From contig CM055897.1 in the NCBI GenBank assembly GCA_029582155.1, positions 8,326,507-8,390,506 on the forward strand: DNA of 64,000 nucleotides. Direction: 5' to 3'. The notes beneath the pieces are model-generated. The model was not told the origin of the DNA. It made no database searches and saw nothing but the letters and a program-made list of their open reading frames with translations. This DNA is from Panopea generosa. Taxonomy: Eukaryota > Mollusca > Bivalvia > Adapedonta > Hiatellidae. Of this stretch, positions 1 through 64,000 are shown in pieces (position 1 is the first letter of the stretch; each line of letters begins with the position of its first letter). The position numbers were made by a program, and so were the translations under genes.

Positions 1-125
1 TGAAATGTTCATTCTGAGGTCTTCCTCCACCAAATTACATTGGATATGCTATATATAACCTGAAATGTTCATTCTGAGGTTTCCCTCCACCAAAATACAT
101 TGGACATGCCATATATAACCTGTCA
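1..125 (+). repeat. SINE tail, two tandem 60-bp copies
   Basis: Two nearly identical 60-bp units (1-60 and 61-120) contain the block 'ttcattctgaggt' followed by 'cctccaccaaa' and end in 'tatataacc'. The same tail-like block recurs in degraded form near 655-760, and on the other strand near 58170-58290, so this is a dispersed tRNA-SINE tail and not a unique sequence. It lies in the intron of the leftward MOCS3 gene. Confidence 0.55.
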
Positions 126-948
126 TGACGTGTAAAAATAATGTTAAATCCCATTCGAAACAAATTTTATATGGAATAATTTACAATATTACACTGTTGT
201 TTCAAACTTTGAAGACAAAAAATGAGTAGATATGTGACTTGAAGGATACTTGTTTATAATTTGTATGGCATTTGAGCTGTCCAACTGGAGGTGGTAAGGT
301 TCACATGTTACAAACGAATTCAAGCTGGAAAAAAGTTCAATTCATTATTTAAATACAATTCATGTATTTTAATGCTTCTATTTTCAGAATATCAGAACTG
401 CCTGACAATTAACATTTAATTGATTATTAAGATTCTTTTTTAATTTCTGATAATGAATACCTAGATGTCTTAAATAAAGAATTCAGTCAGAATTTTACCA
501 AATACCTCTCATGGTTTAATTGGCGGTTATTTAACAATGCCTTCAAATACTATATGCTCTGTAATCTTTGGCACAAACTTTCTTGAATTAATTATTTTTT
601 AGTGGCTGAAAACTGCAGTGGATGAATATACTTTCAAGTTCTAACAATTATTTTATAGGTTACTTGTGGAAAGACTGTTGTTCTATTCAAGATTCATTCT
701 AAAGTCTTTGTCCACCAACTGAACTGGATATTCCATTTTATCATGTCAACGCATTCATTTCTAAAACTGCCTCCCTAATAAACATACGTTTATCACATCA
801 TTGCAAGTTTATCAGGCACATGAAGTCATTATGTATACTTTATATGCCGTTATGATTATATACTTATACATTTTGACCTGGAGGGAACTACTTTTAACCT
901 TATTTAAAATGAATAAAAAACAAACTAAAAATATTGACCTGATAAATA

Positions 949-1089
949 GAATACCATGTTAATGTCTAATATTATCAGCTTCATCAGGTGAGGCACAAAA
1001 AAAACAAAGAATTGGCAAAGCCCCGTCCTAGTTTTTTTGTAAGTCTCACCTGATAAAGTTGATTATATCAGACACTAACATGGTATTCT
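949..1089. mobile_element. Foldback (hairpin) MITE
   Basis: The left arm, beginning 'agaataccatgttaatgtc' at 949, is the imperfect reverse complement of the right arm, which ends 'gacactaacatggtattct' at 1089. The arms are about 55 bp, including the matching 'atcaggtgag' and 'ctcacctgat' blocks, and flank a loop of about 30 bp. This is a short non-autonomous foldback element with no coding capacity. The family is not identified. Confidence 0.75.
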
Positions 1090-1177
1090 CTATATATAAC
1101 CCCAGCCAGCATATTAAGTAGGTTAAATATTTTAATTCAAAGGACTAAAGGTTCTGAGAGTTGCTATTTGTATTTTT

Positions 1178-1310
1178 TAATACTTTGCATCATTTTTATA
1201 CCATCAAGGGCTAACAGACAATCAACTAATCTAACCACTGTTTTCTGGAATCCTGGAAGATTGATCAGTACCCGAGCTCACCCATCTCCATAAGTTGACA
1301 ATGTGCTTAC
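1178..1310 (-). repeat. SINE fragment (family 1, 3' half)
   Basis: Read on the minus strand, this matches the 3' half of the SINE that is full length at 46721-47015. Shared landmarks are the 'gagatgggtg.gctcg' block, the 'aacagtggttag' block, 'gattgtctgttagccct' and 'gatggtataaaaatg'. The tRNA-derived head is missing. Confidence 0.75.
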
Positions 1311-1355
1311 ATTTACATTAACACAAAATCATTCAGATTGAACAACGTTACTTAC

Positions 1356-1476
1356 TCTGTGCAGGCGCTGGCAGCAGAAACACTTTTGTTTACCCCGACC
1401 CGAGACTCGGTGTGGAGAATCTGACGATGAAGGTTACTTAAGTCTACCTGGTCGTAGTCCACAATTCCCAGTCTAC
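1356..1476 (-). CDS. MOCS3: MOCS3 exon 4 (adenylation domain, partial gene)
   Basis: This 121-nt exon has a clear acceptor (ttgcag|GT at 1477) and donor (GA|GTAAGT at 1355). It encodes about 40 residues containing [19 protein letters not shown], the E1-like segment that binds ATP and Mg: acidic residues followed by S-N-L-x-R-Q. Human MOCS3 has [20 protein letters not shown] in the same place. The exon begins by completing a split Gly codon from exon 3, so the frame is continuous. The catalytic cysteine, the zinc-binding cysteines and the rhodanese domain are not in the window and should lie on exons to the left. Confidence 0.93.
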
Positions 1477-2455
1477 CTGCAATTTTATACATATTAAGTT
1501 GCATGCTAAATTCCATTAAGATAATTTAGTTTAGCCTAATTATAAAAGAATGGATCATCAGCTTCTTATTACATGTACCTGTATTCGGATAGTCAACTTG
1601 TCTGCCTCAGGTGACATGAAATAAAAAAATGTAAAATGTTTCCTTAGAGATGTGTACAATGCTGCACTGAAGTTGGTGGAGAAGAAACATTGCAACCCGA
1701 TTTTTAACATTTCTAACCGAACCTACTGGATTGGACTATTTTTACATCATTTCTTTTCATTTGCATATAGTTCTCCATGTGGATCTCTACTGTGAAGAAG
1801 ATTATACTTCCAAAATTCATAAATATATGACCTTAACATCTGTCATTTGTAACCAGTCTCCTGTCTGACATCAGCAGTGATATTATACGATCTTATTTTT
1901 AAGATCTAAGTTTTAACAACCTGTATTAGAGACCACCTGAATTAGTAAACAGTTATTCTGAGACAACCTGACATAGGCCACCAGAGTGGCTGTTTAAATA
2001 TTTCACAATGTAACTGTATATATCTAGTACTTATATTTGTTAATTTTGTTCTATGATGTGTTAGGATTGTTTAAAACATGTTAAGTGCACTGGACATATA
2101 CATGTGTACCAATGTTGATATCACTTAACATGTTTTTTTCTTTAAACTTCTATGTCAACAACATTTGCTTTCAAACAAATTTTACTTGTAAGACAGTAAT
2201 ATCTACAATAATTCCTTTTTTATCCAGCATCATTATATTCATTAATGACAACAACTCATTTTTTCAAATATTGATTTTTTTCCTCAAAAGTTAGTATGTT
2301 TGGTTATAAAAAAATGGTGTCATATCTTGTTATATAGTAGAAAAAAGAGATATGAGTAAAGAATGATCAATTTACACCATTTTGTTTATTTTAAAGTACC
2401 GTTAGTATAGGATGATTAATAAAGGCCTTTATTTCTGTTTATCTGCAATTCTTAC
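1477..2455 (-). other. MOCS3 intron 3
   Basis: Bounded by GTAAGA at 2455 (minus) and the acceptor at 1477. It is AT-rich. The short plus-strand open frame at 2085-2294 has low-complexity composition and no recognisable domain. I see no repeat family here. Confidence 0.7.
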
Positions 2456-2548
2456 CAATACCAGCTGCAGCTAAATAGACAGCAGCCGGACATCCCAGCC
2501 CTCCAGCACCGACAATCAATACGGACTTGTTTCCCAATGATACCTGAC
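2456..2548 (-). CDS. MOCS3: MOCS3 exon 3 (Rossmann nucleotide-binding loop)
   Basis: This 93-nt exon lies between the acceptor tttag|GT and the donor G|GTAAGA. Its product contains [20 protein letters not shown], the GxGGLG nucleotide-binding loop of E1-like adenylating enzymes (ThiF/MoeB/UBA family). It closely matches human MOCS3 [23 protein letters not shown]. Both exon ends are phase 1, so it joins exons 2 and 4 without a frame break. Confidence 0.94.
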
Positions 2549-3309
2549 CTAAACAAAATAAAAATTAATTTATTAAACTACAGATTAGAATTTTCAATGT
2601 TATCAGTGTTTTTAAAATAGTTGTTATTAGACGCCTTTTGAACAACCATCATGTAAATAAGCTCAGCCTTAAGACAGGGTTGATAACTGTGTCAGCAAAT
2701 GGATGTTATAGCTGTCAATTATTCATTTAATGCAATTTTTAATAACCACAGATCAGATTACATTTATATTAAAATCCTTTCAACTAAACTAATTCGATCA
2801 ATTACTTGTGAGAACAAGTACAAGCAAACAACAGGACTGACATTATTATATATACATCAGAGAATATTTCTGTTGGATAATGACACTGTTTGATTGAAAC
2901 TACAGTCAAAATACTCTAAATCAAACATTTATACAGCTACATGATATAATCGGTCATAAAAAAAAACAGTAAAATATTGAAAAACATGCATTATACTACC
3001 AATGTAGAATGTCCTACCATTAAGTTACACTATGGTCCTCCGTGGCAGAGTGGTCTAAGGCACCATCTCAACATCAATTAACTCTCACTGCTGAGGTTGT
3101 AGGTTCAAGTCACACTTGGTCCAAAAGCTTTATGTGAGAAAGTTTGCTAGTTACGTGCTAAAGACATTGGTACTACTCAGATTCAGTCTGACGTGTTCCT
3201 ATGGCACTGAAACTGAATATGCCATATGTGATCTAAAATGTGTTGAAAATGACATTAAAACAACGAGACAATATAACCGCCAAGTTGCCACATACTGAAA
3301 TACACTTAC
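2549..3309 (-). other. MOCS3 intron 2
   Basis: Lies between donor GTAAGT (minus strand, starting at 3309) and the exon 3 acceptor. A plus-oriented tRNA-like SINE sits at 3035-3300 against the exon 2 donor. The rest is AT-rich without recognisable content. Confidence 0.7.
3035..3300 (+). repeat. tRNA-derived SINE (family 2)
   Basis: The head 'cctccgtggcagagtggtct' has an A-box-like form resembling a Leu/Ser-type tRNA, and 'ggttgtaggttcaagtc' resembles a B box. The body 'tttatgtgagaaagtttgc' matches the copy at 43905-44105 ('tttatgtgggaaagtttgcc'). Both copies end with an 'aaaatg..gttaaa..ataacc' type block. A mature tRNA cannot be folded from it, so it is a SINE and not a tRNA gene. Confidence 0.65.
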
Positions 3310-3454
3310 CTTTGACACCCAGTTCTGGTAAAATCAGCTGTCTGCTGTATCGAGATATTTCAGCATTTGTTAGTTTTTGTTTTAGCTGTGAGCATTCTGT
3401 CTTCTTGGAAACAACGTCTTCAGTTACACATTCTGGTAAGCAACTTAACAGTTT
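3310..3454 (-). CDS. MOCS3: MOCS3 exon 2
   Basis: This 145-nt exon has acceptor cttcag|AAA (exon starts at 3454) and donor G|GTAAGT (3309). It encodes a short linker and then EISRYSRQLILPELGVKG, the conserved start of the MOCS3/UBA4 adenylation domain (human: EILRYSRQLVLPELGVHG). It begins in phase 0 after exon 1 and ends in phase 1. Confidence 0.94.
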
Positions 3455-4721
3455 CTGAAGATGAAAAAGTTAAAATGTATTCAGAAGTTATTTTAGTCTA
3501 CTTTGATTTTTGTGCACACTTCTTAAATTGATTGTTTATTTTCAATCTTTTGATGCATTTTTTGCATTCTGGGGGAATTTTCAGATATAATTATTCATGA
3601 GAAAATATGGAAGCCTAGGTATCGCCACTGCCATTATCAAACTAACATTATATGGAAGTTAAATTTTAGGATATAATCACCTAGAACATTAAATTATATT
3701 GAAAGCTTCATTTTGGTCCAAAAAAAATCTTGATGGTAATTTTACTGAAATAATAATACGAAACTCTAGACTACACACTAAAGTGACAACAGTCATGCAT
3801 CCAAGTACTAACACCGTACTTAGTCTCTGGGCATATCCTGCCCAATTCCAAGGATAGATGGATTTGTACAGACGCAGGTTCAAAAGTTACTTCCGACACC
3901 ATTAAAATTACAGCGGTCACCCATTCAAGTACTTACTCATACTTCATTACTTAACTTCCAATAAAGCTGGTGCACTTAAGCCATATCATTATAAAACCTA
4001 GCTCAACAGCAAGGCTGTTGTACTTGTGACCTGTATATCTATATATACATTCAATACTGATTTAAAACTGCTGGAGAAATTCTATGAACATAAAAGCTGC
4101 TTCATAGGACATATGAACTCGCAACCGCCTGAACCCTAGCAGAGTGGTTGGACATCTAACATAAACTGGCCGCTAAATGAAATCATACCTAAATAAATAT
4201 ATACTGGTCATACCTATTACTGCGTGACTAAAACTTAGTCAACGGCATCAATAATAAACAGTAAGTGTGCTGAGTAATAAACAGTTGCCAGTACAAAATG
4301 TAAACAAATATAGACACTAACAGAAGATGGAGCTTTGTGCATGTCTGGGATATTGTTATCATACGGGCATTCGCGGTAATAGGTATATCCGGTATTAGGT
4401 AAACAAGAGATACTCTACCTCCCTCTTCTTCTATCTATAGCAGGGTGATTTTGACTGAGCATTTGGAATAAAGAACAAGAAAAAACACTTCAGTGAATTA
4501 TTTACGACTCTTCTTACACAGGGAGCTGACAGTCTTCAAATTCCTCTGAAAGATAGCATACTTTCACACCATATCCCCTGGAAATAATTAAAAATTAAAA
4601 CCCGGACATGACAACCCAGGGCTTCAAAACAGTGAACCTCGTGTGACAAACACTTGACCACTATATTTCAATGATTTCAGATTCAGAAAAGAACCTTATT
4701 TCTTTGTTTATCAAAACAAAC
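3455..4721 (-). other. MOCS3 intron 1
   Basis: Lies between donor GTTTGT (minus strand, 4721) and the exon 2 acceptor at 3455. It holds a MITE at 4200-4397. The short open frame on the minus strand at 3689-3883 has no recognisable domain. Confidence 0.7.
4200..4397. mobile_element. Short MITE with about 24-bp inverted ends
   Basis: The left end 'atactggtcatacctatta' and right end 'taataggtatatccggtat' are imperfect reverse complements that extend inward over 'ctgcg'/'cgcgg'. The flanks read TA on both sides, which suggests a TA target duplication as in Tc1/mariner-type elements. There is no coding capacity. A left-end copy without the right terminus lies at 24840-24975 and shares 'tactggtcataccta' and the internal 'gtgctgagtaataaac'-type block. 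Confidence 0.7.
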
Positions 4722-4802
4722 CTTCTTTAAATTATTTATTTCTTGATTTTTATCTTCAATTTCTTTCTTCAATTGCGCAAGTTCAGCAGCATGAGTTTCC
4801 AT
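4722..4802 (-). CDS. MOCS3: MOCS3 exon 1 (start codon, coiled coil)
   Basis: MOCS3 (yeast Uba4) is a cytosolic E1-like enzyme. It adenylates the C-termini of MOCS2A and URM1 and transfers sulfur to them, for molybdopterin synthesis and for tRNA wobble-uridine thiolation. Exon 1 encodes about 27 residues from the ATG at 4802, with a charged heptad-like helix (AELAQLKKEIEDKNQEINNL). Human MOCS3 has a similar N-terminal helix, 'LALQAEVAQREEELNSLKQ'. The donor AAG|GTTTGT is at 4721 and joins exon 2 in phase 0. An upstream in-frame ATG at 4844 would add 14 residues. I chose 4802 because it aligns with the human start. Exons 1-4 together give about 146 codons, roughly the first third of the protein. 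Confidence 0.88.
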
Positions 4803-4971
4803 CTTCGTCTGTTTCGCAGAACGCTCATTAACATTTTTTACCATGAAGCTTTTATCAACGCAGATCGACAAGAATAAATCTTCTTTTCTAAAGAGTATTT
4901 CTATTTACTTCATTCACGTGTTTCCTGTTTACAGCAGACGACTTGTAATTGCTGGTATTGTTTTTACCAAA
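4803..4971. promoter_or_regulatory. Putative bidirectional promoter, MOCS3 / cenH3
   Basis: The MOCS3 start (4802, minus) and the histone start (4972, plus) are head to head, 169 bp apart. No convincing TATA box is seen. The sequence is moderately AT-rich and contains 'cacgtg' at 4916-4921. An open frame on the plus strand runs from an ATG at 4843 into the histone frame. It would add 43 residues unlike any H3 tail, so I treat it as 5' untranslated sequence. The promoter role is inferred from spacing only. Confidence 0.5.
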
Positions 4972-5304
4972 ATGGCTCGTACAAAACAAATTCAAAAGCA
5001 TTCAGTGCCCCGACCTGGATGTGCGTATATTAGACATATTCTTGCAACAAAAAGAGCACAGCACAAAGTCAAAGTAGAAAAGGCTAGAAAACGGTATAAT
5101 AAAAAGGAAGTGACGGGTGGAATTAAAAAAGCCAAGCTATGGCTGCCAGGGACTAAAGCTTTAAGTGAAATAAGGAAATTCCAGCGATCGACGGACCTCA
5201 TTTTAAAAAAGATACCATTCCAGAGACTTATTAAGGAAATTGTTTGTGAAATATTCCAAGATAAAGGTTATAGATTTCAATCCGCTGCGCTGGGTGCAAT
5301 ACAG
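4972..5304 (+). CDS. CENPA: Divergent histone H3, likely CENP-A/cenH3, exon 1
   Basis: This exon encodes residues 1-111 of a 160-residue H3-family protein. Canonical H3 has 135 residues plus Met. The tail (1-58) keeps islands of canonical H3: MARTKQ at 1-6, LATK at 24-27 and TGGIKK at 48-53. The sequence between them is unrelated and longer. The alphaN helix follows PG (59-60) as KALSEIRKFQRS, then alpha1 with IPFQRLIKEI (81-90). Loop 1 (about 91-100, ending QDKGY) is two residues longer than in H3, the same kind of insertion that human CENP-A carries and a diagnostic of centromeric H3. Cys92 and Trp57 are not in canonical H3. The donor CAG|GTTTGT is in phase 0 at a position equal to H3 Gln93. 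CENP-A replaces H3 in centromeric nucleosomes and specifies kinetochore assembly. A divergent non-centromeric H3 variant is the alternative. Confidence 0.85.
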
Positions 5305-5795
5305 GTTTGTTTAAAAATGAGTTCTGCATCTAAATTAGTCGATTCTAAGTTTGTGGATAATCGGACAATTTAATCATTGAACGGTTATAGGTAATGCGGG
5401 TAATTACATTATTCTTATACTATTTATTGGGAATCTATACCTGCCTTTAATTACCTGTATCGAGGAGACAAAGTGGAAAATATCTTTACAACAGTTCTCA
5501 AATAAACACAAATGAACTGAACACTGAAGTAGTGTCCCGAGTACAATGGGACAATAGAAACACACGCAAACATTGTCACATATAAATGCCAATTTATCCA
5601 CACATATACGTTTCTTACCTCAGGAAGATTTTGAGCGTGATTTAGTGTAAGAACAGATTTGACAATCAATTTAAAATAAATCAGTTAAAACAATAGATCT
5701 ATAAATTCATTCTTTTATTACAATATTTTACTGTCTTAATCATTCAATAACATACTTTCTCACCAACTGTATTTTCATTGTGTTTGTTACTATAG
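5305..5795 (+). other. Intron of the H3-like gene
   Basis: This 491-bp intron has donor GTTTGT and acceptor 'tttgttactatag'. An intron inside the histone fold excludes a replication-dependent, intronless H3 gene. Confidence 0.88.
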
Positions 5796-5945
5796 GGGGC
5801 AGCTGAAAGCTATTTGGTGTCTCTGTTCGATGATACCAATTTGTGCGCCATACACGCAAGGAGGGTTACCATAACAACCAAGGACATGCAGCTTGCCAGG
5901 CGCATCCGAGGTGACTCCATGTCCACATATAAAGACTTGTCATAA
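5796..5945 (+). CDS. CENPA: Divergent histone H3, likely CENP-A/cenH3, exon 2
   Basis: This exon encodes residues 112-160 and the stop TAA (5943-5945). It carries the second half of alpha2 ([20 protein letters not shown]), loop 2 with RRVTI (133-137), and alpha3 [12 protein letters not shown] (139-150). It then adds a ten-residue extension, [10 protein letters not shown], where canonical H3 ends in ERA. The alpha2/alpha3 face is close to canonical H3 (H3: [31 protein letters not shown]). The Pro of 'MPKD' is replaced by Thr. The reading frame is intact through both exons. A possible AATAAA lies at 6222-6227, inside a repeat. Confidence 0.88.
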
Positions 5946-6091
5946 CGGTTATTGTTTGTAGAGCAGCTTTGTAGTTTAAGAGAGATGGTTTCAAAGGTTG
6001 ATTTGAACAGTTTATGTTCAGGTGTTCCTTAAGCCCAATATACCTTCATAATTCACAATTTGAGTGAATGAATACTCTGTTTTATGAAACC

Positions 6092-6500
6092 TCAAGTCTG
6101 ACATGTGAGGCCGTTCTTAGAAAAAAATGTTTGCCGTGCTCCTACCAACTCACATGAAAATACTGGATGGGAGCACAACAAACGCACATTTTTAAGGATG
6201 GCCTGAGTTAAATCTGTGATAAATAAATTGTAATAGATTTTAGCACTCCCGGGCAAAGCTTGTCGGTGAGCTATTTTTATCACCCTGTATCCGTCGCCCA
6301 TGCTTACGTACACTGCGATGTCCGTCCGTAAACGTGTAAGTTGTGTGTATTCTAGCGCATTCATTATCATTATCATTACACCAAACATATATACAATGTT
6401 GTATAACCATAATATCTGTTAACAGCCATTGAATCGTCAAAAATAGTCTCTTATAAAACAGGTGAGCGATTCAGGGCCCTCGTGGCCATCTTGTTAAATT
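6092..6500 (-). repeat. Dispersed bivalve repeat ending 'gcgattcagggccc'
   Basis: Contains 'gatgtccgtccgtaa' and ends 'caggtgagcgattcagggcc', a block I recognise from a very common dispersed repeat of bivalve genomes. The short open frames here (6092-6440, minus) are shadows of this repeat. The transposon class is not known to me. Confidence 0.55.
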
Positions 6501-7663
6501 GACGATGACTTCATTATTTGTATAATATATATAGAAATAAACTTAAAGAGTTTATGTAATTATAATTTTTGTGCTTACAATTCATCTATACATCAACTCT
6601 ATTTAATAATCCAAAGGATTGTAACAATAGAAAGTATACGTTCGGCCCTGACCAGTATTAAGCAATATAAACATGTTACATTCGTGTTGATTTGTACTGT
6701 CATATTTATTTCACACAACTGACGTGTTGCATTTTGGAACATCAACTTGTCTTCGTTCAGTAACAACAAACGTGTACACCTTTGGCTAACAATATCTAAA
6801 CGATGATGATTAAATACAGTAATGGCATTAACGTGAAGCCACGGACTTGGTAGGAGTAGATACATGATTTGCGTTCATTACTGTTTCCGTTTATTAATAC
6901 TGTTAGGTGTCCGCTCTTTTGAACATTGTCCAGAACTTCTTTCATTTCATTATCATGAGTATGTAGAGTATTTACTGTATCTGTTAACGCTCATGGGCGG
7001 TAACTGAATGAAAACTAAACATAAAAACGGACTATCTTGTTGCATTTCTTTAACTTGCCGTTTCAAATATAGTCAAATTAAAGCTAACGGGGTGTTTGTG
7101 TAAATAAACGGGCGAAAACTATATAATTATTATGTTCAAAATATATTGAATTAAATTCTGTTCAATAACCAATAAACGAAAACGTTCTGCAGTTATGTTT
7201 GAATGTCAATATGTATTTGTCCCCGATGATATATATAAATGTCTTAAATGGTATCATGTTTTCAATAAACTTGATAAATAACATGTTAGACTTTTATATA
7301 CTGAATATCGAATCAGTACATCAGTTGGTCGGTCAGACATTGATCAAGCATTGTACTTTTGTAAGAAAAAGTTAACCAAATGTGAAATTAATATGTTAAC
7401 TTCGAGATAAAAAGCATTTATCAGTACATTTAGTATTCAAACTATATACTGCAGCACATTTTGATCCGTTTTAATAAGTTTACACACATGAGATACGATA
7501 TGATAACAACAGTTTTCAAGATATTTTCTGTGATTAGTAGTTTATCAGTACAATAAAGTCCACAATGTACGAAGGTAACTGAGCACGATCATGGTAGATA
7601 ATTCAGCGTAAACTGTGAAAAAAGTTTTTTTTATATAAGGATACTTTTTCATGCTTGTTTGAA
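6501..7663. other. Intergenic, no gene seen
   Basis: AT-rich sequence with only short random open frames, such as the minus-strand frame at 6599-6865, which shows no domain. I see no tandem array and no inverted repeat of note. Confidence 0.6.
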
Positions 7664-7797
7664 TGTTTAATTATTATTATTATTACTAACTATTATTATT
7701 ACTATTTTTTATTATTATTCTCATTATTATTATTATTATTACTTTTTATTATTATTATTATTTTTTTTTTATTATTATTATTGTTATTTATTACTAT
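7664..7797 (+). repeat. (ATT)n microsatellite
   Basis: About 130 bp of imperfect ATT/TTA triplets with T-rich interruptions. The poly-Ile/Leu open frame over it is an artefact. Confidence 0.95.
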
Positions 7798-7933
7798 TGT
7801 TAGAAATACCACTCATCTCTGGTTCTGTCCAGCAAACACATGGAACTCGATGGAGATCTGATCTTACTTTGTAATATTCTTGAATTGATCCATGGATATT
7901 TGTATGCGATTTAGATTTCATATCATTCAATTT

Positions 7934-8190
7934 GAATGCCGAACCCAGTGGCACGTCTGACTATCAACCATGAGACCGTTAGTTCGAATCCCCGCCCGGC
8001 CTCAGTGATTAATATACGACATTGCATTGCGTCTTATTATACTTCTTCTCTCACCGCTTATTCACGGGGGAAAGTTGACAGTAAATTACGGAGATATGTG
8101 TGCTCGAGAACCGGTTAACATTCCGGGATCCCAGAGCAAAGTTAAGTTTACTGATCGTCTATTAGCCCTTGATGGCATGACATTTTTGTT
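7934..8190 (+). repeat. SINE (family 1), slightly truncated head
   Basis: The tRNA-related head 'gtctgactatcaac' and B box 'gttcgaatccccgcccgg' are followed by the family body 'acgacattgc..gcgtctta', 'tctcaccgc', 'gggaaagtt', the 'tgctcgag' block and the tail 'gatcgtct.ttagcccttgatggca'. It is full length except for the A-box end. It resembles the molluscan V-SINE family RUDI, but I could not confirm that name. Confidence 0.8.
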
Positions 8191-9076
8191 GGCACTTACC
8201 TTTCTCTTCTCGTGCATTTTATTGTTTCTTTTTTTATTCGATGTAAACCTATTATTTTAAGTTCATTTTTTAAATGAATACGTTTATCTTGGCAATAACG
8301 CTGAAAAACAAACTTGTTGTTTTTATCTTGTTTGTTCGTCTTTTAAAGTTTTAGTTTACACTTTCGTCAGTGTTGAACTTTTCTTCCTGAAAAGTGAGTA
8401 TGGGGTTTGATTTCGTCCTGTAATGAAAAATAAACATAGCTGCGAGCTTTACTTCTACATTTTTAACTTTTATTAAGTATAAACACACACAACGATCTTG
8501 GCACATTTTTTACTCAATCCTATTGAGGGTTTCGTGACCTTTGTCTTTGTTAATCAGTATCATTTTTAAAATAAAATTCTGGTTTATATAAATGGTTGTC
8601 CTTTCAGTCAGTACTATGTTGGTTAGTAATATGATTCATGTATCTTTTTAGTGCTACATCCCATTTTTATCGAAATGACACACGTTAAAATCAACTTTAC
8701 ACATTTGAACGTGTAACTATATGAAGATTTTAATCACAAGAAACTGCAATCGGAACCGCCATAATTAAGCAATTATTAACATTTTTATGAAAGTTATCCA
8801 GTTGTGCTGGTTTTGAAAAGATCAGTAAACATTCTTAAAAAGTACAAATTGATATTTATTTGGAATTGTATAAATCATACCGACAAAAACTTGTGGAAAT
8901 AAATTTTAGTGAACTTTTTTTGTCTTATATGAGCACAGAATATGATGCCTTGCAACCATTTACTAGAGTTATAGTCCTTTGTAACATAGGAAAACGAAAC
9001 TAAGAGTCTGTACCCATACTTGGGTTTTTCACATTTGCGTCATGTATACCACAGTCCCTTTCTTGCTATAGATTTT
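8191..9076. other. Intergenic, nothing recognised
   Basis: AT-rich sequence without a supportable gene, array or mobile-element terminus. Confidence 0.55.
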
Positions 9077-9112
9077 GGATAGCTATTTATAGTACATACT
9101 ATATAGCTATCC
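9077..9112. repeat. 36-bp near-palindrome
   Basis: 'ggatagctat' at 9077 and 'tagctatcc' at the other end pair as a hairpin with only a few mismatches around a central 'tagtacatacta'. It may be a terminus of the adjacent dispersed repeat. Confidence 0.6.
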
Positions 9113-9114
9113 TT

Positions 9115-9770
9115 AAGCTATATATAAAGGGAGATAATTAAATTCACAACAACGGAATTTACGATTTTTGGAATCTTTTCAGATTCTCATTCACAATTCA
9201 TGATATATATATATATATATGGAGATAATTATTTGTGAATAACCAAGACATAAATGTACATACCAGACTACGGCGAGTGCACCTAGCTACAATGCAAACC
9301 ATAGATACAATATCAAGGCACTGTCAAACCAATAAATTTGATGTCGACCATGATTTATATACTATGGAATTACATGCAACACATCTGGACAGGGTGGACA
9401 AATTTACAGTCATGAATTGATAGCTTTATATGAGTAGGATCCAGTTAAGGATTCATGACTACTCACATGCTATATAAAGGACAGATTTATAAACCCGTTG
9501 GATCATGAAGATACAGTGAATTCATATATATTTAATTTCATAAAGGGAGATAATTAAATTCACTACAACGGAATTTACGATTTTTGGGATCTTTTCAGAT
9601 TCTCATTCACAATGTATGATATATATGGAGATAATTATTTGTGAATAACCAAGACATAAATGTACAGACCAGACAACGGCCAGTGCGCCTAGCTACAATG
9701 CAAACCATAGATACAATATCAAGGCCTCTGCCAAACCAATAAATAAAAAAATATCATAACTTTATTGTTT
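9115..9770 (+). mobile_element. Dispersed modular repeat with internal microsatellite, about 1.5 copies
   Basis: Three modules occur in the order A-B-C-A-B. A begins 'agggagataattaaattcac', B begins 'ggagataattatttgtgaat', and C contains 'aaggattcatgactactcac'. The junction from A to B is a TA-rich microsatellite (9204-9222 and a shorter one near 9620). The same modules in the same order occur at 26497-27080, where the first B is preceded by (GCGT)n. A microsatellite fixed at one point of a conserved repeat resembles pearl/CvA-type non-autonomous Helentrons of bivalves. That class assignment is an inference. Confidence 0.6.
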
Positions 9771-10199
9771 CTTTCTGTTCGTTAAAACTTAAATATCCAA
9801 AATTTTAGGAGCGCGAAAATTCCATGTTTTCATCTATCACGAACGATTAATCTAATTCTAAATAAACAATTCTTATCAAAATAAAGTTGCACGTAATTAT
9901 GTTTACTGCAATTTATTATTTCTTTACCGTATACGACGCGTGTTAATTATAATGATAAATATTTGGGGCTGTGACTCTATGACCCCTTATCGCGGTTGAG
10001 TAATTTTGCAAGGAATTCTATAGAGATTTTATACAAGTCCTTGAATTTTGTTATGATAACAATGTGCCATTTTCGCACCTGTTTCCTGCCAGAGGACAGG
10101 GTGTCGTTTGTGCCTTAATTGTTTATATGTCGCCAATATTATCTAGTTGAAATGGAAGTCTTTATAAAAACAACAGCAATAATTATTATTATTATTATA
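9771..10199. other. Intergenic, nothing recognised
   Basis: AT-rich sequence with no open frame of interest. Confidence 0.5.
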
Positions 10200-10400
10200 G
10201 ATGCTCGCCTTAAGGTCTCAAAACACAGTTGAATTGTGTTTTTTATATATATAAAATAAGGTCTAGGATTTCCATGGTAAAAAAAAGAATTCCAGATAGA
10301 TTTTTTTTCATAGCAGGAATGTAAACCCACATAAAAATGCACAATAACTGGTAGGTTGACCATGTTGTTATTTTTAAAAAAAAAGGTGCAGTGACACCCT
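10200..10400 (-). repeat. Dispersed repeat (related to 29395-29600 and 19010-19230)
   Basis: Shares 'aggtct.a..acacag', 'tctagg.tttccat', 'agcaggaatgt', a T-run and 'cggtgacacccc'-type blocks with 29395-29600, in the same order. A more diverged relative is at 19010-19230. The class is unknown. Confidence 0.6.
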
Positions 10401-10479
10401 GAAGTTTTTTGACATGCATATGTTGAAATCCTATAAAAGTCACTTTTTTAACACCATGATGTCTTATTGCAATATATCC

Positions 10480-10560
10480 ATACCAGCTTCGAACCTTCGA
10501 CCTCCCGCTTCCGAGGCAGACGCATTAACCACTAGGTCACGGAAGACGGAGAGCACGTTA
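10480..10560 (-). repeat. tRNA-like SINE head
   Basis: On the minus strand it has an A-box-like 'gacctagtggttaatgcg', an anticodon-arm-like 'gtctgcctcggaagc' and a B-box-like 'ggtcgaaggttcgaag'. The 3' acceptor half does not pair with the 5' half, so it is a tRNA-derived repeat and not a tRNA gene. Confidence 0.55.
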
Positions 10561-10568
10561 TATATATA

Positions 10569-10800
10569 CAGTAGAACTTCGTTGGCTCGAACAGGGATGG
10601 CTGGAACACCACACATGGCTCGAACCACTTATCTGATCCCGGTCGAAATACTATTTAAATTCTATTATTCTACCTCCGATGGCTTGAACACCAAGTCGAA
10701 CTAGAAATTAGGTCCAGCCAACATATTTACCTGTATTTTGACACTCTTTGTTCGAACTAGTTTGTTCAGTCCCGCCATGTTCGATCCATCGAAGTTCTGT
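10569..10800. mobile_element. Tigger/pogo-like MITE, decayed right end
   Basis: It begins TA|CAGTAGAACTTCGTTGGCTC. The CAGTAGAAC start and TA target are typical of pogo/Tigger-type Tc1-mariner elements. The right end 'gttcgatccatcgaagttctg' is the matching inverted repeat, with its terminal bases damaged. It is homologous to 11471-11682. Confidence 0.75.
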
Positions 10801-11415
10801 ATTCATCTTTGTATACTTGGAATAAGTTCTATCATTCCGATACAACTCAGGAAATTAATATATAATTTGCACTTAGTATCGAATATCTGCCATATATAAT
10901 GTTTTTCAACCATTTACAAGAGTTATGCACTTTTTTCAACACAAGAACAAAACTAGTCTTAACATATGCTATGGTAATGTTACTTTACGTAATAAGTATA
11001 TATTATTTTATTAGAAACAGTTTTAAGTGAAAATTGCAGCGTGTCCCTTTAAAGTATTTTAGTAAGCTAAAAAATGTGAATTGCTGATATATTATGTAGC
11101 AGTTTTACAAATCTTTTTGCTTTGATAAGTAATACTGCAATTATCTAAAGCTTTATATTCCTTCTAGTGTTTCATGTTGAAGAAAGTTAACACTTAAAAA
11201 AATCACAAACTATATGTTACAGATCATGTCATGTTAATACACTATTGAAACACGCAATATGTTTAAAAACAGATATTGAACAATACAATCTGCAAAATCA
11301 TTCATATCTATATCAAGACTTCTTACCTGCAGTAAAGTACAAGGTTATGGTTATCTCTACCTGTAAACAAGTCAATTATGTTATTGTAGAGATTTGCCTT
11401 TTGAGCCAGTTAGTC
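10801..11415. other. Intergenic, nothing recognised
   Basis: AT-rich with no gene. It ends at the outer edge of the palindrome arm at 11416. Confidence 0.5.
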
Positions 11416-11470
11416 ACTTACGGATGTTGTCATAATCATTTGAATAAGTGACTTACAAAAGGTGATTATA
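11416..11470 (+). repeat. Left arm of perfect 55-bp inverted repeat
   Basis: This arm begins 'acttacggatg' and ends 'gattata'. It is the exact reverse complement, over 55 of 55 bases, of 11683-11737. The arms directly flank the MITE at 11471-11682. Confidence 0.95.
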
Positions 11471-11682
11471 CAGTAAAACTTTGTTGGCTCGAACACGAAT
11501 GGCTAGAACACCATATATAGTTCGAACCACTTATCTAGTTCCGCCCGAAATCCTATTTCGATGTATATGCATGAACATATTTGGTATGATGTTAAATAAT
11601 GAAACAATGCTTGGCTCGATAAACCCTTAGCTCGAACTATTGTGTCCAGTCCCGTCGGGTTCGAGCCATCAAAGTTCTACTG
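11471..11682. mobile_element. Tigger/pogo-like MITE (212 bp), both ends present
   Basis: The left end is 'cagtaaaactttgttggctc' and the right end is 'gagccatcaaagttctactg'. These are inverted repeats, and TA lies directly outside both ends, which fits a TA target duplication. There is no coding capacity. It is related to 10569-10800. Confidence 0.88.
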
Positions 11683-11737
11683 TATAATCACCTTTTGTAA
11701 GTCACTTATTCAAATGATTATGACAACATCCGTAAGT
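11683..11737 (-). repeat. Right arm of perfect 55-bp inverted repeat
   Basis: Exact reverse complement of 11416-11470. If the MITE and one TA are removed, the two arms form a perfect palindrome of about 108 bp centred on that TA. Confidence 0.95.
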
Positions 11738-12463
11738 AAAGTAATCAATAAACAATCGAATTACCTTTGGGGAGTGGTTGCCTCCACTCACTCCCCTCAT
11801 CACCCACCACCCCCACACCCCTCCCCCCAAACACACACACACACACACACACATACCCGGGACATTTGAATCAGATGCTGCATTTTAAAATGTTCGTGTG
11901 AAAATTGAATTCTCTGATGCTAATCCTTATGGTGATAAATAGTCTTATGTTATTTTGTATTACCATTTACCTTATACTGATCCACTCCGTGTCAGGTTTG
12001 GTGGAGAAATGCAAGCTATAGATCTACATAGCTCAAGTTATTTTTGAGAAAATGCAGTGACATATTATACCAACGTTTTCATTAAAACTTGCTTAGATTT
12101 TTGTTTATGTACTGCACTAAAGAGGTTATGTACACTAAACAGGTGTCATTGTACAAAGAATGACAGCTAGTATTACGCATACAATTATAAAACTCTAAAA
12201 ATACCTTTTGAACAAATGTAATAGATATGCACACGAACTGCGCAAATTAAACAGAAAGCGTATCTTTATAGTATATATTTATGCAGACGTTAATATATTT
12301 TTATATTTGGTTTTAAATCCAAAACACAAAATATCTGAATGTCTCGTAATTATATGATTTTAAATAACTTCTATAATGATTTTGTTGCTGAGTATTTTCT
12401 TACTAGAATTAGACTTCATTCATTCCAAAATTAAATATATGTATATATGAGACATGAGCATCC

Positions 12464-12466
<3 letters not shown>
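11738..12466. other. Intergenic with (AC)n
   Basis: Contains a C-rich stretch and an (AC)n run at 11829-11853. The remainder is AT-rich without recognisable content. Confidence 0.6.
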
Positions 12467-12539
<73 letters not shown>

Positions 12540-12540
12540 C
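12467..12540 (+). repeat. (TC)n / (TTTC)n microsatellite
   Basis: About 53 bp of pure TC followed by about 20 bp of TTTC units. The Arg/Glu and Leu/Ser open frames over it are artefacts. Confidence 0.97.
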
Positions 12541-12599
12541 TGTCGTCTATCATTAAGTGTTCTAATATTCTTCTATACCATAACTTTATCATGTTGATA

Positions 12600-12855
12600 T
12601 TTCCATTTATCGTCGTCACAGTTTTCTCTATTGGCGACGCCTCCAGAAGAGTATAAGTAATTTTTAGAGTTTTAGAGGATTGTGCGGAGATACAGAATAC
12701 CCTTTTGTAGTGTCCCCGATTCTTTTACATGACCGATGAAAGCACCTTTACATGGGATCTCCATTTTTGTTAAAGTCTCATCCAAAATACTGATAAGAAT
12801 TTTCAGATGTAGGAGCGGGGGATCGAACCTGCTACTCCTGGGTTCGAAGTAACTT
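12600..12855 (-). repeat. tRNA-derived SINE (family 3)
   Basis: On the minus strand it has a tRNA-like block around 'ggttcgatcccccgctcct', then a tail through 'agactttaac', 'catgtaaaagaa' and 'ggcgtcgccaatag'. The same order occurs on the plus strand at 49455-49735 ('ggttcgatccctcgctcttc', 'gagactttaacac', 'catgtaaaagaacc', 'ggagatgtcgcc'). Confidence 0.65.
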
Positions 12856-13019
12856 TATCCTCACTTTCACTTTCTCCTTTTATATTCTCTCCCTATACAC
12901 CTTTGTGCTCAAAACCTTACTACACAAACACACCAGTACCAGTGTCTCTGACTTAAGCAACACCGTGAAAAAACACACGTTGGTAACTTCATTACACCGA
13001 GAAAAATATTATTTAAACT

Positions 13020-13125
13020 CATCTAAACATATGCGGATAAAAGGTCTTGCTCAAAGACATTACACATAGCCATGGCGGGGTAGCTCTATGGCCCAAACAC
13101 TCCACGAATCAGGCGCTTCAGGAAA
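13020..13125 (-). repeat. tRNA-derived SINE fragment (family 4)
   Basis: 'gcggataaaaggtcttgctc', 'aaagacattacacatagcc' and 'atggcgggg' match the better copies at 45945-46125 and 59640-59795. All three lie on the minus strand. Confidence 0.6.
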
Positions 13126-13199
13126 ATGTTAGTAGCATATTTACAAAAGGCAAACTTATATTTTGTGTTAACCAAAACTTCGATCATTATTAATTTATA

Positions 13200-16100
13200 T
13201 CAAGTTACACATTCTACTTGTGTGGTTAACGCGTTTGACACTTAAAATAAGACAAACGCTACGTACAAGATAATCACAAACATCTTCACGTGTAGGGTAA
13301 CTACACGTTTGGTACCTTAATTACACAAGACAAAGTATCACATGCTTGATAACTACACGTTGTTATTTAAGTTACACAAGACAATAGCTACATGTACTCG
13401 CATGATAACCATCCGTTGAAGATCTTTATTACACGAGGCAAGTGCTACCTGTAATATAGACACATGTTTAGAACATAAGACAAGCACAAATTGAATGATG
13501 ACCACCCAGTCGATACTTTAATTGCACAAAACAATCACCAACGGCATGATAAAGAAGTAAATTAAAAAAACGACAAGTACCAACTGCATGAGAACTTACG
13601 CATTTGATACCTAAATTACACTAGACAAGCACCAACTGCATCATAAGCACACATTTGGTACCTAAGTAACACAAAGCGTCAAGGCCGTGAAAATAACACT
13701 TTTGGTACCTTAATTACATAAGACAAGCGCTACTAACATGATTAGCTTGTGTTTGGTACCTAACACAGTAAAAGCACCAACGAAATGAAAAACAAACGTT
13801 TGGTAACTAAATATCACAAGGCAAGCATTAACTGCATGATAAGCACACGTTTGGTACCTTAATAACACAAGGCAAGCACACGTTTGGTACCTAAATAACA
13901 CAAGGCAAGCACACGTTTGGTACCTAAATAACAAAAGGCAAGCACTAACTGCATGATAAGCACACGTTTTGGTACCTAAATAACACAAGGCAAGCACTAA
14001 CTGCATGATAAGCACACGTTTTGGTACCTAAATAACACAAGGCAAGCACTAACTGCATGATAAGCACACATTTTGGTACCTAAATAACACAAGGCAAGTA
14101 CTAACTGCATGATAAGCACACGTTTTGGTACCTAAATATCACAAGGCAAGTACTAACTGCATGGTAAGCACACGTTTTGGTACCTAAATAACACAAGGCA
14201 AGCACTAACTGCATGATTAGCACACGTTTGGTGTCTAAATAACACAAGGCAAGCACTAACTGCATGATAAGCACACGTTTTGGTACCTAAATAACACAAG
14301 GCAAGTACTAACTGCATGATTAGCACACGTTTGGGGCCTAAATAACACAAGGCAAGCATTAACTGCATGATAAGCACACGTTTGGTACCTAAATAACACA
14401 AGGCAAGCACACGTTTGGTACCTAAAAAACACAAGGCTAGCACTAACTGCATGATAAGCACACGATTTGGTACCTAAATAACACAAGCCAAGTACTAACT
14501 GCATGATTAGCACACGTTTGGTGTCTAAATAACACAAGGCAAGCACTAACTGCATGATAAGCACACGTTTTGGTACCTAAATAACACAAGGCAAGCACTA
14601 ACTGCATGATAAGCACACGTTTTGGTACCTAAATAACACAAGGCAAGTACTAACTGCATGATTAGCACACGTTTGGTGTCTAAATAACACAAGGCAAGCA
14701 CTAACTGCATGATTAGCACACGTTTGGTGTCTAAATAACACAAGGCAAGCACTAACTGCATGATAAGCACACGTTTTGGTACCTAAATAACACAAGGCAA
14801 GTACTAACTGCATGATTAGCACACGTTTGGTGTCTAAATAACACAAGGCAAGCACTAACTGCATGATTAGCACACGTTTGATGCCTTAATAACACAAAGC
14901 AAGCACTAACTGCATGATAAACACACGTTTGGTGTCTAAATAACACAAGGCAAGCACTAACTGCATGATAAGCACACGTTTGATGCCTTAATAACACAAG
15001 GCAAGCACTAACTGCATGATAAGCACACGTTTGATGCCTTAATAACACAAGGCAAGCACTAACTGCATGATAAGCACTCGTTTGATGCCTTAATAACACA
15101 AGGCAACCACTAACTGCATAAGCACACGTGTGGTGTCTAAATAACATAAGGCAAGCACTAACTGCATGATTAGCACACGCTTGATGCCTTAATAACACAA
15201 GGCAAGCACTAACTGCATGATAAGCACACGTTTGGTACCTAAATAACACAAGGCAAGCACTAACTGCATGATAAGCACACGTTTTGGTACCTAAATAACA
15301 CAAGGCAAGCACTAACTGCATGATTAGCACTCGTTTGATGCCTTAATAACACAAGGCAACCACTAACTGCATAAGCACACGTGTGGTGTCTAAATAACAC
15401 AAGGCAAGCACTAACTGCATGATTAGCACACGCTTGATGCCTTAATAACACAAGGCAAGCACTAACTGCATGATAAGCACACGTTTGGTACCTAAATAAC
15501 ACAAGGCAAGCACTAACTGCATGATAAGCACACGTTTTGGTACCTAAATAACACAAGGCAAGTACTAACTGCATGATTAGCACACGTTTGGTGTCTAAAT
15601 AACACAAGGCAAGCACTAACTGCATGATTAGCACACGTTTGATGCCTTAATAACACAAAGCAAGCACTAACTGCATGATAAACACACGTTTGGTGTCTAA
15701 ATAACACAAGGCAAGCACTAACTGCATGATAAGCACACGTTTGATGCCTTAATAACACAAGGCAAGTACTAACTGCATAATCAGCACACGTTTGGTACCT
15801 AAATAACACAAGGCAAGCACTAACTGCATGATTAGCACACGTTTGGTACCTAAATAACACAAGGCAAGCACTAACTGCATGATTAGCACTCGTTTGATGC
15901 CTTAATAACACAAGGCAACCACTAACTGCATAAGCACACGTGTGTTGTCTAAATAACACAAGGCAAGCACTAACTGCATGATAAGCACACGTTTGGTGTC
16001 TAAATAACACAAGGCAAGCACTAACAGCATGATTAGCACACGCTTGATGCCTTAATAACACAAGGCTAGTACTAACTTCATCATAAGCACACGTTTGGTA

Positions 16101-16612
16101 CCTAAATAACACAAGGCAAGTACTAACTGCATGATAAGCACACGTTTGGTGTCTAAATAACACAAGGCAAACACTAACTGCATGATAAGCACACGTTTGG
16201 TGCCTAATAACACAAGGCAAGCACCAACTGCATGATAAGCACACGTTTGACGCATAAATTGCTAACAACAAGCCTTATATGCATGATAAGCACGTGTATG
16301 GTTCTTAAAATATACAAGACATGCACAAACGGCATGATATGCACACGCTTGGTACCTGAATTACACAATTAAAAAACTAACAACATGAGAACCACACGTT
16401 CGGTACCTAAATTGCATAAGAAAAGCACCAACGGCATGTAGATGACACGATAGGTACCTAAATTACACATGACAAGACCCAATGCATGATAAGCACACGT
16501 TTGTACCTAAATTATACAAGACAAGTGTTACTTGCATAATAAGCACTTAATGCGTGTTTGGTATTTAAATTACGCAAGAAAAGCACTAACTGCATGATAA
16601 GCACACGTTTCG
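13200..16612. repeat. 51/52-bp satellite array
   Basis: More than 60 head-to-tail units of 51-52 bp with landmarks 'gcacacgtttggtacc', 'taaataacacaaggcaagc' and 'actaactgcatgat'. The outer parts (13200-13830 and 16250-16612) are degenerate and the core is homogeneous. Variant units ('ttgatgcctt', 'ttggtgtct', 'ttttggtacc') recur in order, so the core has higher-order structure. The marker 'cactcgtttgatgcc' occurs at 15075, 15328 and 15887, spaced 253 and 559 bp (5 and 11 units). Since 51 bp is a multiple of three, long repetitive minus-strand open frames appear (up to 252 codons). They have no start context or domain and I do not regard them as genes. Confidence 0.97.
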
Positions 16613-17690
16613 TACCTTTTCTCACTCGATACACAACATCCTTACTCAACTATAGATTTTTCTTATTTGACACTATATTTTCTCAACCGATACACAACAT
16701 CTTTACTGGACTATAGATTTTAATACTGGGCACTAAATTTCCAAATCTATATATACTCAACATCCTTACACAACATTTAATTTCCTTATATGACACTGTT
16801 TTTTCATACGCTTCACTAGATTTTCTCACTGAATACTCAACATATGCGACACTAGATTTTCTCGCTCAATACTCAACATCCTTACATGACATTCAATTTC
16901 CTTATATGACACTTCATTTTCATATGCGACACTAGATTTTCTCGCTCTATACTCAACAACCTTACAGGACATTCAGTTTCCTTATATGACACTATATTTC
17001 CGTATGCAACACTAGATTTTCTCACTCGATACTCAACATCCTTACACGACATTCAATATCCTTATGTGACACTGTATTTTCATACTTGACCCTACAATTT
17101 CTCACTCAGTCGTCAACATCCTTACACGACATTCAATTTCCTTATATGACACTGTATTTTCATACGCGACGTTAGATTTTCTCACTTGATACTCAACATC
17201 CTTACATGACATTCAGTTTCTTTATACGACACTATAATTTCATATGCAACACTATATTTTCTCACTCGACACTCAACATTCTTACACCATATTCAATTTC
17301 CTTATATGACACTTTATTTTCATACGCGACACTACATTTTCTCAGTGAATACTCAACGTATGCGACACTACATTTTCTTACTCAATACTCAACATCCTTA
17401 CATGACATTCAATTTCCTTATATGACACTTTATTGTCATACACGACACTAGATTTTCTCACTCGATACACTACATCCTTACTCAATATAGATTTTTCTTA
17501 CTGGGCACTACATTTTCAAATCTATATATATTCAACATCCTTCCACGGCATTCAAATTTCTTATTTGACTGTATATTTTCTTACGCGACACTAGATTTTC
17601 TCACTCGATACACAACATCCTTACACAATCATAGATTTTTTTACTGGGCACTAGATTTTCTAATCTATATATACTCAATGATTTAGTCAA
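16613..17690. repeat. About 80-bp tandem array
   Basis: Units contain 'ctcactcgatactcaacat', 'ccttacatgacattcaattt', 'ccttatatgacact' and 'tttcatacgcgacactagat'. About a dozen diverged copies abut the 51-bp satellite with no spacer. Each unit has internal similarity between its 'gacact' blocks. Confidence 0.92.
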
Positions 17691-19009
17691 CATTAATTTT
17701 TAAACACCACGCTTAATTTCAAAACTTGAAATTAAAAAAGTGTGTCTAGCATCAATATATGTAAATATGACGTAACACCTTGACGGTGTCAGATTAAACA
17801 TAAATTACTCGTCATTACTCAAAAGCTCTCGTAAATTCCTTCAACATATTAACTTTTATTTTATAAATGTTTTAAATTCCCCAAATATTCATTATTTGAA
17901 GAAAATTAGTATAACTATTAAAAAATAAGGATATGTATGTTGGCAAATTGGCGACTAGATTTTTCGAAAGCGAGGCAAAATATTGTGAAACAAATGCCTG
18001 GATTTAATCTCTTATATATTTCCCTCAAAACACAATGAAAAATATATTTTTATGTTTTTTGTTGAATTATATATTAAATTTGCAATTCTTAAAGGTCATA
18101 AAATAAAAGAATGAAAATTGTTCATTTAGTGTCCAGATCGTTCTGAACGGTGCATGCGTAGAAAGAAATGCGGCGAAATGTTTATTTTCGGAAATGGATA
18201 CATTTTGGAGGAACATTTGTCAAATTAAGCTTATTAAGATAAGTATCAGTGATTGAAATTATAGTATACCAAATGATTATTGTAAAGAATTCATATTGGT
18301 ATTTTTGATATCTTTCTAGAATTAAGGTTTTGAAAAGAACCATTTGACGCCGAAAAATATACATTGCTCGGAAATAAGTAAATTTTGGATGATTTCTTTT
18401 CTGGTAAAAATTATATTGGTAACTTTGAGAATATGATCGATTAAAAATGTATTATATCAAATGAGTTTTTCCAGGTTTTAATGTTTCTTTCTTGAGTATC
18501 TTTCGAGAATTAAGGTTTCAAAGAGAACGATAAAACCGCACATTTTGTCAATATTGATCGATTTTAATTGCGATTTTAAACATTTTATTGGACGAAATAT
18601 TTCTTCTAACCTTTACCAATTTGAAGTTTAGGTATCATGAAACAAATTATTTAAATATCAATATATAATTTACAGTAACACCAGATAAATAAGCATTATT
18701 ATACACCAATAAAGCGTGGACTTTCCGTAGTGCGTGTGAATCTAACGTGATACTGTTTCGCCAGATGTCATTAGCCCAATCTCGAACATAAACTCGGGTT
18801 TTCTGCAAGGTTTATGGTCTGATAAAGCAATTGGTGTAAGAAAAATAATTCTTAACCATATACTTAGTGAATAAGGGTCATTTGAAATTAAGGAAAAACT
18901 GGGGTTTTGGCCGGTTTCGGACCAAAAATAGATTTTTTTCATCAATTTCAATCCGTGACCATATCTTTATTAATTCACATACACGGTTTAATTTTGGTAT
19001 CATTATTTA
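17691..19009. other. Intergenic, weak tandem duplication at 18170-18560
   Basis: Two or three diverged blocks share 'cggaaat..a.a.attttgga' and 'agaattaaggttt.aaagagaac'. Otherwise it is AT-rich without a supportable gene. Confidence 0.5.
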
Positions 19010-19230
19010 GGTCTCACTACACAGTCAGATTCCACTATATAATCTATGTAAAACAGTGTCTGCCTGTTTCACTTTTTTTTTTACACATAATTTTTTTTTA
19101 AAAGTGGTTTCTTTCCAGAGAACGAATGTATTTCTACCTAGAAATGCACATTAACTGGCATGTTGTCCACGTTGGTTTTTTTAAATGCAGCGAAGTCTGT
19201 CACTTCACTTTTTATTAAAAAGCAGTCCAT
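19010..19230. repeat. Diverged copy of the 29395-29600 repeat
   Basis: Shares 'ctcactacacag', a T-run and the 'gcacattaactggcatgttg' block, which resembles 'gcacaataactggtaggttg' at 10339-10358. Similarity is partial. Confidence 0.45.
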
Positions 19231-19639
19231 GCTTGTCCGTAAAATCAAATAAAACTCATTTCGTGTTGATCCAGTGGAGTCTCATCTCTGTATATTTTAG
19301 CCAAGACTTCGTTTAAAACATCTGGAAAAAATCATAATTTCTTTGAACCACTTTCAAAACAAACCAAACCGAATAACGCAGTTTTTTTTTCTGGCGTAAG
19401 AATCATGTTACCGTGGCTCAAAGGGGGCATAACTGTGTAGTGAGACGTTTAGAGAAACATGTCTATTTTCCGGATATTACCTAACCGGATATTAACCTAA
19501 CCGTTTTTCTGGTGGCGGAATAAAGCGTGTAAAATATATATATTGTAGTGCTCATTGTTCTGTATTTTATCCGAAAGTGGCCAAAACTCCTGTTTTTTTC
19601 CTTAATTTAAAATGATCCTAAATCACTTGGTATATGGTT

Positions 19640-21910
19640 TAGAATTATTTTTCTTACACCAACCGCTTCATTTTTACCATGTGCAGAAAAACAGAGTTAA
19701 AGTTCAAGGTCGAGTTACTCTGATGCATGTTTGAGCATGACGAACATGCCAATAACCGTAGTTTGTGATATGTTTGATTTGTGGAGGCTGTATGCAATGG
19801 GTTTCTCTAAAGAATTATATTATGTAAAATCATCTCTCGAGTGCTAAGAATAAGGTACTGGGGATGCGTGGAACATGGTGAAAACTTTTGAAAAAGTCAT
19901 ATTTGCCGGTTTGAGATTTTTGAAAAAAAAATCTTATCAGAACCCATCAATCTGGATATCAGAGTGTACGTAGATGTTCCCTGTATGGATTGAACGACCA
20001 CCAACAACTACACGTGCATGTTCGAAGCACGTGCGCTACAGCATAAAGAGTAAAAATAAAATTAATTTTTGCGCTTAGGTAGTCTTTGCCCGTGCCGGTC
20101 GTATATGAGTTTTTGAAAATATACATATTCCGATAAAAAATGGTACAAAAATCAGAGCTGAAGACCAATTATTAAGGCCTTTTGAACTTTTTGAAAATGA
20201 TGAATTTTGGCTTTTTCAAAAAAAGCCATGCTAAGACTTGCCATGTTGAAATCGCTGCCAAGAGCTCATTCCTTGACCGATTTTGTTTAACTTGGTATCA
20301 TTGTGTAGGTATGCCTAAATGGTTCAGTTTCTAGGCGGCGCCAGCGGGTCTAAGTTCAGATTGGACTCTGTAAGGGGGCGGAAAAAATAAATCACTCATG
20401 GAATGGGTTTATAATATGTTGTAGTTTTAACGTTTCTAAGCAACTTTTGTTTTTAAACAAATAAGCTATCTACTACCGTTTCGCCAGAAACGCGCCCGTG
20501 CCGACACGTGCATGGCGGTAATGGGGGTCTCATGTTCAAACCCCTGTACTGAGCTCATTCTAGATATGTTTTTAACCCAAATAAAGGATTTGGCAGGTAT
20601 TGAGTAGCTCTTGAGGTTGGTACAATTTTTGTTTTAAATGATGGCCGCCATGTGTCACCAGCGGGCCTAGAAATTAGGTCATGTTGTAGCACGTGCTGGA
20701 AAATGAAAGCCACAAGCATTTGGGTCGTATTCAAATATATTGTAGATAATTTCATTCAGTGCAACATTTGTTCTTAAAGTGATAAACTATCTGTCTTTAT
20801 TTAGTCAAAAACGCGTCCCGTGCATACCTGTACAATTCAACCCAACTCAACATATTTGGTCAATTATAGGTGCCATGTTCAAACCACTGCCCAGAGGCCA
20901 TTTCTTTTCGAAATTTGATGATCTTGGTGTCGTTCGGCAGGTATTGAATATATCTTATGCTTGTTGTACCTCATTGACCCGAATGCACTCGATCAAGGTC
21001 ATCCCCGTGGCTTAGAACTGAGATGGTCATCCTGGCACGTGCGCCATTTTGAGAGCCACGTGCATTGATTTTATTTCATAAATATTATAAAGAATTTAAT
21101 TATTAGCAACTTTTGTCTATAAACTATATGGCTAACTCAAACTGTTTAGCCAGTAGAGCCATAACCCCAACTCACATACTGTCAGCCGGAGGATCAAAAA
21201 GAGCTTGAACCTGTGCCGAGAGGCTATTTCCGGTCCGATTTTTTCAAGTTTGGTAACATTGGAAAAGTTTCGGCGAACTTTATAAAGTGGCGTCAAGTTT
21301 TTTAAAAAAATCCAAAACCCGTGCCCTTGCACGTGCAATAAAAAAAGAAATAATAAACCTAGGGTAAAAATATGCATTTTTATTAGCTCAATCTCGTCAA
21401 AAAAGGCTAGTTTATTTTTACCGTTTCGAAAAATAACTAACTTTCTTTTATATAGCTTGGGTCAAAATTGGTAACACGTGCTAAAAAATGAGAGGCATGT
21501 GCATTGAGTTCTTTTTAATATATGTTGTAGAACACGTGATTTTGAGCAACTTTTGTTCTAAGAGTTTTCAGCTTTCTGTCTTCGTTCAGTCAGAACTTTC
21601 GGGTATCATGTTCAAATTCCGTTACTGAGCTCATTCGTGTGACGATTTTAACAAAAACAAAGGATATGACAGATAGTAAGGTAGCTCTTGAGGTTGGTAC
21701 AATTCTTTTTTAAAAAAAAAAGTGGCCGCAGAGAGTCGCCAGCGGGCCTTAAACTTAGGTCATGTTGTAGCATGTGTCGGAAAATTAGAGGCACGTGCAT
21801 TTGGGGTGATTTCGTTTATGTTGTAGAGAGTTTAATTTTGAGCAATTTTTGTTCTTAAAGTGATTATCTAACTGTCTCCGTTTAGTCAAAAACAGGAAAT
21901 CTACCATCTT
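19640..21910. repeat. 300-400 bp tandem array rich in CACGTG
   Basis: About five diverged units carry the anchors 'gttcaaacc.ctg..cagagg', 'ggcaggtattgagtagctc', 'gagccacgtgcattg' and 'gagcaacttttgttcttaaag'. At least ten CACGTG hexamers occur between 20011 and 21797: 20011, 20028, 20505, 20690, 21036, 21057, 21330, 21475, 21533 and 21792. There is no intact gene in it. Short open frames are not conserved between units. Confidence 0.75.
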
Positions 21911-22184
21911 TGGTAACAGAGTGTAAGAGTTCACATATATGAAAAACTTATGGCTAGCTTGAGAGGGATTATTTACTTTAATTATTTGATGTAATTAAAT
22001 ATTAAAATTTAACAGATAACATTTTAACCAGATTTTGTATAGCCTACACAGATGTGTCTTGTTCTAGAAAGCCAGTGTGGTTCCGGCTAAGAATAGAATC
22101 GCTGTCGATCTCTGCAGAGGGTTAAGAATCCTCCGGGGTGTCACGTTCATTTTATCATTTTTTATCATGTTCACTAGTGTTAAA

Positions 22185-22500
22185 TTACCAACCCCTGTGT
22201 GGTTCCAGGGAGTCATATAAGTGATGGCAAGAATAGATTACAGTGGCTCCTGCATATCGTAGGAAGCGACAATTTGAGTAATACAAGAGAATTTTGCTGA
22301 AACTCTGCAGTTCTGCAGGTATCAAGGTTCTAGGTTCATTCTGCATATTCATTTGTTTTTGTATTTTTTTAAATCTGTAAGTCAATACGTTTTGTTTGTA
22401 CATGCAGAGTGAACCTGGAATCTTAATTCCTGTTGGTGTCGAATGACCAATAATGTGTTGGTACGCCGTAAAACACAATGCATTCATTCTTGTTCTTGTA
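22185..22500 (-). repeat. Dispersed repeat (inverse copy at 58370-58690)
   Basis: Landmarks are 'gtgtggttccagggagtcat', 'tgctgaaactctgcag', 'caggtatcaaggttc', 'cctgttggtgtcgaatgacc' and 'gtgttggtac'. They recur in reverse complement at 58370-58690, and a fragment lies at 56111-56205. The class is unknown. It resembles a SINE or other short non-autonomous element. Confidence 0.75.
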
Positions 22501-22610
22501 ACTGGGATTGCTTAATGTCGTTTAAGGCAAGTGTTGTCATTTTTTTTCCATGTTTAGTAAGAAAGACAATTCATTTGCAGCTTGGTTTTGGTAATCCCTT
22601 GTGCAGAGAC

Positions 22611-22809
22611 CTATAAACCAAACACGCTATTGTGAAACTACGTCATTCTTTTTATAGTTAAGACTTGTCCATCGCATGTAACATATTAATATTCAATTTA
22701 TTGTATTGAATAACGTATGTAACAGATAAGCGTGCTGTCATCCCTAATACGGTAGGTTCCTTCGAAAAATAGAATGACGTAGTTTCAAAATAGCGTATTG
22801 GGTTTATAG
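22611..22809. mobile_element. MITE with about 40-bp inverted ends
   Basis: The left end, 'ctataaacc' then 'aaactacgtcattct', and right end, 'agaatgacgtagttt' then 'ggtttatag', are inverted over roughly 40 bp with few mismatches. The interior is AT-rich and non-coding. Confidence 0.8.
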
Positions 22810-24839
22810 ATTTGGGATTGTATATGGGGTGTTTGGTGTAAAGTTAAGGTCATTATTCATAAAATATAAAAATCCGGTATTAGTATGAGACACTGTTCAG
22901 CTGATTGAAAATGTTACGTTTATACAGATGTTTCGTGCTATATACTGGAACAAAATGCGTAAAGTATAAATATTATTTGTGGGACCTACCGCAACCGGTT
23001 GACATGACAAGACAGAGATCAGTTCAAATTTTTTTTAATAAAACAACATCATAAAATTGAACAGAAATCCGTGTCCATTCAAACTTTATAGCATTATTAG
23101 TTAATATTAACCTTTACATTGATTGGAAGCAGAGCAAAGCTCTGACTTCCATAGCTGTCGTGCAGCCCTAGCAATCTGTTATAAAGGTAAAGTATGACAG
23201 GAACTGCCATATTCATCCGAGCGTAAAGTAGTTAACAAGTTTTAAAACGCATTTGTCGTAACAGAGGACGTATCGTACAACAAAAGATTCAAAGTTTTTT
23301 AATTTATTGCGGATTTTTTCTGTATAACAATTCAAAGAAACGATACGGGAACATACAATTTCCATGGACATGCGGAATAATACGTTAATCTCGCTGGCAC
23401 TAAAAAAACGCTGCGCATTTACTACTTTGCTTAGTGACGTCATCTGGTGGTGGTGGGGTTCGGGGGGGGGGGGGGGGGGGGGGTTGGGGCTGTAATCTCT
23501 AACACCATTCGATTGTTATCAGGGTAATCATTAACTGGATGAAATATTAACATGTTTTCGATATAATAACTCGTAGTTTGAGTAAATAGTGATTGTAAGT
23601 GTAATTTCATTCACTACGGAATGTCCTCTTTTGATTTTGACAGTAAATAAAGAAATTAGGTTCGGGGCTATTTTTGTTGTTGAAAAAAAACGCGCCAATC
23701 TGTCATCTGATGCAAGCAGTGTTTAGATGTTGATGAACAGATCCACCGCTCAAAGTAATTGATTTAAATATACATTCATAATTTTATATAATTATATATT
23801 TACCCTTATCATATACTGTCGTATTGCCACTCAATTTTTTCTGCGAATTAGTTTATCCAAACATATTTAACCGTTTATTAGGTCATCCGACCGTTAAGTT
23901 TGTTGTGATTAGAACTGTGTTGTATTGTTTAGATTGATTAAATCTAGGTCACGCAAAACCGTTAATAATGCTATTAATTGATAATCTATATTGTTGATTG
24001 AAAGCTATATGAGAATCGAATCTAACTAAAGTCAATATACACCTAAATCTATAAGTAGGTCATGTTTGTTTTGTTCTGTACAAAGAGTAATTGATATGTG
24101 TCGTATATTCTCGGAGAATCAGGAACATTTTGTGCTGAATGCGTTTCGTAATCCGTAAATCTATGGTGTACGTTCAAATTGACCTAAGGTGTGAATGTGT
24201 TAATTTATGGCAATATATGGCCTTATTTTATACAATTTAGGTCCAAAATTATTGCTTGATTCATATTTCATACTTCGACCATTTTCAATATAATTCCCCA
24301 CAGGTCAGTAAAGAATAAATTGAAGAAAAACAATCGATATTTGTTACTTTTAGGTGATAGTTTCTGTAAAACTGGTAGTTTGATACTGCACAGTACTTTT
24401 AAACATTACTCAGACATTATCTCATCTTATAGTATGAGCAATTCGTTATAACCGGAAGTGACCCTCTATCCCCCGAAAAGGTAGAGTCGATAAACAAAAC
24501 ATGCAGGCATTGTAAGATTGCATTCGAAATTCGCAGAATGCTAGACAGATAATTTCCTCTATAATTTGACTATGAACAAACCATAATTTTCAATTTGAAC
24601 ATTGATTTTGTGAGTATTAAATAAAAAGAGATTAGTTAACACCGGCGACACTGTATTGAACTGGAGATATTAAAATTGACTGGAGTTGTAGCACAAAATA
24701 TATGATTGCCAGACTGAAGATGATTCATGGAAAAACAAAATCTGGAGTTCGAAGTTGAAACATAATGTTTATCTGGAGCTGAATCGTTGAAATTCTTGCT
24801 TGAGGAGTTAAGAGTTCAGATGACTCATTTGAATTGTAT
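22810..24839. other. Intergenic with a 22-base G run
   Basis: The G homopolymer at 23462-23483 sits in a GGTGGTGGTGGGG context. No supportable gene. The minus-strand open frame 23213-23443 shows no domain. Confidence 0.6.
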
Positions 24840-24975
24840 ACTGGTCATACCTAATACCGAAAATCTAAATTTTTTCAAGCATATAAAGAATGGCGTCAAT
24901 AATAAACGGTAATAAGGTTACTCAAGTATGCTGAGTAATAAACATTTTCATAAAGAATGTCAATAATCATACGCG
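24840..24975. mobile_element. Partial copy of the 4200-4397 MITE
   Basis: The left terminus 'tactggtcatacctaata' and the internal 'gcgtcaataataaacggtaa' and 'tgctgagtaataaac' match the MITE at 4200. The right terminus is missing. Confidence 0.6.
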
Positions 24976-26431
24976 CCAATTGTTTCACAGTGCTTCTTAT
25001 AATATATTTTTAAAAATTACCTTAGATAAGACTCCATTGGCTCTGTCCCTAAGACCTTGGGAGGATGGGGGTGGAAGGTAGCTATCCTAAAGTTTGAGTA
25101 AGGTAGTAGTCAGGTGAATTTTCTCATATAACTGGCTATAAATCGATGCATGAGGTACGGCGTGTTCATGGACGGCAACAGGGCTAAATGAGTTTGCCAC
25201 TATAACCTTCATTCGAAACAATCGGTTGCCAAGCAATATTTGGCATTTTGACTGCGTAATAGGGCCAAAGGTCACCACAAGTAAGAATTTTAACTGGATG
25301 AGATAATACCAAAATATTCTCATTTAAGATATCCGATGACTGTTTTAACCATCATTATTGGTTCATTTTAAATTACCAATGGCATGTATATAAAATAATA
25401 ACATGCATTATATATTGAGGTCAAAGGTCAACGATTGAAATATTGAAGAAATTGCTCAAAATATGACATAATATTAAATTGTTTTAGCCTTACACAAGGC
25501 GACTTATAAGGGTCTTGTGAAACATGTGTATAATGTCATTATACAAACTTAAGCACAACATTTTCTGTTGTTATGGTGATAATACCAGGTATACATCAAG
25601 CTTGACGGACTTAAAAGGCCAAAGGTCACCAAATAGTATCATGCGCAAAATATTAAGCTGGAACTGTTATATATGAAATAACAATATTTATATTTAAGAT
25701 GTTTGTTATATGTTTTACCAACAGAACTGATTCAATTTATTTATATCTTTAAATATGCTTAAAATGATATGTATCATTCATCAAGCTCATTGGGTCAAAT
25801 GCCATCTAGCAAAATATGGAGGAGGGATCTTTTTCTAATTATTATCCATATTCTTTTATTATTTTTTAGCTTTATTAAAGGATATTAACCAAAATAATGT
25901 GAAAAGTTTGTCAAATGTCATCATACACACAACGATTTACTGTATATTTTGTTATTTATGGGTATATCAATATATTATACATAGTTGGAATGAACTTGAC
26001 CTGACATGTCTTTATTACGTATTTTGTGCAAAATGCAGCTGCATGTAATTTAATAGATGTGCTGTATGTAGCAAAATATATAGAGGTAATGCTTCTACAC
26101 ATGTAGGGGATATTAAGACAATAAATATGACATAAGGTTTGTCCAATGGCATTATAGTTGGCTATTACAATAACAATTAAGCTTTACCTCTAAATGCCTA
26201 GAACATTGAATGTCCTTGTTCTCGAAATATTTGTATAGTCAGGTTGGTAGCAATATGATTTGTGGTGTAAAAATCTCATATCTAACATTGAGTCTGATTT
26301 GTTTTGAGATCGTAAAATGTGATTGTTAATCAATATATCATAAGTATAAATTATAATTTAAAATGGGCTATGTCAATGTGACCATTCTAGCTAACAAAAC
26401 ACTAAATTACTTGATGCAGAATGCAGTCATA
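24976..26431. other. Intergenic with diverged 'ccaaaggtcac' repeats
   Basis: 'gggccaaaggtcacca' at about 25260, 'gaggtcaaaggtcaacg' at about 25419 and 'ggccaaaggtcaccaaat' at about 25617 indicate an old tandem repeat of about 170-200 bp, distantly like the array at 44320-45905. No gene is seen. Confidence 0.5.
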
Positions 26432-26495
<64 letters not shown>

Positions 26496-26496
26496 T
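26432..26496 (+). repeat. (GCGT)n microsatellite
   Basis: About 16 pure GCGT units directly before module B of the dispersed repeat. Confidence 0.97.
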
Positions 26497-27080
26497 ATGG
26501 AGAGATAATTATTTGTGAATAACCAAGACATAAATGTACGGACCAGACCACGGCAAGTGCGCCTAGCTATAATGCAAACCATAAAAATAATATCATGGCG
26601 TCTGCCAAACCAATAAATTTGGTACATGACTTATATACTAAGAAATTATATGCAACACATCTGGACACGCTGGACAAATTTACATAGCGTTATATGAATA
26701 GAATCCAATTAAGGATTCATGACTACTCACATTCTATATAAAGGACAGATTTGTAAACCTATTGGATCATATAGATACAGTGAATTAATAAATATTTAAT
26801 TTCATAAAGGGAGATAATTAAATTCACAACAACGTAATTTACAGTTTTTGGGATATTTTCAGATGCATTATATATATATATGGAGATAATTATTTGTGAA
26901 TAACCTAGACATAAATGTACAGACCAGACTACGGCGAGTGCGCCTACCTACAATGACAACCATAGATACAATATCATGGCCTCTGCCAAACCAATTTATT
27001 TGATGTCGACCATGACTTATATACTTTGAAATTATATGCAACACATCTGGATAGGCTGGACAAATTTACATACTCATATA
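26497..27080 (+). mobile_element. Dispersed modular repeat, second locus (B-C-A-B)
   Basis: Same modules and order as 9115-9770: B 'gagataattatttgtgaat', C 'aaggattcatgactactcac', A 'agggagataattaaattcac', then a TA microsatellite and B again. The two loci are about 17 kb apart in the same orientation. Confidence 0.75.
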
Positions 27081-27594
27081 AAGCTATCAGTTCATGTATG
27101 TAAAAAGCTTGTCTCTCCGCCTGCCTCCATTGTTGGTGGTTACGTTCCCATACCACACATGGCACCTTGGCAATATACAGGTTATAGGTTATATGATTTT
27201 AAAATTAAAACATCGGAACTACGGAATAACCGGACTACTCAACCCTTACTCTTTTACTGCGGTATAATACATATCAATAATATAATAGTCTAGATCATAA
27301 ATGCCATGCCGAACTGAGTTGAAATAACCAGCAATCTAGATTTTATTATGGAACGGGCTGCACTCCGATCGATTGTTGGTAAGGGCTCGTGTATCTGCAG
27401 TAGACTGTGTATTGAATTTGAATCAGCAATATCACATGACGACGTAACAAATGGTTAATATTCATATTTGATTGGATTCATTCATCATTTATTGAAATCC
27501 AGTTATCTCCAACATTACGCCAGTCTATCTTATTCAGTTGCATGAAGTTAAATAATATGAACACCCGATGAATAGTGTTTGTATGAAGTCCGAC
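27081..27594. other. Intergenic, nothing recognised
   Basis: No supportable gene or repeat terminus. Confidence 0.45.
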
Positions 27595-27860
27595 ACTTTT
27601 AAGCTCGCCGGGACGAAGTCCAAGGAGAGCTATTGCCATGACCCCGGCGTCGTCGTCGGTGTCGTTGTCGGCGTCGTCGTCGTCTGTAGACACCCAGGTT
27701 AAACTTTTGCGTTTAAGTTTAAGATATATATGCAACCACTCATTGGATGTGAATGAAACTTCGCATGTATGTTCACCATCATCAATAGAACACACAGATA
27801 CAAAAACCGTAACTCTGGATTGCATTTTGGCACAGTTATGGCCCTTTTTGGACTAAGACA
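27595..27860 (+). repeat. GTC-rich dispersed bivalve repeat
   Basis: 'ggagagctattgccatgac', then '(gtcgtc)n'-like sequence, 'cacccaggttaaacttttgc' and 'gcacagttatggccctttt'. I recognise this block order from a common repeat of bivalve genomes. The Asp-rich minus-strand frame (27478-27825) is its shadow. Confidence 0.6.
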
Positions 27861-28109
27861 CCAAGGGGCGAGCTTTGTTGTCTTCTTTTGTTCAGTACTT
27901 AACGGCGATAAGTTTAAACATATTGTATTGCCATTATGTAAACATTTATACAGCAAACGGGCAGAACCACAAGTTTTCAGACATTAAGATTCGATTTTTC
28001 GCTTAACATATTATATACAGTAATTGACTAGACGCGGGCTGTCACTCAACGGTCGCTATTGGTTACTACGTCGTCATTTTCCTTAGACAAGCTAACAAAG
28101 TCTTAGTAA

Positions 28110-28745
28110 ACACTGCATTGTGTTTACGTGGACAAACAATGACACGATGCCAGTGGGTGGAGCGATCGTCTCAAATCCGGGACCTTTCGATTACAGGACG
28201 AATGCTCTACCGACTGGACTAGCCGAACTGCTGAAATATTTATCCTCTTACAGGTTATGCACATACTGGCCTATTCTCCTGGGCAAATTGGAGTTTGTTC
28301 CCGAATTTTCATAGAGATCAGATACTCATGTGAATGTTTCTCGGAATATGTATAAGTCACAGACAAACGTTGGGCGTCAATGCAACAGGACGAGAAAAAT
28401 ATGCCGCTAGTCCTGGACTCGAACCTGGGCCTTTCGTTGACAGGGCGAATGCTCCACCGAATGTGTCACATATTTTTCTCCTTATCGGGTACTTTCAAAC
28501 TGTGACATGTTCCCCATCATTTTTGAAACTCGCCCCGAATTTCCATATAGATCATAGAGAACCAGTATGACTGCGTTTCGAATATATACAAGTCAGAGCC
28601 CCACGTTGAAGGCCAATGTAACAGGACAAGAAAAGTATGCAGCCGCAACTCGAACCCTCTTACAGGGCGAATGCTTTACAGACCGAGCTGGCCTGCTGAC
28701 ATACAGTTCTCGCCTTACAGGCTACGTACAAACTGCGCCATTGCG
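28110..28745 (-). repeat. Three tandem tRNA-like units of about 230 bp
   Basis: Each unit has a tRNA-like block on the minus strand (for example 'tcgaacctgggcc' then 'acagggcgaatgctccacc' on plus). It is followed by 'ctc.ttac.ggttatgcacatac'-type and 'cgaattt.catagagatca' sequence and 'gcgtc.aatg.aacagga'. Blocks start near 28150, 28410 and 28640. This is a SINE-like sequence repeated head to tail, not three tRNA genes, because the T-arm and acceptor pairings do not close. Confidence 0.6.
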
Positions 28746-29394
28746 ATAAATACATTGACATAAAATTAAATAAAATCTGAGAACCCACCATTAGAAGGAC
28801 TCTTATTCCAATTCTGAACATTGGCATAGATATTGGATACAAATTAAACTCAAAAACATCGTTTCATATCCAATATGTGTGTCCTTAGGCAAAACAACAG
28901 CATCGAGTTAGAGTGACGGGTACCGAATGTTTAACAGCCTGGCGTCTGACGCCATTAGCGTTCGGGGAGTAAATTTGTACAACATAAAGGTGTCTATTAA
29001 GTCCACTGTGGTTGGCCCTTTCAAAAGCGATGGCAATATAATTAACAAACACTTTACATTTTATAATCAAGTAGCCTTAATAATCATTATGTTAGATTGT
29101 TAACATACTAAAGGACAAAAACCCTTCCATGTGGAACACTGACTTTTACGTGCATTAACGACGAACAATTAGAAGTTATGACAACCTTTTTTTCTTTTTT
29201 TTTCATTATTGAGATAATTGTCTAGCCATATAATATAAAACACGTCTATAAGTATCATTTTCCTCAATTCAACAAAAGCAAACCATGATACCATACTCTA
29301 TCAATTGTTATTTCACAAAATACTATACAAAATACTGATTGCAGACAAATAATTGGCAAACACTTTTTCCGACAACTCGGCAACGATACTGGTC
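28746..29394. other. Intergenic, nothing recognised
   Basis: No supportable gene. Confidence 0.45.
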
Positions 29395-29600
29395 TATAAA
29401 GGTCTCATTACACAGAATTTTGCTCTATGTTTTATATGAAATAAGTCTAGGGTTTCCATATAGACAAGGTTTTAAAGTATTTTTTCCAAAGCAGGAATGT
29501 TTCCGCTTATGGAAATGAAAAATAACCAGCTTGTTTTTGTTTTTTTTTTTTTTTTTTTAAAACTATGCGGTGACACCCCTAAACCCATAGTTGTCGTCTC
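29395..29600 (-). repeat. Dispersed repeat (with 10200-10400)
   Basis: 'aggtctcattacacag', 'gtctagggtttccatat', 'aagcaggaatgt', a 20-base T-run and 'gcggtgacacccct' are in the same order as at 10200-10400. Confidence 0.65.
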
Positions 29601-30619
29601 ACTTACAAATTACCTCTCTTAAGTGATTACTGCGCCCAAGATTTTAGAGATGTGTAAAGCGGTTGGGCATTCTTTTTGTTGAAAATGCTTAAATAGTCAT
29701 ATTTATTTCGATATATGAGAATATTGGGACATTTTCATGAGTTATAGCAAGTTTGGCTGACATTGGTTACTGTTTGATGAAGACATAACAGTTTAAAGAT
29801 GCGTAGTGATACACTGCAACAAATGGGCAGACTTGTCAAAAATAAAAGCGTGTCATCAAACCATTGAAATTGTAAAAAAAAGTCTGGTAAGTCCTATGTT
29901 TTACCTGCATATTTGGACTAACAGATTATATATATTGTAGCGCATTTTTTGTGTTACCGCCACTAGAAAAGGGACGTAAATGTGTAGTGAAACGCGTATA
30001 CTTAGAATGCATCTGCATTTTTCTTTCTTAAAAATACGGGTTACATGAGCAATTTTCCAAGAGTCCTTGAATTGACTTTCGGTTATAGAACAATTAAAAA
30101 GTAACCTTAGATATTTTGAGATAGTTTTAATAAAGTTCTCCCTTTTTATTTAGCACTTTGCGACTTGTAAATAATGTTTCAAGGGCCACTTGCTTTTCGT
30201 ATTGTATGTGCCAACTTAATTTAATCTTCTTCCGTTTCTGTTATTCTGTAATAAATAAGTTTATTTTAAAGTAAGAAGAGGAAGATTGTGTAAATAATGG
30301 TTAGGCATCATGCAATAAGAGCATTTCATATAAAGGAAACTAATCAAATAAGACAGCTATGGCGTTCCATATATACTAGCTTCTATTAAATCAATTGCTA
30401 GTTTGGCAAAAGCCTGTATTTTATGTGCCGTTACCGATCTTTTTCCATAGCTATTAGCACGATGGTAATTTCATTCTTACACCTTTAATTATTGGTAAAG
30501 GTATTTTTTAAGTTATAACTTCACTTACAAAAGTATGGTGTATTTATAATCTTTACAATCAATTTTCAACATAGTACACAAAATATAAAAAGTACTTAAT
30601 ACAATGGAGAATATACATA
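29601..30619. other. Intergenic with an inverted partner of 39480-39600
   Basis: 29770-29880 contains 'tgtttgatgaagacataaca', 'gatgcgtagtgatac' and 'aaatgggcaga'. These occur in reverse complement at 39480-39600. Otherwise AT-rich with no gene. Confidence 0.55.
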
Positions 30620-32345
30620 GCAATAAGGAATGTACGTACTATACTGGCAAATGCACATCTGCCAACTTATAATTATAATAAAGCGTGTACATATTATGAT
30701 AAAGAATGCACATACTATTACAAAGAATGTACATAATATAATAAACTTGCTACATAATATAATAAAGAATGTACATAATATGTTAAACTTGCCTTGTAAT
30801 ATAGTAAATGAGACACATGATATAATAAACTGGCTACATGATATAATAAACTGGCCACATAATATAGTAAAGGATGCACATAATATAATAAACTGGCCAC
30901 ATGATATAATAAAGAATACACATAATATGTTAAACTTACCACATAATATAGTAAATGAGACACAATATATAATAAACTGGCCACATGATATAATAAACTT
31001 GCCACATACTATAATAAACTGGCCACATGATATAATAGATCGGCCACATAATATAATAAACTGGCCACATGATATAATAAACTTGCCACATAATATAGTA
31101 AAGGATGCACATAATATAATAAACTGGCCACATGATATAATAAATTGGCCACATACTATAATAAACTGGCCACATGATATAATAAACTTGGCACATAATA
31201 TAATAGAAGATGTACATAATATAATAAAGTAGGCACATAATATAATGAATTGACCACATGCTATAATAAACTGGCCACATGATATAATAAACTGGCCACA
31301 TAATATAATAAAAGATGTACGTAATATAATAAAGTAGGCACATAATATAATGAATTGACCACATAATATTATAAACTGGCCACATGGTATAATAAAATGG
31401 CCACATACTATAATTAACTGGTCACATGATATAATAAAATAGGAACATGGTATAATAAACTGGCCACAAAATATAATAAACTGGCCACATGGTATAATAA
31501 ACTGGCCACATGGTATGATAAATTGGCCACATACTATAATAAAATGGCCACATGATATAATTAACTGGCCACATGATATATTAAAAGATGTACGTAATAT
31601 AATAAAGTAGGCACATAATGTAATGAATTGACCACATAATATAATAAACTTCCCACATGGTATAATAAATTGGCCTCATGGTATATTAAATTGGCCACAT
31701 GATATAATAAACTTGGTACAAGGCATAATAAACTGGCCACATAATATAATAAACTGGCCATATGGTATAATAAACTTGTCACATGGTATAATAAATTTGC
31801 CACATAATATAATAAACTGGCCACATGGTATAATAAACTGGCCACGTAATATAATAAATTGGTCACATGGTATAATAAACTGGCCACATGGTATAATAAA
31901 CGTGTCACATGGTATAATAAATTTGCCACATAATATAACAAACTGGTCACATGGTATAATAAACTGGCCACATAATATAATAAACTGGCCACATGGTATA
32001 ATAAACTGGCCACATGGTATATTAAATTGGCCACATTATGTAATAAACTGACCACATGGTATAATAAACTGGCCACAACATATAATAAACTTGGCACATG
32101 ATATAATAAACTATAAACTTGCCACATAATATAATAAACTTGCCACATGATATAATAAACTTGCCACATAATATAATAAAGGCGGCACATAATATAATAA
32201 ACTTGCCACATAATATAATAAACTTGCCACATAATATAATAAACTTGCCACATGATATAACAAACTTGCCACATAGTATAATAAAGGAGGCACATAATAT
32301 AATAAAGAATGCTCATGATGTGATAAGGTATGTACATAATATAAG
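30620..32345. repeat. 21-bp tandem array, about 80 units
   Basis: The unit resembles 'ccacatgatataataaactgg'. The ends are degenerate (30620-30800 and 32280-32345). Because 21 is a multiple of three, several hundred bases are open on both strands (repeats of NWPHDII on plus, YYIMWPV on minus). I find no start context or splice logic for these. At about 80% A+T it is a candidate DNA-unwinding or matrix-associated sequence, which is inference only. Confidence 0.97.
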
Positions 32346-32944
32346 CACAGTGAACCTAAGACGACATTAAGACAGTGCTGGCGTTTCATGTAGAGAGTAC
32401 ACATACGTGCACGTATCAACTCCAGTGTGACTGAACTTGTCAGTGGTAAGTGTAAATCCTTGTTCTCTGTTTTCCCTTACGAATACCTGAACATCAACAT
32501 TGCATGTCCGTCAAAACATTCACCGGTGTTTCAGTCGAGCGGGAAAACACATACAAACAACAATGTACTGTCAATACATAATTAGTGTTCTCTCATGGAA
32601 GACAATACATTTTAGTAAGATAATAAACGTATTAATTAGTACATCTAAACATTCGTTGACAACTAGAATATTTACGTGCTTAAGTTCGTTATTATATTAT
32701 TCATTTGGAGAGAACTTGGCAAGTGTCTTTGATGTAGTAGTAACATATCCAGTGTACAATGTAACCATTAAAATACCAGTATACTATCAAACATGGTTAC
32801 AAAGGATATTTGTATCATAACTACAATCTCTCATTGTCCGTGTTGTCCGTACACAGACATTTTTAACAGTTCAGGTTTTGTTCAGATACACGTCGAGGGA
32901 GAAACAATTAAAGTGATGTATATCTATAAAGGATTTATATGTGT
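32346..32944. other. Spacer between the 21-bp and 32-bp arrays
   Basis: Holds a plus-strand open frame at 32500-32820 with no recognisable domain and no splice context. I do not call it a gene. Confidence 0.5.
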
Positions 32945-33297
32945 ATTGCATCGTCTAAAATAATCGTAGCGATGGGATGGCATCGTCTAAAATAATCGTA
33001 GCGGTGGGATGGCATCGTCTAAAATAATCGTAGCGGCGGGATGGCATCGTCTAAAATAATCGTAGCGGCGGGATGGCATCGTCTAAAATAATCGTAGCGA
33101 TGGGATGGCATCGTCTGAAATAATCGTAGCGGTGGGATGGCATCGTCTAAAATTATCGCAGCTGTAGGATGGCATCGTCTAAAATAATCGCAGCGGTGGG
33201 AAGGCATCGTCTAAAATAATCTTAGCGCTGGGATGGCATCGTCTAAAATAATCGTAGCGCTGGGATGGCATCGTCTAAAATAATCGCAGCGATGGGA
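32945..33297. repeat. 32-bp tandem array, 11 units
   Basis: Units of 'gggatggcatcgtctaaaat' plus 'aatcgtagcg', repeated head to tail without spacers and almost identical. The absence of unique spacers excludes a CRISPR array. Confidence 0.97.
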
Positions 33298-33619
33298 TGC
33301 AGAGTAACGTTCTGCTACCGGTCGTATCATACGGGCTATTTGGGGTTCAATAATAAGTCATTAGGCTGGTCAGCCAAGTGTCAGTACACTGTGTTGTCAT
33401 TAGCTCTACTCTTTGCTAGAGGAACAAACGTGTATCATATTTTGATATTGTTTTCCTAGTAAACTTTAGGTTTCCTCCACCAGAGAGACTTGAGCTAGCA
33501 ACAACAAGCCTCTGTTTTAGTGCCCTAAATTATAACGAGGGAACAGGCCAATGAAGGCAAGAAACGATATCAGTCATGTTATTGTTTATATTAACATTTT
33601 TATTAAAAAGTGTAACAAC
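33298..33619. other. Intergenic, nothing recognised
   Basis: Contains 'aggtttcctccaccaga' near 33470, a piece of the family 2 SINE tail. No gene. Confidence 0.5.
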
Positions 33620-33862
33620 TTAACCCTTTAATCCATAGATACGCGTTTTCCCGCACCAATCACAGAAGGCCTTTGAAAACAGTGCAGGAAGAGTTCAGAT
33701 TGCTCATAACGAGCAATCTGAACACTTCCTGAGCTGTTTTCTACTCTCTCAGTTAATATAAACATAATTCACTAAATAATTCAAAAGCCTTCTATATTAG
33801 AGGTGTCCAAAGGCGTCTATATTAGAGGTGTCCAAAAGCGTCTATATGGAGTAAAGGGTTAA
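33620..33862. mobile_element. piggyBac-type MITE with internal hairpin
   Basis: TTAA flanks both ends (33620 and 33859). The ends are TTAA|CCCTTTAATCCATAG and CTATATGGAGTAAAGGG|TTAA, extending inward over 'acgcgtttt' and 'aaaagcgt'. A TTAA target and CCC...GGG termini are the piggyBac signature. Inside, 33685-33731 folds into a hairpin with a stem of about 21 bp ('gttcagattgctc' against 'gagcaatctgaac'). A 'gtctatattagaggtgtcca' unit is duplicated near the right end. No coding capacity. Confidence 0.85.
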
Positions 33863-35733
33863 GTCTTGATATATGTATGTTTTACTGTTTCTGAGGAATC
33901 ACAGTTATGCCTTGAATCATTTAAAAGAATTATCAAACTAGGCACTTAATTGAACAGGTTCGTATAAACGGATAACATGTGTACACTACTGCTAGTGAAA
34001 GTCTTTCATCTCAGGCAGGCTAGCTTAAACATTGTTTACTATACAGCTTGAAAGAGTAAATGCATGCGCGTGCGTTACTACTGGAGCACGTATGAAATTG
34101 ATACAGAGTAAGAAATTAGTGTTAATAGGTAACAAGCGTGACTCACGTGAGTGCAGGAGAAATGATGAACAGTTGCTTAATTATCACAGAAACACAATTT
34201 CGTGGTAACGACACGGGTGTAGTGAAATGTTATATACATGTATAGAACGAATATATCAAGTGGAATGTAAAACTAGAAAATTGGACTACCGTGCAGGTAT
34301 TTACTTTTGCTGTTGGCTAACTTTAATATTTCACGCTGTGCAGACGCTGGTCTGAATCATTTAAAATCTGAGAAATCACTCTGGTGTAACTTACAAGAAA
34401 CTATCGTATTGTTACTGTGAATAAGGAAGTATCCTGGTGGCACAGCAAGGGGCATTAATCATTGAAGTGGAAAACATTATATATCGGTCTATATAAAGTA
34501 TAGTCTATAAGACTAACAAAATACACGTGACATATGGACACATTTCTTTATCAAATACAGTTAAGTAAAAGGAAGTAGCTAAATGAAAATCACTGGAATT
34601 GAAAAAAAGATTGTGAACATATCAACCATGTTTAATTGAAACAAGGAAAACGAATATGCAATAGAATCTAATGAACGAGGAAATAATTTTAAAAAGTCAA
34701 TAAATATGACCGACTTCTTATATCAGCGCAGTTTATTGTCGTTATAATTCTGGACGTGATGCTAAAAACCAGTCAGTCTGGCAACAGAGTTAAATGTTAG
34801 TTATTGTAGAAATAAAAACGTTTTATGTGATAGGAAATAATAAAGCAAGACAAGTTATTTATGTAATTCAATGGCATGTTTCACATCAGTGAAGATATCA
34901 GTTTTAATTTAACTGGAGGTGTATGCATTTATCTAGATAAAATTTGTCACCCGGATGTCGCGCAGGTTGAAACAATGAATACTTGTATATGAAATAGTTT
35001 GGGAGTGTTTGTGTTATCGATAATGTCCCGGTTAAAGTCTTCTTGACAAAATCAGTGCCCCAAAGACGTGATACAAAGAGGACTTACACATACAACATAG
35101 TTTATAAACGGTAAGGTGCATTTTGTTTATTTTTATAAAATGTATTTGATATGTCAGGATTAAGTTCATAAACGTTTCACTTTCTTACATAATGTCCGAT
35201 TAGTATAGTTACGATTTCAGAGTATACATTAAAACTGTATACAGAGCTTGTTTATAAAGTGATACATATATATATCTTTATCTCTTCCAAATCATACAGG
35301 AGAGCATACAAACAATAATATACATAGTTGACAAAAGACAAATGAAAAAAGGTAATACTATACAGATTGAATACATATATAAAGTAACGATAATATACAA
35401 TTGACAAAACGTAAATTTGATAGCTATAATAGCATGCACACATACATACAAACTCGCTCGCACACAAACACACTCAAGCACGCACGCACACATAAATACA
35501 CAAACGCTAAATGAATTATCGTCATATGAAATAACCCTATCGAAACGAAAGATAAGAATTATTAACATGAAAAGCAAATTCATTTTAATCTACATTGGTA
35601 CATATTCTCTTTAAAATATGGCTACACTATCGAACCAAAATATAAGGTAACCATAGAAAGCGTTTAATATGGTTGAATAGCCAATTTGCACAATTTTGAT
35701 TAATATTTGATAGTTTATTAACTGCATGACATA
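33863..35733. other. Intergenic, no gene seen
   Basis: AT-rich. The overlapping frames at 35252-35614 lie over a CA-rich low-complexity stretch and carry no domain. Confidence 0.55.
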
Positions 35734-36228
35734 TTACTTAAAAATGCAATACCACATGTAATGCAATGCTAAAACACATATTGTTAAACAGTCCAAGCTG
35801 TCTTTTCTATTTAAGAAATATTTCATTCCAGTAAACATATGTATTAATTGTACATGTGTTGTCATATACATTATATAGCACAATAATTTTACACCAAACC
35901 TCACATATAATTTTTGCCATAAATTATCCAGTTTGCTATTGTTATAAATACAATCAAGTAGAACATGTTCAACTAAGTGTGAAGATGGCAATCCACATTT
36001 GGAACAATTTTGTTGAAATGGTCTTGAAAAAAAACTACACATTAGATATTCCATTGTACTACATGATTCTGTATAAATCCTTTCAGTTTTACTTTGTTTC
36101 CAGAGTAAACACAAATCAAAGTTACGATGGATAAAATTGAATCCATTGAGAGATTCATCATTTTGACATCTATTTAATAACTGTTTGTTTTCGAACCCAT
36201 AAACAGCATTATTTACTATTTTTTCCAT
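35734..36228 (-). pseudogene. LINE (non-LTR retrotransposon) ORF2 C-terminal remnant
   Basis: This 164-codon frame holds a C-x2-C ... H-x4-H/C type segment (CSKCGLPSSHLVEHVLLDCIY), followed by an aromatic-rich 'LWQKLY'. This is the arrangement of the zinc-binding region after reverse transcriptase in many LINE ORF2 proteins. No reverse-transcriptase catalytic block is found upstream (36229-36780), so only the tail survives. Composition is AT-rich like the surroundings. Assignment rests on this motif alone. Confidence 0.55.
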
Positions 36229-36769
36229 CGAAATTTTGACGGAAAAACACTTGTCTGAGAGTAATTATTTAAGTACGATGAAATATCATATTTTTACAAA
36301 CAATTTTTATATCGGCAATGAAACCTTTAGTAGGTATTAACTTATAGTCAATAAACGATTAACAAATATTTGCTTTGCTATGAAGTATGGTGACAACCTA
36401 CAGAGCTGACCTAAAATATAGGTTTTCTTTTTATAATTGGAGTTGTGGATCTTTCATAATTTTATTTGTGTTTTCAGTACTTCTCGGAAACTTACTGATT
36501 TAGACCAAGGTAGTAAGGGGAAATAAGTATACGTCCAGTTGTTGTTGTCATCATCTGCTTCCTTAACTTATAAAAGAGTAACGACACTTTGATTATTTTA
36601 AATTGTAATTCATTCTCCTAAACTGATTATGGTCAAACTTGTTAACAAGTGTCAGTACGGTGTACAGTTGTGCATATTATTCTCTCTAGGGAAGTGTTAT
36701 TGGGCACTTGTCGAAACTCATTGTTACAAAAAGGCTATAGACAAAGCATAAACGTTCGTGTCCACAGGA
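36229..36769. other. Flank of the LINE remnant
   Basis: No catalytic motif or gene recognised. Confidence 0.45.
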
Positions 36770-37887
36770 ATATTCATTTAACCTCCAAACTGAACATGTT
36801 TATCTACTCCCCAAACTGAACGTATTTATTTACTCCTCAACTGAACATATTTATCTACTCCTCACTCTGAACGTATTTATCTACTCCTCAAACTGAACGT
36901 ATTTATCTAGCCTTCAAACTGAATATATTTATCTTACCCTCAAACAGAACATATTTATATAACCTCAAACTGAACAAAAATATCTAGCCTCCAAACTGAA
37001 CATATTTATCTACTCCTCAAACTGAACATATTTATCTACTCCTCAACTAAACATATGTTTCTACTCCTCAAACTGAACGTATTTATCTACTCCTCAAACT
37101 GAACGTATTTATCTAGCCTTCAAACTGAATATATCTATCTTACCCTCAAACAGAATATATTTCTATAACCTCAAACTGAACAAAATTATCTAGCCTCCAA
37201 ACTGAACATATTTATCTACTCGTCAAATTGAACATATTTATCTACTCCTCAACTGAACATATTTATCTACTCCTCAAACTGAACGTATTTATCTACTCCT
37301 CAAACTGAACGTATTTATCTAGCCTTCAAACTGAATATATTTATCAAACCCTCAAACAGAACATATTTATATAACCTCAAACTGAACAAAATTATCTAGC
37401 CTCTAAACTGAACGTATTTATCTACCCCTCAAACTGAACGTATTTATCTACTCCTCAAACTGAACATATTTATCTACCCCTAAAACTGAACGTAGTTATC
37501 TACTTCTCAAACTGAACGTATTTATCTACTCCTCAAACTGAACGTATTTATCTACTCCTCAACTGAACATATTTATCTACTCGTCAAACTGAACATACTT
37601 ATCTACTCCTCAAACTGAACGTATTTATCTACTCCTCAAACTGATCATAGTAATCTTCTCCTCAAACTGAACGTATTTATCTACTCCTCAAACTGAACAT
37701 AGTTATCTACTCCTCAAACTGAACGTATTTATATACTCCTCAAACTGAACATATTTATATAACCACACACTAAACATAATTATCTAGCCTTCAAACTAAA
37801 CATATTCATCTAGCCCTCAAACTGAACATATCTATCTAGCCTTCAAACTGAACATATCTATTTAAACCTCAAACTGAACACATTTAT
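36770..37887. repeat. 26-bp tandem array, left part
   Basis: About 42 units like 'actgaacgtatttatctact' plus 'cctcaa', with segment-level variants ('ctagccttcaaactgaata', 'ataacctcaaactgaacaaaa') that recur as a group of about 8-10 units. That indicates a higher-order unit. It is split from its right part by a MITE. Confidence 0.96.
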
Positions 37888-38345
37888 GGTCAGCTACCAC
37901 CATTGCATTTTCCATAGACTAACATTATAACGTTTTACCTAATTTTCACTATTTCTACCATTCGTGGACCAAAAAGTCCTACATCAGATCAAAGTACTAT
38001 CCTAAACTCAAATTAAAATGTCCCCAAAATGGGGTCAAAAGTACCACTTTTTGCCACTTTTTGCCCCCTGAAGTTGGGTATCCCCACTTTCAGCATGAAA
38101 AATACTAAATTTCACCAATTTTACTTTCCATACAGCTTCCTTAATAAAATAAATTAAGTCAGTCACAGAAACAAAATTTTATTTTTTTATTGACACAAAC
38201 ATAATAAACTTACATTTTAGTGTGGTCATTTGCCAGTTTGACATTTTCATCCAACCAGAAATAAGCTTACAAAAATGTATGCCCTGAACATCCCTATACT
38301 TTTTTCAGCCAATCGGAGAGCTCCTCTCAATGGTGATAGCTGACC
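37888..38345. mobile_element. 458-bp MITE inserted in the 26-bp array
   Basis: The ends 'ggtcagctaccaccattg' and 'caatggtgatagctgacc' are inverted with one mismatch. Array sequence resumes directly on both sides, so the element inserted into the array. The flanks are T/A only, and the target duplication cannot be set with confidence. No coding capacity and no family recognised. Confidence 0.85.
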
Positions 38346-38455
38346 ATATATAACCTCAAACTGAACATATGCTTATTTATCTAGCCTTCAAACTAAACAT
38401 ATTTATCTAGCACTCAAATTGAACATATTTATGTAGACTCCAAACTGAACATTTC
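38346..38455. repeat. 26-bp tandem array, right part
   Basis: About four diverged units ('cctcaaactgaacatatg', 'agccttcaaactaaacatat') continue the array after the MITE. Confidence 0.9.
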
Positions 38456-40025
38456 TATATTTTGTTCGGTACATGATAGTCTATTTTTGTCTTTAAGATA
38501 GAAAATCATCTCAGCTCATATTGCACAAAATACATATGGACATTTATTGAACTCTTATATCAATAATTCAATGACGCTACATCACTGCACACGCTTATCT
38601 CCATTTTGCAATTTCATTACGTGTCTTAATGAAGCTACGTTAATTGATTTTAGAAACCAATGCAAGCCTTTTCTGACATTTAAAGGCGAGAAAATACAAG
38701 CTGAATAGGCAGCAAAAACAAAAAAAAACACTGAAAACAAACGATGAGAATTTGAGTGTTAATTGAAAAACAGAAAAAAATGTCAGATAATCAGTTTGCC
38801 GTGTATTCCTCTTGTCTTGGCTTTTTTGCATACAAAAAAAACGACTAGATAATTATGCATCCCTCAATGTTCCAGAAAATCCCCGTCAATCTCAAATTAC
38901 AGCTGCGGAGTCCGTAGAACCAATGTATAATCACTTACAGCAGGAGTTGTTACGTACGTATGCTGCCGTTAATTAACAATCCCTTAAACAACCTCAGTAA
39001 TCTATTTACCTCGGGAGGCGTATGATAAGTGATGTTCAAGGTAAAATTCAAATGCGTGGAAATGCGTATACTACCATAGAGGTATAAACATTCGCGTTAA
39101 TCCGACCCCCGTGTTTAAAGCACATGGAACTTTTTTTCTCAGGAAAGTTGTATACCGGTGAGTAAATGGTGTCAGTGGGATTCTACAGATGCCTACTTTT
39201 TGCTGACCTTGAACTTCCAGAGGCGTAGCTTCCTATAGGCACTGTAGGCACGTGCCTACATTTTTTCAGAGAAATCGAAAAAATAAAAATGCAATAAATG
39301 CAAAATGAAATGCGGGATCTCGGCGTTAGTTATAAATTCACACTGTTCTGCATTATAGAGAATTGCACTTCTGGAACACTGAACACCTTTTAACAATGGT
39401 TCTTAAAGTGCCTTGTTTATATAGATAGTCCGCCGGTGCTCCAAATATGCAGAAAACAACTTGGGATTGGTCAGTCTTTTTTCATAATTTCGATGGTTTG
39501 GTGACACCCCTTTATTTTTGATAATTCTGCCCATTTATGGCAAAGTATCACTACGCATCTTGAAACTGTTATGGCTTCATCAAACAGTACCCGGTGTCAT
39601 CCAAACTTGACAGAACTCAAGAAAATGTTCCAGTGTTCTCATATGTATAAAGAAATATCACAATTTTATGCATTTTCAGGAGACCTTGAATTGGATAGCA
39701 TTGAAGATAGTTCAGTAAGATTGGCCTATGCGTCTATGTCCCGTCATTTGGCTTGGGTAATACCATATGCATAGGTGGAACGTTGCAAAACATACGCCAT
39801 TCTGCAAATGTTTCAATTATTTGCCCACAAAAAACGTTTTAATTGATAGAGCGCTTACCAAAAACATCACAATTTAAAACGAACATAAAACTGCCTGGTT
39901 GGCAACGTAACCGGACACAGACCGTACAGGTCCACTTAATGTGCACTGGGGTCAGGTGCTGTATTTTATGGAACCGAGATTCCCCTCAAAATAGTGATAT
40001 TGAGTATTGGAATATCATCATCTCA
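38456..40025. other. Intergenic, dispersed repeats only
   Basis: Contains a perfect 18-bp palindrome, TGTAGGCACGTGCCTACA, at 39243-39260 and the inverted partner of 29770-29880 at 39480-39600. The frame at 39571-39774 starts inside that repeat and has no domain. No gene is supported. Confidence 0.55.
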
Positions 40026-40215
40026 ACCGTGTCCGGTTAGATCAGTCGGTAGCGTGACTGACTATCAATATTGGGGTCGTGTTTTCGAACCCTTACCCGG
40101 CCAAAGTCTCCGTGACGACATTGCGTCTTATTATCATTCGTCTCTCACCGCTGATTCAAATGGAAAAGTTATCAGTTATTATTTGGGGAGAGATTGATGT
40201 GCTTGAATACTAGTT
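40026..40215 (+). repeat. SINE (family 1), 3' truncated
   Basis: The head 'ggttagatcagtcggtagcg' and B box 'gttttcgaacccttacccgg' are followed by 'gacattgcgtcttattatc', 'tctctcaccgctgattca' and 'ttatttggggagag'. The terminal 'ttagccctcgatggta' block is missing. Confidence 0.75.
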
Positions 40216-41975
40216 AACATCCCATCAATTTATAATCATTCATTCAACCGGCCGAAGTTACACGACAAAACTAGTTTTGATTACAATGCACAGCAATTTC
40301 ACAGCCCCAACTACCATAAAAGCCGCAAGATGACATTGGCAGGCTTTATAGATTCAAATCAAAGAGCCCATTTTCAAAATGTCACAGTCACCATCATTGT
40401 CGTTGTTTTACTTTTGCATACCACTGGATTTTTGTTTATACATTGAATTTGCAACAACAAAAAAAATTAATACAAAAATGTTTTATAATTATGCGGTTTG
40501 AAAAAAGTTTATATCCAACTGCCGAAACATTGAAAACTCTAGGGCGGATCTTGTGGAGTCATGCACTCTAAATAGTAAACAAATATACATGGATCTGTGA
40601 TTATACACCTTCAGCAGGCTTACAAATAGCCGATTAACGGTGTCGTTTCAGCACACTGAAACCTAACTGACAAGTATAAGATACAAGATGTACAAGATGT
40701 GTCGGATGTATAAAAGACAGCTGTTATACAATCACCGATCCTAATTTGCGGGGGCAGAAACTTTTTGTGATTTAAACAATTATGCAATTAAACTTCTGCT
40801 CGGTTTGTTAATTTTTCCAAATTACATTGTACATAATTCTTCATAAACGACAAACGTAGTAAACTTAACCAAACAATAAACAAGGTGTGTAACTGATAAA
40901 TGCACTTTGGGCGTCTCCTTCGTCTGAATATGAAACTCTTTGTTACTGTTTAAATGTCACGCCTTGACGGGCTTAAACTATTTAACAGTACACTCACGTG
41001 CCGATCGAGAGTGGGAACTGGGGATCGGGCCCCATCTGAGGTTCCCGAAATTTTGCTAAATTACTACATTTTCAGTCAAAATTTAAAAAATACTAGTTAG
41101 ACTCGCCCACTGCTGAAATGACAGGATCCCAATTGACGAATATATCCGCCAACAAATTTGTATCTTAGGTAGAGAACATCCGTAACCAGAGATATAATAA
41201 TATGTTTTCTCGCGGCGATGTAATAAAAAACACCCGTATCTTGAATACATCTTTTGAGATGTCACGAATATTTATTTTTGTATACGATCATTTGATATGA
41301 CACATTTCTATAGGATAGCCGCACCCAAGCCCAGCTTTCGTTTGTAACTTTAAGCAATATAATACTATAAATCAACAACGGGTACATCAGTATTCGTTAA
41401 ACTCAATGTAAACTGGCAACATTCGTGTTCTGTAACTGACCTGACGTCAGAGTGGCTGTCGCTCCGCCCACGGGCTACGTGGCATTATCTTTCAAAGTAA
41501 ATACAATGTAGTGTTTACTTGGACAGCACATGTTTATCTAAGGAAAGGGCGGCGTATCAACGAATGTCGATCGCTGATTAGATTATCGGCGTGTTTGATT
41601 GACAGCTCGCGTCAAGTCAATTCTTCGGCTGTCACTAATTTTAAACGACGATATACATATAAAACCATAACAGGATTTTAAAGCGGATATATATTGATGA
41701 CTCATGGCTGTACATGTGTTTTTATATAATAAAAGTGCAAAGGATGATTCGTAATGAGCTTGAATTTTGATTTTTGTTGGCGTAAAATGTAACATAGATG
41801 ACGTAGGTATACCATGCACATTATTTATGGTATCCGTCTTTAATTATGTTATCAGTTTTTAGTTTTTCGTATGAACAAGTTGGTGCTGGGAATTCAAATT
41901 ACAATACAGCGTGTTGAATGTAACATAATATATGCCGCTGCTTTCTTTAACTGTTGATATTGGTTCCGATTTCAG
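40216..41975. other. Upstream of the membrane-protein exon; no exon identified
   Basis: 5' exons of the plus-strand gene, including a signal peptide, would be expected upstream. I could not identify any with confidence. A pyrimidine-rich tract leads to the acceptor 'gttccgatttcag' at 41975. Confidence 0.5.
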
Positions 41976-42596
41976 AGACTCTCTTGTGCCCTGCAGCTTA
42001 CGGATAAACGTTCGTGTTATGTTTCTCACCTCGTGTATTGCCGGGCCAACGCTCGATTGCGCCCCTTGTCCATCGTTTGGTATAGAAGACAATTATGACG
42101 TATTCATAACGGTAGCAACTAGTGTAAACTTAACAGATGATGAAATAGAGACAATAAGGTCAAACTGCGAAATAGAAATACCAACAACAACGACGACGAC
42201 CACTACAACAACAACTACAACCACTACCCCACCTCCAACAACGACAACAACGAAGCCAACGGTGCCGACGTCGACAACTGACAAATCAACAACAACAACA
42301 ACATTGGTGACAACAAATAAAACAAGCACTTCAACACAGACGACAGAAACAACAAAGAAGCAGACGACGCCAACTTCAGCGCCCTCGTCATCACAATCAA
42401 CGCAGACGACCACAACACTAGCAAACACTACGTTTTCCCCAAACACAACAGCACACATAAATGTAACAACAATCAACGTTACCTTGGTAACAGCAATTCC
42501 ACAGGCGTCAGAATGCGGCGGAATGTGTCAACTGATTCTAATTACGTCACTGACGGCGTTTCTTTTCCTGTTAATTCTCCTCACAGCATTAGTATT
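41976..42596 (+). CDS. Mucin-like type I membrane protein, exon A (stalk and TM)
   Basis: This exon of 621 nt lies between the acceptor 'ttcag' (41974-41975) and the donor TT|GTAAGT (42597). It encodes about 207 residues. A Cys-containing ectodomain piece comes first (Cys near 6, 20, 28, 31 and 64), with IEDNYDVFITVATSVNL. A Thr-rich stalk follows (about 70-180), coded mainly by ACA/ACG/ACC and holding several N-x-T sequons. Then come ECGGMC and a hydrophobic helix (LILITSLTAFLFLLILL) that ends the exon. The exon ends in phase 2, and exon B completes the Leu codon exactly. I do not recognise the family. The frame is also open upstream to an ATG at 41932, but a start there would lack a signal peptide, so an internal exon is more likely. 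Predicted: cell-surface glycoprotein with an O-glycosylated stalk. Confidence 0.75.
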
Positions 42597-42774
42597 GTAA
42601 GTAAAATTTATTAATAATCTTATAATTACCTTTTGATATACGTACAGTAGTAGGCTGTAGTAGAAGTAATGACACTGACAGTATAGTAGAAGTTATGTTC
42701 TTAACAAAGTGTTAATGTTTTTATTTTCAGTAGATAATAGTAAATGTCATGTATGAGTGACTGCGTGCACGTGT

Positions 42775-42920
42775 ACCTGTGTGTGTAACTGTGTGTGTAC
42801 GTGTGTACCATCGTGTGTACATGTATGTGTATGTGTGTACCTTCGTGAGTACCAGTGTGTGTACGTGTGAACCTGTGTGTGTACCTGTGTGTGTACCGGT
42901 TTGTGTTCCTGCGCGCGTGC
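42775..42920 (+). repeat. GTGTGTAC-type simple repeat
   Basis: Irregular repeats of 'gtgtgtacctgtgtgt'. The Val/Cys and Thr/His-rich frames over it are artefacts. Confidence 0.9.
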
Positions 42921-43904
42921 CTGCTTGGTTATATAACAGATTTGCCGACATGCTTGATCATATAATGTGATAATCTTGACTAATAGAGTGATCTGAAGAA
43001 GGTGGACGTTTGAGGAAGATATAATTAACTTTGAGTTGTCAGTTAGTGTTTTTTAATGGGCAGTGTTTGGCGTTTATGAAAACACTAATTCAGTTCTGTC
43101 ATATATATCTTATAAGAAACCACCGTCCCGTTGAATCGTTAAATCCATGTTTTCAAAACAAAAACTGCCTGTACAACAACGTTTTATTTCGATACCAAAT
43201 TCTGTACAAAGTACAAGAAGTCCATTTAATACTTTTCTGTTCCATGTATTAGATTAATATTAAATGTACTTTGATGTGAGAAAAAAATCGGCGCTAGCCA
43301 TACGTTTGCTATTGCTCGGGTGATACTGTTTCCGTATTTTATGGTGTGCTATACAACTGGGACTAGCAACTATTTATTGACTCTGGTTCTTATTCCGGAA
43401 GACAGCCACACACTGTATATATAAGAACAATCAAACCTCCGGCAGATGTATTTTGCCCTGTGTATATAAACGTTCCATCATGATAGTTGCTGATTCTGTT
43501 AAAATCTTCAAACAGCAAGGATTATGTTTCATTAATTTGCCGAGAAATACAGACGTTGAATAGGAGATTAAGATCAACATCCCCTTTTTACGGAAACATC
43601 CTAGTTGTCTATCAGCCTTTGTACAGAAACTTTGCTGTCAAAGAATCAAAGGTACACACGGCAAATTTGATACATTATCACTTAGCGCTGCATCTGAAAA
43701 TGATATATCTACATGCTGCAAATGTGAAATCAGTGAATTACATTTATATATGTCTACTATAGATCCTTGGTGAAATTAAACAAGACAGATATGAAGACAC
43801 TTATTTGGAAAGGTGACATAGTTCTTCTCATGTTTAACTGTAAATTGTACCAGTATAATTGTCATAATATCGACGTACATAAACTACTTATCACGTTTAT
43901 GAGC

Positions 43905-44105
43905 TCCTCCGGGGTAGCATCGTTGTCTACTGACCTTTCACCTCTGAGGTCATGGGTTTGAGCCAAGCTCATTCCAAAACCTTTATGTGGGAAAGTTTGC
44001 CAGTTACATGTTATACTCAGGCTCAATGTGAGGTCTTCCGTGCACCAGTAAATCTGGATATGACAGGATGTGTTTAAAATGGCGTTAAAGCGGCATAACC
44101 GACAC
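43905..44105 (+). repeat. tRNA-derived SINE (family 2)
   Basis: 'ctgaggtcatgggtttgagcc' as B-box region, then 'tttatgtgggaaagtttgcc', the 'tgaggtcttccgtgcacca' tail block and 'taaaatggcgttaaag'. It is a better-preserved relative of 3035-3300 and links the tail at 1-125 to this family. Confidence 0.7.
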
Positions 44106-44319
44106 GCGAAACTATTGTTAATGAACGACAAACATTTTCGTGAATTCAAATGGCCTTCGCTGCATTTATGACAACCTATACCTGTCTAAGACGTAAATAC
44201 ATCGTGTTTAACATTTAAATTTACTGATCAATAATTCTAATATGCAAATCAGCTGCCTCGCTGAGCGAAATTATCGTAACATTTCTGAGTTAATATTGTT
44301 ATCCCCCTCCCCTCCCCCA

Positions 44320-45905
44320 TATAGTTATTGCAGCGTCCGTATGTCCGGTATTTCGTGTCCGGCCTGTAACTTTGTCGTGCATAGATGGATTGTGTTGATA
44401 CTTGCTACAAATGGTCAGCATAACATGACGACGTGTCGTTGGTAAGACCCACACCCGTTCCTCAAAGGTCAAGGTCACACTTTGAGTTTGTTTGACAACA
44501 CTTTGAGTCAGTGTGAGATTTCGTGTCCGACCTGTAACTTCGTCATGCATAAATGGATTTTATAAATACATGCTACAAATGATTAACATAACATAACGAC
44601 GTGTCGCGAGTAAGACCTCAGTATACCCGTACCTCAAAGGTCAAGGTCACACTTTGAGTTTGTTTGACAACACTTTGAGTCAGTGTGAGATTTCGTGTCC
44701 GATCTGTAACTTCGTCATGCATAAATGGATTTTGTAAATACATGCTACAAATTATTAACATAAAATGATGACGTGTTGCGAGTAAGACGTCAGTATACCC
44801 GTACCTCAAAGGTCAAGGTCACACTTTGGGTTTGTTTGACAACACTTTGAGTCAGTGTGAGATTTCGTGTTTGGCCTGTAACTTTGTCATGCATATATGG
44901 ATTTGTTAATACTTGCAACAAATTATCAATATTACATGAAGATGTGTTGCGCCTTACACCCAGACTCCCACTTCAAAGGTCAAGGTCACAATTTAACTTT
45001 GTTTGATGACACTTTTAGTCTGATTGAGATTTCGTGTCTTGTTTGTGACTTTTTCACCTATGGATTTATTTCAAAAACACTTGGCTCAATTCATCAGCAA
45101 GGCATGGTGAAGGGTCACGCGTAAGACCCACATGCATATCTCAAAGGTCAAGGTCACACTTTGAGTTTGTTTGATAACACTTTGAGTCTGTGTGACATTT
45201 TATGTCCGGCCTGTAACTTTGTCATGCATAGATGGATTTTATAAATATTTGTTACAAACGATCAACATAACATGACATAATATGTCGCACTTAAACCCAG
45301 ACTCCCACTTCAAAGGTCAAGGTCACAATTTTAACTTTATCTGACAACACTTTCAGTCCGTTTGAGATTTAGAGTCCGGTCTGTAACTTTGTCACCTAAT
45401 GATACATTTCAAAAACACTTAGCTCAGTTGAGCAACTTGACACAATTAAGTGTCGTATGTAAGACCAAGAACCTTTTCTCAAAGATCAAGGTCACACTTT
45501 CAGTTTGTTTGATATTGCATGCCTGGTCTGTAACTTTGTCTTTAATTTGGCTCAACTGATCAAGATGACATTACGACGTGTCACAAGTAAGACCTAGACC
45601 CGTACCTCAAAGGTCAAGGTCACACTTTGAGTTTGTATAACAACACATTGAGTCTGTTTGAGATTTCAAGACCGTCCTTTAACTTTATCATACTTGGATG
45701 GGTTTCAAAAACACTTGGCTCAATTTATCAATTGATCAACATGACATGATGACGTGTCACGTTAACACCCAAAACCTTACTTCAAGGTTACACTTTCAGT
45801 TTGTTTATTGTTTCATGTCTGGACTGTAACTTTGTCTTACATGGAGGGATTTTAAAATATCTTGACACAAGTGATCAGCATGTCATGATGATGTGTCACC
45901 TGCAT
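44320..45905 (+). repeat. About 170-bp tandem array with DR0 motifs
   Basis: About nine diverged units carry 'gtaagac', 'ctcaaaggtcaaggtcacac', 'tttgagtttgtttgacaac', 'gtgagatttcgtgtccg' and 'ctgtaactttgtcatgcat'. Perfect AGGTCAAGGTCA (a DR0 of the nuclear-receptor half-site) occurs at 44466, 44638, 44810, 44977, 45145, 45314 and 45611. Degraded forms lie at 45483 and about 45784. The spacing of the first seven sites, the degraded 45483 one included, is 167-172 bp. Confidence 0.9.
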
Positions 45906-45944
45906 TTATCTTGGCTGATAGAAAACTAGGATGTTTCCGTAAAA

Positions 45945-46125
45945 AGGGGATGTTGGAATAACTAAACCATTACAAATCACGCTCGAATTCTCCTGAATAG
46001 TACTAAGCATTTGCGGAAAAAGCATCTTGCTCAAGGACACCGCATATAGCCGTGGCGAAGGATCGAACCCACTGCCCACTGATCATGTGTTCGGTGCTCT
46101 ACCACTGAACCACGTGCTCCATTCG
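45945..46125 (-). repeat. tRNA-derived SINE (family 4)
   Basis: On the minus strand it starts 'ggagcacgtggttcagtggt' with A-box-like 'tggttcagtggtagagc' and B box 'gtgggttcgatccttcgcc'. It continues 'acggctatatgcggtgtcc', 'ttgagcaagatgctttttcc' and 'gcaaatgcttagtac'. This is the best copy of the family. Confidence 0.75.
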
Positions 46126-46720
46126 ATTTGATGGCATATACTCGGCCAATTTCGTCATCCTTCGATATTAAACATAATTTATATGTACATCAATATAAAA
46201 ATATATATAAGAATATATGGACATTTCATTTTTTCATTTTCAAGTTGTTTTTATATATTAGAAATCGTTTATGGAGCACTATAGGAAAAATGGTGTTAAA
46301 CAAAAAAATATGAACAAAATAATATTAATGAGGGAAAAAATCTTGTAATGGGATTCAAACTTGGATGACAATCTGCAGATGTGACCACTATGCTATGTAG
46401 GAATATACCAATGTTAAATCTTAGCCCAGGTTTAATCGACGATGCCCGGAAATTTCCGCATGTTTACGGATATAACTAATATATACGTTATTTCATTGGT
46501 CAGGTCTAATTCATATATCGGCGATAATAGCGTTTACATGTGTTTTTGACGATGAACAGCGGTATTTTGTACCAGTCATGATCCAGATTGTCACAATGTA
46601 TACAACATATTACAATTATACCAGTTGTTATTGATTTGAAATGGTTATGCCGCTTTTAATACCCATTAAATCATAGATTATAGAACATGCGCAGTTGGCC
46701 TTCCTCAATAGTCTTTTTTG

Positions 46721-47015
46721 TCTGAGTCGGACCTGATTAGCTCAGTCGGTTACGCGTCTGACTATCAATCCAAGGTCGTGAATTCGAATCCCTGCCCGGC
46801 AATAGTCTCCGTGTTGATTGATTTACGACATTGCGTCTCATTATCATTCGTCTCTCACCGCCGATTCAAGTGGGAAAGTTATCAGTTACTTGGGAAAATG
46901 GGGTATGCTCGAGTACAGGTTAACCTTTAAGGGTCAAAGGAAACAGTGGTTAGGTTAACTGATCGTCTGTTTGCCCTCGATGGTATAAAAATGGCCCTCA
47001 ATATTCAATCAATCA
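46721..47015 (+). repeat. SINE (family 1), full length
   Basis: A box 'gattagctcagtcggttac', 'gcgtctgactatcaatcc', B box 'gaattcgaatccctgcccgg', then a conserved body ('gacattgcgtctcattatc', 'tctctcaccgccgattca', 'gtgggaaagttatcagtta', 'tgctcgagtacaggttaac', 'cagtggttaggttaactgat') and the tail 'ttgccctcgatggtataaaa' ending in ATTCAATCAATCAAT. It is a candidate member of the molluscan RUDI V-SINE family. The name is not verified. Confidence 0.85.
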
Positions 47016-47789
47016 ATATGTTGTGTCTAAAAGTATTCAAATATGTATATATAAAGCAATAACAAATTGGAATCTTTTCCTACCGTTCCTTACGCATTTA
47101 TGGTTCAGGTTGCAATATAATAAGCATGTATATGCTAAGTTGCATTATGGTCTTTTTCTAATAAACCACTCTGATTTGACAAGAGAACATGAAACAAGAC
47201 GGAGGCCACACAATCCCCCTCAGGCTTCGTAACTTGACAATTTTTCTGATGCAGATACAATCTATTCTTGCTCTTGTGTAGCGTAAAAATGTAATTGGCA
47301 AACTTGGACAGGCAGTTTATATCAACATTTCAGCGATGGTTGATTATCTATGTGTATACACAGTCTATCTGTTTATTTAGATAGAACGAATGGCTTCAAA
47401 AAATTACGAGCTGATAAAAAATTAAAATTGAGTACGGCAAGCCGAAAGCATAAAATACAGCACATGCGCACAGTAGAGATGTCAACGTTTTATAAACAAT
47501 ATAGATGTGGAAACTTCCAACGCTTCATGCTTGCATCCACTTTTCTGTGTAATTATGACGTTGTGTAATTATAACGGGGGCGTCAGTGCTCTAATATTAT
47601 CGTAACTTTAATCAGAGACATGTAAACAATTCATTGAGATACTGCTTAAATCAAGCTAATTGCGTCAACAAATCTACTCCAGGATTTTACTGCAGGATTT
47701 TTCACGTCTGCTTTATGCTATTAATCCATTAATTGACATAAAACAGTCATAGGGAATTTCATTGCAATATTTCTCTTACAACTCATTTG

Positions 47790-47970
47790 CCGAGATGGGT
47801 GTGCTCGAGCAATGCAGCCCCTGGTTTCACGAAATCCATTGTTTTATGTATTTTCGTGAATCAAGGGCGTGGTTAACGGGATCCTAAGAAAGAGTAGTTA
47901 GGTTAACTTATTGTCTGTTAGGTTAACTAATTGTCTGTTAGGTTTCGATGACATAAACTGACCAAATATT
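47790..47970 (+). repeat. SINE (family 1) 3' fragment with internal duplication
   Basis: 'gagatgggtgtgctcgag' followed after an interruption by 'aagagtagttaggttaactt'. The block 'attgtctgttaggtt' is duplicated, and it ends 'tcgatgacataaactg'. Confidence 0.65.
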
Positions 47971-49454
47971 CAAAGAAACACCACACCTAAACAAAGAGCA
48001 CGTGGCGCTCTACTTGTGATATCGGCATGTTTTAGGATATTTAAATTTTAATTATATAGTTCTATGTGATATAAGTGTTGACAGTAAAATGGCAACTACC
48101 GTGTTGTTATATTAATATTAGATGCGTATATTCAAATTATGAACTTATTTTGTGTTTGATAGAAATAATACTATCTGTGGTATACACTATTTTAAGGTTC
48201 ATTACAACAGTTTCAAATAGTTTTGGTTTAGGAATGTGTGTTATCTTGGTACACAGGACTTAAAGATGCAATGATATAACATGGGTACAATTCTCTTTAC
48301 AATAACATCAATTATATATATTTAGCTGAACCTCCTTGACTGCCCACTCTCGTATATCACCATCAGATCTTGCGAGGTCAGCCATTTTTTACAAAAAATA
48401 GGGAGATTGCCTTGAATAAAAAACATGTATTTCAGAGCAAGATTAAAGTATATCCGTCGGCATTTGAAAGATGTGTAACACTACATTTTTATATATGATT
48501 ATAAGTGGACGATTATTATACAATGTTGTTTGGAAGGAGAAACCATGGAGTTGTAGTAGTTACTAATGGCATGTATTAGTTACTAATGTCATTTATTAGA
48601 CGATTTTTTTAATATACCCTTTCTTTGGATACGATATTTCTTTGAAGTCTGCAAATGCATACAGTTTTATTACAGATGATTTCATGCTTTCACAACTAGA
48701 GAAGCATCCCCTTGAAATACTATTAACTTCGGTTGTTTAGAAAGTGGATGATGTAAATACTCACTCACTGTGACGCACCTGTCATTAATCGTGTTTTTTA
48801 TGAGTTCACGTCTTAACACGCATGCATGTTAGCCAACTGTTACAAAGTATATTCTCTCAGTTTATTATCTTAGACGCCTTAATCTTCTCAGCGATGTTAT
48901 GCAATTATCATTTCTACTACAAAAATAACAACCGGCATTAATTAACAGCATTGTATTATTAACTCGTAAACATATGTTAAGACCCGAATTTACCACCGTA
49001 CTTATTCCACAAAACTATCTTGTTATGGGAAGTGTCGATGCTTAATCAGAACATCCTCGATGTTGCAAATAAAAACACAATTTATATGGCAACACGTATT
49101 TAAAACGCAGAAATATTTTTTGGTTGCACATGCAAGATAGGCTTTTATTCATGTAGTTGACATATTTTGCAGCCTTTGTGTTGAATTGCTGTGGCTTCGT
49201 CACCATTATAGGTTGTTTACAGTATTTTCACAACTGTTTTACTATAAAAAAATCCGATGGAACAGCTGAAAACCGAAGTACTCCTATGTGTCCCTCCGAT
49301 TATTGGAGAAATTGCAGTCAGTCTTTGATATAAAAACACGGGGACTGTCTGTATCTATTTCGTTAGAACTACTTTAGCCTTACGGTATTTGCAGCACGGA
49401 GGTAATTGGTCTGCCTGTTACACTATCTGATGATAATTAACTACTTAGTGTTAA

Positions 49455-49735
49455 TAAACAACTTGGACTGCGAACCCGGGGTTCGTAGGTTCGATCCCTC
49501 GCTCTTCCAACTAAAAATACAAATCATTCTTTCGGATGAGACTTTAACACAAATCGAGGTCCCATGTATCGGTGTTTAAAACCGGGCATGTAAAAGAACC
49601 AGATAGGCTATAAAAGGGTCCTCTGTATCTCTGCAATATCCTCCAATAATCTCAAATTACTAATACTCTTCTGGAGATGTCGCCCATATAGGAAAGCGGA
49701 CGGAACGATAAATAAAATTATCATCATCAACTACT
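49455..49735 (+). repeat. tRNA-derived SINE (family 3)
   Basis: B box 'gtaggttcgatccctcgctc', then 'ggatgagactttaacac', 'aggtcccatgtatcggtg', 'catgtaaaagaaccagat', 'ggagatgtcgcccatatagg' and the end 'ataaataaaattatcatcat'. It is the plus-strand partner of 12600-12855. Confidence 0.7.
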
Positions 49736-50909
49736 TACTGTTAATGTATGCCAAAGCAAAGGTTAACCAAAGTGCTGTGAGCTCTGACGGTATGGGGTTG
49801 CATATGACTTGGTGAAGAAGTAGAGTAAAGACACAGTTTCATTGGAAATATAAACAGTATACAAAAGTGAATTGTATTTTTATGTGTTTATTGTTAGTAT
49901 CATGCAGAAAATACCAAAAATGTATCGAAAAGTGTCATACATATCTGCAAATAAAAAGGTTTTAATACCTTTAAAAAAAAACAATTTTCAATTTTTATCG
50001 ATATTTTCTTATAAATTGTGGAAATGGAAATATGGAAATACATAATGATTGAGATTAGTGCATTTAAACAACATTTGCCTTTTCCCTGTAGCCGGAATAT
50101 GGCCGGGTGAACCACAATTTGACCGGGTTTTAGTATCACACCCCAAATTGGGTCACGTGGCGCCTGCTATTATTCTTAGATTATGCCTGCATACAGAAAT
50201 GTACTTCAATTACATTTACAGACTTGTTAAACTTCTAATGGGTCATTTAGGTATAAAGTCTTTCAAAATCATTTAAACATTATTATGTGGTCTTTTTGCT
50301 AAAACTGAAGTTTTAATGCAGTTCAGTTAGATACAAGAATTGACGACTTAAACTACTTTTCACGCGCATTCATTTTTTGGATATCGTCAAAAATACATCA
50401 TTGGTACTATGGTCTTTTGGGCGAGCCCGAGACCAAATAAGAATAACACACAGACCAATTTAAGGAATAAGGGACCAGGTCCGACTCCCACTCAAACTGT
50501 GTCAATTGAGTGAAGTAAATTTCTGAACACGGTTTGATTTTTATTCGCTAAAATTAAATGCACAAAACAAGTCTAGAATTGTAAAACGTGTATTCCCGTT
50601 AAGAATGATTATCGAATCCAGGTTTCAAAACAGTTCCTCAGTTTATTTTTGTACTTTATGTGTTTAATTTTCGATACATAGAAGAGGCCTTATACTCCAG
50701 ATTTAAGTGTTCGTTTTATGAAATAAAACCTCGAGATACAGTGCAAATGGGAACAATGTGTTAGGGTGTGGAGGTTAAGCGAGACACGTGTGAAATTAGT
50801 TGCTATGGTTTATATTACATGCATTTACGATTGTATTGCAGCAGTTACCTGGTTATTTGAATTAATAACATAACTTAAATATTTGAATATATAAATACAA
50901 TCCGATCCC

Positions 50910-51110
50910 ATGCATGTCCCGATGTCACTCACGTTACACGTCGCGGGTCCGTTCACATGCATGACCCGATGCCGATCACTTTAGGCGCAGCGGGTTCGAT
51001 CACATGCATGGCCCGATGCCGATCACTTTAGGCGCAGCGGGTTCGATCACATGCATGGCCCGATGCCGATCACGTTAGACGTTGCGGGTTCGATCCTAGG
51101 CTTGTCCCGA
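50910..51110 (+). repeat. 47-bp tandem repeat, about 4 units
   Basis: 'cacatgcatggcccgatgcc' followed by 'gatcactttaggcgcagcgg' and 'gttcgat'. Two units are nearly identical and the outer ones diverged. The duplicated copy has only one unit, near 60800-60860, so the expansion followed the duplication or was lost there. Confidence 0.9.
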
Positions 51111-51374
51111 TGGCTCTTTAAAGCCATTTCAGTATATGTAGTACTGGTTATATCCAGCAAACGGCCTCGAGGTCGATTCACATAAGCCGTGAGTTACTTC
51201 TTAATCGAACTAAAATAAATTAGTACAAACTAATTGAACGACCGAACACACAAAAAAACACTCACGCACGGCTCACACACGGACAAATGACCCGCGCGCA
51301 CTTACACTTTAAAACAAAATGGAATGCAACTTAACACTTGTACTGAACATGAACATATCAGAGCTAACTGATTC

Positions 51375-51685
51375 TTTACTGGCAGGCACCTTCACTTGCT
51401 GATGCCTTTACTGACTGGTATCTTTACTGGCTGGTAACTTAAGTCGCTGGTGCTTTAACTGGCTGGCACATTTACTGACTGTTACCTTTACTGGTTGGTA
51501 CCTTTACTGGCGGATACCCTAGCTGGTCGGTACCTTTAGTCGCTGGTGCCATTACTGGCTAGCACCTTTACTGACTGTTACCTTTACTGGTTGGTACCTT
51601 TACTGGCGGGTACTTTTACTGGCTGGTACCTTTACTTGCTGGTACATTTACTGGCTGGTACCGTTACTGATTGGCCCCTTTAATA
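51375..51685 (+). repeat. 16-bp tandem array (copy 1)
   Basis: Irregular units of 'tttactggctggtacc'. The homologous array at 61010-61470 sits in the same place of the duplicated segment. Confidence 0.9.
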
Positions 51686-52127
51686 TATGACGTTCTTATT
51701 TTTCAACAGGTTACTGGAATACTAGACGCAAGCTCTTTATCATTTTGTGTGTTAAGGCTTGTCTTTGTGGTATGACTATCGGAGACATGTGTTATTTCTT
51801 CTACTTTCTTATTTGAATACATGTATATTGGGTGGGTCAGAATAGTTGAAATGTTACAACAAAGGATAGTATTTACATTTGATAAGACAATCCCGATCCA
51901 TCAACTAAAGTGGGTGCATTTTCTATTTAAATAGAGCGAAATCATTACACGTAATTTTAGATGACATTTTACTGATAATTGTCCATAAAAACAAGTCGAT
52001 CCTTTAACCAGACTATCCTTTTTTCAGAGAACCTTTTATTTCATCAATAAACTTTATCAACTCATGTTCCACGACATAGAGTATTATCAGTAATGTAGTC
52101 TATATATGATGCTATATTCTATTTAAG

Positions 52128-52230
52128 GATATTTCGCAGAGGGATGGACGAAAAGAAGAAGAGGCGAAGTCGTGATCGAAGTATAAGTAGCATACCTGAT
52201 ACGTCCTTCTACGACAGTATCGGACTACAG
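52128..52230 (+). CDS. Membrane protein, exon B (juxtamembrane tail)
   Basis: This 103-nt exon has acceptor 'ttaag' (52127) and donor CAG|GTGGGT (52231). Its first base completes the Leu codon split by exon A. It then encodes 34 residues: IFRRGMDEKKKRRSRDRS, a strongly basic stop-transfer segment right after the membrane helix, and IPDTSFYDSIGLQ. It ends in phase 0, as exon C requires. The second half is kept unchanged in exon B' at 62023-62131, which suggests selection on that motif. Confidence 0.8.
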
Positions 52231-52334
52231 GTGGGTAATACGTCCCCGTTACACGGTCTTCTCTTACAGAACCAACATTTAACTCCCATGAGCATTGTAT
52301 GAAGTTCTGCAATCTTATTCATATATGTGAATAT

Positions 52335-53540
52335 TGATAAAAGCCCAAGCCAGGTTCGAATCCATGCTTGTAGGTGTAACAGTGACGGACCTAGGGTCTG
52401 TGTTTGGTTCGGACCCATGCTAGTAGGTGTAACAGCAACGGACCTAGGGTCGGGGTTTGGTTCGGACCCATGCTTGTAGGTGTAACAGCGACGGACCTTA
52501 GGTCGGGGTTTGGTTCGAACCCATGCTTGTAGATGTAACAGCGACTGACATGGTATCGGGGTTTGGTTCGAACCCATGCTGGTAGGTGTAACAGCGACGG
52601 ACCTAGGGTCGGGGTTTGGTTCGAACCCCCATGCTGGTAGGTGTCACCAACAGCGACGGACCTAGAGTCGGGGTTTTGTTCGAACCCATGCTTGTAGGTG
52701 TTACAGCGACGGACGTAGTGTCGGGGTTTGGTTCAAACCCATGCTGGTAGATGTAAAAGCGACGGACCTAGTGTCGGGGTTTGGTTCGAATCCATGCTGG
52801 AAATGTAACAACGACGGACCCAGGGTAGGGGTTTGTTTTGACGCTATGCTTGTAGATGTAACAGCGACGGACCTAGGGTCGGGGTTTGGTTCAAACCCGT
52901 GCTTGTTGATGTAACAGCGACGGACCTAGGATCGGGGTTTGGTTCGAACCCATGCTTGTAGATGTAACAGCGACGGACCTAAGGTGGGGTTTGGTTCGAA
53001 CCCATGTTTGTAGATATAACGGCAACGGACCTGTGGTTGGTGTTTGGTTCGAACCCATGCTTGTGGGTGTAACAGCGACGGACCTAGGGTCGGGTGTGGT
53101 TCGAATCCATGCTTGTAAATGTAACAGCGACGGTCCTAGGGTGGGGTTTGGTTCGAACCCATGCTTGTAGATATAACGGCAACGGACCTATGGTTGGTGG
53201 TTGGTTCAAACCCATGCTTGTTGGTGTAACAGCGACGGACTTAGGGTCGGGTTTGGTTCGAACCAATGCTTGTGGGTGTAAAAGCGACATACCTAGGGTC
53301 GATGTTTGGTTCAGACCCATGCTTGTAGGTGTAACAGCGACGGACCTAGGGTCGGGATTTGGTTCGAACTCATCCTGGTAGATGTAACAGCGACGGACCT
53401 ATGGTTGGTGTTTGGTTCGAACCCATGCTTGTAGGTGTAACAGCGACTGACCTAGGATCGGGGTTTGGCTTGAACCCATGCTGGTAGGTGTAACAGCGAC
53501 GGACCTAGGGTTAGCGACGGACCTAGGCTTGGTGTTTGGT
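52335..53540 (+). repeat. 54-bp minisatellite in the exon B-C intron
   Basis: About 22 units like 'ggggtttggttcgaaccca', 'tgcttgtaggtgtaacagcg', 'acggacctaggg'. Repeated open frames on both strands follow from the near-54-bp period. Several small indels break them, so I read it as non-coding. Confidence 0.95.
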
Positions 53541-53604
53541 ATCTGTATTGTACGTTTTAATGTATGTATAGTTTTTTTATGTTACATGTTTATTACAATT
53601 GTAG

Positions 53605-54615
53605 GAGACAAAATACCGACACAAAGAAACCGTTCATGACTCTTCCAGCTACTCTTTCACATCCGCTGCATTCGACAACCCCGGCTACAGAAGGTCAGCT
53701 GAGTTCAGAACTAGTTACTATGGTGACTGGTACGACCCGGAAGCCGTGAACTACAAATATTCACAAGAAATGGCGAATCTTACACGTAAAAAATCACGCA
53801 GCCCGGAAAATCGGACTCTTCCTAGAACGCCTCTTGGCGAAAGACGCATGGCGGACATACCGAACGGTCAAACAAAACAGGTTTCACTCAGAGACTACGT
53901 CCCAAAAGTCATTCAAAGTGAAGAATTTAGATTTGATAAAACAATTCCAATTTATGCCGAGAATGGACACGTCTCAACACATGCAAAACACAAATCACCA
54001 GGCAGACGTCCGCGAACTCCAATAGAAAATCGAAATAATGTTAACGTTTATAAACCCGCACTACAACAAAACGTCCATCAGCACAGGCCATCATATAGAA
54101 GGTCAAGGTCATTTGACCCAGACCTTTCCACTGAGCGAAGGTCAAAATATAATTTTGATAACGACTTTTTAACTATTGATAACAGACACCGTAACTCAAA
54201 TAAACGATACATTAAAAACAACCAGAAAGGCAAAAATAATCCCCAACAAAGTAATAGAGATAAAAGCACAAAAGGAAAACTTCATGGACAAAATTTTCGT
54301 GACTTCAGCGATGATAGAATGTCGAATTATGGGGTAAGCCCAGACTATGATTTTGATACTGTTGATCAATACAGAGAGACCTTAAGAGAACCTAACGTAA
54401 TTAACAGTGCCATATTAAAACCTGGTTCACACATGTATAGTGGTAAAAATGGGAGCGATTATTACCATGATGGGCCTACGAGAAGAGGTCATGGAAGGTT
54501 ACATGGCGACATGAAGGACAAAATTCCAAACAGAAATGATAGAACAGACAGGTATCAGTCATACAGACCTTTACCTAGTGAAAGTGGCTACATCCTCCAT
54601 CAGACAAAATTATAA
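53605..54615 (+). CDS. Membrane protein, exon C (cytoplasmic tail, terminal exon)
   Basis: The acceptor 'acaattgtag' at 53604 opens a 336-codon frame in phase 0 with exon B, closed by TAA at 54613-54615. Near its start it has HDSSSYSFTSAAFDNPGY, where FDNPGY (53671-53688) is a canonical phi-x-N-P-x-Y endocytosis/PTB-binding motif, as in LDL receptor FDNPVY. DWYDPEAVNY follows. The remainder is a long, basic, Ser/Asn/Arg-rich, probably disordered tail with SRSPENRTLPRTP, KSPGRRPRTP and RRSRSFDP segments, which are proline-directed or basophilic kinase-type sites. It ends GYILHQTKL. An ATG at 53746 starts a 289-codon sub-frame, but splice phase and codon continuity support translation from 53605. 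The family is not recognised. With exons A and B it gives a surface receptor or adhesion molecule with a large signalling or adaptor-binding tail. Confidence 0.82.
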   Translation, partial: ETKYRHKETVHDSSSYSFTSAAFDNPGYRRSAEFRTSYYGDWYDPEAVNYKYSQEMANLTRKKSRSPENRTLPRTPLGERRMADIPNGQTKQVSLRDYVPKVIQSEEFRFDKTIPIYAENGHVSTHAKHKSPGRRPRTPIENRNNVNVYKPALQQNVHQHRPSYRRSRSFDPDLSTERRSKYNFDNDFLTIDNRHRNSNKRYIKNNQKGKNNPQQSNRDKSTKGKLHGQNFRDFSDDRMSNYGVSPDYDFDTVDQYRETLREPNVINSAILKPGSHMYSGKNGSDYYHDGPTRRGHGRLHGDMKDKIPNRNDRTDRYQSYRPLPSESGYILHQTKL

Positions 54616-54772
54616 ACTTACACATTTTCCTGTCGATATAAAACATGGTTGAAGGGACCAGCGATGAGCGGTTTATTGACAATCGTAACCACGCCCATCT
54701 TGTCATTATTATATATCTTCATACAAAATGTGAACAAAAAGACAAAACAGATTAAATATCTATATTTATGAT

Positions 54773-54778
54773 AATAAA
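54773..54778 (+). terminator. Candidate poly(A) signal AATAAA
   Basis: AATAAA about 160 bp after the exon C stop codon, in AT-rich sequence. It is the first such hexamer after the stop that I see. Confidence 0.5.
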
Positions 54779-55342
54779 CTATTCATTTCACCAACATATC
54801 CATCTTCATTCAGACGCCAAAAACAGTGTACACTGTCATGAAGTGTGAATGCCAAGTTTGAAATTAAGTAGGAAACACAAATCCAAACCCGGGGAAATAC
54901 ATGCATAAAAAGTATCTATCGAGTAAGGATTTAAAAAAAAACTATAATGTGTTGAGGTTCATGATGAATTTTGTTGTTGTTGTTGTTATTGTTGGTTTTG
55001 CCTTTTCATTAAAAAAACCGTAAAATGATTGTGGCGATAAACATGTCAATGACAACTAATAATAATAATAATAATAAAGTCTTGTTTAACCAGAGGACTT
55101 ATTTGAACAAGTAAATCATCCATGAGGCCTCAAACATATATACATTGTTTGCATTAATGTGCTAAATAACACATTCACATGAAAACAAAAACAAAGGTCC
55201 TCGAAATAAAGGAAATGTACATTGTATTACTTTTAGGAAACCTACACCAGTTTTTGTGCCGGATTTTCAATCAATCAAATCAATTTAACTGTACCTGTCA
55301 CAATTTAGGGGATGAACAGAACATCAAAGTATACTGTCTGTG

Positions 55343-55374
<32 letters not shown>

Positions 55375-56274
55375 AAATTACAAAATGTGACCATTCATAT
55401 CATGGATTATGAGGGTGGAGAAATTATTGATACAACAGTATAAGGTTAATTAATACAAATTTATTTTAGTACGATTGCGAGGAACGTTCAGAGTTTATAT
55501 GAACCGCTCCTATGTCAACTTCCTGGGTAGAACCAGTACTGAGTGTTGTTATTGAGAGGCATTGGGTCGAACTGCGGATCGAACCCGCAACCTCTGACGT
55601 GAACGGCCATCACTCTTTCAAGTAAAACTATCGACCGAGAAGACGATTTTGCACTTGTTGCTTTACTGTATCCGCCAGCAAGTATTTTTTCTCTAGCTTG
55701 TTTTATACAGGTAAAACGGAAACATTTTATACAATTCTCTTAATATTAACTGTGTTTATGAGCCTTGTTGTAGTCTTTATATCCCGAATCAGGTTTATAA
55801 ACCCCTAATGAAAAAGCACGAAATTCTATGCCTGTCCTACAATTCATAGCAATCAAGCGCTTGCTAAACTGTGACGACATCAAACATTTAGCTGAAACAA
55901 CTGACTAATCAACCTGCTCAGATGTTGCTTTCCGAACTTTGCTATTATTGGTCCTCGGACCTCGGCCTACGGCCATGGGCGAATATAACACTCCTTGGAC
56001 CAATAACTCAGCCAATATAAAATCATTTAATTAATAACATTATATTCTTTCAGTACTTATAAAAAGGAAATAAGTAAATAAAATTCAAGCCATATATAAA
56101 CTATTTGTATGACACCAACAGGAAGGAATATTCCCGCAGACTCACTTTCCAGGTGAATAAACAAACTAACATACAACTTAAAACATGCATTAGCGAATGA
56201 GTATATGCCGAATAAAACATAAAATGAACAAATATTTCAATATGTATATATCACATAAAATAAGTTTTAATTGG
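54779..56274. other. Downstream of exon C: simple repeats and SINE scraps
   Basis: Holds (AAT)n near 55060, (GTGC)n at 55340-55374 and a minus-strand tRNA-like scrap at 55555-55640 ('gaggttgcgggttcgatccg'). A fragment of the 22185-22500 repeat lies at 56111-56205. No gene. Confidence 0.6.
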
Positions 56275-56556
56275 TTGATTGATTGAGTATTTATCGTCAT
56301 TTTTATGCCATCGAGGGCTAACAGACGATCAGTTAACCTAACCACTGTTTCCTGGGATTAACTAGTACTCGAGCACACCCCATCCCCGCAAGTCACTGAT
56401 AACTTTCCCACTTCAATCAGCGGTGAGAGACGAATGATAATGAGACACAATGTCGTATATCAATCATCACGGAGACTGTTGCCGGGCGGGGATTCGAACT
56501 CAAGACCCCTGGATTGATAGTCAGACGTGTAACCGACTGAGCTAATCGGGCCCGGC
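56275..56556 (-). repeat. SINE (family 1), full length, minus strand
   Basis: On the minus strand it runs from the A box 'gattagctcagtcggttac' through 'gtctgactatcaatcc', the B box 'gagttcgaatccccgcccgg' and 'gacattgtgtctcattatc' to 'gatggcataaaaatgacg', ending in 'actcaatcaatcaacc'. All landmarks of the 46721 copy are present. Confidence 0.85.
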
Positions 56557-57679
56557 TTTAAGTTTTAAAGACTTACTAAACCAAGCTAAGAAGAGAGAAA
56601 TAGAATATTCCTCTATGACTTCTATAACCACATTGTACATAAGCATATATAAATATTATTTTTGCAATAACTGTTACATATGTATTTTATGCAGTTATAG
56701 GTCACACACAGTTGCGTCCCTTTTTTGTCACGGTAACTCATGTATTTATGAGCATTTGAGGACTTCTATTTTAAAAAATCTTCGGGTGCCATTACACTGT
56801 CTTTAAAAAAACAAGCTCGTCAACCTACCAGTAACTGTGCATTTTTATGTGCGGCCACATTCCTGCTATTAAAAAATACTGGAAAAAATACTAATATTCT
56901 ATGTGGACATTTCTTACCATGGAAATCCTTATTTCATATTGAGCAAAGAGCAAAGAACATAATGCAACTGTGAAGTGAGATTTTATAGGTAAGCAGGTTT
57001 CTTATAAGAAGGTTTCATATTTTTTTTGTTCTTGGTAGTTCTTCAGGAATCATATAAGACATAGCCAGAACAAAAATTTCATAATTTAGAATCTGACAAA
57101 AATCCCAAATATCGCCATCACAAAGTCAGATTAATTAAATTTTAAAATGTGAGTGCATCCATATGAAATTTGTACACTATCTAACCTGGTATGCCGCTCC
57201 ATTTATACCATTTTGTTTCAGAAGTTCCAAAATTAAAATCAACAATATCCTGCGCAAATAGTGTATGAAATTGTGGTTATCAATAGAAATAACCACATGT
57301 TTACCTGTATATCAAGGACAACATTCTGTGTTCAATATAAGTAAGGCTAAAGACTTGATAAGTAACATTTGGGCATTTTTCTGACCGATGTAAGAAATGA
57401 CAAAACAAACATTGGTAAATAGAGCTTATCTCTTAAACCAAAATAGTCGGACATGGAGATGACCAGACAGAATCACTTGACAGAACATAATTAGTTTGCT
57501 GCATTTGTGTTGTACTTATTCACAACTGGTGACCAGTTAATGTGTGTCAATGATCAATAAGTCATGGCGTCTCATACCATACTACCATAGATCAATGTAA
57601 AATGAGACTATCAGTAATCATGATTGAACTGCTCCATAAAATGTTAAGATGACAGTAATATAAGGCAATGGTGACCAGT
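56557..57679. other. Intergenic, nothing recognised
   Basis: AT-rich, with no supportable exon. Confidence 0.5.
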
Positions 57680-58160
57680 CTTTTTTTTCTTCGTTTAATT
57701 AGCTCTACTGGCCAAAGGCCAGAAGTGCTTATGCGATGGCGCGTTGTCCGTCGTCTGTCGTCTGTTAGCAGCACTTTCTCTGAAACCACTAGGTCAATTA
57801 AACTGAAACTTCACATGGATGTTTCTATTGCATTGGAAACTATACAGAAGATTTTTTTTCTCGATCTGAAATTCAAGATGGCCGCCGTTACTTCAAATAG
57901 TCCAAAACTTAAAAAATCTTCTTCTCATGAACGGCCTAACAGATTTTCAAAATGTTTAAGTAGTAATAATTTTGTTAGATTTGTTCAAATGGTGTCCCTA
58001 GGGTTAAAAATGACCCCGCCCCAATGTTTATATTGCATAGGAGAATTTCAAAAGTGCTATGGCCACTATGAGTCAGTAGAGCGTCCTCAGGCCCTCTTGG
58101 ACCTTTTGTTTTTTGGAATGTGGTTGAACGCCATTCTCAACACAATTCAGGTTATATAAG
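57680..58160 (+). repeat. Dispersed bivalve repeat ('ggcgcgttgtccgtcgtc')
   Basis: 'ctactggccaaaggccagaag', 'gatggcgcgttgtccgtcg', 'tctctgaaaccactaggtca', 'caagatggccgccgttac'. This phrase order recurs throughout bivalve genomes in my experience of the sequences. The 163-codon open frame over it is a repeat shadow. Confidence 0.6.
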
Positions 58161-58169
58161 GCACATCTA

Positions 58170-58290
58170 GTTGTATAGGTGGAGGAAGACCTCGGATTAT
58201 ATATGAGTAGAACCACCGTCCATCCCCAAGTAATTTGCAAACGTTCTCACATAAAGTTTGTTTTTGGAGTTAGCGGGACTCGAACAAACC
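58170..58290 (-). repeat. SINE (family 2) tail, minus strand
   Basis: 'ggtggaggaagacctcggat' is the reverse of the 'aggtcttcctccacc' tail at 1-40. 'gttctcacataaagtttg' matches the family body. Confidence 0.6.
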
Positions 58291-58369
58291 TAGCAGCGAA
58301 AGGTAAGTGATATTGCGACGGCACATTTGTGTATAAATGGTATACATTTGTATGAGTGAATCCATGAAT

Positions 58370-58690
58370 CAATGAATGAACGGGGTTTAACCGCGTACCA
58401 ACACATAAAAGGTCATTCGACGCCAACAGGAAGGAAGATGCCAGGTTTACTATACATGTAAAAAAACAACAACAAATTAACATACAAATACAAAAGAAAA
58501 CCATCAACAAACGAATGTACAGAATGGACCTGGAACCTTGATACCTGCAGAATTGCAGAGTTTCAGCAAATTATATCGTATGACTGAAATTGTCGCTTCT
58601 TACGACATGCATGTGCCACAGTGACCCTAACCTTGCCATCAGTCATATGACTCCCAGGAACCACACAGGTGTTGGTAAATCAGCCACAGT
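58370..58690 (+). repeat. Dispersed repeat, inverse copy of 22185-22500
   Basis: 'gtaccaacaca', 'ggtcattcgacgccaacagg', 'gaaccttgatacctgcag', 'tgcagagtttcagcaaat' and 'atgactcccaggaaccacac' are the reverse-complement landmarks in order. Confidence 0.75.
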
Positions 58691-59639
58691 AATGAACATG
58701 ACCTAGCTGGACGAGTTTAGTCATTTAAGATGGGTGTTGCAAATCACGTATATGCAGACTGATCAACTTCCCGCTTCAAACAGTGAGTATATTTGCAACT
58801 TTAATATATTGTGTTTTTGTAGCGTTTTGTTCTTTCCTCATGTACCGTACTTTTGATGGATATTGCTAAACCCCGTTATTGTATATGCAGATAGAACCAT
58901 GTGTGCTAGTATTCCCAAACATTGGATTTTTTCAATTGGAATGGATAAACCTCATTGATAATGGAACAGACTTTGCTTGTTGCATGGTACCCGGTTTTAG
59001 GTTCTGTGGCATATGTTTGCAAGCTACATACCGACTACGCATACTGTGTTATACTGAGTATTGGCATGCATTCAATATAAACCAGCAAACTACTAAGTTT
59101 TAAAAGAGATAGCAGTGAGAGAAGAAAATGTTTTATTTACTTTCCCGATACTTTTAATGATATATATGATCATATAAAATGATAATTTGTTTCATACGTT
59201 TGAGCCTGAAGGCGCACATTATATTTTGTGGACGTTTTCACAATTAAATTGATTTCTCATTGTGAGTTTATCATATCTCCATATTTGTGTCACCAGTAAT
59301 TAAAGTACATTTGAAACACTACACATTACGTTTCCATCCACTATATAGGAATCATATATTCGGAGAACGCTCGGTGTTTTTTCTTCAAAGAATTCATATT
59401 GTTTGGGTGTAATTAATTTATTATCTCTCCCATATTTTAAGAAAAAATATGTTTATCATATTATACTCATAATGACGGTAAGTTGTATTTCCCCGTCACG
59501 TTCAATATGAATAAGGCAGACGAGATACCTGTCTTCTTATGCAACTGAAATGGGGACGGCAGTGGCAAAGTCGGACCTTAGGGGTTTCGTGTGTTTTTAA
59601 CTTATTTATTTAACATCGATTGTGAAACAAGTTCTCACA
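58691..59639. other. Intergenic, nothing recognised
   Basis: The frame at 58879-59103 has no domain and no splice context. Confidence 0.5.
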
Positions 59640-59795
59640 ACTTTGACAAATCACTCTCGAAGTTTTCCTGTGTGTATCCGTTACTAAGCATTTACAAATA
59701 AAATGTTTTATTCAAAGACACCACATATAGCCGTGGGGGAGGCTCGAACCCACGACCCTCTGAACCACGCGCTTTCGGCCTTGTTACTGTAACAT
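59640..59795 (-). repeat. tRNA-derived SINE (family 4), decayed
   Basis: 'actaagcatttacaaataaa', 'caaagacaccacatatagcc', 'gtgggggaggctcgaacccac' and 'gaaccacgcgctttcgg' match 45945-46125 in order. Confidence 0.65.
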
Positions 59796-61009
59796 TCACA
59801 TGCGCTGATTTGTCATTAAACAAAACAATAACTAGTATACTGGTAATACACCGGATATAATCTGTTGTCAAAAAAAACATCAATAAGCCGCTAGAGATGA
59901 TAAAACACATATAAACAAAAGTCAGCGACATCCGCCCAAAGTGTCCTTCATGCGATATAAATACAGGTACCCTCCCTGTCCGATTACGTATTAATTGACA
60001 CGTCCATTGTTTTCATATGACTGTTGATTGCCATGATTATGACCGTAATGAAGGGTCACTCGTTGATGAACCCACAAAACATGTCAACGTCTCAGACTGA
60101 CCATCTCGAGAACAACTCGCTGACCAGTTGTCGATGGCCGTTAGCAAGGAATGAAAAAATAAAACTTTCGAACATAAACTTGGCGGTTTTCATGAGAGGG
60201 GTTATTTTCGAAACACACAAAGCATGCATACTGTCGCTTAAGTTGAATGTTAAAGGGAAATAGTTACATGACATTAGCTGTTATACTTCCTCAGAGATAT
60301 TCCGTGCAGATATAACGTCAGTGTTATTACACGTTAACGTTGGAAAACTTGATAAATTATTTAGCAGAGTTTAATTTCGTATCGAATGCTGGATAATTGC
60401 GATATTTCCGCGTGTTTTAAATCTATGTACTGCTTGGATTGACGATACAATCTGTTCTGGACACGCGTTGATTTTTATTCAATAAAATTGAATATGTAAA
60501 ACAAATGGAGAATGTATAAAAGCGTAGTTCAACAATGATCGCCGAATTGCTGCCAGGTTTTAACAAAGTTAATCAGTTTAATTGTGTAGTTTATGGATTT
60601 ACTTTTCGATATACGGGAAAAGCTTAACTGGTCTGGGAATTTTTCAATATTTAATCGTGTGTTTTATGAAATAAAACCCTGAGATATAGATCAAATGGTG
60701 TGGGAGGAAATTGTAAGGTGAGTTATACATGCTTTTTGTATACTATTATATTATATAATTAGTCACGGTGACATGGCTCTAAGAAATACCTCAATACTCC
60801 AACACAGTCGTTCACGTTATAGGTCGCGGGTTCGATAAAGAGTTTGACCCGAACGCTTGTCAAAAACAACACTCAGAAAAACGTCTCGAGAGTGATTCAT
60901 ATAAGCACATAATCACGTGCGTCCTCACACATGCCATTACGTGTATAGATTTTAAAATAAAACGGAAACACTTGTACTGACCATGAACACATAGAATCCC
61001 AACTGATTC

Positions 61010-61470
61010 GTTATTGACTGGTACCTTTACTAACTGGTACCTAAATTGACTGGTCCTTTTCTGGCTGGTACCTTAATTAACTGGTCCTTCACTGATTGAT
61101 ACAATTATTGACTGATGCCCTTACTGGCTGGTACCTTTATTGGCTGATACCTTTATTGGCTGGTACCTTTACTGACTGGTATCTTTACTGCCTGGTACCT
61201 TTATTGGCTGATACTTTTACTGGCTGGTACCTTTATTGGTTGGTATATTTACTGGCTGGTACCTTTATTGGCTGGTTCCTTTACTGCCTTGTACCTTAAT
61301 TGGCTGGTACCTTTACTGACTGGTATCTTTAAATATTTACTGCATAGTTCCGTTACTGGTACCTTTATTGGCTGGTACCTTTACTGCCTGGTACATTTAT
61401 TGGCTGGTACCTTTATTGACGGGTACCTTTACTAACTGGTACTTTTACCGGGAGGTATCTTTATTATATA
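61010..61470 (+). repeat. 16-bp tandem array (copy 2)
   Basis: Units 'tttattggctggtacc', longer than the counterpart at 51375-51685. Confidence 0.92.
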
Positions 61471-61578
61471 AGACGTGCTCTGTTTTCCACACATTTCTGC
61501 TATACGAAATAAATGCGTTTTGCTTGTGTTAAGGCTTATATGGAATATATGGGTATAATATCAGAGACATCCAACTAC

Positions 61579-61580
<2 letters not shown>

Positions 61581-61642
<62 letters not shown>
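61581..61642 (+). repeat. (GT)n microsatellite
   Basis: 31 uninterrupted GT units. Confidence 0.98.
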
Positions 61643-61644
<2 letters not shown>

Positions 61645-62022
61645 CCGGATACTGCTGGATTTCGGAAACTTCGAAAGTATTAGCCGTAATGCACACTGGG
61701 AGATGCTTAGAGTACAAAACGTCTGATCCTATATGTGTTTACGTGCAGAATGGCTATGAACAAAAAAACAAGAACATCACCCTGACGATATTGTTGATTT
61801 GATTACACTTGCCAGGCAGTTCCGACCATGAATTAGCAATTTGACCGTTTTATTTTATTCATTATTGCCACCCAGTAGAATAGTCTACTGCTATAACCAG
61901 ACTTAACCTTTTAAGTGAGCCTTTTGTCATTGAACATTTATAATTTCAGTATTTGAGAGTTTGTATTTACACTTAACAGACACATTCATGTAGTCTATAA
62001 AACCTACTTTACACTATTTCAG

Positions 62023-62131
62023 GATATTTCGCAAGGGGAGAGAGGGACGGAAGAAAGAGCGAGGTCAAAGTAGTAACCGAAGTATGGGCAACATACCAGA
62101 TACGTCATTCTACGATAGCATTGGGCTGCAG
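62023..62131 (+). CDS. Exon B' (duplicated juxtamembrane exon)
   Basis: The acceptor 'cactatttcag' (62022) and donor CAG|GTAGGT (62132) bound 109 nt in the same phases as exon B. It encodes 36 residues: IFRKGREGRKKERGQSSNRS, basic like exon B, then MGNIPDTSFYDSIGLQ. The final IPDTSFYDSIGLQ is identical to exon B, while the basic part is diverged. It could be an alternative juxtamembrane exon of the same gene, the start of a partial tandem copy whose exon C lies to the right, or a relic. The intact frame and both splice sites favour function. Confidence 0.55.
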
Positions 62132-64000
62132 GTAGGTGGTGTCTCCTGTAGTTACCGAGGTATAGGCAACATATCAGATACGTCATTCTACGATAGCATT
62201 GGGCTGCAGGTAGGTGGTGTTTCCTGTAGTAAACGAGGTATGGGCAACATACCAGATACGTCATTCTACGATAACACTGGGCTGCAGGTAGGTGGCATCT
62301 CTTGTAGTAACAGAGGTATGGGCAACATACCAGATACGCTATTCTACGATAGCAATGGGCTGCAGGTAGGTGGTGTCTCCTGTAGTGACCGAAGTATGGG
62401 CAATATACCAGATACGTCATTCTACGATAGCATTGGGCTGCAGGTAGGTGGCGTCTCCTGTAGTAACCGAAGTATGGGCAACATACCAGATACGTCATTC
62501 TACGATAGCATTGGGCTGCAGGTAGGTGGTGTCTCCTGTAGTAACCGAGGTATAGGCAACATACCAGATACGTCATTCTACAATGGCATTGGGCTGCAGG
62601 TAGGTGGTGTCTCCTGTAGTAACCGAGGTATGGGCAACATACCAGATACGTCATTCTACGATAGCATTGGGCTGCAGGTAGGTGGCGTCTCCTGTAGTAA
62701 CCGAGGTATGGGCAACATACCAGATACGTCATTCTACGATAGCATTGGGCTGCAGGTAGGTGGCATCTCTTGTAGTAACAGAGGTATGGGCAACATATCA
62801 GATACGTCTTTCTACGATAGCATTGGGCTGCAGGTAGGTGGCATCTCTTGTAGTAACAGAGGTATGGGCAACATACAAGATACGTCATCTACGATAGCAT
62901 TGGGCTGCAGGTAGGTGGTGTCTCTTGTAGTAACAGAGGTATGGGCAACATATCAGATACGTCATTCTACGAAAGCATTGGGCTGCAGGTTGGTGGTGTC
63001 TCCTGTAGTATCTGAAGTATGGGCAACATACCAGATACGTCATTCTACAATAGCATTGGGCTGCAGGTAGGTGGCATCTCTTGTAGTAACAGAGGTATGG
63101 GCAACAAACCAGATAAGTCATTCTGCGATAGCATTGGGCTGCAGGTAGGTGGTGTCTCCTGTAGTAACCGAGGTATGGGCAACACACCAGATACGTCATT
63201 CTACGATAGCATTGGGCTGCAGGTAGGTGGCATCTCTTGTAGTAACAGAGGTATGGGCAACATATCAGATACGTCATTCTACGATAGCATTGGGCTGCAG
63301 GTAGGTGGCATCTCCTGTAGTAATCGAAGTATGGGCAACATACCAGATACGCCAGTCTACGATAGCATTGGGCTGCAGGTAGGTGGCATCTCTTGTAGTA
63401 ACAGAGGTATGGGCAACATACCAGATAAGTCATTCTGCGATAGCATTGGGCTGCAGGTAAGTGGTGTCTCCTGTAGTGACCGAAGTATGGGCAACATACA
63501 AGATACGTCATTCTACGATAGCATTGGGCTGCAGGTAGGTGGTGTCTCCTGTAGTAACCGAAGTATTGGCAACATATCAGATACGTCATTCTACGATAGC
63601 ATTGGGCTGCAGGTAGGTGGTGTCTCTTGTAATAACCGAGGTATTGGCAACATACCAGATACGTCATTCTACGATAGCATTGGGTTGCAGGTAGGTGGCA
63701 TCTCTTGTAGTAACAGAGGTATGGGCAACATATCAGATACGTCATTCTACTATAGCATTGGGCTGCAGGTAGGTGGCATCTCTTGTAGTAACAGAGGTAT
63801 GGGCAACATACCAGATAAGTCATTCTGCGATAGCATTGGGCTGCAGGTAGGTGGTGTCTCCTGTAGTAACCGAAGTATTGGCAACATATCAGATACGTCA
63901 TTCTACGATAGCATTGTGCTGCAGGTAGGTGGTGTCTCCTGTAGTAACCGAGGTATGGGCAACATACCAGATACGTCATTCTACGATAGCATTGGGCTGC
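62054..64000 (+). repeat. 78-bp array made from exon B' and its splice donor
   Basis: About 25 units run to the right edge. The period is exactly 78 bp throughout, apart from one missing base near 62888. Each unit holds 'gtatgggcaacataccagat', 'acgtcattctacgatagcat', 'tgggctgcag|gtaggtgg' and 'tctcctgtagtaaccga': the 3' half of exon B', its donor, the first intron bases, and a tract ending in TAG that looks like an acceptor. In the exon B' frame every unit reads as 26 codons. The frame is open from 62023 to the missing base, about ten units beyond the first donor. The minus strand is also open (289 and 364 codons), a by-product of the period. One unit has the stronger donor GTAAGT at 63457. 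The array continues beyond the window. Confidence 0.97.

Follow-up and report, generated by a model that had tools for sequence, protein, structure and literature searches.

Minisatellites located at exon–intron boundaries alter splicing or add amino-acid repeats in duplicated human genes (De Grassi and Ciccarelli 2009, PMC2812944). In that article the repeats (ITRs) have units of minisatellite length (9–228 bp in coding cases), are found at an exon–intron boundary of a duplicated gene and are often in frame; the locus described here is alike in all these features. Exon 8 of NPIP (morpheus), as presented there, carries up to 39 translated units of 57/69 bp, with the unit number varying among the transcripts of one locus; the authors favour structural polymorphism over splicing as the source of these differences (PMC2812944). 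Alternative 5′ splice-site exons, or tandem donors, are alike in another respect: donors compete on one exon (PMC2423196).

The window analyzed here is the whole stretch of 64,000 nucleotides from the bivalve Panopea generosa. Tandem Repeats Finder (reporting threshold, score 50) gave 62070–64000 as one tandem array of period 78, with 24.8 copies, 91% matches, 0% indels and a score of 3183. The array starts at an exon, B′ (62023–62131, + strand; 109 nt, phase 2 in and 0 out, donor CAG|gtaggt), and, when cut into units at its donors, occupies 62132–64000 (+ strand) as at least 24 units after B′, a lower bound, as the array reaches the window end, where the last unit has 76 of its 78 bases. Each unit combines the first 16 nt of the intron following B′ with the final 62 nt of B′. 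Donor spacing is 78 in 22 cases out of 23 and 77 in one, the 77-bp unit with a one-base deletion (62834–62910, + strand) marking the end of the in-phase ladder. The first-pass annotation had described about 24 copies of the 3′ part of B′ at a 26-codon period, a coding exon end and donor amplified in register and a single base lost across the array; all this was borne out. We consider it probable that the array is an exon-edge minisatellite, expanded without selection on the reading frame in a partial gene duplicate, and that B′ belongs to a short form of the protein. In that annotation, capture of an exon end by a minisatellite had been named as the alternative to a ladder of functional donors; it fits better than the ladder.

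GT is present in all 24 visible donors and GTAGGT in 22; the two deviating donors read GTTGGT (62988) and GTAAGT (63456), thus the statement that every copy has CAG|GTAGGT stands for the GT only. Computed U1 pairing was −11.3 kcal/mol, equal to that of exon B′, in 22 of the 24 visible donors (B′ included), and −7.5 and −11.6 kcal/mol in the two deviating ones. Repeated strong donors in one phase are present: the frame is open and the phase is the same for donors 1–10 (through 62833), with phase lost at donor 11 (62910). Use of the first donor would leave the protein unchanged, and donors 2–10 would each keep phase, adding 1–9 whole stop-free 26-codon units, as had been claimed up to the deletion. 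The claim of an open frame is accurate through donor 10; 3′ of the deletion, the unit 62989–63066 has in its frame a TGA (CGA to TGA; 63013–63015, + strand) that had gone unmentioned. Reading the array on the antisense strand also gives open frames (289 and 371 aa), so that openness of the array is weak evidence for coding. The sequence 62124–62151 at the B′ donor can form a hairpin (CTGCAGG pairing with CCTGTAG, −9.9 kcal/mol in 28 nt), and the unit donors could, by sequence, form the same one.

Two other features of the array were set aside. An LRRNT (Pfam) match in the array ORF, at 29.2 bits versus the curated 25.8 (E = 6.9e-7), was judged a repeat artefact, with no single stretch passing alone. 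A 2161-aa frame continuing from the array beyond the window was not taken as coding evidence: the adjoining sequence reads N and translation counts N as open, which makes the frame an artefact. The Rfam search over the sequence gave 0 matches at the gathering threshold, and with the array ORF as query no repeat-bearing homologue was found at E ≤ 0.001 among 7990 candidates scored.

Considering the sequence upstream, we saw that exon B′ has a paralog, exon B (52128–52230, + strand; IFRRGMDEKKKRRSRDRSISSIPDTSFYDSIGLQ, donor CAG|gtgggt, phase 2 in and 0 out), which is without the 78-bp array and is homologous to P0001, P0003 and P0004. Three pairs of blocks align: 50521–50750 with 60455–60698, 51303–51373 with 60946–61008, and 51966–52230 with 61852–62131. 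Also in the duplicated segment is a 16-bp minisatellite 5′ of B′ (61018–61463), resembling 51374–51669 5′ of B. By this alignment, one partial tandem duplication in a bivalve gene has copied the promoter, the start exon, intron 1 and exon B. The duplication must be old, since the copies are only about 67–75% identical, to be compared with the at least 90% identity used by De Grassi and Ciccarelli as the criterion of recent duplication.

Seven synonymous and no nonsynonymous changes separate B from B′ within the 13-codon motif IPDTSFYDSIGLQ (Fisher p = 2e-6); across the exon as a whole, the proportions of changed sites are 0.66 synonymous and 0.18 nonsynonymous. Judging from this 7:0 ratio, B′ is a genuine exon on which purifying selection acted during much of the period after duplication. 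It is the 7:0 ratio, together with the homologues, that backs B′ as an exon and the unit as one straddling an exon–intron boundary. The same contrast indicates that the method detects constraint where constraint is present.

The upstream copy belongs to a gene model on the + strand. Exon A (41929–42596, + strand; 5′ end approximate, with an AG acceptor candidate preceding 41976) encodes a Thr-rich mucin-like stalk and a transmembrane helix and ends with the phase 2 donor ATT|gtaagt; exon B follows through a TT+G codon; exon C (53605–54615, + strand), the terminal coding exon, encodes 336 aa with FDNPGY and C-terminal QTKL before a TAA stop, with AATAAA at 54773. The model joins A, B and C at boundaries that agree with the homologues: P0001 carries the transmembrane helix and, behind it, the same basic stretch and motif, while five others (P0002, P0005–P0008) start their conserved tail directly after a Q, the residue expected from translating an intron that ends in CAG. 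All six aligned sequences share, without change, the motif FDNPxY (x = A or G) and the C-terminal tetrapeptide QTKL. We take FDNPxY of exon C to resemble the FxNPxY internalisation signal, QTKL to resemble a class I PDZ ligand, and YDSI/YDSV presumably to fit a YxxPhi signal.

A profile of six sequences matched nine proteins; the named homologues, both from bivalves, are P0003 (Mercenaria mercenaria LOC123539942 isoform X2) and P0004 (Ruditapes philippinarum ‘homeobox protein 2-like isoform X2’). They share with the window the short start, the basic stretch, (M/I)PD..(L/F)YDS(V/I), FDNPxY, PRTPIE and C-terminal QTKL; unlike the window they have one motif copy and no array, at 36 and 35% identity, respectively, to window exons B–C. 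A single motif copy was found in all three homologues covering the motif (P0001, P0003 and P0004), a count that leaves out P0002 and P0005–P0008, which appear to start with intron sequence read through into exon C, as well as P0009, which begins inside the tail.

An array is present just after B in the upstream copy as well, though with another unit: a 53-bp minisatellite in the B–C intron (52353–53511). Its unit contains GGTTCGAACCC, which we take to resemble a tRNA B box, and ARAGORN called a tRNA-Ser inside the array (52978–53067); this array is possibly a tRNA-derived element turned minisatellite. Tandem repeats make up about 12.5 of the 64 kb (19.5%), in 19 merged stretches with periods of 2–172 bp, smaller rows being left out; with such a fraction, arrays are common in the window.

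The conserved promoter and 5′ leader block of the downstream copy (60455–60698, + strand), about 69% identical to 50521–50750 and with TATAAAAG at 60515, ends at the ATG of a start exon (60695–60717, + strand; ATG...AG|gtgagt, MVWEEIVR) situated 1.3 kb 5′ of B′ and without a transmembrane helix. Spliced to B′ in a model, it reads MVWEEIVR-IFRKGREG, to be compared with MVWNEITR-LFRKRRES of the Mercenaria isoform X2 and MWHELKR-LFRKGRQS of Ruditapes; these short starts also appear, by eye, to be without a transmembrane helix. A scan of the whole window on both strands for ATG-(0–2 codons)-Trp followed by a phase-2 GT[AG]AG donor gave a single match, the one at 60695; 300 shuffles of the 7.4-kb C–B′ segment had 0.06 matches on average, and in none of the 300 did a match have 6/8 identity to Mercenaria. 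The corresponding exon of the upstream copy, in a degenerate block (50521–50780, + strand) aligned with 60455–60717, is broken: its ATG is at 50747, the sixth codon is TAG and the donor is not kept. The downstream copy keeps a TATA box; none was found by the same pattern in the matching stretch of the upstream copy.

As its own start exon at 60695 is intact and the upstream counterpart is broken, B′ is most simply read as exon 2 of a short membrane-less form whose start is at 60695. A–B–C of the upstream copy would retain the membrane-bound form, as suggested by the intact and the broken start exons and by the homologues. Splicing of A to B′ is phase-compatible but would skip B and C. The description of B′ as a juxtamembrane exon of a membrane protein is weakened accordingly: A and C have single confident matches, both upstream of B′, and B′ has the helix-less start exon 1.3 kb away. 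In a scan of 54616–62000, between C and B′, for a further exon with a transmembrane helix we saw two weak candidates, with donors at 55792 and 61390, neither of them like A; the one at 61390 is the translated 16-bp minisatellite.

Duplication-degeneration-complementation is a concept of subfunctionalised duplicates, each copy losing an element that the other keeps. The locus may be a case of such complementary loss: the upstream copy has lost its start exon and TATA box, and the downstream copy is without A, though A was perhaps never in the duplicated segment. The alternative starts appear, from the state of the two start exons, to be divided between the tandem copies.

If the downstream copy were dead, with B′ and its start exon left without a downstream exon C, the array would be a plain non-genic minisatellite. 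A search of the genome (1.47 Gb in 39 contigs, readable sequence only) speaks for this: exon C, searched at E ≤ 10, had its own match in the window (E = 8e-227) and a chance-level match (E = 9.07). Nor did the readable downstream flank (about 22.5 kb) yield a second exon C, queries with exon C and P0001–P0005 giving a best tblastn E ≥ 0.26. The first part of exon A had one genome match at E ≤ 1. Single confident matches of A and C may mean that the duplication was partial, that exons were lost, or that a second C is in unreadable sequence, and an unreadable stretch beyond the window could hold one. The intact start exon, donor and TATA box, as well as the absence of nonsynonymous change between the B and B′ motifs, speak against a dead copy; we regard this explanation as rather unlikely, though it deserves more weight than the ladder and decoy explanations considered below.

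We hold it improbable that the donors form a functional ladder on the short form, with donors 1–10 setting the count of 26-residue units, most of them with YDSI. The strong donors and the in-phase, stop-free units described above are in its favour; the deletion and the stop present on this haplotype, and the single motif of the homologues, are against it. Substitutions argue against it as well. Relative to the majority sequence, the 24 units have 37 distinct substitutions, 9 synonymous, 27 nonsynonymous and 1 stop, against a neutral expectation (computed with the observed transition bias and the majority sequence as reference) of 9.9, 26.0 and 1.04. Omega across units was 1.15 (95% interval 0.52–2.77); in units 1–10 alone, 6 of the 21 changes were synonymous and 15 nonsynonymous. 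In the motif half of the units 2 of 19 changes were synonymous (5.0 expected) and in the linker half 7 of 18 (4.9 expected). The 2:17 synonymous to nonsynonymous ratio of the motif half differs from the 7:0 of the B/B′ motif (p = 5e-5). With the 77-bp unit entered with a gap sign, YDSI is kept in 15 of 24 units and PDTSFYDSIGL in 7. Purifying selection on unit-encoded residues was not seen among these 37 changes, and the idea that the ladder sets the motif number is not supported by this comparison of synonymous with nonsynonymous change between units. In the donor 9-mer there were 2 distinct changes versus 4.3 expected; this is not unusual, with 14 of 78 nine-column windows as low. Weak selection on units (omega of about 0.5–1), or on the first units only, may exist.

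On one point the functional reading did gain. The 78-bp array has 1 indel per 95 mismatches. For ten further arrays of the window taken together the figure is 72 per 743 (Fisher p = 0.004); these were hand-chosen from the repeat table, with the 172-bp array and small rows left out, and the 51- and 52-bp arrays adjoin each other and have related units. The five comparison arrays of period ≥47 bp have 30 per 344 (p = 0.010). Such a deficit is what frame constraint would give. We did not take the scarcity of indels to prove frame constraint, because the 80-bp array, whose period is not divisible by three, is free of indels as well (0 per 48 mismatches). The 32-bp, the 47-bp and one 16-bp array also have zero indels, and the sole indel of the 78-bp array breaks the frame.

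Distal donors could, instead, act as decoys or poison sites, yielding frame-shifted or truncated messages and thereby reducing or regulating how much of the short form is made, so that array length would tune its expression. Exons ended in the short-form model at the later donors tried (12, 13, 14, 20 and 24) each stop after 304 residues, and the hairpin at the B′ donor is more stable than that at exon B (−9.9 versus −3.8 kcal/mol) and might limit U1 access. Against this, three units (62600–62833) folded no better than shuffles (z −0.82), and we give the proposal a low probability. We think still less of a genomically variable ladder in which a signalling or adaptor isoform lacking the membrane segment would carry 1 to about 10 motif units, according to the choice that individuals and cells make from at least 10 in-phase donors, allele length would add variation and the upstream membrane form would be kept free after the starts had been divided between the copies.

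Under the preferred reading of an exon-edge minisatellite, an older partial tandem duplication copied promoter, start exon, first intron and exon B, as the alignment shows, and a 78-bp segment at the end of B′ would have been duplicated once in the downstream copy. In-register exchange would then have expanded the segment to at least 24 units; the anatomy of the units is observed and the exchange is what we infer. In pairwise comparison, units 7 and 24, as well as 17 and 22, are identical, and the pairs 13/17, 13/22, 9/15, 15/21 and 19/23, among others, are at 0.987; near-identical units at several spacings are expected of block exchange. The 26-codon period and open frame would be coincidental (prior about 0.2) and would go back to the founder unit; we found that a random unit spanning the exon edge is in frame and open with probability of about 0.22. 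Splicing would then occur mostly at the first donor or at a few nearby, with distal donors giving longer and then out-of-frame products, that is, noise or mild loss. Since the unit mutations look non-coding, we think it most likely that the array is a by-product rather than a device for tuning.

Elsewhere in the window, an ORF at 4795–5370 (+ strand) encodes a divergent histone H3 (Pfam Histone, E = 1.4e-13; best solved match H3.Y); in the alignment its loop 1 is two residues longer than that of H3.Y, and its N-terminal tail is diverged. We take it to be a candidate centromeric H3 (CENP-A-like), with the C-terminal part seeming to continue in another exon. An ORF at 3233–3469 (− strand) containing RYSRQLILPELGVKGK looks to us like the ThiF/MOCS3 family, although Pfam gave no match for it at E ≤ 0.01; there may be a minus-strand gene near 3–5 kb. 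The segments 9124–9744 and 26502–27070 belong to an interspersed repeat family with pieces 87–92% identical, probably a mobile element.

An exon end with its donor, copied at least 24 times in register, is a natural substrate for the choice made by the spliceosome among many near-identical donors. It also points to a pitfall: a period divisible by three, an open frame and repeated donors may all be inherited from the founder and say little on coding. The duplication, in which the alternative start exon is whole on one side and broken on the other, offers a candidate case, open to testing, of isoforms split between copies.

The literature surveyed, in its accessible parts, has boundary minisatellites (PMC2812944) and no description of a donor ladder of such size, which is not proof of its absence from print. 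The ITRs of De Grassi and Ciccarelli are transcript-supported, have four units on average and come from human segmental-duplication paralogs; here the units number at least 24, each with an authentic donor, the duplication is old and the array is described from sequence. The NPIP repeats described there are inside coding exons (PMC2812944), whereas here the array is beyond the first donor. The tandem-donor cases studied in PMC2423196 have one proximal and one distal donor, proven by transcripts; here at least 24 candidate donors, recognized from sequence, follow each other at 78-nt steps. What sets the present array apart from known boundary minisatellites is the number of authentic-donor units and the neighbouring start exon, which only one of the two copies has kept intact.
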